Assembly: GCA_017430235.1 (NCBI GenBank)
Contig: JAFRNH010000004.1
Coordinates: forward strand, 1 to 50,958
Direction of reading: 5' to 3'
Length of the DNA: 50,958 bases
From: Paludibacteraceae bacterium
GTDB taxonomy: Bacteria > Bacteroidota > Bacteroidia > Bacteroidales > Paludibacteraceae
Part shown: piece by piece, positions 1 through 50,958 of the stretch
Layout: each line of letters begins with the position of its first letter
Position numbering within the stretch: the stretch's first letter is position 1
Made by a program: the position numbers and the translations under genes
Notes under the pieces: model-generated
Told to the model about the DNA's origin: nothing
The model's input: only the letters and a program-made list of their open reading frames with translations
The model's database searches: none

Positions 1-100
1 CAGAAGCTGGAGCTTGTTCCCACAACTCAAGTTTTCCTTCTTCGTCTCTAATGAAGAGATCGTAAGAAACGGCTACAAATTTTTTATCTTCAATGATCAT
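1..100 (-). CDS. SlyD-like FKBP-type peptidyl-prolyl isomerase (partial, N-terminus)
   Basis: This is the 5' end of a minus-strand gene that runs off the left edge; only about 33 codons are present. The start is the ATG at 100-98. The translated N-terminus begins MIIEDKKFVAVSYDLF and continues with an acidic turn and LELWEQAP. This matches the first strand of SlyD-type FKBP proline isomerases, where a V-S-V-S-Y-x-L stretch is followed by a short loop and an L-x-E-Q element. Such proteins are cytosolic folding helpers with isomerase and chaperone activity. A -7 element lies about 30 bases upstream, leaving a short leader. The catalytic FKBP residues and any metal-binding tail lie outside the window, so the family call rests on the N-terminal match alone. 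Confidence 0.6.
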   Translation of the reverse strand, partial: MIIEDKKFVAVSYDLFIRDEEGKLELWEQAPAS

Positions 101-129
101 ATTCTAACTATTAGATTTGTTATTCTTTG

Positions 130-158
130 CAAAGATAGTAATATTTGGCGGATTTCAA
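130..158 (-). promoter_or_regulatory. Promoter of the SlyD-like gene
   Basis: Read on the minus strand, TTG (158-156) is followed after 18 bases by TATCTTTG (137-130). This fits the Bacteroidota housekeeping pattern TTTG/TTG-N19-TAnnTTTG. The predicted start of transcription is near 123-125, about 25 bases before the ATG at 100. Confidence 0.55.
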
Positions 159-275
159 TTTATTTTGTGTATTTTCCATGTCTCTGTGTGGTGAAGGCGA
201 ATTTTCATTCTGATAGATTCCCGTCCGTAATCTCTTTTCCATTGTAAATAAGTTTTTTCTGTAAAAAAATAATCG

Positions 276-283
276 TATTTTTG
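276..283 (+). promoter_or_regulatory. Possible -7 element upstream of the PL11 lyase
   Basis: TATTTTTG fits TAnnTTTG and lies 44 bases before the ATG at 328. No convincing -33 TTTG is seen at the usual distance; the region there is a T run. It is the best candidate in the 101-327 gap, which otherwise shows only the divergent promoter of the SlyD-like gene. Confidence 0.35.
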
Positions 284-327
284 TCGATGATAATAGAAAC
301 CATAAAGAAAACGTAAAACTAAATTTC

Positions 328-2805
328 ATGAAAAACATTGTTACAACATTCTTAATAAGCGTTGCTTGTATGTCACTTTGTGTGATGGATTGCCTTGCAG
401 AAGGAAAATCACGTGCACTATGGGCTTCAAAAACATCGAATGGTGTTTTTGTGAGTTGGCGTATGCGCGCTACGGATGCTCCTAAAACCACTACTTATAA
501 ATTGTATGCAGATGGTAGGTTGGTCAGTGAGATGAAGGATAAAACGAACGTCACATTGTCTTCGCAGTATCAAAACTCCACCTTCTCGCTGGAAGTGTAT
601 GATAATCTTGGAAATAAGATTGATGAGCAGACGGGTGTGAAAAGTACCGAGTATGATTATTATCCTATCCGATTGAATCATCCGGGTGAGTATACATTGA
701 ATGGGGAACGCCTTGCCTATTTCCCTTACGACTGCTCTGCCTATGATATGGATGGCGATGGCGAGCAAGAGATCATCATGACATGGGCTGCTGGAATCGG
801 CGCAACTTGTACGCCGACAGCTCCTCCGATTATTGATTGCATAAAATTGGATGGAACACTCATGTGGCGAATCAACTTGGGACCTAATGTGCTAGGTGGT
901 TGCCGTTTCTCCTTTTTGTGTTATGACTTCGATGAGGATGGCTATGGAGAGCTAATTGTGAAAACGGCTCAGGGCTCGAAAGATGCAACGGGCAACTATC
1001 TCTCAACGGGTGCGGCTCGTGGCGCTAATCATAACCAATCATCTATCAACAGCTCTGGTGTGATTACAGATGGTGGTAAGGAGTGGATCACTTGCTTCGA
1101 CGGACGAACTGGAAAAGAATTGGCTACGATTGATTATTGGCCTTATTTTAATATTCAAAGAGATTGGTGTACGGAATCTGGTAAGACGGATGGAAACACC
1201 TATGGACACAGAGGTAACTGGTTCAAGTCTTGTGTGGCTTTCTTAAATGTGAATGGTAAGGCAAAACCTTGTTTCGTAACTACCCGTGGTATCTATACAT
1301 ACTCGTATGCGGCTGCATACTCATGGGATGGTAACACTTTGACCAACTTGTGGAGAAACTCATCAGAGAGAAGTGGTAGTAATTCCATTTATGCTGCAGG
1401 CGCTCATAGTATCACCTGCGGAGATGTGGATAATGATGGTTTTGATGAGGTGATCGTAGGAGCTGCTTGCTTGGATGATGATGGTTCCGTGTTGTGGAAT
1501 ACCGGATTCGGACACGGGGATGCTACCCATTTGGGCGAGTTTAGTCCATATAACGAAGGCTTGGAATATTTTATGATTACAGAAGAAACTGATGAGCGTG
1601 TCGTAAAATACAATTGCGCTTTGTTGGATGCAAAGACGGGTAAAGTCTTGGCAGGACGACCTCAGACAGGTGGTGATACAGGTCGTGGTATGATACTTGA
1701 TTGTGATAGCAGGTATGATGGCGCTGAATATTTTGATTGGAGCGATGAACTGATGTACTCATGTAAGGATGAGCCTATCTCTGCTTGGCATGTGGGTTCC
1801 ACAACAAGTAGTTCCATCAATTTCCGCATCTTCTTTGACGGAGATTTGTACGAAGAATCAGCCGATCGTGGTCATGTGGATAAATGGAATAGTCAAAGTA
1901 AGACATGGGAACGTGTCTACACGTATGGATATAACATTACCATAGATGGAACAAAGATTCAATGGGGTGCCAATACAAACAATGATACAAAGTATAATTG
2001 CTGCTTGCAGGCTGATATCATAGGCGACTGGCGTGAGGAAGCATTGTTCTGGACCACAGTGAATGGCAAATATTATATGACCATCTATCCAACCACTATT
2101 CCAAGCGATTATAAATTGCCTTGGCTTCGTGATGATCACGTATATGATTTGGCAATAGCTTGGCAGAATTGTGGATATAATCAACCTCCTCATTTGGGAT
2201 ATAGCCCTGTAGAATATTATAAAAAATTGAATGAACCTACTCAGCCTGCTGTATTGACGAAACAAGGTTCGGGTTCAAGTTCCCAAAGCGTGAAAAAAGG
2301 TGAAACAATTGAGGAGTTTTCTTATTCATGGGAGAATGCGGCTGGTGTGATGGTGACTGGACTTCCAAATGGTATCTATTATACGATCAACAAAGAGGCT
2401 AAGACTATTTCATTTGCAGGAATTGCGGATGATGAAGTGGGTGAATATGAATACAAGGTGATAACACTGGGTAATGATGAGAACGTCGAAAAGAAAGGTG
2501 TCTTCACTATCGTCTCAGATTCAAGCGTGTCTGTGATTTCAGTGGAATCAGACATGGAGAAACTTGTGGTTTTACCGAATCCAATCGACGATAGGGCAAC
2601 GGTCTCTTTTGTATCGACGTCTAACCAAACAATCAGATGGAGTCTCTGCACTATATCAGGAACCATTTGCTTGAGTGGGGATGTGAACGTTGAAAAAGGA
2701 GAATCGCAATTCTCTCTGGATGCTAGTTCTTTAGCGGCTGGTGTTTATTTCCTTATGATTGAAGGATGTGACATCTCCGCTAATGCTAAGATAATGGTTA
2801 GATGA
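328..2805 (+). CDS. Rhamnogalacturonan lyase, PL11 type, T9SS cargo
   Basis: An 825-residue secreted enzyme. Residues 1-24 form a signal peptide ending near CLA. An N-terminal beta-sandwich (SRALWAS, VSWRM, YKLYADG) precedes a large propeller domain. That domain carries Asp-rich calcium-type loops: DMDGDGEQE near 140, DFDEDGYGE near 200 and DVDNDGFDE near 366. This layout is typical of PL11 rhamnogalacturonan lyases such as YesW/YesX, which cleave the rhamnose-galacturonate backbone of pectin by beta-elimination using calcium. After the catalytic part comes an Ig-like stretch, then a C-terminal sorting domain with VLPNP, AGVYFLM and a terminal KIMVR, as in type A T9SS cargo. The protein is therefore expected at the cell surface or outside. 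The gene is followed after 10 bases by a second T9SS enzyme, so the two are probably co-transcribed. Endo versus exo action cannot be read from the sequence. Confidence 0.88.
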   Translation: MKNIVTTFLISVACMSLCVMDCLAEGKSRALWASKTSNGVFVSWRMRATDAPKTTTYKLYADGRLVSEMKDKTNVTLSSQYQNSTFSLEVYDNLGNKIDEQTGVKSTEYDYYPIRLNHPGEYTLNGERLAYFPYDCSAYDMDGDGEQEIIMTWAAGIGATCTPTAPPIIDCIKLDGTLMWRINLGPNVLGGCRFSFLCYDFDEDGYGELIVKTAQGSKDATGNYLSTGAARGANHNQSSINSSGVITDGGKEWITCFDGRTGKELATIDYWPYFNIQRDWCTESGKTDGNTYGHRGNWFKSCVAFLNVNGKAKPCFVTTRGIYTYSYAAAYSWDGNTLTNLWRNSSERSGSNSIYAAGAHSITCGDVDNDGFDEVIVGAACLDDDGSVLWNTGFGHGDATHLGEFSPYNEGLEYFMITEETDERVVKYNCALLDAKTGKVLAGRPQTGGDTGRGMILDCDSRYDGAEYFDWSDELMYSCKDEPISAWHVGSTTSSSINFRIFFDGDLYEESADRGHVDKWNSQSKTWERVYTYGYNITIDGTKIQWGANTNNDTKYNCCLQADIIGDWREEALFWTTVNGKYYMTIYPTTIPSDYKLPWLRDDHVYDLAIAWQNCGYNQPPHLGYSPVEYYKKLNEPTQPAVLTKQGSGSSSQSVKKGETIEEFSYSWENAAGVMVTGLPNGIYYTINKEAKTISFAGIADDEVGEYEYKVITLGNDENVEKKGVFTIVSDSSVSVISVESDMEKLVVLPNPIDDRATVSFVSTSNQTIRWSLCTISGTICLSGDVNVEKGESQFSLDASSLAAGVYFLMIEGCDISANAKIMVR

Positions 2806-2815
2806 AAATGAAATA

Positions 2816-5017
2816 ATGCGTAGAATAAAGAGAATAATCATATTACTATATGTGTCGGTGCTGCCCCTTAACTTATGGGCAGCACTGATTTCTTTCACCA
2901 ATTTTGAAGACTTCAAAAGTGGTTCTCCGCTATCTCGTGAAGAACTGCAGGAGAAGGGCTTTCAAACGGGGACGTGGGACAATTCGTTGGCGACAAGGAC
3001 GCTTTTGGATACGTGTCAGTCGGCGTCTGGTCGACAGTCGGTTCGAATCACCTATCCGAAAAATGGATACGGACCATCGGAAACAGGTTGTCAGGTGCAA
3101 TTGAAGTTCGAGAAGCGGGATGAAGCCTATGCCTCTTATTGTTTGCGTTTTTCTGAGAATTTTTCATGGGGGACGACTAGTTATGGAGGAAAACTGCCAG
3201 GCTTGTCGGGTGGCGACAATTGTTCAGGTGGCGATGCGTGCGACGGTACGAATGGCTTTTCTGCACGTCTGATGTGGAGAGCTGGAGGAAAGGCTGTGTT
3301 GTATCTCTATCACATGGATAAACCAGATAAATTTGGAGAAGATTTTGAATTGATCTATCCAGATGGACGACAAGTTGTTTTTGAACGTGGTAAGTGGTAT
3401 CATGTAGCAGAACGTGTGAAGATGAACAAGGATGGTTCTACCTATGACGGAGAGGTGGAGATTTGGATAAATGGTCAACACGTATTGCTTGTGCAGGGAT
3501 TGCGTTTCACCTCGAATGGAGACAAAGTGGATGATTTCTATATTTCAACATTTCATGGGGGTGATGATGAAACGTGGTGTCCGACGGAAACATGTTACAC
3601 ATGGTTGGATGACATTCGTATAGGAACCTCTTATGAGGATGTTTCGTATCAAACTTGTCGGAAACCAGAGGTCGGGAAAAATCAATCCCTTTGTACGGGA
3701 GCCAAATCATATACGTTTACATCAGATTTAAGTGATGACAAAAGAGAATACCTATGGCTGCGAAATGGCGAGATCTTTGCTCGGGAACCAATCGTTCAGG
3801 TGTGGCAAGAGGGTAGTTATGTGTTGATTACGGATAGCGCATGGTGTAGTGCCCGCGATACGGTTCATTTGTATGCCTCTCTTCATCCAGCATTGGGAGG
3901 GGATAAGCATTTGTGTGCTACCTCTTTCTTGTTGTTAGACACGCAATTGTCAGATGAGTCAGAATATCAGTATGAATGGGAAAAAGATGGTGTTCGGTTG
4001 GATGATAAGGGTCCCTCGTTGAAGGTCTGTGAAGAAGGTACGTATACCGTGAAAGTATCTACTGCCAATTGTGAGGAGGAGACAGATCGGGTGACGGTCA
4101 CCTCGGGTTTGTTGCCAGTTCGTGTGACGGAAATGTCAGGAGGAACAGAAGCAAATTTGCAGGTGTTGGGCGAAAGCCAATATGAGTGGTATGCAGATGA
4201 ACAACTGACGGAGTTGTTGGCTACAGGTGCAACGTACACAGCACAGATGACAACCATACCATCCTATGTATATGTGAAGGATGCTGGCTCGTATAATGGA
4301 TGGGTGGGGAAGAAGAGACTGACTTCAAATGCGTGGACGCGTAGCGACTTCTCTGAATCCTTGCTGTTTACAGTGAAGAAAGCATTGACGATCGACTCTC
4401 TATCAATCTATCCCAAGTCAGAATTAGATGCTGTGATACGGATCTTAGATGATCAGTCGGGTGAAGTGGTTGCAATAAAGAAGTATGAAAATTTATCTCC
4501 AGGAGAGAATCGTCTGGCGCTATCTGCCACCCTGTCGCCAGGGAAATATAGGATGGACGCCTTAGGAACGACAGCGCCTTTGTATCATTCCCATACAGAT
4601 GAAGATATTCAATATCCATATGAGTTAGAAGACATTGTTTCTATTGATGGAACCTCACCAGCATGGCTTGCGAACAAACCATGGTATCTCTATTTTTACA
4701 ATTGGAGAGTTTCGGTGGGAAACACGTGCGCGGCTACTCCTGTACCTTTGAAAAAACAGACCGTTTCAGCCGTTTCACTTGTACAAAAAAGCAAGATTGA
4801 GGTTTATCCTAAATTTACGGATGGAGACTTGCATATTGATGGATTGACGGGTAAGTCGAGGATAACAATATTCAATTGTAGTGGAAGGAAGAAATTGTAT
4901 AGAAATATGAAACAAGAGAATGCCTATTTTAATGTGATGGAATGGAATTCAGGGGCATATTTGATACAGGTGGAAGATGAATCAGGAGTCTATTCTTTCC
5001 ATTTCATTAAGTTCTGA
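2816..5017 (+). CDS. PL14-like polysaccharide lyase with Ig-like region, T9SS cargo
   Basis: A 733-residue secreted protein. Residues 1-22 form a signal peptide. The N-terminal roughly 270 residues look like a jelly-roll carbohydrate-active domain: FTNFEDF at the front, then QVQLKF, a GGKLPGLSGG motif, GFSARLMWR and LYLYHMD. That series resembles polysaccharide lyase family 14 and related alginate or glucuronan lyases. It is followed by Ig-like segments (EYLWLRNGEIF, YQYEWEKDGVRLDD) common in exported Bacteroidota proteins. The C-terminus has a sorting-domain pattern (IEVYPKFTDG, SGAYLIQVED, ending HFIKF), indicating T9SS export. The catalytic residues were not identified and the substrate is inferred only from its PL11 neighbour; pectic or other uronic-acid glycans are likely. 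It lies 10 bases behind the PL11 gene. No clear terminator follows in 5018-5181. Confidence 0.65.
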   Translation: MRRIKRIIILLYVSVLPLNLWAALISFTNFEDFKSGSPLSREELQEKGFQTGTWDNSLATRTLLDTCQSASGRQSVRITYPKNGYGPSETGCQVQLKFEKRDEAYASYCLRFSENFSWGTTSYGGKLPGLSGGDNCSGGDACDGTNGFSARLMWRAGGKAVLYLYHMDKPDKFGEDFELIYPDGRQVVFERGKWYHVAERVKMNKDGSTYDGEVEIWINGQHVLLVQGLRFTSNGDKVDDFYISTFHGGDDETWCPTETCYTWLDDIRIGTSYEDVSYQTCRKPEVGKNQSLCTGAKSYTFTSDLSDDKREYLWLRNGEIFAREPIVQVWQEGSYVLITDSAWCSARDTVHLYASLHPALGGDKHLCATSFLLLDTQLSDESEYQYEWEKDGVRLDDKGPSLKVCEEGTYTVKVSTANCEEETDRVTVTSGLLPVRVTEMSGGTEANLQVLGESQYEWYADEQLTELLATGATYTAQMTTIPSYVYVKDAGSYNGWVGKKRLTSNAWTRSDFSESLLFTVKKALTIDSLSIYPKSELDAVIRILDDQSGEVVAIKKYENLSPGENRLALSATLSPGKYRMDALGTTAPLYHSHTDEDIQYPYELEDIVSIDGTSPAWLANKPWYLYFYNWRVSVGNTCAATPVPLKKQTVSAVSLVQKSKIEVYPKFTDGDLHIDGLTGKSRITIFNCSGRKKLYRNMKQENAYFNVMEWNSGAYLIQVEDESGVYSFHFIKF

Positions 5018-5181
5018 AAAAAAAAGAAGAAAGGAGAGAGACAGAATGGGAAAAGGGGCAGAGTTGATGAAAAATTAAGATTTTTTTACTAATAAACTCA
5101 TTATGTGCTAATAATTGTTTATCTTAGCAGTCGAATTTGTAAAACGTGAGATTATATTAGATAATTTATAAATTACAAAAT

Positions 5182-6888
5182 ATGAATGAACCAAAGACAA
5201 AGGGTGCGTGGAAAATAAAAACGCTCCTTTCTATTGCAGGAAAATTGCAATGGATGAAATTGGATAAAGCAGCTAAAGATTGTAAGAAAGCGCAAGAAAA
5301 GACATTACGTCAGATTTTGGATTATGCAAAGGATTCCGTATATGGAAAGGAGCATAATTTCGCAAAAATATTAGAAGCTCAAACACCAGAGGAGTTGTTT
5401 AAGAGATATCAAGAGAATGTTAAACCTAACGACTACGAAGATTTTCGTCCGTATGTAGAGCGTCACAAACAAGGAGAGCCAAATGTGCTTTTCCCAGGAA
5501 AGCCTAAGATGTACGCTACAACATCAGGTACGACAAGCGAACCTAAGTGGATTCCTATCACAGAAGAATATTATTCCAATATTTATAGCAAGATGACCAA
5601 GGTATGGTTGTATTCTTTTATTAAGAATAGACCTAAAACATTCGAAGGTCAGATTGTTTCTATTGTAGGAAAGGCAATCGAAGGAGCTGCTCCGGATGGA
5701 ACTGTATATGGATCTGTTTCTGGTGTGACACAACGTGATTGCCCTGAGTTCATCAAAGTAGCATATACTGCACCTGCTGATGTCTTTACGATTTCAGATT
5801 ATAAAGCTCGTTATTATTGCATCATGCGTTTGGGTATTGAGCACAATGTACATTTGATTGTGACAGCCAACCCATCTACAATTGTAGAGATGCAGAAGAA
5901 TGTAAATGAGTTCTATGATGATTATGTAGACGATATTGAGCATGGAACGATTAGTAGTAAGATCAATGTTCCTGAGGAGATTCGTCAAAACATTATCAAA
6001 GCAAAAAATCTTCAACCTAATCCAGAAAGAGCAAAAGAACTTCGTGAGTTGAAGGCTAAGTATGGCACAGTGCTTCCAAAGCATTATTGGCCAAACATGC
6101 AGATTTTGAACACATGGAAATGTGGTAATACTAAGTTCTATTTGGATAAGTTCAAAGACTCTTTCCCTCCTCAGATGATGCACCAAGAATTTAGTTATTT
6201 CTCATCTGAGTGCCGTGCCGGATTGGTGTTGGACGAGACAAACGGAACAGTTCTTTTCCCTCACATGCACTATTTTGAGTTTGTGGAGGAACATGATATA
6301 GAGAGTGCAAATCCTAAGTTCTTGCAATTGCATGAATTGGAAATTGGCAAACGCTATTGCCCATACGTAACCACATGGGCTGGACTTTACCGCTATACAA
6401 TGAGCGATTTGCTTGAAGTAGAGGGTTATTATGGCACAATTCCAAAGGTACACATGGTTCAAAAGATCAATGGTATTGTCACAATGACGGGAGAGAAACT
6501 TCACGAGACTCAGTTTACGAGTGCTGTTGAGGAGACTGCCAAGGAGTTGAATATGCCAGTTAAATTCTTTATTGGATTTGCAGATTTGAGTGTTTCTGCA
6601 TACCACTTCTATTATGAGTTTGAAGATGAAAATACGACTCAAGATCAGGCTGAAGAGTTCACTCGTTCCGTTGATGCTAAATTGAAGAAGAAGAATATGG
6701 AGTATGAGGCAAAACGTGATTCACTTCGTGTTCATGACCCTCTTACTCATATCTTAGTGTCCGAGTCGTTCGAGAAGTTCAAAGCTCGTTGTATCGATGA
6801 AGGAGCACGTGACGGTCAGTTTAAGTTGAATTTGTTGCTTCAGGATGAGAATCGCCACGCTAAGTTTAAGGACCTGGTTAAGAAATGA
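5182..6888 (+). CDS. GH3-family acyl-adenylating enzyme
   Basis: A 568-residue protein of the GH3 auxin-responsive promoter family, a branch of the ANL adenylating superfamily. In plants GH3 enzymes use ATP to adenylate a carboxylate and transfer it to an amino acid. Visible features are the phosphate-binding motif TTSGTTSEPKW at residues 113-123, the later FSYFSSECRAG segment corresponding to the YxSSE(G) motif, and the hinge region TGEKLHETQ. The C-terminal domain is of family size. Bacterial members are common in Bacteroidota but their substrates are not established. No signal peptide or membrane segment is seen, so it is cytosolic. The stop codon overlaps the ATG of the next gene (ATGA), implying translational coupling with the HAD hydrolase. 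Confidence 0.85.
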   Translation: MNEPKTKGAWKIKTLLSIAGKLQWMKLDKAAKDCKKAQEKTLRQILDYAKDSVYGKEHNFAKILEAQTPEELFKRYQENVKPNDYEDFRPYVERHKQGEPNVLFPGKPKMYATTSGTTSEPKWIPITEEYYSNIYSKMTKVWLYSFIKNRPKTFEGQIVSIVGKAIEGAAPDGTVYGSVSGVTQRDCPEFIKVAYTAPADVFTISDYKARYYCIMRLGIEHNVHLIVTANPSTIVEMQKNVNEFYDDYVDDIEHGTISSKINVPEEIRQNIIKAKNLQPNPERAKELRELKAKYGTVLPKHYWPNMQILNTWKCGNTKFYLDKFKDSFPPQMMHQEFSYFSSECRAGLVLDETNGTVLFPHMHYFEFVEEHDIESANPKFLQLHELEIGKRYCPYVTTWAGLYRYTMSDLLEVEGYYGTIPKVHMVQKINGIVTMTGEKLHETQFTSAVEETAKELNMPVKFFIGFADLSVSAYHFYYEFEDENTTQDQAEEFTRSVDAKLKKKNMEYEAKRDSLRVHDPLTHILVSESFEKFKARCIDEGARDGQFKLNLLLQDENRHAKFKDLVKK

Positions 6889-7574
6889 ACATTGATTTAA
6901 GTAAAGTACGTGCCGTCGTCTTTGATCTCGACGGCACGTTATATGACAACAGCCGCTTCCCTTTTTGGTTAGTATCCTCAAGGGTGGCGGATGCTTTTGT
7001 TTTTAGTGCGGAAAGAAAAGTTAGAAGACAGATGAAGGGTGTCGATTTAGATAACTCGGATGCATTCTACGATTCGTTCTTTTCTCATATATCTGACCGC
7101 TCTCGTTTCTCTCCTGAGGAGGCACGTGATTGGTATTGGACTACCTATATGAATCTCTTTCCTCGTATTTTGCGGAAGCATTACAAGCCGAATGATGGGG
7201 TGGAAGAAGTGTTCTCCTTCTTAAATGAGAAAAACATCCCTTCTGCTATTTATTCTGATTATCCATTGGTGAAGGAACGATTTGAGGCATTGGGATTGTC
7301 TAGTGATATCTGTGAGAATTATTGGTCTGCACCTGATATGGGTGCATTTAAGCCTGCTATTCGTCCGATGCATGAAATAGCCTCTGCTATGGGCGTTGAG
7401 GCGGATGAACTGTTGGTTGTGGGAGATCGTGTCGACACGGATGGAAAGTCGGCTTTCTCTTGTGGCGCTCAGTTTATTCATATTCTAAAGAAGAAAAATT
7501 CGAAGGATCCTTCCACTGCCTATGTGTCAATGCATTGGGATGAATTCGTTCGATTTATCATGGATTGGGAATGA
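6885..7574 (+). CDS. HAD-superfamily hydrolase
   Basis: A 229-residue cytosolic protein with all main HAD motifs. Motif I is FDLDGT with nucleophile D14 and general acid D16; motif II is YSDYP with its serine; a lysine follows in GAFKPA; and VGDRVDTDGKSA gives the acidic motif IV. These enzymes form an aspartyl-phosphate intermediate and usually dephosphorylate small metabolites. A helical cap lies between motifs I and II (roughly residues 25-115), as in the C1-capped phosphoglycolate phosphatase or beta-phosphoglucomutase group. The substrate cannot be read from the sequence. The gene overlaps the GH3 gene upstream and the YjdF-type gene downstream by four bases each, so the three are probably made together. 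Confidence 0.85.
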   Translation: MNIDLSKVRAVVFDLDGTLYDNSRFPFWLVSSRVADAFVFSAERKVRRQMKGVDLDNSDAFYDSFFSHISDRSRFSPEEARDWYWTTYMNLFPRILRKHYKPNDGVEEVFSFLNEKNIPSAIYSDYPLVKERFEALGLSSDICENYWSAPDMGAFKPAIRPMHEIASAMGVEADELLVVGDRVDTDGKSAFSCGAQFIHILKKKNSKDPSTAYVSMHWDEFVRFIMDWE

Positions 7575-8182
7575 AACAGAAGTTCCCATTAATACTACTC
7601 ATATTGTTATCTATTGCCTTTGTCGTTTCGGCAATAGATATTCAAGATACGTGGTTGACATGGTTGCTGGAGTCAATGCCTGTGATCATAACAGTCCCTA
7701 TTTTGATATTTAGTTATAAAAAATTTACCTTTTCGAATTTTGCTTATCTCCTGATTTTTATTCATTCTCTATTATTATTGTACGGAGCCCATTATTCGTA
7801 CGCCAAGGTGCCTCTTGGCTATTGGATGGAGGACCTCTTTGGCTTTACGCGTAACAATTATGATAAAATTGGTCATTTCATGCAAGGCTTTGGCCCGGTG
7901 ATTTATGCACGGGAACTCTTTTTGCGTTGTACACCTATGAATAGAGGACGTTGGGCATCGTTCGCCTCATTCTGTGTGGCAATGACGGTCTCAGCTCTTT
8001 ATGAGATTATTGAATGGGCAGCATCTATGACCAATCCGGAAGACACAGAAGCCTTTTTGGGAATGCAGGGTTATATTTGGGATACACAGACGGATATGTT
8101 TATGTGTATGATAGGTTCGTTACTCGCATTAACGCTCTTTTCCTCACTCCATGATAAATCGATGGGACGTGTTGAGGCGTAA
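7571..8182 (+). CDS. YjdF/DUF2238 family membrane protein
   Basis: A 203-residue inner-membrane protein with about six hydrophobic segments. The family pattern is clear in the second half: a YGAHYSYAKVPLG segment, DKIGHFMQGFGPV, then ALYEIIEW and DTQTDMFMC. These conserved acidic and His residues in or near the membrane resemble YjdF (DUF2238) proteins, whose function is not established. I use the ATG at 7571, which overlaps the HAD stop codon (ATGA), rather than a TTG two codons earlier. A hairpin at 8222-8246 ends the unit. Confidence 0.8.
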   Translation: MKQKFPLILLILLSIAFVVSAIDIQDTWLTWLLESMPVIITVPILIFSYKKFTFSNFAYLLIFIHSLLLLYGAHYSYAKVPLGYWMEDLFGFTRNNYDKIGHFMQGFGPVIYARELFLRCTPMNRGRWASFASFCVAMTVSALYEIIEWAASMTNPEDTEAFLGMQGYIWDTQTDMFMCMIGSLLALTLFSSLHDKSMGRVEA

Positions 8183-8213
8183 GAAATCATTGGATATTAT
8201 TTGTTAGATATAT

Positions 8214-8246
8214 AAAAAAAAGAGACAGCATTGATTTAGCTGTCCC
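8214..8246. terminator. Bidirectional terminator between converging genes
   Basis: GACAGC (8224-8229) pairs with GCTGTC (8239-8244) around a 9-base loop. On the minus strand the stem extends to GGGACAGC/GCTGTCTC with one mismatch and is followed by eight Ts. On the plus strand CCTGTTTTTG follows. It sits between converging coding ends at 8182 and 8274 and is better formed for the minus strand. Confidence 0.7.
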
Positions 8247-8273
8247 TGTTTTTGTGTTGTGATTTATGGATTT

Positions 8274-9134
8274 TTATCCGTTATCATTAGGTTGTACGCT
8301 TGGCCATGGATTTTCGATGATGCCAGCCATTTCACACATCTTCGCATGTACACGTGTTCTCAGCTCGTCTACGGCCTCTTTCCTTGGCATGTCGAAGTTA
8401 GGATAGATAGGCTCTCCGATGCGGCAAGTGTAAAGAGGTTCTTTTTTGTTGAATAATTTGTAAAGACCAGTTCTTTCTCTATAAACGATCACCATAGGGA
8501 TGATAGGAATTTTGTACTTATAGGCAAAGATGAAAGCTCCTTTGCGGAAAGGACGGAGCGGTTTGTAATTGTTCCATCTGCACTCTTCTGGGAAGACGTG
8601 AATCCAAGCTTTCCTTTCGTGTAGTTCGTCGAATGCCTCGTTGAACTTTTTGAGGGCGCTCATTGTTTTGGGAACAGGGATACCGCAGGTGTGACGCATT
8701 TTGTCGCGAACCTTTGTTTGAAAGTTGTCAGCCCATGCAGGATACCATAGGTTGGATTGTCCGGAACCCGCCCAAACAGTGATGAAGTCCCACGAATATG
8801 CGTGATTGCAGACTGTGACAGCACCGTCGGTCAATTCTTTTTTGTATTTCTTTAGATTCTCTTTTCCTTCGTATCTCATGCCATAGTAGACAGGATTGAA
8901 CCATTTGCATACTGTATAGAAACGGAAGGAGGCCCAGAAGTGTCCCAACTTCCATTTCCATGATTTATCTATATAGGGATAATTTTCGTCAAAAACCTCG
9001 TTGTATATATTTTCATAGGTCAACTTGTGAACGAAGGGATCGTCTTCAGGAAAGGTGTCCTCTACATCAGGAATGTATTCTCCTTCCTTCACCTTCATCA
9101 TTTTGTACCGCTTATTTTCTAAACATGAACTCAT
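8274..9134 (-). CDS. 1-acyl-glycerol-3-phosphate acyltransferase-like protein (PlsC family)
   Basis: A 286-residue protein with the PlsC/LPLAT fold. The catalytic HX4D motif is HAYSWD at 111-116, and the substrate-binding FPEEC motif is at 181-185 (PEG changed to PEE). Members transfer an acyl chain to lysophosphatidate or related lipids at the inner membrane face. The N-terminal 60 residues are acidic and soluble and the hydrophobic content is low, so it may be a peripheral membrane protein. An internal start at Met12 or Met13 is possible. It lies 34 bases behind the metallo-hydrolase gene, probably in one transcript ended by the hairpin at 8214-8246. The acyl acceptor is not certain; lipids other than phosphatidate are possible for this divergent sequence. 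Confidence 0.78.
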   Translation of the reverse strand: MSSCLENKRYKMMKVKEGEYIPDVEDTFPEDDPFVHKLTYENIYNEVFDENYPYIDKSWKWKLGHFWASFRFYTVCKWFNPVYYGMRYEGKENLKKYKKELTDGAVTVCNHAYSWDFITVWAGSGQSNLWYPAWADNFQTKVRDKMRHTCGIPVPKTMSALKKFNEAFDELHERKAWIHVFPEECRWNNYKPLRPFRKGAFIFAYKYKIPIIPMVIVYRERTGLYKLFNKKEPLYTCRIGEPIYPNFDMPRKEAVDELRTRVHAKMCEMAGIIENPWPSVQPNDNG

Positions 9135-9168
9135 AAGTGAAAAATTAAATGTTAATGAAAGAAACTAG

Positions 9169-9816
9169 CTATAAAGCTCTTAAAAAAGGATTGTTCTCCT
9201 TTTCGAATTTTATGGTTGAAGGACATCCGTGACCGCTATATATGGCGGTGTTGTCAGGGAGTGTCAACAATTTCGTTTTTATGCTGTTGATTAATGTTTC
9301 GTAGTTGCCTCGGTGCAAGTCGGTTCGACCGATGCCACCTTGTAGAATGGTGTCGCCCACGAAGACGCACTCTTCTTTTGGAAGATAGAAGGCAAGTCCG
9401 CCAGGAGAGTGCCCTGGAACTGCCAACACATGTAGTTCGAGAGAACCCAACGTGATTATATCACCATCTTTGATGTAACCTTGAAGAGGAAGCGCATCGT
9501 CGTCCATCGGCATTCCAAAAAGAACTAATAAGTCTTGATAATGATTTAGAAAGAAGTTGTCTTCTTTGGCTCCGTAAGCGCCAATACCGTATTTTTCTTG
9601 GATGAAACGATTTCCATAGACATGATCAAAATGCAGGTGAGTATTTAAAAGCTTACAAAGATTCAAGTGGTTTTCTTCTACGTATTGTGCGAATCGATTC
9701 CTTTCATCTTTGCTTTGACAACCTGGATCTATGACGATTGTATCGTTGGTTGCTTCGTCGGTTAATAAATATGTATTAACTTGTAATTGGTTGAAAACAA
9801 ATGTTTTAAGTCTCAT
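9169..9816 (-). CDS. Metallo-beta-lactamase-fold hydrolase (glyoxalase II-like)
   Basis: A 215-residue cytosolic enzyme with the complete metal-binding set of the fold. THLHFDH gives H60, H62, D64 and H65; PGHSPGG gives H136; VGDTILQGGIGRTD gives D155; and SGHG gives H196. Length and motifs match the short, single-domain glyoxalase II-like hydrolases common in Bacteroidota, which cleave thioesters such as lactoyl conjugates, though other substrates are known. The C-terminal substrate-binding helical domain of classical GloB is missing, so true glutathione thioester hydrolysis should not be assumed. It is transcribed divergently from lysS. Confidence 0.82.
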   Translation of the reverse strand: MRLKTFVFNQLQVNTYLLTDEATNDTIVIDPGCQSKDERNRFAQYVEENHLNLCKLLNTHLHFDHVYGNRFIQEKYGIGAYGAKEDNFFLNHYQDLLVLFGMPMDDDALPLQGYIKDGDIITLGSLELHVLAVPGHSPGGLAFYLPKEECVFVGDTILQGGIGRTDLHRGNYETLINSIKTKLLTLPDNTAIYSGHGCPSTIKFEKENNPFLRAL

Positions 9817-9853
9817 CTTGAGTGTTTCCTCTTTTTAGTTTGATTTGTCCATG

Positions 9854-9861
9854 CAAAGATA
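9854..9861 (-). promoter_or_regulatory. -7 element of the metallo-hydrolase/acyltransferase unit
   Basis: On the minus strand TATCTTTG fits TAnnTTTG and lies 37 bases before the ATG at 9816. A TTTG-like -33 is not obvious at the normal distance. It stands opposite the lysS element only 22 bases away. Confidence 0.45.
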
Positions 9862-9883
9862 TAATTATTTTGTTTTTTTTGTG

Positions 9884-9891
9884 TAAATTTG
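9884..9891 (+). promoter_or_regulatory. -7 element of lysS
   Basis: TAAATTTG fits TAnnTTTG exactly and lies 32 bases before the ATG at 9924. Transcription would begin near 9898. This places an in-frame upstream ATG at 9822 outside the transcript and supports the start at 9924. Confidence 0.5.
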
Positions 9892-9923
9892 CGTCGTTAA
9901 GTTTATGCATAAAAAAAAATAAG

Positions 9924-11468
9924 ATGAGTGTATCAGATTTGAGTGAACAGGAGATCCTTCGCCGTGAGAGCTTGAAGGCACTGAAAAACATGGGAATAGA
10001 TCCCTATCCTGCTGCAGAATATGTTGTCTCAGCGCATTCCACAGATATAAAAGCCGAGTTTAATGATGACGCACCCAAACGTGAAGTGACGGTAGCTGGA
10101 CGTATCATGTCTCGTCGTATCATGGGTAAGGCTTCATTTATGGAGTTGCAGGATAGCAAGGGACGTATTCAGATTTATATCTCCCGTGATGAAATTTGTC
10201 CAGATGAAAACAAAGATTTGTACAATGTTGTATTCAAAAAATTGTTGGACATTGGTGATTTCATTGGAATCAAGGGATATGTTTTCCGTACGCAGATGGG
10301 TGAAATTTCTGTTCATGCAGCTGAACTAACTGTTTTGAGCAAGTCATTGCGTCCATTGCCAATCGTTAAGTATAAAGATGGTGTGGCATACGATGCGTTT
10401 GAAGATCCTGAGTTGAGATATCGTCAGCGTTATGTTGATTTGGTGGTGAACGATGGCGTCAAGGATATATTTTTGAAACGAGCAAGAATCGTTAAGTCTT
10501 TGCGTGACCAATTGGATGCTGCAGGTTATACTGAGGTGGAAACTCCTATTCTACAGTCTCTTGCTGGTGGTGCGGCTGCTCGTCCGTTCATCACACATCA
10601 CAATACATTGGATGTTGATTTGTATCTTCGTATAGCCACTGAGTTGTATTTGAAGAGATTGATTGTTGGTGGTTTCGAAGGAGTTTTTGAAATTGGTAAG
10701 AACTTCCGTAACGAAGGTATGGATAAAACTCACAATCCAGAGTTTACTTGTATGGAGTTGTACGTGCAGTACAAAGATTACAACTGGATGATGAGTTTCA
10801 CTGAAAAATTATTAGAGAATATATGTATCGCTGCCAATGGTTGCAGTGAAACGAAAGTGGGGGATAATGTGATTAGCTTTAAAGCCCCATATAAGAGAAT
10901 ATCTATTTTGGATTCTATCAAAGAGAAGACAGGATACGACTTGGAGGGTAAATCTGAGGATGAAATCCGTCAGGTATGTAAGGCCTTGAAAATGGAGATC
11001 GATGATACCATGGGAAAAGGTAAACTGATTGATGAAATCTTTGGAGAGTTCTGTGAAGGTACTTATATCCAACCTACATTTATTACAGATTATCCAGTTG
11101 AGATGTCTCCTTTAACCAAAATGCATCGTTCTAAACCAGGATTGACAGAGCGATTTGAGTTGATGGTGAATGGAAAAGAGTTGGCAAATGCATATTCTGA
11201 GTTGAATGATCCGATAGATCAGATGGAACGTTTCCAAGAACAACTTCGTCTTTCTGAAAAGGGTGATGATGAAGCAATGTTTATTGACCACGACTTTGTT
11301 CGCGCATTGGAGTATGGTATGCCTCCAACATCAGGTATCGGAATCGGTATCGACCGTTTGGTTATGTTGATGACAGGTCAGACTACAATTCAAGAAGTAT
11401 TGTTCTTCCCACAGATGCGTCCTGAGAAGAAAGCACAGGCAAAAGAAGAAACGGATTCTAAAGAGTAA
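9924..11468 (+). CDS. lysS: Lysine--tRNA ligase, class II
   Basis: A 514-residue class II lysyl-tRNA synthetase, which charges tRNA-Lys with lysine in the cytosol. An N-terminal OB-fold anticodon-binding domain ([22 protein letters not shown], about 55-160 in part) precedes the catalytic domain. Motif 2 appears as [15 protein letters not shown] and motif 3 as [12 protein letters not shown] near the end. [13 protein letters not shown] lies at the motif 1 side. It is slightly longer than the Escherichia coli enzyme (505) and shorter than many Bacteroides versions, which carry a C-terminal extension. I chose the ATG at 9924 because a frame open from 9822 crosses the promoter and adds a sequence unlike LysS. 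It is the first gene of a unit with gpsA (9-base gap) and pgi (25-base gap). Confidence 0.96.
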
Positions 11469-11477
11469 GAATATATT

Positions 11478-12470
11478 ATGGAGAAAACACCAAAGATAGC
11501 CGTAATGGGTGGTGGAAGCTGGGCCACTGCAATCGCAAAGATTTGCATGGAACAGGGGGATATCTGTTGGTATATGCGTCGCGAGGAACAAATAGAGGAT
11601 TTCAAAAAGCATAAGCATAATCCATCTTATTTGTCCACTGTCCAGTTTGATACAGAGCGTATCTTCTTCTCTTCGAATATCAATGAGATAGTAAAGAAGT
11701 CAGACATCCTGATTTTTGCTACTCCTTCCCCTTTCTTGAAACAACATTTAAAGAAGTTGAGAGCTTCTCTGAAGAATAAAATTGTTGTTTCTGCCATTAA
11801 AGGTATCGTTCCTGATGAGAATTTGAATGTCTCGGAATATTTCCATCGCATTTATAATGTGCCAAAAGATAATTTGTTGGTTATTTCTGGTCCTTCTCAT
11901 GCAGAGGAGGTGGCCATGGAACATTTAACCTATCTTATGATTGGTGGTCATTGTAGAGATAAGGCTAAGCAGTTGGCTGAAATGTTGCAATGTCACTACG
12001 TGAAGACTTCTGTGGTGGATGATGTATATGGATTGGAATATGCCTCTGTCTTGAAGAATGTTTATGCAATAGCAGCTGGTATTTGTCATGGACTAAAGTA
12101 TGGCGATAATTTCCAGGCTGTATTGGTTTCCAATGCGATTCAAGAGATGAACCGATTCTTAAACATTGTGGATGAGAAGCAACGAAACATCAATGAGTCG
12201 GCTTACTTGGGCGATTTGTTGGTGACATCCTATTCGAAATTCAGTCGTAACCGTACGTTTGGTACGATGATCGGAAAAGGCTATTCTGTAAAAACCGCTC
12301 AGTTGGAGATGGAGATGATTGCTGAGGGATATTATGGTACAAAGTGTATCTATGAGATCAATAAAGGATATAAGGTGAACATGCCTATCTTGAATGCAGT
12401 TTACAATATACTTTATGGAAAGATATCCCCTGCCATTGAAATCAAGGTGTTAAGTGGATTAATGAGGTAA
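11478..12470 (+). CDS. gpsA: NAD(P)H-dependent glycerol-3-phosphate dehydrogenase
   Basis: A 330-residue cytosolic enzyme that reduces dihydroxyacetone phosphate to sn-glycerol-3-phosphate, the backbone of phospholipids. The N-terminal Rossmann motif GGGSWATA is at residues 11-18. GPSHAEEVA, a catalytic-region motif, follows near 140, and the [11 protein letters not shown] segment carries the conserved Lys. The C-terminal all-helical domain is complete ([19 protein letters not shown]). Length is normal for GpsA. It lies 9 bases after lysS and 25 before pgi, an arrangement typical of Bacteroidota genomes. Confidence 0.95.
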
Positions 12471-12495
12471 AAATATTAAATTAAATACGTATAAA

Positions 12496-13857
12496 ATGGA
12501 GAACATTAAGTTAAACATTGAGAACGCTTTTGCTTGCGATTCAGTTTTCGTTACAAAGCAAAGTGTAAATGCATACGATGCAAAGGTAAAAGAGTGCATG
12601 GAAATGTTGCATGCTGGTACTGGACTAGGAAATGACTTCTTAGGATGGTTGACATTGCCAAGTTCAATCACTGAAAAGTTCATGGACGAAGTGATTGCAA
12701 CAGCTAATGATTTGAGAAAAAGTTGCGACGTAGTTGTTGTAGCTGGTATCGGTGGCTCTTACCTTGGAGCTCGTGCAGTTATCGACGCTTTGTCTAACGC
12801 TTTCTCTGCATTCCAAAAGAGCAAAAAGAACCCTGCTATCGTATTCGCAGGTAACAATATCAGTGAGGATTATTTGGCTGAATTGTCATCTTTCTTGAAA
12901 AGAAAACAATTTGGTATCATCAATATCTCTAAGTCAGGAACAACAACAGAGACAGCTTTGGCATTCCGCCTTTTGAAGACTCAATTAGAGGAGCAAGTAG
13001 GTAAAAAAGAGGCTCAAAAACGTATTGTAGCTGTAACAGATGCTGCTAAGGGTGCATTGCGTAAATTGGCTACTCAAGAGGGATACAAGACATTTGTTAT
13101 TCCTGATAATGTAGGTGGACGTTTCTCTGTGTTGACTCCAGTTGGTTTGTTGCCAATCGCAGTAGCTGGTTTCGATATTAAGAAATTGGTAGCAGGTGCT
13201 GCTTCTATGGAAAAACTTTGCGGAAAGGATGTTCCTTTCTCAAAGAACCCTGCTGCTCAATATGCAGCTGTTCGTAACGAGTTGTATCAAAAAGGTAAGA
13301 AGATTGAAATCTTGGTTAACTATCATCCAAAATTGCACTATATCGGAGAGTGGTGGAAACAATTGTATGGAGAGTCTGAAGGTAAAGATTTGAAGGGTAT
13401 CTTCCCTGCAGCAGTTGATTTCTCAACAGATCTTCACTCAATGGGACAATGGATTCAAGAGGGTGAGCGTTCTATCTTCGAGACAGTAATCTCAATCAAG
13501 AGACCTAACAAGAAATTGGTTGTTCCAGAGGATAAAGACAACTTGGACGGTTTGAACTTCTTGGCAGGAAAACGTGTTGATGAAGTGAACAAAATGGCTG
13601 AGTTGGGTGTTGTGTTTGCTCATGTTGACGGACAAGTTCCTAACTTGCATATCGATATGCCATCTTTGAATGAGTATTACATTGGTCAATTGTTCTACTT
13701 CTTCGAGAAGGCTTGTGGTATCAGCGGTTATCTTCTTGGAGTGAATCCATTCAACCAACCAGGTGTTGAGGCTTACAAGAAAAACATGTTTGCTTTGTTA
13801 GGAAAGCCAGGTTATGAAAAAGAAACCGAGGCAATGAAAGCTAGAATTAATAAATAA
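12496..13857 (+). CDS. pgi: Glucose-6-phosphate isomerase
   Basis: A 453-residue cytosolic glycolytic enzyme that interconverts glucose-6-phosphate and fructose-6-phosphate. Family signatures are present: [12 protein letters not shown] for sugar-phosphate binding, [13 protein letters not shown] for the SIS domain, [14 protein letters not shown], and the C-terminal [18 protein letters not shown], which holds the conserved catalytic-region Lys. The size matches the short bacterial type (about 445-450) rather than the 550-residue enterobacterial type. A 16-bp stem hairpin follows 30 bases after the stop and ends the lysS-gpsA-pgi unit. Confidence 0.96.
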
Positions 13858-13887
13858 TTCGTGTTGAACGCGCGTTTATTATAATCT

Positions 13888-13940
13888 AAAGAGACTGTGT
13901 CTGTGAATGATTTTGCAGACGTGGTCTCTTTTCTTTATTT
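13888..13940 (+). terminator. Long-stem terminator after pgi, ending just before the DedA gene
   Basis: Bases 13888-13903 pair with 13916-13931 over 16 positions (AAAGAGAC with GTCTCTTT, then an inner part with three consecutive G-U pairs), around a 12-base loop. TCTTTATTT follows. The T-rich tail ends 4 bases before the ATG at 13945, so the DedA gene starts almost directly behind it. Confidence 0.75.
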
Positions 13941-13944
13941 GTAT

Positions 13945-14592
13945 ATGGAAGCATTTATTCAGTGGTGTTTGGATAATCTGAATTATTGGACAGTAGCTTT
14001 ATTGATGGCTATTGAGAGTTCTTTTATTCCATTCCCTTCAGAGATTGTTGTGCCTCCTGCTGCTTATAAGGCGGCTGCGGGGGAACTTAATTTGTTCGGC
14101 GTAATTGTTGCCGCAACTTTTGGCGCTATATGTGGTGCCATTGTAAATTATGCCATCTCTTACAAATTAGGACGTCCATTTGTTTATTGGTTTGTTAATA
14201 CCAAGTTTGGACACATGTGCTTATTGTCTCAGGAGAAGATGGAACGTGCAGAGTCTTATTTCAGAGAGCATGGGGTCTCTTCTACATTGGTGGGAAGATT
14301 GGTTCCCGCTGTTCGTCAGCTAATATCCATACCTGCTGGATTGTCTAAGATGAATTTCTTTAAGTTTATCCTGTTCACGGCTATAGGTGCGACACTGTGG
14401 AATTCTGTTTTGGCATTTATTGGCTACGCACTTCATGCAGCTGTGCCTAAAGATCAGCTTGCTTCTGCCGTGAGTGAATACAAACCTTATTTGACAATAG
14501 GTGGAGTGGCATTGTTCTTACTGTTCGTCTCCTATTTGGTCATTTCAGGTATTATCAAGAAAAAGAAAGGGTCAACATCAATTAATCAATAA
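13945..14592 (+). CDS. DedA family (SNARE-associated) membrane protein
   Basis: A 215-residue inner-membrane protein. The family pattern is clear: ESSFIPFPSEIVVPPAAY in the first re-entrant segment, LGRPFVYWF, then FREHGVSSTLVGRLVPAVRQLISIPAGLSKMNFFKF, which contains the conserved Arg and Gly/Pro residues of DedA proteins, and a last hydrophobic helix. DedA proteins support membrane homeostasis and, in some cases, flipping of lipid carriers such as undecaprenyl phosphate. I chose the ATG at 13945 because an in-frame GTG at 13897 lies inside the terminator hairpin and adds a segment unlike the family. The nitroreductase lipoprotein gene follows after 10 bases. Confidence 0.9.
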   Translation: MEAFIQWCLDNLNYWTVALLMAIESSFIPFPSEIVVPPAAYKAAAGELNLFGVIVAATFGAICGAIVNYAISYKLGRPFVYWFVNTKFGHMCLLSQEKMERAESYFREHGVSSTLVGRLVPAVRQLISIPAGLSKMNFFKFILFTAIGATLWNSVLAFIGYALHAAVPKDQLASAVSEYKPYLTIGGVALFLLFVSYLVISGIIKKKKGSTSINQ

Positions 14593-14602
14593 ATAAATAA
14601 TC

Positions 14603-15340
14603 ATGAAAAACAGAAACATTATTGGCAAATATTCTTGCTTGGCATTTGTTGCCATAATAGGATTGTCTGCTTGTCGTTCTAAAACAGAAACGACTCCTGA
14701 GAAAGAAGAGGTAAAGGATACAGCTGCTGTCGTATGCTCGGTTGCTCCTACCTATACGATTACTGAGGCTGTACAAGATTCTATCGCATTGTCAACGCCT
14801 TCAGTTCATTCATCCGTATCGTTGATTGATGCATTATCTAATCGTCGTACGGTTCGCTCTTACTCATCTGAACCTTTGTCAGATCAACAAATCTCTGATA
14901 TGCTTTGGAGTATTTGTGGTGTTAATCGTGAGGATGGTAAGTTGACTGCTCCTACTGCTCGTAATGCACAAGAGATTGACGTTTATCTATATACGACAAA
15001 GGCTATCTACTATTATCAGAAATCTGGTCACTCCTTGAAATTGGTGAAAGAGGGTGACTTCCGCCAAAAGGCAGGAACACAACCATTCTATAGTCAAGCT
15101 CCTATCGCTATCACTTTCGTGGCTGATTTCAATAAGATGGCTGATTTTGATGAGGAAGGAAAACAATTTTATTCAGCAACGGATGCGGGATATGTAAGTC
15201 AAAATCTTTATCTTTATTGCGCTGCTTCTGGTTTGGCTACTGTCGCTTGCGGTAGTATCGACCGACCACAGATTCTTGAGACACTTGGCTTGACAAATGC
15301 TAAACCAATCTTGTCTCATCCAGTAGGTTTCGAAAAATAA
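14603..15340 (+). CDS. Nitroreductase-family lipoprotein
   Basis: A 245-residue protein with a lipoprotein signal (lipobox LSAC, modified Cys24), so it is anchored in the periplasm or outer membrane. After a linker of about 50 residues comes a nitroreductase-like FMN domain: SNRRTVRSYSSEPLSDQQISDMLW, then TAPTARNAQEID, and the C-terminal ASGLATVACGSI with LSHPVGF. This is the SagB/NfsB-like fold, in which FMN-binding Arg and Ser/Asn residues are visible. Enzymes of this fold reduce nitro groups, quinones or enoates with NAD(P)H. A lipidated periplasmic copy is odd because NAD(P)H and FMN are normally cytosolic, so the electron donor is unclear. It is part of the DedA-to-aminotransferase gene run. 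Confidence 0.8.
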   Translation: MKNRNIIGKYSCLAFVAIIGLSACRSKTETTPEKEEVKDTAAVVCSVAPTYTITEAVQDSIALSTPSVHSSVSLIDALSNRRTVRSYSSEPLSDQQISDMLWSICGVNREDGKLTAPTARNAQEIDVYLYTTKAIYYYQKSGHSLKLVKEGDFRQKAGTQPFYSQAPIAITFVADFNKMADFDEEGKQFYSATDAGYVSQNLYLYCAASGLATVACGSIDRPQILETLGLTNAKPILSHPVGFEK

Positions 15341-15350
15341 ATAAATACAG

Positions 15351-16028
15351 ATGAAAGGTAAATTCATTGTGATTGAAGGTGTGGATGGATGCGGAAAATC
15401 CACGCAACTTTCACTTATGAGTCAGACATACGAGAAAATGGGTGTGCTTTGCAAGTACATCCATTTTCCTATGCTAAATCAAGGATTGTATGGCACAATG
15501 GTGGCTGAGTTCCTCCGTGGTGAATATGGCTCTATCGATCAGGTACACCCTAAGTTGGTGGCCCTTCTGTTTGCCAATGATCGTATGGAACATATTGCGA
15601 CGATTAACGAGTGGCTCGATAAAGGCTATGTTGTGCTTGCTGATCGATTTGTCTATTCCAACATCGCTTATCAATGTGCTAAATTGAAATCAGCAGAGGA
15701 GAAACAACTCCTGAAACAGTGGATTTTACAATATGAGTTTGAACATAATCGGTTGCCTGTGCCTGATTGCTCCTTCTTCCTGAATGTTCCATTCTCTTTC
15801 GTTAAAAAGACTTTGGAAGCTAACCGTGAAGGCGAGGAACGTGCTTATCTGAACGGAAAGCAAGATATCCATGAACAATCCATGGACTTTCAAAAACAGG
15901 TGTATGATGAGTATCAGAAACTGATAGAGGAACAACCGACGTTCATTAATATTGAATGTTTTAACTCGAAGGGCGAATTCTTGCCAAAAGAGACTATTCA
16001 TCAGATGATGATGGATCATCTGAGGTGA
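15351..16028 (+). CDS. tmk: dTMP kinase-like protein (thymidylate kinase)
   Basis: A 225-residue P-loop kinase. The Walker A loop is GVDGCGKST at residues 10-18, and the DRFVYSNIAYQ segment is the DR(Y/F)xxS motif that binds the nucleotide base. VPDCSFFLNV is the following strand, and the lid region near EANREGEERAYL carries Arg residues. Thymidylate kinases phosphorylate dTMP to dTDP in the cytosol for DNA synthesis and also feed dTDP-sugar pathways. The length is near the family norm. It sits between the nitroreductase and nucleotide-sugar dehydrogenase genes with gaps of 10 and 18 bases. Because other Tmk-like kinases exist in Bacteroidota, its identity as the only housekeeping copy is not proven. 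Confidence 0.85.
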   Translation: MKGKFIVIEGVDGCGKSTQLSLMSQTYEKMGVLCKYIHFPMLNQGLYGTMVAEFLRGEYGSIDQVHPKLVALLFANDRMEHIATINEWLDKGYVVLADRFVYSNIAYQCAKLKSAEEKQLLKQWILQYEFEHNRLPVPDCSFFLNVPFSFVKKTLEANREGEERAYLNGKQDIHEQSMDFQKQVYDEYQKLIEEQPTFINIECFNSKGEFLPKETIHQMMMDHLR

Positions 16029-16046
16029 GTTCTTAATTAAGGGATT

Positions 16047-17321
16047 ATGAAAGAAACGAAGATAGCTGTTATTGGACTTGGTTATGTGGGATTGCCATTA
16101 GCCCGTCTGTTTTCATCTAAGTATCCAACCATAGGTTATGATCAGAATGAGAAACGCGTCTCTTCAATCATGAACGGACACGATGATACGTTGGAGGTGT
16201 CTGACGAATTGCTGCGTGAGGCGTTGGATAAAAACGCTTTTGTTTGTACTTCTGATATCGAAAAAATCAGGGATTGTAACTTCTACGTGGTAGCTGTTCC
16301 AACTCCTGTTGATACTTATAATCGTCCTAACTTGCAACCTTTGCTGAGTGCAAGTAAGACGGTTGGTGAGGTGATTAATAAAGGCGATGTGGTGGTCTAT
16401 GAGTCTACGGTTTATCCTGGCGTGACCGAAGAGGAGTGCGTTCCTAAGGTGGAGGAGGTGTCGGGACTTCGTTTCAATAAGGATTTCTTTGTGGGATACT
16501 CTCCTGAACGAATCAATCCCGGTGATAAACTTCATACTGTGGAGAAGATCAAAAAGGTTACTTCTGGTTCAACTCCTGAAATCGCAGATTATGTGGATGA
16601 GGTCTACTCATCTGTCCTAATAAATGGCACGTTTAAGGCTTCCTCTATTAAGGTGGCGGAAGCTTCCAAGATTATAGAAAATTCCCAACGTGATGTCAAC
16701 ATTGCGTTTATGAATGAATTGGCACGTATCTTCAATGCTATGGGTATCGATACCAATGACGTGATAGAGGCGGCTGCCACTAAGTGGAATTTTATTAAGA
16801 TGAAACCTGGATTGGTAGGTGGACATTGCATTAGCGTTGACCCTTACTACTTGATTCAGAAAGCTCAGGTGTATGGTGTCCTTCCTCATATCATGACTAA
16901 TGCTCGTCGACTGAACGATGGTATGGGTGAATATGTGGCTAATCGTGTGATTCGTTGCATGAACAAGAAGGGTGTCCTTGTGAAAGATGCTAACATCTTA
17001 TTGCTGGGAATCACTTTTAAGGAGAATTGTCCGGACATCCGTAATACAAAGGTGTTGGATATCTACTATACATTGAAGGAATATACGTCCAACATTACTA
17101 TCTATGATCCGTGGGCAAGCAAAGAAAGCATTGCTACTGAATATGGAATAGAGATTACTAATACAATGCCTACTGATCGTTATGATGCTGTTGTGTTGGC
17201 AGTTGCACATCATGAATTTGCCAATTTGAAGTTGCGATCTCTTCTAAAAGAGCCTTCTTTAGGGGTTGTCTATGATGTGAAGAGTGTTGCTCCACGCGAA
17301 GAGGTGGACGAAAGATTATAA
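16047..17321 (+). CDS. UDP-N-acetylhexosamine 6-dehydrogenase (WbpO/TviB-like)
   Basis: A 424-residue nucleotide-sugar dehydrogenase. It begins with a Rossmann motif GLGYVGLPLARLF that binds NAD, includes VAVPTPVD and YESTVYPGVTEE segments, and holds the catalytic Cys261 in GGHCISVDPYYL. The C-terminal UDP-binding domain (LLGITFKENCPDIRNTKV) is complete. The family oxidises C6 of UDP-HexNAc or UDP-glucose to the uronic acid. The sequence around the start and the GGHCIS(V)DPYYL motif is closer to the UDP-HexNAc (WbpO/TviB) branch than to UDP-glucose enzymes. A PLP-dependent aminotransferase follows after 10 bases, so the pair likely makes an amino-uronic or diamino sugar for an envelope polysaccharide. 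Confidence 0.87.
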   Translation: MKETKIAVIGLGYVGLPLARLFSSKYPTIGYDQNEKRVSSIMNGHDDTLEVSDELLREALDKNAFVCTSDIEKIRDCNFYVVAVPTPVDTYNRPNLQPLLSASKTVGEVINKGDVVVYESTVYPGVTEEECVPKVEEVSGLRFNKDFFVGYSPERINPGDKLHTVEKIKKVTSGSTPEIADYVDEVYSSVLINGTFKASSIKVAEASKIIENSQRDVNIAFMNELARIFNAMGIDTNDVIEAAATKWNFIKMKPGLVGGHCISVDPYYLIQKAQVYGVLPHIMTNARRLNDGMGEYVANRVIRCMNKKGVLVKDANILLLGITFKENCPDIRNTKVLDIYYTLKEYTSNITIYDPWASKESIATEYGIEITNTMPTDRYDAVVLAVAHHEFANLKLRSLLKEPSLGVVYDVKSVAPREEVDERL

Positions 17322-17331
17322 ACCTTACTGT

Positions 17332-18528
17332 ATGAGTCGCCAAAGAATATATCTCTGTTTGGCTCACATGAGTGAGTTGGGTATGGAACAAAAATTTGTT
17401 CAGGAGGCATTCGACACGAATTGGGTGACTCCGTTAGGTCCCAATGTAACTGCTTTTGAACACGATTTGGAGCAATGGCTCGTCTCCAATGGCTCATCAT
17501 CCAAATATGTGACGGCACTCTCTTCTGGTACTGCAGCTTTGCATCTGGCATTGTTGATGAGCGGTGTACAAAAAGATGACGAGGTGATCTGCCAAAGTTT
17601 TACATTCTGTGCATCCGCCAATCCGATTGTTTATTTAGGCGCTCGTCCCGTTTTTGTTGATTCGGAAAAGGAAAGCTGGAACATGAGCCCCTCCTTGCTA
17701 AAACGGGCAATAGAGGAGCGAATATCAGTTACAGGAAAGAAACCTAAGGCGATTGTGGTGACGCATCTGTATGGTATGCCTGCCAAGATACGTGAGATAG
17801 CCGAATTGTCAAAATCTTATGAGATACCATTGATAGAAGATGCAGCAGAGGCTTTGGGCTCATCTTATGATGGACGTCCTTGTGGTACATGGGGCGACTT
17901 TGGTGTCTTCTCCTTTAATGGGAATAAGATGATTACCACCTCGGGAGGAGGTGCTTTGGTCTCTTCAAGTGAGGAGTTGAAGCAACAGGCGACATTTTTG
18001 GCAACGCAAGCGCGTGACTCTTTCCCGTACTATCATCATACTCAAATAGGTTACAACTATAGGTTATCGAATGTATGCGCGGGTATAGGACGTGGACAGA
18101 TGACTGTTTTGAATGAACATATAGCTCATCATCGTCGGGTGGCGTCTATCTACAAAGAGGCTTTTGCTTCTGTGGATGGGATTGAATATCATGATGCTCC
18201 GTCGCCACTGCATTTTTCAAACTTTTGGTTGAGTACCATCTTGTTAGCTCCTTCCTTGCATATTGTTGGACAACAAAACAAGAATGATATTGATGCTCCT
18301 AACGATAATGTGGAAGCGCTTCGTCTCGCTTTGGAAAAGGAGCAAGTGGAGAGTCGCCCGTTATGGAAACCAATGCACCTTCAACCTATATATAGAGAAT
18401 CGCCTGTGTATGAAGATGGCATTGCAACTCAGCTCTTTCGTTGCGGACTATGTTTGCCATCTGGTCCTTGTGTGAGCGATGAGGGTGTGAGACGAGTGGT
18501 GGATATCATTCGCTTATCAATAAAATAA
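17332..18528 (+). CDS. DegT/DnrJ/EryC1/StrS-type sugar aminotransferase
   Basis: A 398-residue PLP enzyme that transfers an amino group to a keto-sugar nucleotide. The family pattern is seen in MSELGMEQKFVQEAFDTNWV (start), GTAALHLAL, EDAAEALG and the Schiff-base region FSFNGNKM, with PLP Lys199. YNYRLSNVCAGIGRGQ and the C-terminal RPLWKPMH region, which contacts the substrate, are also there. I use the ATG at 17332, which begins the conserved N-terminus; the open frame extends upstream inside the dehydrogenase gene. Homologs include WbpE and Porphyromonas PorR, the latter needed for the anionic LPS that anchors T9SS proteins. The aminotransferase type does not reveal the exact sugar. Confidence 0.87.
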   Translation: MSRQRIYLCLAHMSELGMEQKFVQEAFDTNWVTPLGPNVTAFEHDLEQWLVSNGSSSKYVTALSSGTAALHLALLMSGVQKDDEVICQSFTFCASANPIVYLGARPVFVDSEKESWNMSPSLLKRAIEERISVTGKKPKAIVVTHLYGMPAKIREIAELSKSYEIPLIEDAAEALGSSYDGRPCGTWGDFGVFSFNGNKMITTSGGGALVSSSEELKQQATFLATQARDSFPYYHHTQIGYNYRLSNVCAGIGRGQMTVLNEHIAHHRRVASIYKEAFASVDGIEYHDAPSPLHFSNFWLSTILLAPSLHIVGQQNKNDIDAPNDNVEALRLALEKEQVESRPLWKPMHLQPIYRESPVYEDGIATQLFRCGLCLPSGPCVSDEGVRRVVDIIRLSIK

Positions 18529-18559
18529 GCAGAGCAAAAGAAAATAATAGTTGAAAGAG

Positions 18560-18590
18560 TTGGCATTCTTGTTTTTGTTTCTTAAATTTG
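18560..18590 (+). promoter_or_regulatory. Promoter of tRNA-Gln
   Basis: TTGG at 18560 is followed after 19 bases by TAAATTTG (18583-18590), matching TTTG/TTG-N19-TAnnTTTG. Transcription would start near 18596, about 10 bases before the mature tRNA end. Confidence 0.65.
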
Positions 18591-18606
18591 CACCGCATTT
18601 AGCGAT

Positions 18607-18677
18607 TGCCTTATGGTGTAATGGTAGCACATCAGTTTCTGGCACTGCTTGTCCGGGTTCGAATCCTGGTAAGGCAA
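18607..18677 (+). tRNA. tRNA-Gln (anticodon CUG)
   Basis: A 71-base cloverleaf. The acceptor TGCCTTA pairs with TAAGGCA; the D arm is GTGT...GCAC around AATGGTA; the anticodon arm is TCAGT TTCTGGC ACTGC, with the last base pair (27-43) mismatched. The T arm is CCGGG TTCGAAT CCTGG with one G-U pair. The anticodon CTG reads CAG (Gln). The weak first pair U1-A72 is a known tRNA-Gln identity feature. CCA is not encoded: the acceptor is followed by A, then CAA. Confidence 0.93.
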
Positions 18678-18689
18678 CAAAAGATAATA

Positions 18690-18724
18690 AATAACCTGCT
18701 GAATTTCTGTGGGTTATTTTTTTT
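18690..18724 (+). terminator. Terminator after tRNA-Gln
   Basis: AATAACC (18690-18696) pairs with GGTTATT (18712-18718) around a 15-base loop, and the 3' arm runs into eight Ts. It lies 13 bases after the mature tRNA end. Confidence 0.75.
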
Positions 18725-18804
18725 GTATGTTTTGTTTCAATTTTTAATTATCCAATCTTCCAACCATTTATTCAAGTTTGTTTCTTATCCCACTTTTTTA
18801 TTAT

Positions 18805-18812
18805 TATATTTG
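18805..18812 (+). promoter_or_regulatory. Possible -7 element upstream of the nucleoside phosphorylase
   Basis: TATATTTG fits TAnnTTTG and lies 62 bases before the ATG at 18875. The nearest TTTG is 24 bases upstream, a little too far. The rest of 18725-18874 shows no other feature. Confidence 0.35.
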
Positions 18813-18874
18813 TTAGCAGTAACAGTGAATGTGTAGCTATTGCAATGATAGATATGCTTTAAAAAGATGAGATT

Positions 18875-19747
18875 ATGAGAGTGATTCCTTCTTCTGAATT
18901 GATTATAAATGCAGATGGCTCTATTTTCCATTTGCATCTGAAGCCAGAACAATTGGCTGATAAAGTGATACTAGTCGGTGATCCAGGTCGTGTGGATATG
19001 GTGGCAAGCTATTTTGATGAGAAAGAATGTGAGGTGAGTAGCCGCGAGTTCCATACCATCACGGGTAAACTGAATGGTGAGCGCATATCCTGTGTGTCGC
19101 ATGGTATTGGTACGGATAACATTGATATCGTGTTGACAGAGTTGGATGCTTTGAAGAATATTGATTTTGCCACAAGAACGGTAAAGCCTACGTATACACA
19201 GTTGACACTTGTACGTATAGGTACATCAGGTGGTTTGCAACCATTCTGTCCGGTTGGCTCTTATGTGGTGTCTCGTCGATCTATTGGTTTTGATGGATTG
19301 CTCAATTACTATGAGACACCAAATTCTGCGATTGATTTGGACTTTGAACAGGCTTTCTGTAAGCATGTGAATTGGAATCCCCGCTTGGCTGCTCCTTATG
19401 TTGTGTCGGCTGATGAGGGGCTGATTGCGCAGCTATGTGACGGAATGGTGATGGGTGTCACTATCTCGGCACCAGGATTCTATGGTCCACAGGGACGCTA
19501 TGTTCGCATCCCATTGGCAGATCCTACGTTGAATGAGAAAATAGAGTCCTTTGATTATCATGGTGAGAAGATTACCAATTTTGAAATGGAGAGCTCTGCT
19601 GTGGCTGGCTTGGCAAAATTGTTGGGACATAAAGCGGTGACTATCTGTAATATAATTGCCGGACGTGTCGATAAAACCATGAATACAGAGTATAAGGGCT
19701 CTATGGAGGATTTAATAAAAATCGTCTTAACTCGTCTGACCAAATGA
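18875..19747 (+). CDS. Nucleoside phosphorylase, uridine phosphorylase-like
   Basis: A 290-residue cytosolic enzyme of the PNP/UDP phosphorylase family 1. Visible motifs are VGDPGRVD for phosphate binding near residue 34, SHGIGTDN, RIGTSGGLQP near the active site, and EMESSAVAG near 230, which binds the ribose. Such enzymes split nucleosides into base plus ribose-1-phosphate for salvage. The best guess is uridine phosphorylase, but purine or other nucleosides are possible because the base-binding residues cannot be judged here. The stop codon overlaps the tilS start (ATGA). Confidence 0.85.
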   Translation: MRVIPSSELIINADGSIFHLHLKPEQLADKVILVGDPGRVDMVASYFDEKECEVSSREFHTITGKLNGERISCVSHGIGTDNIDIVLTELDALKNIDFATRTVKPTYTQLTLVRIGTSGGLQPFCPVGSYVVSRRSIGFDGLLNYYETPNSAIDLDFEQAFCKHVNWNPRLAAPYVVSADEGLIAQLCDGMVMGVTISAPGFYGPQGRYVRIPLADPTLNEKIESFDYHGEKITNFEMESSAVAGLAKLLGHKAVTICNIIAGRVDKTMNTEYKGSMEDLIKIVLTRLTK

Positions 19748-21078
19748 TTGATGTGTCTCATCTTTCCTTTCGTTTTCCCTCGACTACGAAGTTGATTGTG
19801 GCAGTGAGTGGAGGTGCGGATTCGGTTGCCTTGCTTGATATCTTGCATCAGGCAGGATTCCCTTGTGTGGTTGCACATTGCAATTTTCATTTGCGTGGCG
19901 CGGAGTCGGACAGGGATGAGGCATTTGTTCGTTCATTGGCGAATCAGTATCACCTGCCATTTAGAAAGATTGATTTTCAGACATTGTCGTATGCGTTGAT
20001 TAAATCCATTTCGATTGAGATGGCTGCGCGCGAGTTGCGCTATGATTGGTTTCGTCAACTGCTTGTTCGTGAAGGGGCGAAGGTGATAGCTGTTGCTCAT
20101 CACTCGGATGATGTGATAGAGACATTCTTGATGAATATGTCTCGTGGCACGGGTATCAAGGGATTGACAGGAATCAAGGAACTGACGGATGATGTGTGGC
20201 GACCACTTTTGTCTGTTTCAAGAAAGGATATTAACGACTATTTGCAGGCAAGAGGGTTGTCTCATGTGGAGGATTCCACTAATGCAGATACGCTTTATAC
20301 TCGCAATAAATTTAGAAATGAAATAATCCCTTCCCTTCAGTCTGCTTATCCGACATTTAAAAATAATTTGTTGAATACCATTGATAACTTAAGGCAGGCA
20401 GAGGATTTTATTCGACAACAATTGCAGGAGAAGAAAGATAAACTTTTGCTACAGCAAGACAATCTTCATTATATAATTCCATTGTCTTTGCTAAGAGAGG
20501 AGAAGTCTCTCCCTTTTCTGCTTTATGAATTCCTGACGCCATTTGGTTTTTCCTCTTCTACCATAGAGGATATCGAGAAATCGCTTTCGTCGGACCATCC
20601 CGGACATCGTTTTTATAATAAGAAGAAAAGTTGGATGTTAGTTCAAGAACGCGATCATCTGTTGATTCAGTCGATGAAAGGGGGAAATGAGAAGACCGAA
20701 TATGTTATTAATGACATGGAGGACTTTCAGAATTTGCCGATTGCAATGAGTTGTCAGAAAATGCTAGTTTCGGATTGTCATATTCAAAAAGATGCTCTGC
20801 ATTGTTATGTGGATCAAGCTAAGGTGACTTTCCCTTTGGTATTGAGACGATGGAGAAAAGGAGATTGGTTTATCCCTTTTGGTATGAAGGGGAAAAAGAA
20901 GTTGAGTGATTTCTTCATAGATCAGAAACTGACAAATGATGAGAAAGATTCTCTTTGGGTGTTAACCAATGGAGATAATATCGTTTGGATAGTGGGATAT
21001 CGGTCAGATAACCGATATAGAATTATGGAAAACACTGAAAATGTATATGTTTTAGAATTTAAAAATAAAGAGTTATGA
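19744..21078 (+). CDS. tilS: tRNA(Ile)-lysidine synthase
   Basis: A 444-residue enzyme that attaches lysine to C34 of the CAU-anticodon tRNA-Ile so that it reads AUA. The PP-loop motif SGGADS is at residues 22-27. RELRYDWF and the HHSDDVIETFLMNMSRGTGIKGLTG region complete the N-type ATP pyrophosphatase core. The C-terminal TilS domains contain FPLVLRRWRKGDWFIPFGMKGKKKLSDFFIDQK, the typical end domain. Length is normal. It is essential in most bacteria. Four-base overlaps with the nucleoside phosphorylase upstream and the DUF805 gene downstream indicate coupling. Confidence 0.95.
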   Translation: MIDVSHLSFRFPSTTKLIVAVSGGADSVALLDILHQAGFPCVVAHCNFHLRGAESDRDEAFVRSLANQYHLPFRKIDFQTLSYALIKSISIEMAARELRYDWFRQLLVREGAKVIAVAHHSDDVIETFLMNMSRGTGIKGLTGIKELTDDVWRPLLSVSRKDINDYLQARGLSHVEDSTNADTLYTRNKFRNEIIPSLQSAYPTFKNNLLNTIDNLRQAEDFIRQQLQEKKDKLLLQQDNLHYIIPLSLLREEKSLPFLLYEFLTPFGFSSSTIEDIEKSLSSDHPGHRFYNKKKSWMLVQERDHLLIQSMKGGNEKTEYVINDMEDFQNLPIAMSCQKMLVSDCHIQKDALHCYVDQAKVTFPLVLRRWRKGDWFIPFGMKGKKKLSDFFIDQKLTNDEKDSLWVLTNGDNIVWIVGYRSDNRYRIMENTENVYVLEFKNKEL

Positions 21079-21674
21079 GTTGGGTCGATTGTTTTTGGAA
21101 ATCATGGACACGATTTTCTGATTTTACATCGAAATCAGATCGTAAGGAGTTTTGGATATTTGCTCTGTTTAATATGGGCATATTTTTCCTGTTGTTCCTA
21201 TTCGTTTCATATACCTTGTTGTCTAGTCAGACTGTTCAGAATCTTGTCACTGAATGTGTTGCGGTTGTCATGAATTTTTTTGACATAAAAAGTGCACCTG
21301 AATTCACGTGGAATATGGGAACTATTCTTATACCATGCACGATTATGATGGCATTCCTCTTGTCGGTATCCTGTTGGATCCTTTTTGTTAGTTGCCCAAT
21401 CGTGTTGTTCCTATTGGTTTTGTTAGCCTTTGCAGCTCTTTTTGGGAAGGGTATATATCCACTTCAGGTCACGTTGATCTATTTGCTAGTGGTGATGATT
21501 CCATATCTGGCTTTGACAGTACGTCGTCTTCGTCATGCACGATGTAATTTGATTGTGATTGCCAGTCAGTTGATACCCGTAGTGGGACCTATTATGTATG
21601 TCTATTTTTTGTCGAAGCAAGGCACTGAATCCAACGAGGATGTTATAATTAAAAAAGAAGATAACAATGAATAG
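21075..21674 (+). CDS. DUF805-like inner-membrane protein
   Basis: A 199-residue membrane protein. The N-terminus has WKSWTRFSDFTSKSDRKEFWIFALFN, a variant of the DUF805 opening in which an aromatic segment and an R-x-E-F-W motif precede the first helix. About four hydrophobic segments follow, and LTVRRLRHARCN matches the conserved RRLHD region with the HD changed. The tail is short, charged and cytosolic. The function of DUF805 is unknown. The gene overlaps tilS by four bases and the next gene by eight, suggesting it belongs to the same transcript rather than to a special tRNA task. Confidence 0.75.
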   Translation: MSWVDCFWKSWTRFSDFTSKSDRKEFWIFALFNMGIFFLLFLFVSYTLLSSQTVQNLVTECVAVVMNFFDIKSAPEFTWNMGTILIPCTIMMAFLLSVSCWILFVSCPIVLFLLVLLAFAALFGKGIYPLQVTLIYLLVVMIPYLALTVRRLRHARCNLIVIASQLIPVVGPIMYVYFLSKQGTESNEDVIIKKEDNNE

Positions 21675-22419
21675 ATCAGACAACATCCTGAATGGTCTGA
21701 ACGAATCAACTGTGATTTACAAGTACTTCCCAATGAAGTACTTAAAGATTCTATTGCAGGATTGTCTGTTAAGAGTGGGACATACCTCTAAATGGGAAGA
21801 TGTTTATGAGAATTTCTTCTTAAAGAATGAGTTTGTCTTCAGAAACTTATCTGGTAATGGAAAACGGTTAATTGGATGTGTATACGGACAGTCGTGGACC
21901 TTGCAGGGAGAGTCAGACGCCATGTGGCGAATCTATTCCAACAAGTACCGTGAAAGTTGCGCTGTGAGAATCAAAACTACGGTAGGCAAGTTGTTTTCGG
22001 TTATCTATCCGTTAGATAGTAAAAATCCTGTGCATGACACTTCTACTTTTATTGGTCGGGTTGACTATCTGACAGATGAGGAACTTATCAAATGGCAACA
22101 ACGTTCTATCCCTGCATCTGAGATGATGCGGGTGATGATAGAATCATTCTTTGTGAAAAGAAAACCATTTGAACACGAACAAGAAGTGCGGATTATCAGA
22201 ACGATTCCTGGTGATTTCTCTGATGTGGGTGTCGAATTCCTTGAGTTTGAAATTGATCCTCATCAGTTGATTGATGAGTTTGTTATTGAACCTCGTCTGA
22301 CGGATGCCCAATGTGCGGAGGTACGTTCACAACTGATTGATTTGGGTGTTTCTCCAGAAAAAATTAGTCAGTCGGATTTATATCGATTTAAGCCCTCTCG
22401 AATAGTTATACAACCTTAA
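21667..22419 (+). CDS. DUF2971 family protein
   Basis: A 250-residue soluble protein. The pattern IYKYFPMKYLKILLQDCLLRVGHTSKWEDVYENFF fits the DUF2971 start (Y-K-Y, a short helix, then a segment on lost or covered positions). CVYGQSWTLQGESDAMWRIYS is the conserved W-x-x-Y/S core, and the ending has a KRKPFEHEQEVRII motif. DUF2971 proteins are common in bacteria and often appear near defence or mobile genes, but their activity is unknown. Here it ends a housekeeping operon with an eight-base overlap, followed by a strong terminator, and no defence genes are near. Confidence 0.8.
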   Translation: MNRSDNILNGLNESTVIYKYFPMKYLKILLQDCLLRVGHTSKWEDVYENFFLKNEFVFRNLSGNGKRLIGCVYGQSWTLQGESDAMWRIYSNKYRESCAVRIKTTVGKLFSVIYPLDSKNPVHDTSTFIGRVDYLTDEELIKWQQRSIPASEMMRVMIESFFVKRKPFEHEQEVRIIRTIPGDFSDVGVEFLEFEIDPHQLIDEFVIEPRLTDAQCAEVRSQLIDLGVSPEKISQSDLYRFKPSRIVIQP

Positions 22420-22445
22420 TGAAACTGATCATTAGAAGATATGAA

Positions 22446-22480
22446 AAAGGCTTCCGCCTTTTTGAGTGGAAGCCTTTCTT
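22446..22480. terminator. Bidirectional terminator
   Basis: AAAGGCTTCC (22446-22455) pairs perfectly with GGAAGCCTTT (22468-22477) around a 12-base loop. T-rich bases follow on both strands (TTTCTT on plus, TTTTTC on minus). It separates the converging DUF2971 and cstA genes. Confidence 0.85.
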
Positions 22481-22496
22481 ATGTGGATGTTGCTTG

Positions 22497-23963
22497 TTAC
22501 TTAGTCTCTTTCCTCCTAGTCCATAGAATGAACAGTACAAAGGTAATGATGGTGCAGATGGCACCTATCCCGTAACATATAGTTTGGGCTAATCCGAAAG
22601 AAAAGCAGAAGAATGTACTACTAACGCACGTCATAAATAAGGCAGGAAGCAGTGTGATATAAAAGAATTTCTTCTTGCTGTATAGGTAAACTGTGATTGC
22701 CCATAAGGTGAATACGGACAATGTTTGATTAGCCCATCCGAAGTAATTCCAGATCACATTAAATCCGTCAGGATTAGATATGTTGAAGAACAACAAAGCT
22801 ATTGTGACTGCAAACATAGGAATGCAGATGTATAGTCTTTTGCTGATACTTTTTTGTTCCATGTGAAGGAATTCGGCAATGATGAGTCGAGCAGAACGTA
22901 GAGCAGTATCTCCGCTGGTGATAGGAGCTGCCACTACTCCCATTATAGCTAAGATACTACCAACGGTACCCAACCATCCTTGACTGACGGCGGTAACAAC
23001 TTGTGGGGCTTGTAGTGTCGCTTCTTTACCTAATTCTGATGCACCACCTCCATAGAAGAAATACATGGATATGGTGGCCCAGATAAGTGCGACGACACCT
23101 TCTGTGATCATGCTTCCGTAGAAGATTGCACGACCATGTTTCTCATTGGTCATACAACGAGCCATCAATGGACTTTGGGTTGCATGGAATCCGCTAATCG
23201 CTCCACATGCTATGGTGATAAATAGGGCGGGGAATATATCTTTCCCGTTGAATGAGGCTGTGCTTATTCCTACATCATATAATTCGGGTAGCGATGGCCA
23301 TTTGATTAATAAGTTGGCTCCTAAAGCGACGGCCATGAACAAAATAGCAAAGGCGAAGAATGGGTAAATCTTTCCAATGATTTTGTCGACTGGCAACATG
23401 GTAGCTATTATATAGTATATGAAAATGGCTGCACACCAGTAATATACAGTGCTGACAGCTTCTTTGTTGGCTATTTCAGAAGAACCGGTTATAAATTTAT
23501 CGGTCATGTCACCTAGTATCAATGCCGGACTGTATACGAAAACAGCACCAACCATTACCATGAGGAATACTGTAAAGACTAACATCACTTTCTTGGTTCC
23601 ATTGCCAAGATAGATACCAATCAGTTCTGGCAGTCCAGCTCCCTTATTACGGATTGACAACATGCCACTTAAATAATCATGAACTGCTCCGGCAAAAATG
23701 CATCCGAGAACAATCCAAAGGTAGGCTGCCGGACCAAACTTTGCACCTAGGATGGCACCAAAAATAGGTCCCGTACCGGCAATGTTCAAAAACTGAATCA
23801 TGAAAATCTTCCATGTGGGTAGAGGAAGAAAATCCACACCGTCATTCTGACTAATGGCTGGTGTCACTCTTTCTGCATCTGGTGCAAAAATCTTTTCTAC
23901 GAACTTTCCGTAAAAAAGGTAGCCTATTACTAAGGCTACAAGACTTACTAAAAATGTTACCAT
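22497..23963 (-). CDS. cstA: CstA-like carbon starvation / peptide or pyruvate transporter
   Basis: A 488-residue polytopic inner-membrane protein with about 13 hydrophobic segments. CstA pattern: DGVDFLPLPTWKIFMIQFLNIAGTGPIFGAILGAKFGPAAYLWIVLG near the N-terminus, then SGFHATQSPLMARCMTNEKHGR and ITSGDTALRSARLIIAEF. CstA proteins take up pyruvate or peptides and are induced on carbon limitation. At 488 residues it is the short type usual in Bacteroidota (Escherichia coli CstA is about 700). The transported compound is not decided by the sequence. Confidence 0.9.
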   Translation of the reverse strand: MVTFLVSLVALVIGYLFYGKFVEKIFAPDAERVTPAISQNDGVDFLPLPTWKIFMIQFLNIAGTGPIFGAILGAKFGPAAYLWIVLGCIFAGAVHDYLSGMLSIRNKGAGLPELIGIYLGNGTKKVMLVFTVFLMVMVGAVFVYSPALILGDMTDKFITGSSEIANKEAVSTVYYWCAAIFIYYIIATMLPVDKIIGKIYPFFAFAILFMAVALGANLLIKWPSLPELYDVGISTASFNGKDIFPALFITIACGAISGFHATQSPLMARCMTNEKHGRAIFYGSMITEGVVALIWATISMYFFYGGGASELGKEATLQAPQVVTAVSQGWLGTVGSILAIMGVVAAPITSGDTALRSARLIIAEFLHMEQKSISKRLYICIPMFAVTIALLFFNISNPDGFNVIWNYFGWANQTLSVFTLWAITVYLYSKKKFFYITLLPALFMTCVSSTFFCFSFGLAQTICYGIGAICTIITFVLFILWTRRKETK

Positions 23964-23986
23964 TGTTTATTGACTATTATTTATTG

Positions 23987-23994
23987 CAAAGATA
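23987..23994 (-). promoter_or_regulatory. -7 element of cstA
   Basis: On the minus strand TATCTTTG fits TAnnTTTG and lies 23 bases before the ATG at 23963. The -33 region falls inside the FemAB-like coding end and shows no TTTG at 19 bases, so the site is only partly supported. Confidence 0.4.
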
Positions 23995-24006
23995 ATCATT
24001 TTATGT

Positions 24007-24939
24007 TTATCGTATCTTTTTCCAAAGCTTTATTAAAGGATGATTGATTTTTTCAATCTGAGGGTATTCTGTTTCTGTTGAGCCAAATTGTTTGTAATAT
24101 TGTGCAATTGATGGCTGCATGCTTCCCTCAAAATCAAATCTTGATAATCCTTTCTGTTGGGCGAGAAGTATTCCGTGCCACACCAATAAGGAGGAGGCCC
24201 CCGAACTCTTTTCCTCATTGTCATATACTGGAATCATATAATAGGCAGTGGTTGAATCCCATGCCAGGAAAAGTGCCGCTAGGGTTTTACCTGTATGGTC
24301 GATGGCATACAATAATGCACCCATCTCTCGCTTCATTGCCTCTTCGCAAAGAGTAACCTCCACGTCTGGAAGATTCAAATTCTTCTCTCCTCGTTGTTTT
24401 AGACAGGATGTGTGAAATTGATAAAAGTCTGCTGCGCAATGCCCCTCTTTGACGACGATGCCATTCCGTTCAGCCTTTTTGATCTGTCTCTTTTGTGCGG
24501 AAGAAAACCTTTGAAAGATAGTCTCCGGTGATTGCTGAATGGATTCTATTACGTATGTGTGTCTGTGAGAAATCTTGTATTCTTTGTCAATCCATGGGTC
24601 TAAGAGAGTGGAGGAGGGGAAATATTGCATAAACCAATGCAAATTCAACTTTTCCACTTCGGAAATGATTTTGTTTGAGATTTCTTTGTCGGTAGCGACG
24701 TCGGATCTTGTCCATAGTCCGTTGCATTGCGACAGAAGTGGTTGCAGAACCATTCTGAATCCATATTTGCGAACAATTAAATAGGGGAGGAATGCAATGA
24801 TTTCATTCTGCTCATTCCGTATTAGAAGAACGTCCCACTCTTTGTGACCAGCAACACATTGCATCCACCAAGCTTGTTGAAAGAGTGGAATTTCGGGGTG
24901 CTGTTGGCAAAAGGATAGGTATTGTTCTTTGTTCGTCAT
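24007..24939 (-). CDS. FemAB-like / GNAT-type acyltransferase
   Basis: A 310-residue soluble protein resembling the FemAB and BcsL/CelD-type GNAT-fold transferases. It has paired GNAT-like halves: a front part with FQQAWWMQCV, IIAFLPYLIVRKYGFRM and a second part with IFQRFSSAQKRQIKKAERNGIVVKEG, then GKTLAALFLAWDSTTAYYMI and ASSLLVWHGILLAQQKGLSRFDFEGS. Such enzymes move acyl or aminoacyl groups to sugars or peptidoglycan. The ATG at 24939 gives the family-like N-terminus; a longer frame from 25017 would run through the rfbD terminator. It follows the rfb genes, so acylation of an envelope sugar is a fair guess only. Confidence 0.7.
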   Translation of the reverse strand: MTNKEQYLSFCQQHPEIPLFQQAWWMQCVAGHKEWDVLLIRNEQNEIIAFLPYLIVRKYGFRMVLQPLLSQCNGLWTRSDVATDKEISNKIISEVEKLNLHWFMQYFPSSTLLDPWIDKEYKISHRHTYVIESIQQSPETIFQRFSSAQKRQIKKAERNGIVVKEGHCAADFYQFHTSCLKQRGEKNLNLPDVEVTLCEEAMKREMGALLYAIDHTGKTLAALFLAWDSTTAYYMIPVYDNEEKSSGASSLLVWHGILLAQQKGLSRFDFEGSMQPSIAQYYKQFGSTETEYPQIEKINHPLIKLWKKIR

Positions 24940-24948
24940 GGTAATAGG

Positions 24949-24976
24949 AAAAAAGAGACGAGTTTGACTCGTCTCT
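24949..24976 (-). terminator. Terminator after rfbD, just before the FemAB-like gene
   Basis: On the minus strand AGAGACGAG (24976-24968) pairs perfectly with CTCGTCTCT (24962-24954) around a 5-base loop, followed by TTTTTT. The T tract ends 9 bases before the ATG at 24939, and no separate promoter is visible between them. Confidence 0.85.
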
Positions 24977-24986
24977 ATGTTTTTTT

Positions 24987-25844
24987 TTATTCTCCAGCTA
25001 ACAGAATGGACATGCATTCTTTAAGGGAATCTTTCCAATAAGGAACCTTCACTCCTGCTGTCTTGATTTTCTTTTTGTTGAGCACGCTATAAGCGGGGCG
25101 TTCTGCCTTGGTTGGGTATTCGTAACTTTCGATAGCACCAACAGTTGTCTTGTATCCAGCTATTTCGAAAATTGCTTTTGTGAAATCGTACCAACTGATG
25201 ACACCTTCGTTTGAGAAATGGTAAGTGTCGAATCCTTTGAATCCTTTCTCTAATAGTGTCATGATGGCATAAGCAAGGTCTGTTGCGTAGGTAGGTGTGC
25301 CGATTTGATCGTATACCACGTTGAGGCTTTCGCGCTCATGACCCAGACGAAGCATTGTCTTTACAAAATTGTTGCCATATTCACTGTAAAGCCAAGCCGT
25401 TCTGATGACGATGGCGTCGCATCCAGTTTTCTCAACTTCTATTTCGCCGGCTCTCTTTGTCTTCCCGTATACACCGATTGGAGCAGTCTCGTCGCTCTCT
25501 TTCAGGGGCAGACTGCTCTTTCCACCAAAGACGTAGTCGGTGGATATGTGAACAAGTTTTGCACCCACTTCATGTGCGGCAATTGCTAGATTTTTCGGTC
25601 CGTCGATATTGATTTTCGCAGCTAACTCTTGGCAGTCTTCCGCCTTGTCTACCGCAGTAAATGCGGCGCAATTAATGATAGCGCCAATGGATTCTTTCTT
25701 GACGAGATCTCGTAGTAGATTTAAATCAGTGATATCCACTTCAGGAACATCTGTGAACAAAAATTTGTGCGCAGGATATTGAGTGGAAATCTTCTTTATG
25801 GAGCAGCCCAATTGGCCATTTCCCCCAGTAACCAATATATTCAT
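24987..25844 (-). CDS. rfbD: dTDP-4-dehydrorhamnose reductase
   Basis: A 285-residue short-chain dehydrogenase of the RmlD type, which reduces dTDP-4-keto-L-rhamnose to dTDP-L-rhamnose with NAD(P)H. GGNGQLG at residues 7-13 is the nucleotide-binding loop. STDYVFGG near 100 and YGKTKRAGE near 130 hold the catalytic Thr/Ser and Tyr-x-x-x-Lys (Y-G-K-T-K). The RTAWLY and PTYATDLA segments are typical of the family. It is the third of rfbA-rfbC-rfbD, separated by 6-8 bases, and is followed by a terminator. Confidence 0.95.
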   Translation of the reverse strand: MNILVTGGNGQLGCSIKKISTQYPAHKFLFTDVPEVDITDLNLLRDLVKKESIGAIINCAAFTAVDKAEDCQELAAKINIDGPKNLAIAAHEVGAKLVHISTDYVFGGKSSLPLKESDETAPIGVYGKTKRAGEIEVEKTGCDAIVIRTAWLYSEYGNNFVKTMLRLGHERESLNVVYDQIGTPTYATDLAYAIMTLLEKGFKGFDTYHFSNEGVISWYDFTKAIFEIAGYKTTVGAIESYEYPTKAERPAYSVLNKKKIKTAGVKVPYWKDSLKECMSILLAGE

Positions 25845-25852
25845 TTTTTATA

Positions 25853-26401
25853 TTATTTGAAAAGTTCAGCGTCTTTCAACAATGGATGTTTCTTGTCTTT
25901 TTCAGACAATAACATTTCTGACTCTTTGATTGGCCATTGTATGCCAATTTCAGGGTCGTTGTACATGATTCCGGCATCCGATTGGGGGGCATAAAGATTG
26001 TCCACCTTGTAGGTGAAGATAGCCTCTTGACTTAGAACGACAAAACCATGAGCGAAACCTCTTGGGATGAAGAGTTGCTTTTTGTTTTCCTCGCTTAATA
26101 AAACAGCAACGTGTTTGCCGAAGGTAGGAGAACTCTTTCGAATATCGATAGCCACATCCAAAACTTCTCCTTTGATGACGCGAACAAGTTTAGCTTGAGA
26201 GTGTTCGCCTTTTTGGTAGTGAAGTCCGCGAAGAACGCCATAGGAAGATTTGGATTCGTTGTCTTGGATAAAGTTCACTTTTCCCACATGCTCTTCAAAT
26301 TCATTCTGTTTGAAGGCTTCCATGAAGTAGCCTCGACTATCATTAAAAACTTTGGGTTCGATTACCCAAACACCTTTAATTTCCTGTTCAGTGAAAATCA
26401 T
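25853..26401 (-). CDS. rfbC: dTDP-4-dehydrorhamnose 3,5-epimerase
   Basis: A 182-residue cupin enzyme of the RmlC type that epimerises C3 and C5 of dTDP-4-keto-6-deoxyglucose. Family motifs are visible: FNDSRGYFME near the N-terminus, QDNESKSSYGVLRGLHYQ, where the conserved Arg and His lie, and IPRGFAHGFVVLS, containing the catalytic His region. The length is normal. It lies between rfbA (6-base gap) and rfbD (8-base gap) in the same operon. Confidence 0.95.
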   Translation of the reverse strand: MIFTEQEIKGVWVIEPKVFNDSRGYFMEAFKQNEFEEHVGKVNFIQDNESKSSYGVLRGLHYQKGEHSQAKLVRVIKGEVLDVAIDIRKSSPTFGKHVAVLLSEENKKQLFIPRGFAHGFVVLSQEAIFTYKVDNLYAPQSDAGIMYNDPEIGIQWPIKESEMLLSEKDKKHPLLKDAELFK

Positions 26402-26407
26402 TTTATT

Positions 26408-27268
26408 TTATAGTAAAGATAAGATGTATTGACCATACTGCGTTTTTGCTAGTTTGTTTCCTAGAATGCGAAGTTGGTCATCGTTAATCCATTTATTACG
26501 CCATGCAATTTCCTCGATGCATGCGATGTAGTATCCTTGTCTTTTCTGAATAGTTTCAACAAAGTTGCTGGCTTCCAACAGGGAATCACAGTTTCCCGTG
26601 TCCAACCAAGCAAAACCACGTCCGAACAATTCTACATGCAATGTTTTTTCTGCCAAGTATAGTTTGTTGAGGTCAGTGATTTCATATTCTCCACGTGCGG
26701 AAGGCTGTATGCTTGCAGCTTTCTCGGTAACTGTTTTGTCGTAAAAGTACAAGCCAGGAACCGCATAGTTGGATTTTGGCTTTTTCGGTTTCTCCTCTAA
26801 GGAGATGACATTGCCATCATTGTCAAATTCAACCACACCGTAAGCAGTTGGGTCTTTCACGTAGTAGCCGAATATAGTTGCACCTGTTTTTGTGTTTGCT
26901 GCTTTTTTCAGCATTGCGGAGAAGTTTTGCCCGTAGAAAAGATTGTCTCCCAATATAAGACAACCAGCTTCGCCATTAAGGAATTCTTTTCCTAAAACAA
27001 ATGCTTGGGCTAGACCGTTTGGATTCTCCTGTATTTTGTAACTAAATGACATGCCCAAATCGCCTCCGTCGCCCAATAATTGTTGAAACATGGGAAGATC
27101 CCTAGGGGTGGAGATAATCAACACTTCGCGAATGCCTGCTAACATAAGTGTGGACAGTGGATAGTAAATCATTGGCTTGTCATATACAGGCATAATTTGC
27201 TTGGATATGGCTTTAGAAAGAGGATATAGGCGCGTTGCGCTTCCTCCTGCTAGTATAATTCCTTTCAT
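26408..27268 (-). CDS. rfbA: Glucose-1-phosphate thymidylyltransferase
   Basis: A 286-residue enzyme that joins dTTP and glucose-1-phosphate to make dTDP-glucose, the first step of rhamnose synthesis. The N-terminal pattern [31 protein letters not shown] contains the conserved GGxxTRL and KQ/KP nucleotide-binding residues. ILGDNLFYG and [20 protein letters not shown] follow, and [11 protein letters not shown] lies near the end. It is the full RmlA length. rfbB (dTDP-glucose 4,6-dehydratase) is absent from this cluster, so that step must be coded elsewhere or filled by another enzyme. Confidence 0.95.
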
Positions 27269-27278
27269 AATTTCTCCT

Positions 27279-27740
27279 TTATTTCTGTTTTTTCAGAAGA
27301 ACCGTTTCAATAGCGTTTTTTAATTCGTTCTTTGACATTGCTCCGCGGGCCATTTGTGCTTGTCCATCTTGCGGAATAAATACTAATAAAGGAATAGATG
27401 TGGCACCAAACATTCTTCCTAATTCTCTCTCTTTGTCCACATCAATTTTGTAAATATAGATTTGTCCTTTGTACTCGTTTGCTAATTCGTCTAAGTAAGG
27501 AGAAATCATTCTACATGGACCACACCAAGTTGCATAAAAGTCCAAAATGCATGGTTTGTCTCCCAAGTATTTCCATTCGTTAGCGTTAACATCGGCAACT
27601 TTTTGGTTGAACTCGGCATTATTTATATGAATTACTTTTCCTTCTTTGTCACTTTTCGCATCTTTGTTTGCTGCACAAACACATGAAGAAATTCCGACTA
27701 GGAAACAAAGGACAGCTGTTTTAAATATACTATTTCTCAT
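27279..27740 (-). CDS. Exported thioredoxin-like protein
   Basis: A 153-residue protein with a hydrophobic signal (residues 7-18) ending in a possible lipobox GISSC (Cys20); it is exported to the periplasm, possibly as a lipoprotein. The thioredoxin fold holds the active site [10 protein letters not shown] (Cys73-Cys76) and the cis-proline SIPLLVFI. It likely exchanges disulfides with periplasmic partners. I take the ATG at 27740; an earlier TTG at 27773 overlaps the predicted promoter. It lies 10 bases ahead of rfbA, possibly in the same transcript, though no functional link to rhamnose is evident. Confidence 0.88.
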
Positions 27741-27770
27741 ATCAGATAAGTTTTGTTCGTAAAATTTCCC

Positions 27771-27778
27771 CAAAAGTA
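27771..27778 (-). promoter_or_regulatory. -7 element of the thioredoxin/rfbACD operon
   Basis: On the minus strand TACTTTTG fits TAnnTTTG and lies 30 bases before the ATG at 27740. No TTTG at 19 bases is visible. Its position favours the short start of the thioredoxin gene. Confidence 0.4.
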
Positions 27779-27875
27779 CTATTTATATTTCAAAAAGAGG
27801 CCCTTTTCTGAAAATCTTTTAATTCATTATGTTAAAAAAGATGTAAACAAGGTGTCTAACTATCCTAAAAAAGAT

Positions 27876-27883
27876 TATCTTTG
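27876..27883 (+). promoter_or_regulatory. -7 element of the WbpM-type gene
   Basis: TATCTTTG fits TAnnTTTG and lies 34 bases before the ATG at 27918. The usual -33 TTTG is not seen. With the thioredoxin site it forms a divergent promoter region. Confidence 0.4.
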
Positions 27884-27917
27884 CAATAAAAATTAGTCAA
27901 CGCAACTGTCATTATGT

Positions 27918-29843
27918 ATGTCAGAATATTTTGGTAACATATTTAAATCCTTTATTGATTATTGTTCGAGCAAGACATATTCGCGATGGATCGTTTTGTT
28001 GCTAGACTTATTCATTGTTCTTTCTTCCTTCCTTTTCATCGTGTTCGTTGCAGGGTGTACGTCATCCTCATTGCCTACTTTAGATGTTTTGGGGAAAATG
28101 TTTGCGGTTTTATTTCTTTACGTTTTTTCTTTTATATTTATAAAACCGTATTATAGCATGATTCGCCACTCTGGCGTACGTGATATTACTCAGATAATAA
28201 AAGCCAATCTCTTGGTTCTCGCATTGTATTTTTTGTTGAAGTTGAGTGCCTTTGTTATTCGAGATTTGGATTTCTATTTGTTGTCTTTCCCTGAAATGCT
28301 TTTCGAAATATGTATTGTGATCATTGCAATGATTATATACAGAATCGGGGTGAAATTGTTTTATTCGGATTTTGATTATGGACATAAGAATGTTTGCTCG
28401 AATGTCATTATATATGGAGCAGGAAGCGTAGGCGTCGTTGTGAATGATGCATTAAAGCAACAGGAGGGAATGTGCAATCATGTGGTTTCCTTCGTAGACG
28501 ATAACCGCAGTAAAATGAATAAAACGATTGATGGTATTCCAATTTTGCCAGTGGATGAGGTTCTGACTCCTGCTTATGTGAAAAAGGAAAATATCGATTG
28601 CTTGATACTTGCTGTCCCAAAGATATCTGCAAGCAAGCGACAAACGATTATCAATCGTGCACTGAATTTGAATCTTAAAGTGAAGTCGGTGCCCGCAATT
28701 GAATCGTGGATTTATGACAATTTCACACCTAATCAATTGGAGAATGTTAAGATAGAGGATTTGTTGGAGCGTGATCCGATTGTTCTGAATGATGGAAATA
28801 TGAACAAGGAGATTGCTGGTAAGATCGTTTTGGTGACAGGTGCAGCAGGGTCTATCGGAAGTGAAATTGTTCGTCAGATCATGAAATACAATCCGAAAAA
28901 AATCATTGCGTTGGATCAGGCGGAAACATCTTTGTTTGACTTGCAGTTTGAAATCAAAAATTCAGAAGTTTATAAAAAATACTTAACCCGAATCGAGATT
29001 GTTATTGCGGATGTGAAAGATGCCATTTTCATAGATTCCGTATTTGCCAAATATCATCCTGATTTAATCTATCATGCTGCTGCTTATAAACATGTCCCTC
29101 TAATGGAGGAGAACCCTTACGAGGCAACCTTGATAAATGTGTTTGGTACTAAAGTGGTCGCAGAGACGGCTATCAAATATCATGTGAATAAGTTTGTGAT
29201 GATATCGACAGACAAAGCGGTGAATCCAACCAACGTGATGGGTGCCACTAAACGTCTTGCCGAAATCTTTGTTCAAAGTCGATCCTCCGAAGTAACCTCT
29301 TTTGTCACAACGCGCTTTGGTAATGTGTTGGGCTCTAACGGGTCGGTTATACCTTTGTTCCATAAACAATTGGCACTTGGCGGACCGCTTACAGTGACGC
29401 ATAAGGATATTATTCGATATTTTATGACGATTCCAGAAGCAACAAGCCTCGTGTTGGAAGCAGGTGCGATTGGTCATGATGGAGACATTTTCGTTTTTGA
29501 CATGGGTCAGCCTGTGAAGATATATGATATGGCGAGAAATATGATCCGATTGTCTAAGGCAACCGGAGTGGAAATTAAAGAAATCGGTCTTCGCCCAGGA
29601 GAAAAATTGTATGAGGAACTTCTTTCTAACAAAGAAAATGTAATACCAACCGAACATCCTAAAATTATGCATGCTAAGGTGAGTCGTTACGAAAGAAGTG
29701 TTGTGGATAAATATATGGAGGAGTTGCATGTCGTATTGAATGGTTGCAATTCGATGAGCATCGTTGCGAAAATAAAAGAATTTTTGCCTGAGTATATAAG
29801 TAACAACAGTGAGTTTTCTAAATTAGATAAGGACAGTGTTTGA
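27918..29843 (+). CDS. WbpM/FlaA1-type nucleotide-sugar 4,6-dehydratase
   Basis: A 641-residue membrane-linked enzyme. The N-terminal 150 residues hold about four membrane helices; a Rossmann-like CoA-binding domain (VIIYGAGSVGVVV) follows, and then the catalytic SDR domain starting at TGAAGSIGSEIVRQI. The active site reads STDKAVNPTNVMGATK: Ser430 and Lys445 are kept but Met441 stands at the usual Tyr position, the Ser-Met-Lys triad known from WbpM. WbpM converts UDP-GlcNAc to UDP-4-keto-6-deoxy-GlcNAc (for example toward QuiNAc) at the inner membrane. The downstream manA overlaps closely. It is divergent from the rfb operon and probably works on envelope polysaccharide. Confidence 0.9.
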   Translation: MSEYFGNIFKSFIDYCSSKTYSRWIVLLLDLFIVLSSFLFIVFVAGCTSSSLPTLDVLGKMFAVLFLYVFSFIFIKPYYSMIRHSGVRDITQIIKANLLVLALYFLLKLSAFVIRDLDFYLLSFPEMLFEICIVIIAMIIYRIGVKLFYSDFDYGHKNVCSNVIIYGAGSVGVVVNDALKQQEGMCNHVVSFVDDNRSKMNKTIDGIPILPVDEVLTPAYVKKENIDCLILAVPKISASKRQTIINRALNLNLKVKSVPAIESWIYDNFTPNQLENVKIEDLLERDPIVLNDGNMNKEIAGKIVLVTGAAGSIGSEIVRQIMKYNPKKIIALDQAETSLFDLQFEIKNSEVYKKYLTRIEIVIADVKDAIFIDSVFAKYHPDLIYHAAAYKHVPLMEENPYEATLINVFGTKVVAETAIKYHVNKFVMISTDKAVNPTNVMGATKRLAEIFVQSRSSEVTSFVTTRFGNVLGSNGSVIPLFHKQLALGGPLTVTHKDIIRYFMTIPEATSLVLEAGAIGHDGDIFVFDMGQPVKIYDMARNMIRLSKATGVEIKEIGLRPGEKLYEELLSNKENVIPTEHPKIMHAKVSRYERSVVDKYMEELHVVLNGCNSMSIVAKIKEFLPEYISNNSEFSKLDKDSV

Positions 29844-29844
29844 G

Positions 29845-30888
29845 ATGATTACATTATACCCATTAAAGTTTGAGTTGAATCTGTTTGAATTAGTGTGGGG
29901 AGGAAACCGTTTGAAACCATTCAAGGGACTCCCATCTGACTTGAATGATAAGATTGGTGAAAGTTGGGAAATTAGTGCTGTCCCAGGTAGAGAGTCTATC
30001 ATATCGAACGGACCATTAAAAGGGAAGACATTAAATGCTCTGATTGAAACGTATGGAGATTTGTTGTTGGGTAAAACGGTCTCATCTTTATATGGAACTA
30101 ATTTCCCGTTATTGGTTAAATTTATTGATGCGGCGGAGGACCTTTCTATACAAGTTCATCCAAATGACGAGTTGGCTCAAGCCCGTCATGGGTGTTTCGG
30201 CAAAACTGAAATGTGGTATGTGATGGATGCTGTCCCTGATGCTAAATTGTATTGTGGATTTAAGACTCCGATTTCGAAATATGAGTATCAAAAGAGAATT
30301 GAAGACAATTCAATTTGTGAAGTTTTGCAGGAATATTCAGTCTCTAAGGGGGATGTGTTCTTCATACCTGCGGGACGCGTACATGCGATCTGTGGAGGTT
30401 CGTTGGTGGCTGAGGTTCAGCAAAGTAGCGATGTAACATATCGTATCTATGACTATGGACGGTTGGACCTGAATGGAGAACCGAGAGTGTTGCATACTGA
30501 TTTGGCAATGGAAGCAATTAATTATGCTGTCACTGACACAAACAAGACTTATTATGAAAAGAAGCTAAACAAGCCTGTCTGTGTGGCTGAGTGCCAGTTC
30601 TTTACAGTAAAATTACTGGATATAAATAGAGGTTTCCATCGTAAATTGTACAAATATGACTCTTTCATTATTTATATGTGCTTACAAGGTAATTGTACCA
30701 TAGAAGTGTTGAGTTCGAGAGGGTATGATGGAGGAGACAAACCAGAATTGACAAAAATATCGTTGACTGTTGGAAATAGTTGCTTAATCCCCGCTTCAGT
30801 GGCCGATGTGATGATTGTGCCTAATAATTTAGCTAGTACAACCAAATTGTTGGAGGTGTATATCGACAACAAACATTTTAACAAATAG
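29845..30888 (+). CDS. manA: Mannose-6-phosphate isomerase, type I
   Basis: A 347-residue zinc enzyme that interconverts mannose-6-phosphate and fructose-6-phosphate, feeding GDP-mannose and related sugars. FIDAAEDLSIQVHPND and GKTEMWYV carry the typical zinc ligands (Gln/His and Glu). PAGRVHAICGG gives the later His, followed by QQSSDVTYRIYDYGR. The size is near that of Bacteroidota ManA. The ATG at 29845 directly follows the stop of the WbpM-type gene (29841-29843). A 104-base gap with a good promoter separates it from the MORN gene. Confidence 0.93.
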   Translation: MITLYPLKFELNLFELVWGGNRLKPFKGLPSDLNDKIGESWEISAVPGRESIISNGPLKGKTLNALIETYGDLLLGKTVSSLYGTNFPLLVKFIDAAEDLSIQVHPNDELAQARHGCFGKTEMWYVMDAVPDAKLYCGFKTPISKYEYQKRIEDNSICEVLQEYSVSKGDVFFIPAGRVHAICGGSLVAEVQQSSDVTYRIYDYGRLDLNGEPRVLHTDLAMEAINYAVTDTNKTYYEKKLNKPVCVAECQFFTVKLLDINRGFHRKLYKYDSFIIYMCLQGNCTIEVLSSRGYDGGDKPELTKISLTVGNSCLIPASVADVMIVPNNLASTTKLLEVYIDNKHFNK

Positions 30889-30918
30889 CATGATATGTGC
30901 AAAAAAAGCGGAAATGGT

Positions 30919-30949
30919 TTTGTCTGCCAAAAATTTCTTTATATATTTG
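30919..30949 (+). promoter_or_regulatory. Promoter of the MORN gene
   Basis: TTTG (30919-30922), exactly 19 bases, then TATATTTG (30942-30949). This is a full match to the Bacteroidota housekeeping promoter. Transcription would start near 30956, about 37 bases before the ATG. Confidence 0.75.
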
Positions 30950-30992
30950 TGCGTTTAGATTTTGTAAATACATAAAAAAATAGAATAAGATT

Positions 30993-31469
30993 ATGAAGAC
31001 AAAACTTTTTGCAATTATTGCAGTTTTTTCTTTGATTTGCTTTGAAGCAAGTGCAGTTTCTCCTTGTAAGGGTAAATGTAGAGACGGAAAGGGTACGTAT
31101 ACGTTTGATACAGGAGAGGTTTATTCAGGAACTTTTAAGGATGGTAAGTTTGATGGAAAGGGAACTTACAAATTTAAGAGTGGCGCTACGTATGAGGGCG
31201 ATTATAAAGCAGGTGTCCGTGAAGGAAAAGGAAAATTCACATTCCCTACAGGAGATGTGTATGAAGGAGAGTTCAAAAATGGATATCCTGATGGAAAAGG
31301 TGTATATCGCTATTCAACGGGTGATAAATATGAAGGAGAATTCAAAGAAGGAAAAATGAATGGAGAAGGTACTTATACATACAAGAGTGGAACAAAACAG
31401 GTAGGTATCTTTGAAGAGGGTGACTTGGTTGAAGAAATTAGTATTGAGCGTCCTCGTAAGAACAAGTAA
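30993..31469 (+). CDS. Exported MORN-repeat protein
   Basis: A 158-residue protein with an N-terminal signal peptide (about 1-21). Four full MORN repeats follow with an exact 23-residue period, beginning at Tyr44, Tyr67, Tyr90 and Tyr113 (YSGTFKDG, YEGDYKAG, YEGEFKNG, YEGEFKEG, each with GKGxY/F). A partial unit (DGKGTYTFDTG) stands before them. MORN repeats form beta-hairpin rods that bind proteins or membranes. The C-terminus is basic (ERPRKNK). Cys25 and Cys29 near the mature N-terminus could form a disulfide. It has its own strong promoter and is followed by a terminator, so it is probably a single-gene unit. Its partner is unknown. Confidence 0.88.
   Translation: MKTKLFAIIAVFSLICFEASAVSPCKGKCRDGKGTYTFDTGEVYSGTFKDGKFDGKGTYKFKSGATYEGDYKAGVREGKGKFTFPTGDVYEGEFKNGYPDGKGVYRYSTGDKYEGEFKEGKMNGEGTYTYKSGTKQVGIFEEGDLVEEISIERPRKNK
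31122..31397 (+). repeat. Four in-frame 69-bp MORN units
   Basis: The coding repeat spans residues 44-135: four units of 23 codons (69 bp). The DNA copies have diverged, so only the protein repeat is regular. Confidence 0.85.
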
Positions 31470-31492
31470 TTGGTTTTTCTAACATATAATTA

Positions 31493-31525
31493 GGGATGCT
31501 ACCATAGGTAGCTCCCTTTTTTTTT
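31493..31525 (+). terminator. Terminator after the MORN gene, ending 3 bases before the next ORF
   Basis: GGGA and GCTACC (one bulged T between them) pair with GGTAGC and TCCC around a 3-base ATA loop, followed by nine Ts (31517-31525). The next ATG is at 31529, with only three bases between. Confidence 0.85.
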
Positions 31526-31528
31526 AAC

Positions 31529-32461
31529 ATGAGATTTTTAAGACTTTTTTTTATTTTACATATACTCCTTTTTTCTTCTTGTCAACATATTCAAGAACGA
31601 TTAAATACAATTGTTGGTGAAGAAAAGGATTCTGTGCTTGATAGCACGTCCACACACGTTTTGCAAGATACATTGACTCTTGATTCTGTCCCCCCACTAT
31701 CAAAAGATTCAGTGCATTTGAAATTTTTATTTAAAGATGTAAATGGGAGAAGTGTCAATACCAGAATCCCTGTTTTGATGTGTTTTAACTCGGTTTTTGA
31801 GACTATCTATACGAATAACAATGGATATATTGATACTATTGTTGATTTAAATGATGTTCAGATTGTTATCTCTCCTGACACTTTATATTACCCTGTGTCT
31901 GATTATGCTGGCGATATCTTAAATGAGTCTTTTGTGTTGCCTTTGAGATCTGTCAGAGGACGTATTATGGAAGAGGATGGAACGCCATTGCGTTTTATGC
32001 CAATTCACGTTCATTCGAAATTCAAATCCAAAGGGAAAAAGGATATAGAGTCTTTCGACGATGATTTTATTGTCAGAACCGACTCGTTTGGCTATTATCG
32101 CACTTATGTGCCAGAGAATGTGTTCCGTGTGACATTGCGTAGCTGTGGATTCTTTGTGGGTGCCATAACAAGACACGAACTGCTAAGCTATCCGACTCAA
32201 AACTTCTTGTTTATTCCGTTCGAATTTAAGAATTTGTGCGGAGAGGCAACTCCAGTTTACCAAATGTCGATCTTGTTGAAGGATATAGACCTCACTATTT
32301 CTGCTGATGTGATGAGTGAACTTTTCAAATATGATGATGTGCTGGAATCTACATCAGAGGCTTACTTCATTGCAGAACGTGGCAATTCTACTCTCAGAAA
32401 AAAATCCACAAAGAGAAATGCAGTTTTCCGTAGCACCATGTTTACGGTGTGTGTTCATTAA
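31529..32461 (+). CDS. Lipoprotein of unknown function
   Basis: A 310-residue predicted lipoprotein (lipobox FSSC, Cys18). A Ser/Thr-rich stretch follows. The middle part has two beta-sandwich-like stretches with the wording of carboxypeptidase-regulatory or Ig-like domains: FKDVNGRSVNTRIPVLM and GRIMEEDGTPLRFMPIHVHS, with TDSFGYYRTYVP. Such modules occur in Bacteroidota surface proteins. I do not recognise the protein, and no catalytic motif is visible. The C-terminus is basic (RKKSTKRNAVFRST). It starts right behind the MORN terminator and ends 6 bases from the end of the opposing gldB gene with no hairpin between, so the two transcripts may overlap. Confidence 0.7.
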   Translation: MRFLRLFFILHILLFSSCQHIQERLNTIVGEEKDSVLDSTSTHVLQDTLTLDSVPPLSKDSVHLKFLFKDVNGRSVNTRIPVLMCFNSVFETIYTNNNGYIDTIVDLNDVQIVISPDTLYYPVSDYAGDILNESFVLPLRSVRGRIMEEDGTPLRFMPIHVHSKFKSKGKKDIESFDDDFIVRTDSFGYYRTYVPENVFRVTLRSCGFFVGAITRHELLSYPTQNFLFIPFEFKNLCGEATPVYQMSILLKDIDLTISADVMSELFKYDDVLESTSEAYFIAERGNSTLRKKSTKRNAVFRSTMFTVCVH

Positions 32462-32467
32462 TGTGGA

Positions 32468-33574
32468 TTATGGTCTGTAGTTGGATTGTGCAAGAATCAT
32501 TTGCGCATCCTTGTTGTCTGTTAGAAGTTCCTCTAAAGTGATTTGCTCATTTCTATCCATGTATTGACTAACGATTTTCCACCCAAGCCATAAAACTGCT
32601 TGACTAGGAGCTTGATGTTGGTTGTCGTCAGAGAAATACTTCGTATTGTTAGCAGGGTATATGAAATCAGATATGGTCTTACTATTGGTTGAGAATAATA
32701 GATTATGCTCTCTTAGGTAATTCCACATGTTTTTTTCGTTCTGTTCACACCATTCCCATTGGCCTTGGTCATATCCGATAAACAATTTCTTGTCTTTTTG
32801 GGGAAGTAATGCCTCTTCTATGTATAACATCTTCCCATAATGAATCATATTGTCCAGTAGGTTGCCTCCTCCTTCATTCGTAATTGGATACTCTGAACAG
32901 ATCCAATGATACAATGCATCTGGAACAAGCTTCTCTCGTTTCAGATTTGGAATCATGTAGTCGTATATTCCAGGTACATATTTGTAATTCTCATAGTTTG
33001 CTCCTAGAAAATATTCAACAGAGACATAGACTGAAGATGAGTCTGCTGCTATATATTCGGCAAACCCTGAAAAGAAGGTACATACCTTAGGAATTCTGAA
33101 ACTAGGTATTAATGTTTTTGCTCTAGAAAAGGCATTGGTAAAATCCTTTTCCAAATCAGATACGTCTTCGTATTCTTTCTCGCAATCTTTGTATAGATCG
33201 CTGTAGGCAGGGTGGGAGAGGAACAAGTATAACAATGTGGACGGATGAATGTCTTGCGCACCCGTCATGGCTCCTAATTGATATAGGTATAATTGAAATC
33301 GTTCTCCATGTTTCGCTTTTATGGCGTCAATCTTTTCACTAAGGCAAATAGAATCACCTTTTGGAATGTTAACCGTCAACATATCATAATTGCCGGTTCT
33401 GGCTGGTTTTGTGATGCACTGGTCCAATTGGTATATCTCTTTGTCCATTCGGATGATTTCCGTTTGAGCTTCAGGAATGTCTTGAGTGGCTATTTGTTGA
33501 AAGCGATTCTGCTTGTTGCAACTGAATGCGACAAGCAGAATGAATGGTATGAATTTAAACGATTTCTTCATCAT
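32468..33574 (-). CDS. gldB: GldB-like gliding-motility/T9SS lipoprotein
   Basis: A 368-residue lipoprotein (lipobox AFSC, Cys19). The C-terminal half matches the GldB family: NEGGGNLLDNMIHYGKMLYIEEALLPQ, IGYDQGQWEWCEQNEKNMWNYLREHNLLFSTN and QAVLWLGWKIVSQYM. In flavobacteria GldB is needed for gliding and type IX secretion; Bacteroidales keep a relative even when non-motile. It lies at the outer membrane or periplasm. It follows the ABC-F gene after 5 bases, so the two are co-transcribed. Its presence suits the T9SS cargo at the left end, but the secretion core genes are not in this window. Confidence 0.85.
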   Translation of the reverse strand: MMKKSFKFIPFILLVAFSCNKQNRFQQIATQDIPEAQTEIIRMDKEIYQLDQCITKPARTGNYDMLTVNIPKGDSICLSEKIDAIKAKHGERFQLYLYQLGAMTGAQDIHPSTLLYLFLSHPAYSDLYKDCEKEYEDVSDLEKDFTNAFSRAKTLIPSFRIPKVCTFFSGFAEYIAADSSSVYVSVEYFLGANYENYKYVPGIYDYMIPNLKREKLVPDALYHWICSEYPITNEGGGNLLDNMIHYGKMLYIEEALLPQKDKKLFIGYDQGQWEWCEQNEKNMWNYLREHNLLFSTNSKTISDFIYPANNTKYFSDDNQHQAPSQAVLWLGWKIVSQYMDRNEQITLEELLTDNKDAQMILAQSNYRP

Positions 33575-33579
33575 ACAGA

Positions 33580-35208
<1,629 letters not shown>

Positions 35209-35221
35209 TTATTTCTTCTTG

Positions 35222-35229
35222 CAAAGATA
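35222..35229 (-). promoter_or_regulatory. -7 element of the ABC-F/gldB unit
   Basis: On the minus strand TATCTTTG fits TAnnTTTG and lies 25 bases before the ATG at 35196. The -33 element is not clear. Confidence 0.45.
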
Positions 35230-35261
35230 CGATTTTTAATTGTAACGTGAAAGCTGTACTT

Positions 35262-36155
35262 TCATAGTTTCTCGAATGGTTGATCTTTGTAAAGATCTGC
35301 CGCTTCCTTCCAAATGATTTCAGGGTCGCGTTTAAACCATGTGATCTGTTTTTTTGCGTAATGACGCGTGTTTTGTTGAATCATCTGTTTGGCATAGTCG
35401 AGTGTCCAGTTGCCGTCGAAGTATTCAAATAATTCTTTGTAACCGACAGTGTTAAGTGCATTAAGTTCTCTGTATGGGTAGAGCGAATGTGCTTCTTCCA
35501 GCAGACCATCCTGAAACATTTTTTCTACGCGCAGATTGATTCGTTCGTATAATTCTTCCCTTGACCTTGTGATGCCTATTTTTTCGATGGTGAAAGGTCT
35601 TTCTTTCTTGCTATTCTTCCGAATGGAAGAGTAGGGCTTGCCTGTTTGCAGGCATATCTCTAAGGCGTGGATGATTCGTTTCCCGTTTTTAGGATCAACG
35701 GTTGCGTAGTATTCTGGATCCAACAATCTTAGTTCTTTTTGTAGGTTTTCAATCCCTTCGGTTTCGAAACGTTTCCATAGGGAACTTCGTAGTTCTTCGT
35801 CTATATTGGGAACGTCGTCAATCCCTTTGCAAATGGCATCAATGTATAACATAGAGCCGCCAGTCATGATGAGTGTGTCGTGTTTCTGAAATAGTTCGTT
35901 ACACTTGGCAAGTGCATCGATTTCAAACTTTCCGCAGCTGTAATAGTCATGGATGGACAGATGTCCGACGAAGTGATGGGGCACACGTTTCAACTCTTCC
36001 TCAGTGGGGGCGGCAGTGCCAATCTTCATTTCTCGAAACATTTGTCGGGAGTCGCACGAGAGTATTTCTGTATGCAGTTTTTCTGCCATTTGCAGACTAT
36101 ATTCAGTCTTGCCAACAGCTGTAGGTCCGAGAATGATGATTAGTTTTTTCTCCAT
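35262..36155 (-). CDS. miaA: tRNA dimethylallyltransferase
   Basis: A 297-residue enzyme that adds a dimethylallyl group to A37 of tRNAs reading codons that start with [10 protein letters not shown] at residues 10-18 is the P-loop, [17 protein letters not shown] is the conserved D-x-R-Q region, and [15 protein letters not shown] and KRIIHALEI follow; the C-terminal [18 protein letters not shown] is the usual last motif. Length is normal. The start lies 15 bases downstream of the glgP terminator; no promoter of its own was found between. Confidence 0.95.
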
Positions 36156-36170
36156 GTTGTGAAGTTATAG

Positions 36171-36195
36171 AAAAAAAGCGAGGATGACTCCTCGC
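36171..36195 (-). terminator. Terminator after glgP, 15 bases before miaA
   Basis: On the minus strand GCGAGGA (36195-36189) pairs with TCCTCGC (36184-36178) around a 4-base loop, followed by seven Ts (36177-36171). The tract ends 15 bases before the miaA ATG at 36155. A shorter T run also follows the stem on the plus strand. Confidence 0.85.
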
Positions 36196-36226
36196 CTTTT
36201 TATGAAGTTTTGAAAATTGTTTCAAA

Positions 36227-38788
36227 TTAGAACCAACGTACGTAGCAGAAGTCTTGACGGTGAGCCAAGTCTTTGCTTTTAGGGAACATACGGAATGCAT
36301 ATTTATATGCACCTGCACGAGAGATTCTGTCTTCCAGACGGAAATACAATTTTGTTCCTTCTGATTTGTAGAGTTCCATCTCTTTAACGTCGTCCAACGT
36401 TTCGTTGTTTTCTGCATTGAAGATGGTGACGAAATCAACGCCAATTCCTTTGTCCTTCAACTCTTTAGTGTCGATGACAGCCTCTACTGTATAGTGGTCA
36501 CCCACCTCTGCGTTGGTTGATAATTTGTCGGACAATGAAGTGGATACGATTTCGATTTGATTCCATTTGGAAGCGATCTCTTCTTTCCAAGCAGCGATCT
36601 CTTTAGCTTTAGCATAGTTGTCTTTTGTAACGAATGCTTTACGCTCAGCCAATGGGTTATAGAACTTTCTTGTATAATCATCCAACATACGTTTCGTAGT
36701 ATAGTTAGGAGTAATCATAGCGAAAGAGTTCTTGATGGTCTTGATCCATTCAGGAGAGTATCCCTTGCTGTTGGTTGCATAGTACATAGGGATGATTTCG
36801 GTCTCCAAGATTCTGTAGATGGTTGATGCATCCAATTGATCTTGGTAGGTTTGGTTCTCGTAAGTTCTTTTCTCGGTCAATGCCCAACCTGCACCTTCAC
36901 GGTAGCCTTCCAACCACCATCCGTCTTTTACGGAGAAGTTGATAACACCGTTCATCAAAGCTTTTTCTCCAGATGTTCCAGAAGCCTCAAGCGGACGGGT
37001 AGGAGTGTTCAACCAGATATCCACACCAGCGATAAGACGTTTTGCCAATGCAATATCGTAGTTCTCTAAGAAGATGATTTTACCTACGAATTCAGGCATA
37101 CGAGAAATCTCGATGATACGTTTGATCAATCCTTTTCCTCCACCATCTGCTGGGTGAGCTTTTCCTGTGAATACGAATGTAACAGGGCGGTCTGGATTAT
37201 TCACGATTTCGGAAAGTCTCTTTAAATCAGTGAAGAGCAAATGAGCACGTTTGTATGTTGCAAAACGACGACCGAAACCGATAGCCAATGCATTTGGGTT
37301 GAAATTACGTTTCACCTCCATGAAGCGAGCAGGATCTCCCTGTTTTGTGCTCCATATCTCAGTGTATTTTGCATAAACGTAGTCTAATAATTTCTTTCTC
37401 AAATCTTTTCTGATTTGCCAGATCTCCTCGTCAGGTACATCGTATATTTTTTGCCAGATTTCTGGATTGGATTGATCTTTGTAGAATTTGTCTCCGAAAG
37501 TCTTTTCATAAAGTTTTCTCCATGATGAGTCAGCCCATGAAGGAAGGTGAACACCGTTTGTCACATAGTTAACATGAGACTCTTCTGGGAAGTAACCTTT
37601 CCAAATAGGGGCGAACATCTTCTTGGAAACCTCTCCGTGCAACCAGCTCACTCCATTCACCTCTTGGCAAGTGTTGCAAGCGAAGACACTCATAGAGAAC
37701 TTCTCGTTTTTGTCTCCTGGATTCTCGCGACCCATATCCATCAACTCATCCCATGAGATACCTAGCTTCTCAGCATAGTGGAACATGTATTTTCCGAACA
37801 ATCCTTCGTCGAATTTGTCGTGACCAGCAGGAACTGGAGTGTGAACAGTATACAAAGAAGAAGAACGAACCACTTCGAATGCTTGATGGAATGACAATCC
37901 CTCTTCGTGGATGTAGTCGCATAGACGTTGTACGTTGATCAATGCAGCGTGACCTTCATTACAGTGATAAGTATCGTGCTTAATGCCCAATTTCTTAAGC
38001 AACAATATACCTCCGATACCTAACAAGTACTCTTGTTTCAAACGGTTTTCCCAGTCACCGCCATAAAGCATGTGAGTGATGGAACGATCGTATTCAGAGT
38101 TTTTGTCAATGTCTGTATCCATCAAGTAGAGGTTGATTCTTCCGACTGCAACCTTCCATATGTTAGCGTAGATGATACGGTCGTGATAAGGCACTTCCAA
38201 TAAATCTGCGTTTCCGTGTTCGTCTTTAACCAATGTTACAGGAAGATTGCCGAAGTTCTGAGGTTCGTAGTTGGCAATCTGGTCGCCATCCATTGACAAT
38301 GTTTGAGTGAAGTAACCAAAACGATATAGGAATCCGACAGCCGTCATATCCACGTTGCAATCGCTGGCCTCTTTCAAATAGTCGCCGGCCAATACACCAA
38401 GACCTCCTGAATATATTTTAAGGATGTCTGTAATACCATATTCCATGGAGAAATAGGCTACAGATGGTTTCTTAGGGTCTTTAGGAGTATCAACATATTT
38501 TTTGAATTCTTTATAGACAGCGTCTATGTTTGCCAATAATTCCTTGTTGTTCTCTACTGCGTCAAGTTTCTCTATTTCAATTGTATTCAAGAAGAGAACA
38601 GGGTTCTTTCCGCATTTAATCCAGAAATCAGCATCGATTTGTTTGAACAACTTTCTTGATGCTGGATTCCATGACCAGTATACGTTTTGAGCAATTTCTT
38701 GTAGTTTTTCCAATTTGGCAGGAACCTTTGATTTCGTGGTGATTTCCTTCCATTCTGGATTGTTTGCTAAATTAATTCTGATACTCAT
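36227..38788 (-). CDS. glgP: Alpha-glucan phosphorylase (short-type, with DUF3417)
   Basis: An 853-residue enzyme that splits glycogen or maltodextrin with phosphate to give glucose-1-phosphate. An N-terminal DUF3417 region ([16 protein letters not shown]) precedes the GT35 phosphorylase domain. [32 protein letters not shown] is the front motif, and [28 protein letters not shown] contains the PLP-bound Lys in the GEK position. The rest fits the alpha-glucan phosphorylase branch known from archaea and Bacteroidota rather than the glycogen phosphorylase of enterobacteria. It follows the glycogen synthase gene with an 80-base A/T-rich gap, so storage and breakdown are coded together. Confidence 0.93.
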
Positions 38789-38868
38789 TTTTTTATTGTT
38801 TATATGTAATTGTTATTATTTCTTTATTGAATACTTATGTTTGTTTCGTTTGTGGATGATTCCATTCA

Positions 38869-40500
38869 TTATTCTTTTTTGGATAGCGCTATGTCGAACG
38901 CTTTCTGATAGTATTGAATGAAGTCATTCCAAGAGCATTTTTTTGCCAGTGCCAGTGCTTTTTTGTGGACATTTTCTGTCTCTTTCTTATTCATGTCAGC
39001 CAATTGCTTAATGTTGTTTTGAATTTCATCCGCAACAGCGAAGTAATTGGTGTCCGTACGATGGATAACGGCGACGCCATTGGATATGTCTACCGGTTTT
39101 GAAGAGCACCATAGTCCGAATCCTGCCAAATCTGTAGTGATGGTAGGAATACTGAATACTGCGCTTTCAAGTGGCGTATATCCCCAAGGTTCGTAATAAG
39201 ATGCGAAAATGGTAAGATCCAAACCGATGAGAAGATCGTAGTAACTTTTATTGAAGATGCCATCGTCTCCGTTAAGATAGGATGGAACAAGAATTACTTT
39301 TACATTTTGACTTTGCTCGTTATCGAAGTGGAACATGCGCATAGTATGCAGGATCTTATCGTCCATGAAGTTGTATATCTCATGTGTGATAATTTTTCTG
39401 TATACATGGAATTTCGCATCTGGGTCACTGAGTTTTTGTTGAAGATCTTTGCGTGCGCCCATATTCCAACCAGGTACAAGAATGAATGCCACGATTTCTC
39501 GTTTGAATGAGGTGTCGCATGCAACCATGCGGAGAGATTCCAAAAAGAGGTCGATACCCTTGTTCCTGAATTCGTAACGTCCGCTTGTACCAATGAAAAG
39601 TGCATCATCTGAAATCTCGTAACCAATGAGCTTTTCAGCTACGTTTTTCAACGTTTTTCTAGCCTCTTTTCTCTTTTTTGTATATTGTGCGCCACGAGGC
39701 ACGAAATCATCTTCGAATCCGTTAGGAGTGACAATGTCAGGTTCTTTTCCTAGCAATTGTTTGCATTCCCTTGCTGTGATATCGCTTACGGTAGTGAAAC
39801 AATCGGCTTGGAGCGCCGCATTTTTCTCCACTAAATGTTTCGCTTTTACATTTAGTTCGCAAGCCATTTGGTCTCCGTTATATCCTGAGAAATACTCATA
39901 GAGAGCTTTCCCATTGAAACAAATGGAGCGACCCGTTGTGGTGGCGTGCGTTGTAAATAATGTCTTTATGTGTGGACAATGAATCTTCGTATAAAGCAGA
40001 CCGGATCCAGTGGTCCATTCGTGGAACTGAGCCACGATTTTCTTCTTTTCTAGTTTATGGAATTGACAGAAGTTTTCGATGAGTTTTGCAGTGGCATATC
40101 CAAATAGAACGGATTCCTTATAGTCTCCGTAAGCTTCCATTGAATCTACTTTGAAGTGATCCCACATCTCGTAAAGGAAGGCATCTGTTTCTTCTGCAAA
40201 ACCTCTATGGTCAATCAACACAACAATGGGTTCGCCTGGAATATTCCATCTTCCGGCTCTTACTTTTACATTATTCTTGTTGCAGTTCGTTATCCACTTT
40301 TTTAATAGGGATTTGTCTTCTTTGAAGAAAATGTTTTCTGTGCCTTCGAAGTCGGGCCCGATATATATTAGTTTGTCAGAGTAGATGGAGTTTAGTGCCT
40401 TAGCTTGTGTGGACAAAACGGTATAGATACCTCCTATTTTGTTGCACACTTCCCAACTAACTTCAAATACGTAATCTGGTTTATTCTCAAATTCATTCAT
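38869..40500 (-). CDS. Glycogen synthase, GT3 type
   Basis: A 543-residue glycosyltransferase. The opening DYVFEVSWEVCNKIGGIYTVLSTQAKAL is the hallmark of the GT3 (animal and fungal) glycogen synthase family, not of bacterial GlgA (GT5, which starts KTGGLADV). Further motifs are HEWTTGSGLLYT, TTHATTTGRSI, GTSGRYEFRNKGIDLFLESL, and SYYEPWGYTPLESAVFSIPTITTDLAGFG, which holds the conserved nucleotide-sugar-binding region. GT3-type synthases occur in Bacteroidota. The enzyme adds glucose to glycogen from UDP- or ADP-glucose; which donor it uses is not clear. No glgB or glgC gene is nearby. Confidence 0.9.
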   Translation of the reverse strand: MNEFENKPDYVFEVSWEVCNKIGGIYTVLSTQAKALNSIYSDKLIYIGPDFEGTENIFFKEDKSLLKKWITNCNKNNVKVRAGRWNIPGEPIVVLIDHRGFAEETDAFLYEMWDHFKVDSMEAYGDYKESVLFGYATAKLIENFCQFHKLEKKKIVAQFHEWTTGSGLLYTKIHCPHIKTLFTTHATTTGRSICFNGKALYEYFSGYNGDQMACELNVKAKHLVEKNAALQADCFTTVSDITARECKQLLGKEPDIVTPNGFEDDFVPRGAQYTKKRKEARKTLKNVAEKLIGYEISDDALFIGTSGRYEFRNKGIDLFLESLRMVACDTSFKREIVAFILVPGWNMGARKDLQQKLSDPDAKFHVYRKIITHEIYNFMDDKILHTMRMFHFDNEQSQNVKVILVPSYLNGDDGIFNKSYYDLLIGLDLTIFASYYEPWGYTPLESAVFSIPTITTDLAGFGLWCSSKPVDISNGVAVIHRTDTNYFAVADEIQNNIKQLADMNKKETENVHKKALALAKKCSWNDFIQYYQKAFDIALSKKE

Positions 40501-40531
40501 ATACTTTTTCTGTCGATTCCCATTTGGAGGA

Positions 40532-40539
40532 CAAATATA
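40532..40539 (-). promoter_or_regulatory. -7 element of the glycogen synthase gene
   Basis: On the minus strand TATATTTG fits TAnnTTTG and lies 31 bases before the ATG at 40500. No -33 TTTG at normal spacing is seen. Confidence 0.4.
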
Positions 40540-40581
40540 ATTATTTTTTTTTAGTTTTTTGTCGGCAATAATGGTTTTTTG

Positions 40582-43272
40582 TTAGTACCAATTAGGATAA
40601 TCTCCTGAGTCTGTCCTTTTTTCGTATTTTAAGTCTTGCAACATGGAAGAATTTACACCAATATGGAAGTTAAATCCTTGATTAGTACCGAATGGAATGA
40701 AGTCCAAACTGGCAGACCAACAATGTAAATTTCTTCTGATTCCGCAAGATGTGTAAGACATTTCATGATTTAGGAAGTCATAACCGGAACTCATGTTGAA
40801 AGCCCAGTTTTTGGAGAAATTGATACTGCCTGAGAAATTGAGCGACTGCGTCAGTCTTCTGTCAAATTCCAATGTCTCTTTGTTGAATTTATAGTTTCCG
40901 TATGAGACGGAGTAGCTGACATTCAAGTTCCACGGGAGGGAGAATTTTTGATATTCATCAGGATCTTCTTTCTTCTCTTCCTCTTTCTTTTCAGCCTCTT
41001 CCATATGATCTTCCATGAGGTCGTCTAAGTTCTCAGCATTAGGGTCGATCTCATCCTCCTCTTCTGTTGTTTTTTGTTTCTTCTTCTTAAATGTGTTATT
41101 GTTAAAAGAATAGTTGAATGAGGTTCTTGCATTGGTCAGTCTGAACAGACGTCCGTTACGTTCCATTTCAGAGATGTTGGACTTGTAGTAAACACCGTTT
41201 TTGTCTAGTTTGTAGGTGTAAGGACAGAAACCTGCTGTTACGTTTAAATTAATTTTCTTTGTCAGTTTTAAGCGCAAACTGGTTGATAAGTCAGACCATG
41301 GTGCTTCATCCTTCTCTGTGAACATCTTATAGCTTGTGTTGAGTGAAAGATTGTCAATCAATGAAATCTTTTTATAGCCTGTTGTGTCTTTGTCGCTGAC
41401 TACTTTCATTTCCAAATTGTTGGATAAGCTCAAGTTGACGGTACCTCCTCCTTTGCTGGTAGGACCACCATAATAGTTATTGCTGAAATAACAGTACTCT
41501 GTGGTGTCGATGGAACCATCAAGGAATTTTCTTGTATATGTGCCGTAGTATTCTTGTCCGAAGTTAGGCCAAGGTCTATCCATGTGAGGGGAGAATGAGA
41601 GACTGACGGATGGCTGTAGTACGTGTCGAATCATGTTGATTTTTTTACCCCAAATAGGTTGGAAAAATCCGTAGAGTTGTGTGCTCATACTTAAGCTTGC
41701 ACTCATATCGTTGATTCTGTAAAAGCCATTTTCATTGTGCTTCTCAATTTCTTGTTCCTGCTCATTCCATGACTGGTATACCTTTTTAAAATACCATTTC
41801 TCGTTGTAGTTCAAAGCCGGTGTGAAGATCAAATATTTGAATAGAGTATAGGAGGCACCGACGTTGACTTGGTTTTTGATACCGTTATTCCAATCGTTAA
41901 GCAGGTTGGCTTTGAACAATTCGTCTTGTTTTGTTGAAATATAGTTGTCGAAGTTCATGCCGTAGTTCAAGTATATTTTCTCAAACCATTTGTCTTTCCC
42001 CACTTTTTCTTTCCTCTTGAATGGATACACGCGAGACATACTCAGGTTGATGGTTGGCAACTTAAGTGAAATGGTGGAGTCACTTTGTCTTTGGTTGAGT
42101 GTGAAGTTGGTAGTCAAAGAGAAAGGAGACTCAGGGAATTTGTATGTGTAGTTGATACTGGAAGATTTGTTGTTTTCACCGTAAGATGAAGGATTGTAGT
42201 GTGAACTTGTATTGTTTTTGTTGTATGAAGAGGTTGAAAAGTTGATGGAAGACGAGAATGTGCTGAATGGGTTAGCTTTAGCATCTTGCATGTGCGACCA
42301 AATGACTCTAAAGTCGTTTGTTTGTGTATAATCAGGAAGAGTCTTCTCGCTGGTTTTGCTAACTTGATAGCTGACGCTTACGTTTCCTGAGAATTTGTAT
42401 CTTTTTCGGTATTGAGAGGCGGCGCTGGCTGCCCATGACCCTTTTGTATAGATGTCTCCACGAAGGGCTAGGTCAAAATAGTCGTTTATGGCTAGATAGT
42501 AACCACCGTTTCTCAGATAAAATCCACGAGTGCTTTCTTCTCCGAATGTTGGCATTAGGATACCCGAAGAATATTTTTCTGTGAATGGAAAGAATCCAAA
42601 AGGTAATGCAAGAGGAAGTGGCACGTCTTCGATAACCAGATATGCCGGACCAGCAACGATGTATTCTTTGGGTTTTACTTTCGCTTTTGTTAAGTTTAGG
42701 TAGAAGTGAGGATGCTCATGATCTTCGCAGGTAGTATATTTAGCATTTTTCATTAAAAATGTGTTGTCTTCCAACTTTTTAGCTTTTTCTCCTGTGACGT
42801 ATCCTTCACCTTGTTGGGTAACCACATTTCTGATTAATCCTTTTTTTGTTTTAAAATTGAAGTCTATGCCGTCCGATTCGTATGAGTCGTTGCCATCTTT
42901 AAATACAGGTCTTCCGACTATAGCTCCAGTACTGTCTTTCCCAGGCATGGCGTGGACGATATTGCTATCTGTGTTCAGCTCTATATGGTCGGAAGTGAGC
43001 TCCATTGTCTCGTATGTTACCTTGGCATCTCCGTACAGATAGGCACGACCATTTGCGAAAAAGACGATTGAATCTTTTGCGGAATAGTGAACAATGTCGG
43101 TAACGGCATCTTTGGAATATTTTTTTTGAGGACGTGAATTTTTTGTGGAATCGACGATAGTTGTATCTTTTTTGTCTTCTGATACGGCATTCTTTGCCAT
43201 TGTATTCGTCGTAGTCAGTGTCGAAAACAAGACAAAAAACAAAATGTGTTTATATAAATATCTGAGTATCAA
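40582..43272 (-). CDS. lptD: LptD-like LPS-assembly outer-membrane barrel
   Basis: An 896-residue outer-membrane protein. A signal segment is followed by an OstA/LptA-type periplasmic domain (YLYGDAKVTYETMELTSDHIELNTDSNIVHA, then GSYESDGIDFNFKTKKGLIRNV in part), and by a long beta-rich LptD barrel: YSSGILMPTFGEESTRGFYLRNGGYYLAINDYFDL is the conserved entry of the barrel. LptD with LptE places LPS in the outer leaflet. A charged loop with a run of Glu and Lys lies in the C-terminal part (40960-41100). I use the TTG at 43272 because a longer frame from 43314 overlaps the -7 element; no ATG precedes the signal segment. It is divergent from the amidase gene. Confidence 0.85.
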   Translation of the reverse strand: MILRYLYKHILFFVLFSTLTTTNTMAKNAVSEDKKDTTIVDSTKNSRPQKKYSKDAVTDIVHYSAKDSIVFFANGRAYLYGDAKVTYETMELTSDHIELNTDSNIVHAMPGKDSTGAIVGRPVFKDGNDSYESDGIDFNFKTKKGLIRNVVTQQGEGYVTGEKAKKLEDNTFLMKNAKYTTCEDHEHPHFYLNLTKAKVKPKEYIVAGPAYLVIEDVPLPLALPFGFFPFTEKYSSGILMPTFGEESTRGFYLRNGGYYLAINDYFDLALRGDIYTKGSWAASAASQYRKRYKFSGNVSVSYQVSKTSEKTLPDYTQTNDFRVIWSHMQDAKANPFSTFSSSINFSTSSYNKNNTSSHYNPSSYGENNKSSSINYTYKFPESPFSLTTNFTLNQRQSDSTISLKLPTINLSMSRVYPFKRKEKVGKDKWFEKIYLNYGMNFDNYISTKQDELFKANLLNDWNNGIKNQVNVGASYTLFKYLIFTPALNYNEKWYFKKVYQSWNEQEQEIEKHNENGFYRINDMSASLSMSTQLYGFFQPIWGKKINMIRHVLQPSVSLSFSPHMDRPWPNFGQEYYGTYTRKFLDGSIDTTEYCYFSNNYYGGPTSKGGGTVNLSLSNNLEMKVVSDKDTTGYKKISLIDNLSLNTSYKMFTEKDEAPWSDLSTSLRLKLTKKINLNVTAGFCPYTYKLDKNGVYYKSNISEMERNGRLFRLTNARTSFNYSFNNNTFKKKKQKTTEEEDEIDPNAENLDDLMEDHMEEAEKKEEEKKEDPDEYQKFSLPWNLNVSYSVSYGNYKFNKETLEFDRRLTQSLNFSGSINFSKNWAFNMSSGYDFLNHEMSYTSCGIRRNLHCWSASLDFIPFGTNQGFNFHIGVNSSMLQDLKYEKRTDSGDYPNWY

Positions 43273-43311
43273 AAGATTAATTATATTTATTTTTGTATTC
43301 CGTATTGCGTG

Positions 43312-43319
43312 CAAATTTA
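43312..43319 (-). promoter_or_regulatory. -7 element of lptD
   Basis: On the minus strand TAAATTTG fits TAnnTTTG. It overlaps the TTG at 43314 and so favours a downstream start for lptD. It faces the amidase element 14 bases away. Confidence 0.4.
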
Positions 43320-43333
43320 CGAATAATTTTTCC

Positions 43334-43341
43334 TAAATTTG
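43334..43341 (+). promoter_or_regulatory. -7 element of the amidase gene
   Basis: TAAATTTG fits TAnnTTTG and lies 27 bases before the ATG at 43369. A TTGC is present further upstream, but the spacing is too long for a good -33. Confidence 0.45.
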
Positions 43342-43368
43342 CCACAGAAATATTAAAAATAGAATTTG

Positions 43369-44685
43369 ATGAAAAATTCTTTGAGTATTATACGTTTTTT
43401 ATGTTTCGCAAGCTTCTTATGCTATTCTGTTTTTTCTTATGCAGCGGAAAAACAGTTTATTGTTGTTATTGATGCCGGTCATGGGGGAAAAGATGCTGGC
43501 GCGATAGGTTACACTCTAAAGGTAAAGGAGAAGACGGTCAATTTGAATACAGCGTTAAAGTTAGGAGCGTTGTTGGAGAAGGAGCCTGGTGTAAAGGTGA
43601 TTTATACCCGAAAGAAGGATGTTTTTATACCTTTGGATGATCGTGCACAGATAGCCAATAAGGCAAAGGCAGATTTGTTTATTTCCATTCATGCTAATGC
43701 GGCAGAAAATCGTTCGGCAAAAGGAACGGAGACCTATTCGGTAGGATCTTCATCCGCCAACTTGGAAGTGGCGATGCGAGAGAATTCCGTTATCTTATAT
43801 GAGTCAGATTATAAAACGAAGTATAAGGGATTTGACAACAGTTCTGAGTCATATATCATGTTTGATTACATTCAATCCAAATATATGGAGCAGAGTGTTA
43901 ATTTTGCATCTTATGTGGAGAAAGAGTTCGTCTCTGCGAAAAGAACGAGTAGGGGAGTAAAACAGGCGGGGTTCTGGGTGTTGAAACAAACATCAATGCC
44001 TGCAGTGCTGATTGAACTGGGATATCTTTCTAATAAAGAAGAAGAGGCATTTTTAAATAAAGATGCCAATTTGGATAAGATGGCTAAGTCTATTCATCGT
44101 GCATTCGTAGCCTATAAGAAGAAGCATGACGGAAAGGATGGAACATCGTATCGTGAGGAGATGAAGAAGAATACGGATGCAGCCAAATCGGACGAGGCAA
44201 AGAAAACTGATGAGAAAAAAACGGATGAAGTGAAATCATCAGAAACAAAGGGAACAGAAAAGGCAGTTTCCAATGAGAAGGAGAGTCCGGTTGCAAAAGA
44301 AGATGATGCAAACAAGAAAGAGACACTTAAAAATGATACGGTAAAAGTTGCAAAGGATGAGAAGCAGGATAAAAAAGAGGGAGATAAAAAAGAGACTTCC
44401 GCACCTGCTGCAACCAAGGATGAAATACGATATGCCGTTCAGTTTTGTAGCTCTAGTACCAAAAAGCCGTTAGACTGCCGTGATTTTAAGGGGTGTGTGC
44501 CTGCACGGGAGTTTATTGAAACGGGTACCTATAAATATAAATATGTATATGGTGATGAGAAAACATTTCAGGAGGGGTTGAAATTGAGGGATGAGGTGAA
44601 GAAGAAGTTCCCGGATGCCTTTTTGGTGGTCATCAAGAATGGTGTGAAGCTTCCAGTGAGTGAAGCAAGAAATTATTACAAGTAA
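43369..44685 (+). CDS. N-acetylmuramoyl-L-alanine amidase with charged linker and SPOR-like domain
   Basis: A 438-residue exported protein (signal about 1-26). Residues 30-250 form an Amidase_3 domain with the zinc residues visible: His38 in DAGHGGKDAG, Glu54, His108 in SIHANAAE, and Glu216 in IELGYLSN. Such enzymes cut the bond between muramic acid and the peptide during cell separation. Residues 252-350 are a linker of Lys, Glu, Asp and Thr, unlike its neighbours in composition. Residues 353-430 (YAVQFCSSSTKKPL to PDAFLVVIKNG) resemble a SPOR domain, which binds bare glycan strands at the septum. The ATG at 43369 is used; a TTG sits just before it. The MCE-domain gene follows after 37 bases. 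Confidence 0.9.
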   Translation: MKNSLSIIRFLCFASFLCYSVFSYAAEKQFIVVIDAGHGGKDAGAIGYTLKVKEKTVNLNTALKLGALLEKEPGVKVIYTRKKDVFIPLDDRAQIANKAKADLFISIHANAAENRSAKGTETYSVGSSSANLEVAMRENSVILYESDYKTKYKGFDNSSESYIMFDYIQSKYMEQSVNFASYVEKEFVSAKRTSRGVKQAGFWVLKQTSMPAVLIELGYLSNKEEEAFLNKDANLDKMAKSIHRAFVAYKKKHDGKDGTSYREEMKKNTDAAKSDEAKKTDEKKTDEVKSSETKGTEKAVSNEKESPVAKEDDANKKETLKNDTVKVAKDEKQDKKEGDKKETSAPAATKDEIRYAVQFCSSSTKKPLDCRDFKGCVPAREFIETGTYKYKYVYGDEKTFQEGLKLRDEVKKKFPDAFLVVIKNGVKLPVSEARNYYK

Positions 44686-44722
44686 AAAAATGAGAAAAAA
44701 CTCTCGCTAAATAGGATTAGAT

Positions 44723-45655
44723 ATGAGTATTATAAAAGACATTATGGATATGAAAATATCCAAAGAATTCAAAATTGGTTTTTGGGTAATTGTTACCATA
44801 GCAGTAACTTTTTTTGGAGTTAATTATCTAAAGGGAATCAATATTTTTAATCCGACCAACTATTATTATCTAAAGTTTGACCATATCAATGGATTGGTGG
44901 AAACCAACGATGTAAACATAAAAGGATACAAGGTGGGATTGGTAAAGAAAATCATATATGATTATGAACATCCAGATGCACCAGTGACTGTTGTCCTTCA
45001 GGTGGATGATGATTTGAAAATTCCTGTTGGAACGAGAGCCGGGTTGGTGTCAGGTTTGTTAGGAAGCCCTAAAATTGAATTGTTTATTGATCCATTGAAT
45101 ACCTCATCTGAGTATTATCAAAAAGGAGATACGATTCCTTCATATATAGATAATGGTGTTATGGAGGCACTTTCGACTGAGTTGATGCCACGAATTCAAT
45201 CCATTATTCCTCAGTTGGATTCATTGATGGTTTCGTTACAAGTGATTGCACAGAACAAAGCCATAGAGAAATCATTGTCAAATATTGAAGTGATTACAAC
45301 TAATCTAAAAGGCACATCGGTATCCTTAAACAAGTTGGTGGATAATGACGTTCCTCAGTTGATAGGAAATGCTAATTCTATGATGTCGAAATTTGATAAG
45401 GTTGGTGATAACTTATCGAGCGTGGATTTCAATAAAACTATGACAGAATTAACACAAACTTTGGCTAGTGTTCATACTGTGGCTGATAAGATCAATAAGG
45501 GTAATGGTACATTAGGTTTGTTGCTCAATGACAGTGAGTTATATACTAAACTTGGAACGACAGTATCGAGTGCAAATGATCTTTTATTGGATTTAAAAGC
45601 TAATCCAAATCGTTATGTTCATTTTTCACTTGTGAACAAAAACAAAGAAAAATAA
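44723..45655 (+). CDS. MlaD/MCE-domain lipid-trafficking protein
   Basis: A 310-residue protein with one N-terminal membrane helix (FKIGFWVIVTIAVTFFGVNYL) and an MCE domain (FDHINGLVETNDVNIKGYKVGLVKKI and IPVGTRAGLVSGLLGSPKIELF). MCE proteins form rings that move phospholipids between the inner and outer membrane. The C-terminal third is helical and Asn/Ser-rich, as in other Bacteroidota MCE proteins. The Met at residue 10 (ATG at 44750) begins a sequence closer to the family and could be the true start. No MlaE or MlaF genes are beside it, so the permease parts must be elsewhere. A terminator follows at 45720. Confidence 0.88.
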   Translation: MSIIKDIMDMKISKEFKIGFWVIVTIAVTFFGVNYLKGINIFNPTNYYYLKFDHINGLVETNDVNIKGYKVGLVKKIIYDYEHPDAPVTVVLQVDDDLKIPVGTRAGLVSGLLGSPKIELFIDPLNTSSEYYQKGDTIPSYIDNGVMEALSTELMPRIQSIIPQLDSLMVSLQVIAQNKAIEKSLSNIEVITTNLKGTSVSLNKLVDNDVPQLIGNANSMMSKFDKVGDNLSSVDFNKTMTELTQTLASVHTVADKINKGNGTLGLLLNDSELYTKLGTTVSSANDLLLDLKANPNRYVHFSLVNKNKEK

Positions 45656-45672
45656 TTTAGAATAATTCTAAA
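45656..45672. repeat. Inverted repeat near the MCE gene stop
   Basis: TTTAGAAT, one base, ATTCTAAA: a perfect 8-bp inverted repeat starting directly after the stop codon. No T run follows, so it is not a terminator. Confidence 0.6.
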
Positions 45673-45685
45673 TAAAAAATATATT

Positions 45686-45703
45686 TAGTTGTAATTACAA
45701 CTA
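45686..45703. promoter_or_regulatory. Perfect 18-bp palindrome (possible operator)
   Basis: TAGTTGTAATTACAACTA reads the same on both strands over all 18 bases. Such sites can bind dimeric repressors. It is 14 bases from the inverted repeat and 17 from the terminator. The regulator is unknown. Confidence 0.45.
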
Positions 45704-45719
45704 TTAATTATCTCAAATT

Positions 45720-45769
45720 AGCAGTGTTTGCGAATAAAAGAAATAAAAGTTGCAAATACTGCTTTTTTT
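45720..45769 (+). terminator. Terminator of the MCE-domain gene
   Basis: Bases 45720-45731 pair with 45752-45763 over 12 positions with one G-U pair, around a 20-base A-rich loop. Six Ts follow. Confidence 0.8.
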
Positions 45770-45808
45770 ATAAACTACCTAAAATCAGATGATTAAAAAA
45801 AAGTCAAA

Positions 45809-45842
45809 TTTGTAAATGATTGAGTATTAAGAATTATATTTG
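45809..45842 (+). promoter_or_regulatory. Promoter of dnaA
   Basis: TTTG (45809-45812) and TATATTTG (45835-45842) are separated by 22 bases, slightly more than the usual 19. Transcription would start near 45849, about 110 bases before the ATG at 45959, leaving a long A/T-rich leader. Confidence 0.45.
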
Positions 45843-45958
45843 TATATACCTGAAAAACAAATAGTTATTTACTTTTTCTAATAACCAAATTTTTGATTAG
45901 ATTTTTTTTGAATAAAAAAAAACACAATTTTGTCATGCAAAGAAAAAAACAAAGTTTT

Positions 45959-47335
45959 ATGAACGAGTATAATGAAAAAGAATCAGAATGTGTAGGTCTG
46001 TGGAATAAATGTCTGGCAATTATTAAGGATAATATTTCAGTATCTCAATTTAAAACATGGTTTGAGCCGATTGTTGCAGAGAAATGGGAGGATCGTACGT
46101 TAACGATTCAGGTTCCAAGTCAGTTCTATGCAGATTTTGTTGATGAACATTTTTCGGAGTTGATGAAGATGACCTTCGATCGAGTGATGGGCGAGGGTAC
46201 TAAGTTAATGTATAGTATAGTAGCGGAAAGTGTTCAGAAAACGAAGATTGTAGTGGCACCTACACCACAACATAATATTTTCAATCCATTTGCATCGAGA
46301 ACGAGGGCAGCTATTGATCCTCAGTTGAATCCTAATTATACTTTTGATACGTTCGTAGAAGGTAGTTGCAACAAATTAGGTGTGGAGGCAGGTTTGTCTG
46401 TTGCGAAATCTCCATATAAGAATACCTTTAATCCGTTGTTTGTTTATGGAGGATCCGGTTTAGGAAAGACACATTTAGTACAGGCAATAGGATGGGAGAT
46501 ACTGAAGAAATTCCCAGAAAAGAATGTCTTATATGTTGATGCCAATAGATTTCAATTGCAGTATTCTGATGCACATTTAAGTAATAGAATAAATGACTTT
46601 TTGAATTTTTATCAGCAGATCGATGTGTTAATCGTAGATGATATTCAATTTTTCTCTGGTAAAATAGGAACTCAAAATGTATTTTTCCAAATATTCAATC
46701 ATCTACAGCAGCAAGGCAAGCAGATAATTCTGACGTCGGATTGCTCACCAAAAACGCTTCAAGGTTTGGACGAAAGAATGTTGACGCGTTTTCGTTGGGG
46801 CTTAACAGTTGAGCTAGATGTTCCTAGTCAGGATACGAGAAAGTCTATACTTCAATCTAAAGTGAAGAATGAAGGATTGTTGATTCCTGATGACGTGGTG
46901 GAATATATTGCACGCAATGTGACAGAGAACATACGTGAGTTGGAAGGTGTGGTTGTTTCATTGTTGGCACAGTCGACATTGACGAAAACGGAGATAAATA
47001 TTGAATTGGCGGAGAGAGTGATTGGACGTATTGTAGAAGTGGCCGATAAAACCATCACGATACAATCCATTCAAAAGTTGGTGTGCGATTATTATCGTTT
47101 GGAAGCCAATGATATTCAGACGAAATCAAGGAAAAGAGAGGTGGTCCAAGCACGTCAAATTGCTATGTATCTTTCACGTAAGTATACGAAGAATTCGCTC
47201 TCTTCTATTGGCGAGCAGATAGGCAAGCGAGACCATGCAACAGTCTTGTATGCTTGCAATGCAGTGAACGATTTGCTGAAATATGATAAATCTTTCAGAC
47301 AAAGTTTAGAAACAATTGAAAATTCATTAAAATAA
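45959..47335 (+). CDS. dnaA: Chromosomal replication initiator DnaA
   Basis: A 458-residue AAA+ protein that unwinds the origin of replication. Domain I starts with CVGLWNKCLAIIKDNISVSQFKTWFEPI. Domain III has GGSGLGKTH (Walker A) and IVDDIQFF (Walker B), with the ILTSDCSPKTLQGLDERMLTRFRWGL region. The C-terminal helix-turn-helix domain is KSRKREVVQARQIAMYLSRKYTKNSLSSIGEQIGKRDHATVLYA, which binds DnaA boxes. I use the ATG at 45959, which gives the usual short lead before LWN; the ATG at 45935 is also possible. The gene is not flanked by dnaN or other origin genes. Confidence 0.95.
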   Translation: MNEYNEKESECVGLWNKCLAIIKDNISVSQFKTWFEPIVAEKWEDRTLTIQVPSQFYADFVDEHFSELMKMTFDRVMGEGTKLMYSIVAESVQKTKIVVAPTPQHNIFNPFASRTRAAIDPQLNPNYTFDTFVEGSCNKLGVEAGLSVAKSPYKNTFNPLFVYGGSGLGKTHLVQAIGWEILKKFPEKNVLYVDANRFQLQYSDAHLSNRINDFLNFYQQIDVLIVDDIQFFSGKIGTQNVFFQIFNHLQQQGKQIILTSDCSPKTLQGLDERMLTRFRWGLTVELDVPSQDTRKSILQSKVKNEGLLIPDDVVEYIARNVTENIRELEGVVVSLLAQSTLTKTEINIELAERVIGRIVEVADKTITIQSIQKLVCDYYRLEANDIQTKSRKREVVQARQIAMYLSRKYTKNSLSSIGEQIGKRDHATVLYACNAVNDLLKYDKSFRQSLETIENSLK

Positions 47336-47346
47336 TTTTATATTTG
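47316..47346 (+). promoter_or_regulatory. Promoter of the pRiA4b ORF-3-like gene
   Basis: TTG (47316-47318), 20 bases, then TATATTTG (47339-47346). It overlaps the end of dnaA. Transcription would begin about 18 bases before the ATG at 47371. Confidence 0.55.
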
Positions 47347-47370
47347 TAGCCGATTAAATTAATACGGATT

Positions 47371-47922
47371 ATGGTATACAAGTTTGTTATATTATCTGAT
47401 GAGGTGGACGATTTCGTTCGTGAGATAGATATTGATTCTGAGGCTACATTTATGGAGTTGCATGATGCAATTCTAGAGTCAGTTGGTTATGCAAATGATC
47501 AAATGACTTCTTTCTTTATTTGTGATGATGATTGGGAGACGGGAACGGAGATTACACAAGTAGAGATGGACACAGCTTCGGATGTCGATAGCTATGTGAT
47601 GGATAAGACGAAGTTGTATGAACTCGTTAGCGATGAAGGACAGAGATTAGTGTTTGTGTTTGATTACATGAACAACCGTTCTTTCTATATGGAGTTAAAG
47701 TCTATTATTACGAGCAATGACCTACCAAAGGCTGTGTGCAAAATTTCCAAAGGGAAAGCACCTGTTCAAATATTGGATGGTCTCTTTATGGACGATGCTG
47801 CAATTTCAAAGAAGGACTCTGCAGTGTTTGATGATGGAGGCGAAGACTTCTTGGATGGAGAGGGCTTCAATGAAGACGAATTGGATGGTTTAAGTATAAA
47901 TGATAATTATTTTGAGGAGTAA
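47371..47922 (+). CDS. pRiA4b ORF-3-like protein
   Basis: A 183-residue soluble acidic protein. The first 110 residues fit the plasmid pRiA4b ORF-3-like fold: YKFVILSDEVDDFVREIDIDSEATFMELHDAILESVGY, then MTSFFICDDDWETG and TKLYELVSDEGQRLVFVFDYMNNRSFYMEL. The C-terminal 50 residues are Asp/Glu/Gly-rich. The family is widespread and its role is not established; Bacteroidota copies often lie as single genes. It is downstream of dnaA but has a promoter of its own, so a link to replication is not shown. Confidence 0.8.
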   Translation: MVYKFVILSDEVDDFVREIDIDSEATFMELHDAILESVGYANDQMTSFFICDDDWETGTEITQVEMDTASDVDSYVMDKTKLYELVSDEGQRLVFVFDYMNNRSFYMELKSIITSNDLPKAVCKISKGKAPVQILDGLFMDDAAISKKDSAVFDDGGEDFLDGEGFNEDELDGLSINDNYFEE

Positions 47923-47934
47923 CAGATAGGTTGC

Positions 47935-47965
47935 TTTGAAATTTGGTATATTTTTTGTACCTTTG
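47935..47965 (+). promoter_or_regulatory. Promoter of the VTC/DUF4956 cassette
   Basis: TTTG (47935-47938), exactly 19 bases, then TACCTTTG (47958-47965): a full consensus Bacteroidota promoter. Transcription would start near 47971-47974, giving a leader of about 143 bases before the ATG at 48116. Confidence 0.75.
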
Positions 47966-47970
47966 TATTC

Positions 47971-48095
47971 GGGGAGACGGCCTGATCATATATTTACATA
48001 GTTGCTCTTTTATCAGTTTTGGCTTTTTATCCTCAAAAAAACGAGATACGTTGAAAAAATTTTTTTAATTCACGTCGTCTCTATATTTTAGTTTT
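47971..48095 (+). promoter_or_regulatory. Structured 5' leader of the VTC cassette
   Basis: GAGACG near 47974 can pair with CGTCTC near 48076-48081, closing most of the leader. Inside, ACGT...ACGT flanking an A/T hairpin (about 48047-48074) can fold as well. A T-rich run follows. No known riboswitch class was recognised. It could be an attenuator or simply a stable leader. Confidence 0.35.
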
Positions 48096-48115
48096 TGAAT
48101 TTAATATCCATGGTT

Positions 48116-48514
48116 ATGAGGAAAACATTAATTTTAGCAATTTTGGCATGTTTCGCATTTTCGATAACATCTGTCAGCGCTCAGAAAACTTTTGAAGGAA
48201 AGGTGTTGAAAGAGGTTAAAGAGTGGCGTATTGATGGTTCAAAGAAGAAGTTGGATCATGTGACAAAATATAAAGATGGGAAAAAAGTGGAGGAAATAGA
48301 ATATTCTTCCATTGGTGAACAAAAATCACGTACAACCTATACATACAATGAAAATGGTAAGTGTATAGAGGAAAAGTATTATGACGAATATAATAAATTG
48401 GAAAAGACAGTCCAATTTGAATATTTTGAAAACGGCAAGAAAAAGTCACAAAAAAATATTCTCCCTAATGGCAAGGTAAAAAGCTATAAGGAGTTCGAAT
48501 ACATAGTTGAATAA
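48116..48514 (+). CDS. Small exported protein with imperfect tyrosine-rich repeats
   Basis: A 132-residue protein with a signal peptide (about 1-23, ending VSAQ). The mature part is basic and beta-strand-like, with repeated pieces such as VTKYKDGKKVEEIEY, TTYTYNENGKCIEEKYY and VQFEYFENGKKKS. This recalls MORN-variant or YwqK-type repeats (Y-x-NGK). I cannot name the family. The ATG at 48116 is used; a TTG at 48095 and an ATG at 48110 also lie in frame but add nothing signal-like. It is the first gene after the promoter at 47935, and the VTC gene follows after 7 bases, so it probably belongs with that cassette. Confidence 0.7.
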   Translation: MRKTLILAILACFAFSITSVSAQKTFEGKVLKEVKEWRIDGSKKKLDHVTKYKDGKKVEEIEYSSIGEQKSRTTYTYNENGKCIEEKYYDEYNKLEKTVQFEYFENGKKKSQKNILPNGKVKSYKEFEYIVE

Positions 48515-48521
48515 TAAAATA

Positions 48522-49280
48522 ATGGAAGAAATCGTTAAATCTATTGACGAAAAGCTTTCCGCTTTTGATAAGATTACGTTGGACGAGATGAGCGGAATCC
48601 GACTGATGAATCGTATAGATACGAAGTTCCTCGTGAACGTTCATCAACTTCCAACCCTTTTAGAAATGGCGCAGAAGGATTATTATGTGCAAGAGATTGG
48701 AACGCTAAGAAAAGCTTTCTATCGTACATTGTACTATGATACTCCTACAGCCACTATGTATGTTGTACACCAGGATGGAAAATTGAATCGTCAGAAGATT
48801 CGCGTACGTGAGTATGTGGAATCAAATTTGATGTTCCTTGAGGTGAAAACAAAAAACAATAAGGGACGTACGTCAAAGAAACGAATTACCATCACTGATG
48901 AAAATGTGCTTGAGAATCAAGAGGCGATTGCTTTCTTGGATGAAAAATCCAAGTTTAAAATGAGTGAAATCGCTTACCGATTACGCAATAGTTTCTTTAG
49001 AATCACATTGGTTAATAAACAAAAAACAGAACGTTTAACAATCGATTTCAATATAAATTTTGAAAATTGTGTGACAGGCATCAAAAACACAATATCTAAA
49101 TTGTGTATTGTAGAGGTCAAACAAGATGGTAACGCTCATTCGTATTTTAAGGATTATCTATCTTCGCTTCGGATCAAACAACGCAGTATTAGTAAATATT
49201 GCTTGGGAATGGTGTTGACAGATCCGTCTATAAAATACAATCGCTTCAAAGAGAAGGTGCGTTATATTAACAAGTTATGA
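48522..49280 (+). CDS. VTC-domain protein (polyphosphate polymerase-like)
   Basis: A 252-residue soluble protein of the VTC (CYTH-like tunnel) family. In yeast Vtc4 this domain makes polyphosphate from ATP inside a basic tunnel. The expected residues are present: R31 and K35 (RIDTKF), K92, R94 and R96 (KIRVRE), E107 and K109 (LEVKT), K119/K120 and R121, R171 and D175 (RLTIDF), E198 and K200 (VEVKQ), and K225 (SISKY). No SPX domain or membrane helix is present, so the domain is free and cytosolic. I use the ATG at 48522. The neighbouring DUF4956 gene, 29 bases on, codes for the likely membrane partner. Catalysis is plausible by residue conservation but not shown. Confidence 0.88.
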   Translation: MEEIVKSIDEKLSAFDKITLDEMSGIRLMNRIDTKFLVNVHQLPTLLEMAQKDYYVQEIGTLRKAFYRTLYYDTPTATMYVVHQDGKLNRQKIRVREYVESNLMFLEVKTKNNKGRTSKKRITITDENVLENQEAIAFLDEKSKFKMSEIAYRLRNSFFRITLVNKQKTERLTIDFNINFENCVTGIKNTISKLCIVEVKQDGNAHSYFKDYLSSLRIKQRSISKYCLGMVLTDPSIKYNRFKEKVRYINKL

Positions 49281-49309
49281 TAATTAGTAAAAAAATAATT
49301 AAATAGATT

Positions 49310-49990
49310 ATGGAGCTTTTAGCAAGTATTTTCGACTACGAGTTTTTCGGTAGTGCCTTGGTTAATAGGGACGGACTTGGACTATTGTTATTCCGTTTCG
49401 GATTGAATGTTATCGTCACTTCTTTGATTATCGTTTGGCTGTATTACAGCAAATCAAAAAGAAGAGATTACGTGTTTACTTTTACTTTGATTAGCACGAC
49501 AGTATTCTTGCTAATTTTCTTATTGGGAAGTGAGAAACTTCAAATAGGTCTTGCACTAGGATTGTTTGCCATCTTTGGTATTATCCGATATAGAACGGAT
49601 ACTGTGCCAATTCGTGAAATGACCTATTTGTTCCTTATCATCGGTCTTTCTGTAATCAATGCTTTGGCTATCAGTGTCAGCTACGTTGAATTGTTCTGCA
49701 CCAACTTCTTATTTGTCTTGATGACATGGGTGATGGAGAAAACTCGTATCGTATCAAAAAGCGCTTGCAAGTTGATCAAATACGAGAAAATAGATTTGAT
49801 CACACCTGATAAATATGATGAAATGCTCGCAGATATTAAAAAACGTACGGGTTTGAATATCACTAAATGTGAAGTTGGTTATATCGACTTTTTGAAAGAT
49901 ACTGCTTTGGTTAAAGTTTATTATGAATCTGCTAGTCAGGAGATTAATACAGTTGACCAAATCACTCGCGCTAAAGATTTCAATGGATAA
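49310..49990 (+). CDS. DUF4956 membrane protein
   Basis: A 226-residue inner-membrane protein with about four hydrophobic segments in the first 145 residues, then a soluble C-terminal domain. The family signature is GLALGLFAIFGIIRYRTDTVPIREMTYLFLIIGLSVINAL. The C-terminal part (ANIKKRTGLNITKCEVGYIDFLKDTALVKVYY in essence) is a ferredoxin-like cytosolic domain. DUF4956 genes are often neighbours of VTC-domain genes in bacteria; the function is not established. It could hold a polymer channel or a membrane platform for the VTC domain. The stop overlaps the next gene's start. Confidence 0.88.
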   Translation: MELLASIFDYEFFGSALVNRDGLGLLLFRFGLNVIVTSLIIVWLYYSKSKRRDYVFTFTLISTTVFLLIFLLGSEKLQIGLALGLFAIFGIIRYRTDTVPIREMTYLFLIIGLSVINALAISVSYVELFCTNFLFVLMTWVMEKTRIVSKSACKLIKYEKIDLITPDKYDEMLADIKKRTGLNITKCEVGYIDFLKDTALVKVYYESASQEINTVDQITRAKDFNG

Positions 49991-50663
49991 GGTTTATCTA
50001 AAAATATTCGTAATCATCTTCTCCCTCTGCTGTTCATTTCCTGTAATGGCAGGGGAGGAGAGTTATGATTTTACAACTTCGATAGATGCTGGTATCTCAA
50101 AGAAATTCTTCAAGCGTCTGAGGGTCGGATTAACGGGGTCTGCTTCCCTAAAAGAAAATTCCACTACTCTCGATAAGTTGTCTTCCAAAGCGGATGTGTC
50201 CTATATGGTGGTCCGTAAGGTCCTGAAAGTTGGTGTTTCATATTATGCCATCGCAAAAAACAGAGACAACGATTTCTTCTTCAACCAGAGATTCCAAGGC
50301 TATACGAATGTTAAATACGATATTAATCGGTTCTCTTTCGCGTGGCGGTCTCGTTATCAAATGACGTATCGTCCGGAGAAAAAGGAGGAGAAACAATGGG
50401 TTAACTATTGGAGAAACAAATTTTCGTTTTCTGCGAAAATCCCCAAAGTGCCTTTGTACTCGAGTCTTGCAGCAGAACTGTTTTATCGAACCAATAACTA
50501 TAAGGGAAATTATATCACTAAACTGAGGTACGAAGGAGCCCTGAAATATGAATTTGATAAAAAGAATTCACTAAAGTTGTATTATCAGTATGACGACCCT
50601 GTAAATGTGAAAAAACTAAAGAACGTTAGTAACTTAGGTTTGTCGTATCAGTTCAGCTTTTAA
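49983..50663 (+). CDS. DUF2490-like small outer-membrane barrel
   Basis: A 226-residue protein with a signal peptide (about 1-24, ending VMAG). The mature part is a run of alternating aromatic and polar strands: SIDAGISKKFFKRLRVGLTGSASL, FSFAWRSRYQMTY, ALKYEFDKKNSLKLYYQYDD and a terminal NLGLSYQFSF ending in Phe. This is the pattern of DUF2490-type outer-membrane barrels of about 10-12 strands. The function is unknown; a porin or polymer exit is possible given the cassette. It starts inside the end of the DUF4956 gene (8-base overlap). Confidence 0.8.
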   Translation: MDKVYLKIFVIIFSLCCSFPVMAGEESYDFTTSIDAGISKKFFKRLRVGLTGSASLKENSTTLDKLSSKADVSYMVVRKVLKVGVSYYAIAKNRDNDFFFNQRFQGYTNVKYDINRFSFAWRSRYQMTYRPEKKEEKQWVNYWRNKFSFSAKIPKVPLYSSLAAELFYRTNNYKGNYITKLRYEGALKYEFDKKNSLKLYYQYDDPVNVKKLKNVSNLGLSYQFSF

Positions 50664-50709
50664 CATGATGGATACTTCTATGGACTCCTGTTTTATACGA
50701 TTTTAATTT

Positions 50710-50958
50710 ATGGAAACTGCCCTTTTAATATTAAAGAGGATATGTAATTATTTTGATGAAGTTCATTGGAAAGTGGAGTTTTGGTTTGCTATATTGAATG
50801 CTATCTTCGTTTTCCTAATCTCACACAAATATTTTGTCTTGCTTCTTTCTGAGGCATCTACTCTTCATCCTGTCTATTCTGTGGTTGCTTTTTTTTGCCA
50901 TTTCCTATGCTTGACCTTGTTCGTGTTGGGAGGGTTCTTTTTTCAACTTTACGTTTCC
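50710..50958 (+). CDS. Polytopic membrane protein (partial, N-terminus)
   Basis: An open frame from the ATG at 50710 to the window edge (83 codons, no stop). The start is METALLILKRICNYFDEV, then two strong hydrophobic segments: FWFAILNAIFVFLIS and SVVAFFCHFLCLTLFVLGGFFF. Only the first membrane part is present. The layout, with two or more helices at the front, fits phosphoethanolamine-transferase or sulfatase-type envelope enzymes, among others; this cannot be decided here. It follows the barrel gene by 46 bases on the same strand and may be the fifth gene of the cassette. Confidence 0.55.
   Translation, partial: METALLILKRICNYFDEVHWKVEFWFAILNAIFVFLISHKYFVLLLSEASTLHPVYSVVAFFCHFLCLTLFVLGGFFFQLYVS

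Follow-up and report, generated by a model that had tools for sequence, protein, structure and literature searches.

What do a relative of the yeast polyphosphate polymerase, a DUF4956 membrane protein and a predicted outer-membrane barrel do together in one bacterial gene cluster? The question is raised by the end of a contig from a Paludibacteraceae bacterium (GCA_017430235.1, contig JAFRNH010000004.1, positions 1-50,958, forward strand; this whole stretch of 50,958 nt is called the window), where four complete genes, REP, VTC, DUF4956 and DUF2490, are followed by a fifth, MEM (Table 1). The reading that we tentatively prefer is a trans-envelope phosphate-polymer system, in which polyphosphate would be made by VTC at the inner membrane and then be carried outward by the envelope proteins.

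Table 1. Features of the gene cluster at the end of the window
Feature	Position	Strand	Description
Promoter-like site TTTG-N19-TANNTTTG (TTTG-N19-TAccTTTG)	47935-47965	+	Fits the Bacteroidetes-type consensus
REP	48110-48514	+	Small exported repeat protein; signal peptide by eye and hydropathy
VTC	48522-49280	+	PF09359, E 8.3e-27; relative of the Vtc4 polyphosphate polymerase domain
DUF4956	49310-49990	+	PF16316, E 1.3e-54; membrane protein with polar C-terminal part
DUF2490	49983-50663	+	PF10677, E 9.9e-14; predicted outer-membrane beta-barrel, hydrophobic N-terminus
MEM	50710-50958	+	N-terminus of a YejM/PbgA-like DUF3413 and Sulfatase protein, cut by the contig end

The open reading frame coordinates and Pfam matches confirmed the same-strand cassette of five genes described by the initial annotation, including its families, the gaps of 7 (REP-VTC), 29 (VTC-DUF4956) and 46 bases (DUF2490-MEM) and the 8-base overlap of DUF4956 and DUF2490, the fifth gene being incomplete. 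Membrane stretches were predicted by a simple hydropathy scan, whereas visual inspection served for lipoboxes and signal peptides. The single full-consensus promoter that had been proposed for the cassette is not compelling. The site upstream of REP fits the Bacteroidetes-type consensus; the pattern has five matches in the window versus 1.87 expected, with 4 of 100 shuffled sequences reaching five, so that the promoter-like site alone is weak evidence. The site is absent from the list of an E. coli-type scan of the window for promoters and terminators, which showed no clear excess over shuffled sequences (16 vs 13.7 and 1 vs 1.9, respectively).

Conservation was followed in a sample of the order comprising 119 genomes, nearly every one from another family, with 60 VTC places outside the window, and in 80 named loci among the matches listed, which were picked by similarity to the DUF4956 of the window and hence over-represent its type. 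VTC genes are present in 57 of the 119 genomes, and DUF4956 in 56 of these 57. At 57 of the 60 places DUF4956 directly adjoins VTC, and at 59 it lies within 4 kb; adjacency of this extent is beyond chance and no local accident. The core order is thus kept far beyond close relatives, so that the gene-order condition under which the initial annotation would have given up its proposal does not refute it. DUF2490 is found near VTC at 21 of the 60 places, REP at 16 and the two together at 12; the lack of a DUF2490 match near VTC at the other 39 places of the order sample counts against the preferred reading. Among the matches listed, VTC, DUF4956 and DUF2490 are contiguous in 63 of the 80 named loci, 68 have VTC and DUF2490 within a single run of same-strand genes, the barrel preceding VTC in some of them, and REP occurs in 31. 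The link to envelope genes holds across families and through permuted gene orders.

A sister type, found at 9 of the 60 places and without any barrel match, carries a MacA/HlyD-like adaptor directly before VTC. The profile of eight of these nine adaptors matches MacA at 1.9e-7, a single adaptor giving chance matches only against solved structures, and at one adaptor-type locus a TolC-type OEP (8.1e-27) follows 9 bases after DUF4956. That loci lacking a barrel match have an adaptor in front of VTC, and in one case a TolC-type channel as well, fits a trans-envelope role.

MEM, by contrast, had been counted as part of the system and does not belong to the widely conserved set. It comprises 83 aa in the window up to the contig end at 50958; a full-length relative of 618 aa is YejM-like, with DUF3413 and Sulfatase domains. 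It stands behind the barrel in 16 loci of the window's genus, in one sister genus and, among the named loci listed, in L133-L136; one further match, in L180, lies on the opposite strand. As it was found at none of the 60 order-level VTC places and is confined to the genus and its nearest kin, MEM was rejected as a core member and probably lies outside the conserved set.

The VTC protein of the window exceeds the PF09359 cut-off (94.7 bits vs 23), and the best matches of the VTC profile among solved structures are Vtc4 chains (E 5.5e-6), which bears out the claimed kinship with the yeast VTC polymerase. In detail, counterparts of Vtc4 K200, R264, R266, K281 and K294 lie on a significant stretch of the alignment, those of R361, E426, K428, S457 and K458 on stretches that taken singly fall short of significance, and K455 is replaced by a serine (S222); the second half of the alignment by itself is insignificant (0.5 bits). 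In Vtc4, numbered here with an assumed offset, these are basic tunnel or metal-binding residues. Our literature searches found no VTC activity in print from any bacterium.

DUF4956 likewise exceeds its cut-off (PF16316, 184.9 bits vs 30.6), with membrane stretches in residues 22-141 by hydropathy. Two types of this protein have to be distinguished, type A, to which the window belongs, and a sister branch, type B. Type B aligns with MgtC at an hhalign probability of 97.7 over 204 columns, and PF02308 (MgtC/SapB) matches one type B protein at E 9.9e-5, below the cut-off. Type A matches type B at 95.3 per cent over 89 columns; compared directly with MgtC it gave 0.6 per cent, that is, no match, and DUF4956 had no match to solved structures at E up to 10. 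The DUF4956 of the window may be a distant MgtC relative, by way of the type B branch only. It shares with MgtC/SapB a membrane part and a polar C-terminal part and differs in being encoded with VTC and, for type A, in being too distant for a direct match. An apparent VTC-DUF4956 fusion in Bacteroides cellulosilyticus (L140) was discarded, as the assembly has a run of N within the frame.

The DUF2490 protein (51.9 bits vs a PF10677 cut-off of 29.8) belongs to a family listed in print as the putative porin family TC 1.B.81. Its profile has weak matches to solved structures, mostly outer-membrane barrels (best E 0.0099), and a Bacteroides relative (L138) matches OMP_b-brl at 1.5e-6, with 29 bits against a cut-off of 28.7. 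REP matched no Pfam family, with MORN_2 as a weak hit only (E 0.57), and a relative of REP has a weak RHS_repeat match below the cut-off.

In the trans-envelope reading, the VTC domain would use ATP at the cytosolic face to make polyphosphate or a closely related polymer. DUF4956 would anchor VTC and pass or gate the chain across the inner membrane, much as has been proposed for the membrane helices of yeast VTC. The DUF2490 barrel and the exported repeat protein would let the polymer reach the outer surface, in sister lineages possibly with a lipoprotein-like protein helping the barrel, and there it would meet surface proteins, e.g. of the beta-helix (Cthe_2159) and CotH kinds.

Several known systems resemble this arrangement. 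A model of the eukaryotic VTC complex, as given in the accessible part of the source, combines synthesis on the cytosolic side with translocation (PMC10657179), and in both cases a catalytic VTC domain is coupled to a membrane part. In contrast to the eukaryotic complex, the membrane partner DUF4956 is a separate chain of another family, the Pfam scan of the window genes gave no SPX match, and the envelope has two membranes. The accessible texts on Gram-positive pel loci describe a triad of a VTC-type polyphosphate polymerase, an MgtC-plus-ACT membrane protein, so that the MgtC-like nature of the DUF4956 counterpart is already in print, and a secreted CotH-domain protein (PMC7112168; SIR_1592-1594, PMC12345266). 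The association of VTC, DUF4956 and CotH is thus already in print for Gram-positives, and DUF4956 and DUF2490 genes are listed as neighbours in a transcriptome table of Bacteroides thetaiotaomicron; in strain VPI-5482 the two families are represented by BT3498 and BT3499, respectively. In a control genome of Corynebacterium glutamicum, matches were obtained for VTC, DUF4956 and CotH and none for PPK1. In NELoc-2 of Clostridium perfringens, VTC genes are each followed by a membrane protein of 222-226 aa and then by CotH (PMC2879425, accessible part); that source gives tubulin/FtsZ GTPase as the annotation of these membrane proteins, and from length and position we infer that they are DUF4956. 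NELoc-2 is Gram-positive and lacks outer-membrane parts. Compared with the pel triad, the loci of the order have additional components, namely an exported repeat protein and either an outer-membrane barrel or an adaptor of efflux type, and the window lacks an adjoining CotH. The Streptococcus intermedius authors state, in the text accessible, that the triad is found only at pel loci (PMC12345266). In the order, PelG, the only pel gene searched, exceeded the cut-off in none of the 119 genomes, with sub-cut-off matches in two, and VTC neighbourhoods with outer-membrane parts do occur where no PelG passes the cut-off. The core looks like a two-membrane counterpart of the Gram-positive triad and indicates that this triad can occur independently of pel.

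A rather doubtful alternative, and the one to be weighed first, is that VTC is no polymerase and acts as a sensor or triphosphate hydrolase, forming with an MgtC-like DUF4956 a module of phosphate or nucleotide regulation that controls the assembly of a surface matrix or adhesins. According to work cited in the accessible part of PMC12345266, the targets of Salmonella MgtC are ATP synthase and PhoR, and the same part reports that deletion of the MgtC-like or the cotH-like gene of S. intermedius changed aggregation and Pel, no such change being reported there for the polyphosphate polymerase gene; this also counts against the preferred reading. In addition, 5 of the 80 loci among the matches listed have histidine kinase and LytTR regulator genes no more than three genes away from DUF4956 (families checked on L047). 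Against this, the window protein matches VTC and had no Pfam match to CYTH at E up to 1, and a pure regulator would not account for the neighbouring barrel, nor for an adaptor with a TolC-type channel.

The neighbours of the relatives bear on a further alternative, which we consider unlikely, namely that the genes serve to build a layer of surface matrix or adhesins. In this layer DUF2490 and the lipoprotein-like, repeat and beta-helix proteins would act as structural elements or in export, while VTC-DUF4956 would modify the layer without free polymer, e.g. by phosphorylating glycans or proteins. Among these neighbours are CotH and arylsulfotransferase-like proteins that bear secretion tails, lipoprotein-like proteins, Cthe_2159 beta-helix proteins and propeller proteins; the CotH, lipoprotein-like and Cthe_2159 neighbours had been missed by the initial annotation. 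The effect of Pel-associated genes of like kind on S. intermedius aggregation (PMC12345266, accessible part) and the nucleotidyltransferase and amino-sugar-kinase-like neighbours in the type B loci L036 and L042 also suit such a layer. On the other side, no glycan synthase was found among the Pfam-scanned part of the neighbour proteins, and the PelG result given above argues against it as well.

Within the genus of the window, none of the 16 genomes gave a PPK1 match and all 16 have VTC (PPK2 being outside the search), so that of the polymerases covered VTC is the one candidate left. Across the order PPK1 is present in 34 of the 57 genomes with VTC vs 44 of the 62 without (p 0.25, Fisher, genomes taken as independent and uncorrected for size or completeness); with no mutual exclusion, which counts against the preferred reading, VTC as a replacement of PPK1 throughout the order was rejected. 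A storage role, in which VTC-DUF4956 would produce polyphosphate kept in the cytosol or linked to the membrane and the barrel and exported genes would merely be co-regulated genes of phosphate economy, would suit the genus, but is the least probable reading considered here, given the envelope linkage across families and permuted orders and the PPK1 genes of those 34 VTC genomes.

At no fewer than 13 of 61 places in the order, a CotH kinase-like protein (Pfam) is encoded less than 6 kb from VTC, versus 0.68 expected. Of the window's type, 3 of the 80 loci among the matches listed have CotH by a kinase-only profile; short matches in L178 and L201 fail this profile (E 0.13 and 0.31) and were rejected. 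No CotH was found beside the window's genes, and the window's genome contains 14 CotH stretches. The type B c18 proteins gave 96.6 per cent as CotH with the full cluster profile, 52 per cent with the kinase-only profile and 0.2-44 per cent when taken singly, so that their putative assignment to CotH is weakened.

A more specific form of polymer export, which we regard as improbable, is extracytoplasmic phosphorylation: VTC-DUF4956 would make and export polyphosphate, and exported CotH-type kinases, which work at sites poor in ATP, would use the chain as phosphoryl donor or as attached group to modify surface proteins, e.g. the beta-helix partners. The kinase domain in only three of the window-type loci listed makes this less likely. 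If true, the same logic would apply to diderms, with DUF2490 or an adaptor and TolC, and to monoderms, without them. The gene set predicts a bacterial phosphate polymer that would be made at the inner membrane and delivered outward, and it makes it possible to test whether CotH-type kinases that are exported use this polymer at sites poor in ATP.

Five genes follow one another in the spacing that the initial annotation had claimed: 7 and then 29 bases separate the first three, the third and fourth overlap by 8 bases, and 46 bases precede the fifth. The fifth gene is incomplete because the contig stops at position 50958. This contig belongs to a draft genome of 2.71 Mb that is 88 per cent complete (contig C3), and among the matches listed the closest named DUF4956 relatives come from three Paludibacteraceae draft genomes (87-88 per cent identity), two of which originate from horse faeces and water buffalo rumen. 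Immediately 5' of the gene set lies the gene of a PRiA4_ORF3-like protein (47371-47922), which is present in most loci of the genus.

Genes of the set and the neighbouring fifth gene in the window
Feature	Positions	Strand
REP (small exported repeat protein)	48110-48514	+
VTC	48522-49280	+
DUF4956	49310-49990	+
DUF2490 (barrel)	49983-50663	+
MEM (YejM-like), start of fifth gene only	50710-50958	+

Conservation was analyzed in 119 genomes of Bacteroidales, almost every one from a separate family (order sample). VTC was present in 57 of them, DUF4956 in 62 and DUF2490 in 42 (the latter two each including one genome with a sub-cut-off match only), CotH in 69, PPK1 in 78 and Cthe_2159 in 21. DUF4956 was found in 56 of the 57 genomes with VTC versus 6 of the 62 without it, and DUF2490 in 30 versus 12. 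Of the 14 named genomes used as controls, the same three match both VTC and DUF4956, namely Bacteroides ihuae, Corynebacterium glutamicum and Methanosarcina acetivorans.

The 57 genomes contain 61 VTC places including the window, and the remaining 60 were retrieved for neighbour counts. DUF4956 directly adjoins VTC at 57 of the 60 and lies within 4 kb at 59, the sole exception (L089) being truncated by a contig end. Within the retrieved stretch, DUF2490 occurs at 21 places, REP at 16 and both at 12. When these 60 are combined with the window and 24 loci of its genus and family, an unbroken REP-VTC-DUF4956-DUF2490 block is seen in 34 of 85 loci, 10 of the 34 being from other families. In 80 named loci, selected among the matches listed by likeness to the window's DUF4956 and therefore over-representing its type, VTC, DUF4956 and DUF2490 are contiguous in 63, and VTC and DUF2490 share one same-strand run in 68. 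As the barrel gene is located upstream of VTC in five loci (L157, L193, L194, L203 and L212), the VTC-DUF2490 association outlasts rearrangement. The families, gene order and linkage of the set can be read directly from the loci. An apparent VTC-DUF4956 fusion in Bacteroides cellulosilyticus (L140:9020-10648) is an artefact of an assembly gap of N between the genes. In L162, L182, L197 and L202 the same-strand run has DUF4956 without VTC, and in the last three (L197 and L202 from Carboxylicivirga) a LytTR-type regulator match follows in opposite orientation.

The fifth gene had also been counted as a member of the cassette, which is not supported: MEM comes after DUF2490 in the genus, one sister genus and the named loci L133-L136 only, and occurs at none of the 60 order-sample places. 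MEM is taken as a neighbour of the set rather than a part of it. A full-length relative has 618 aa with DUF3413 and Sulfatase domains and resembles YejM/PbgA; one Alistipes locus (L180) has a MEM match on the opposite strand. In one genus member (L114:10758-12594) two overlapping reading frames of 358 and 326 aa take the place of a single MEM gene, possibly because of a frameshift or an assembly error.

When a profile of 46 VTC sequences was compared with solved structures, Vtc4 chains ranked top (3g3q, E 5.5e-6), followed by Vtc2 among others. These chains are from yeast, and the compared residues are basic tunnel and metal-binding residues of Vtc4; the Vtc4 numbers given are chain numbers shifted by three to fit the Vtc4 numbering. 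An independently significant stretch pairs Vtc4 K200, R264, R266, K281 and K294 with K35, R94, R96, K109 and K119 of the window. A second stretch of only 0.5 bits pairs E426, K428, S457 and K458 with E198, K200, S224 and K225, K455 being replaced by S222, and a weak Vtc2 stretch makes R160 the counterpart of Vtc4 R361. Pfam gave no CYTH match in the window's VTC protein at E up to 1. VTC was found in all 16 genomes of the genus and PPK1 in none of the 16; in the order sample both occur together in 34 genomes.

The window's DUF4956 protein has hydrophobic stretches within residues 22-141, followed by a polar C-terminal part, as judged by hydropathy. DUF4956 of the sister types (type B, 21 sequences) matched MgtC at 97.7 per cent (E 1.5e-12, 204 columns; maximum of 46 control clusters 0.9 per cent) and, on this profile comparison, is a probable relative of MgtC; the MgtC/SapB family PF02308 matches one type B protein at 9.9e-5, under its cut-off. 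The window's own kind (type A, 63 sequences) gave no direct match to MgtC (0.6 per cent), and its match to type B reached 95.3 per cent (89 columns; maximum of the controls 1.7); PF16316 covers both types. The accessible text on SIR_1592 of Streptococcus intermedius describes an MgtC-plus-ACT architecture (PMC12345266).

In 9 of the 60 order-sample loci a protein of 331-365 aa is encoded immediately 5' of VTC. Pfam matches are weak (HlyD_D23 in 2 of 8 scanned members, best 4.8e-6), and a profile of the 8 found MacA among solved structures at 1.9e-7, followed by EmrA and AcrA-type adaptors. The gene of a TolC-type outer-membrane efflux protein (8.1e-27) begins 9 bases past DUF4956 in L040; in L036 and L042 the scanned genes at this side of DUF4956 belong to other kinds. 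None of the nine adaptor-bearing loci has a DUF2490 match, and therefore VTC-DUF4956 is accompanied by a barrel in some lineages and by an efflux-type adaptor in others. No other feature of the sequences argues as strongly for a putative trans-envelope task. DUF2490 has been described as a putative porin family in the accessible text of PMC4827864.

At least 13 of the 61 VTC places have CotH kinase-like proteins (Pfam) no more than 6 kb away, 0.68 being expected under random placement (187 CotH stretches in 47 VTC genomes with CotH). A local CotH profile was positive at 11 of 60 places, and c18-cluster proteins occur at 8 further ones. The likeness of c18 to CotH is uncertain, as one profile gave 96.6 per cent, the kinase-only profile 52 and single proteins 0.2-44; two scanned c18 proteins had no CotH match by Pfam. 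CotH was found in 47 of the 57 genomes with VTC and in 22 of the 62 without it (odds ratio 8.5, p 3e-7, genomes treated as independent) and, among the control genomes, in C. glutamicum, M. acetivorans and B. subtilis. The genome of the window contains 14 CotH stretches, all away from the gene set; all 9 scanned genes match CotH and 4 carry a secretion tail, one sub-cut-off. Among the 80 named loci of the matches listed, the kinase-only profile found CotH in 3 (L157, L175 and L189), Cthe_2159 beta-helix proteins, commoner there, lie at most three genes away in 20, and 24 have a lipoprotein-like partner. Close to CotH in L040:12416-13390, L054:13076-16340 and L087:12630-13844 are arylsulfotransferase-like, propeller and starch-binding-like proteins with secretion tails. 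In three Bacteroides loci (L138, L142 and L152) VTC, DUF4956, DUF2490, Cthe_2159, a histidine kinase and a LytTR regulator are consecutive, suggesting two-component control.

Related neighbourhoods have been published, and the following is limited to the accessible parts of those reports. Gram-positive pel accessory genes include CotH, a poly-phosphate polymerase, DUF4956 and DUF4832 (PMC7112168). In S. intermedius, where every gene of the cluster was deleted singly, Pel and aggregation were altered by loss of the MgtC-like and cotH-like genes. The paper reports nothing of the kind for the polymerase gene, and its authors encountered the arrangement at pel only (PMC12345266). In contrast to the Gram-positive triad, the VTC/DUF4956/CotH neighbourhoods of this order occur without PelG over its cut-off (0 of 119 genomes); two genomes have a sub-cut-off PelG match, one of which (G007) has such a neighbourhood. 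In Clostridium perfringens each VTC gene is followed by a membrane protein of 222-226 aa and then CotH (PMC2879425). BT3498-99 (DUF4956, DUF2490) were lower under iron depletion (-7.6-fold), which is not significant because P was 0.175 (PMC10434189). The literature searched, mostly outside subscription journals, contained neither a report of bacterial VTC activity nor a description of VTC-DUF4956-DUF2490 as a system.

In the boldest version, exported polyphosphate would be the phosphoryl donor for exported CotH kinases. We consider this improbable, since the S. intermedius polymerase gene is without a phenotype in the accessible text (PMC12345266), 22 genomes of the order sample have CotH without VTC and 10 VTC without CotH, and few loci of the type seen in the window have CotH beside them.

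The initial annotation had proposed synthesis of polyphosphate or a related polyanion and its placement in the envelope. The most likely reading of the sequences is a trans-envelope polyphosphate system, for which we infer polymerase activity, product and direction of transport. VTC would synthesize polyphosphate at the inner membrane, DUF4956 may serve as an anchor or gate for VTC or the polymer, and the DUF2490 barrel, or the adaptor together with a channel, would provide outward passage. Outside, the polymer would meet beta-helix proteins and, in some lineages, also CotH-type surface proteins.
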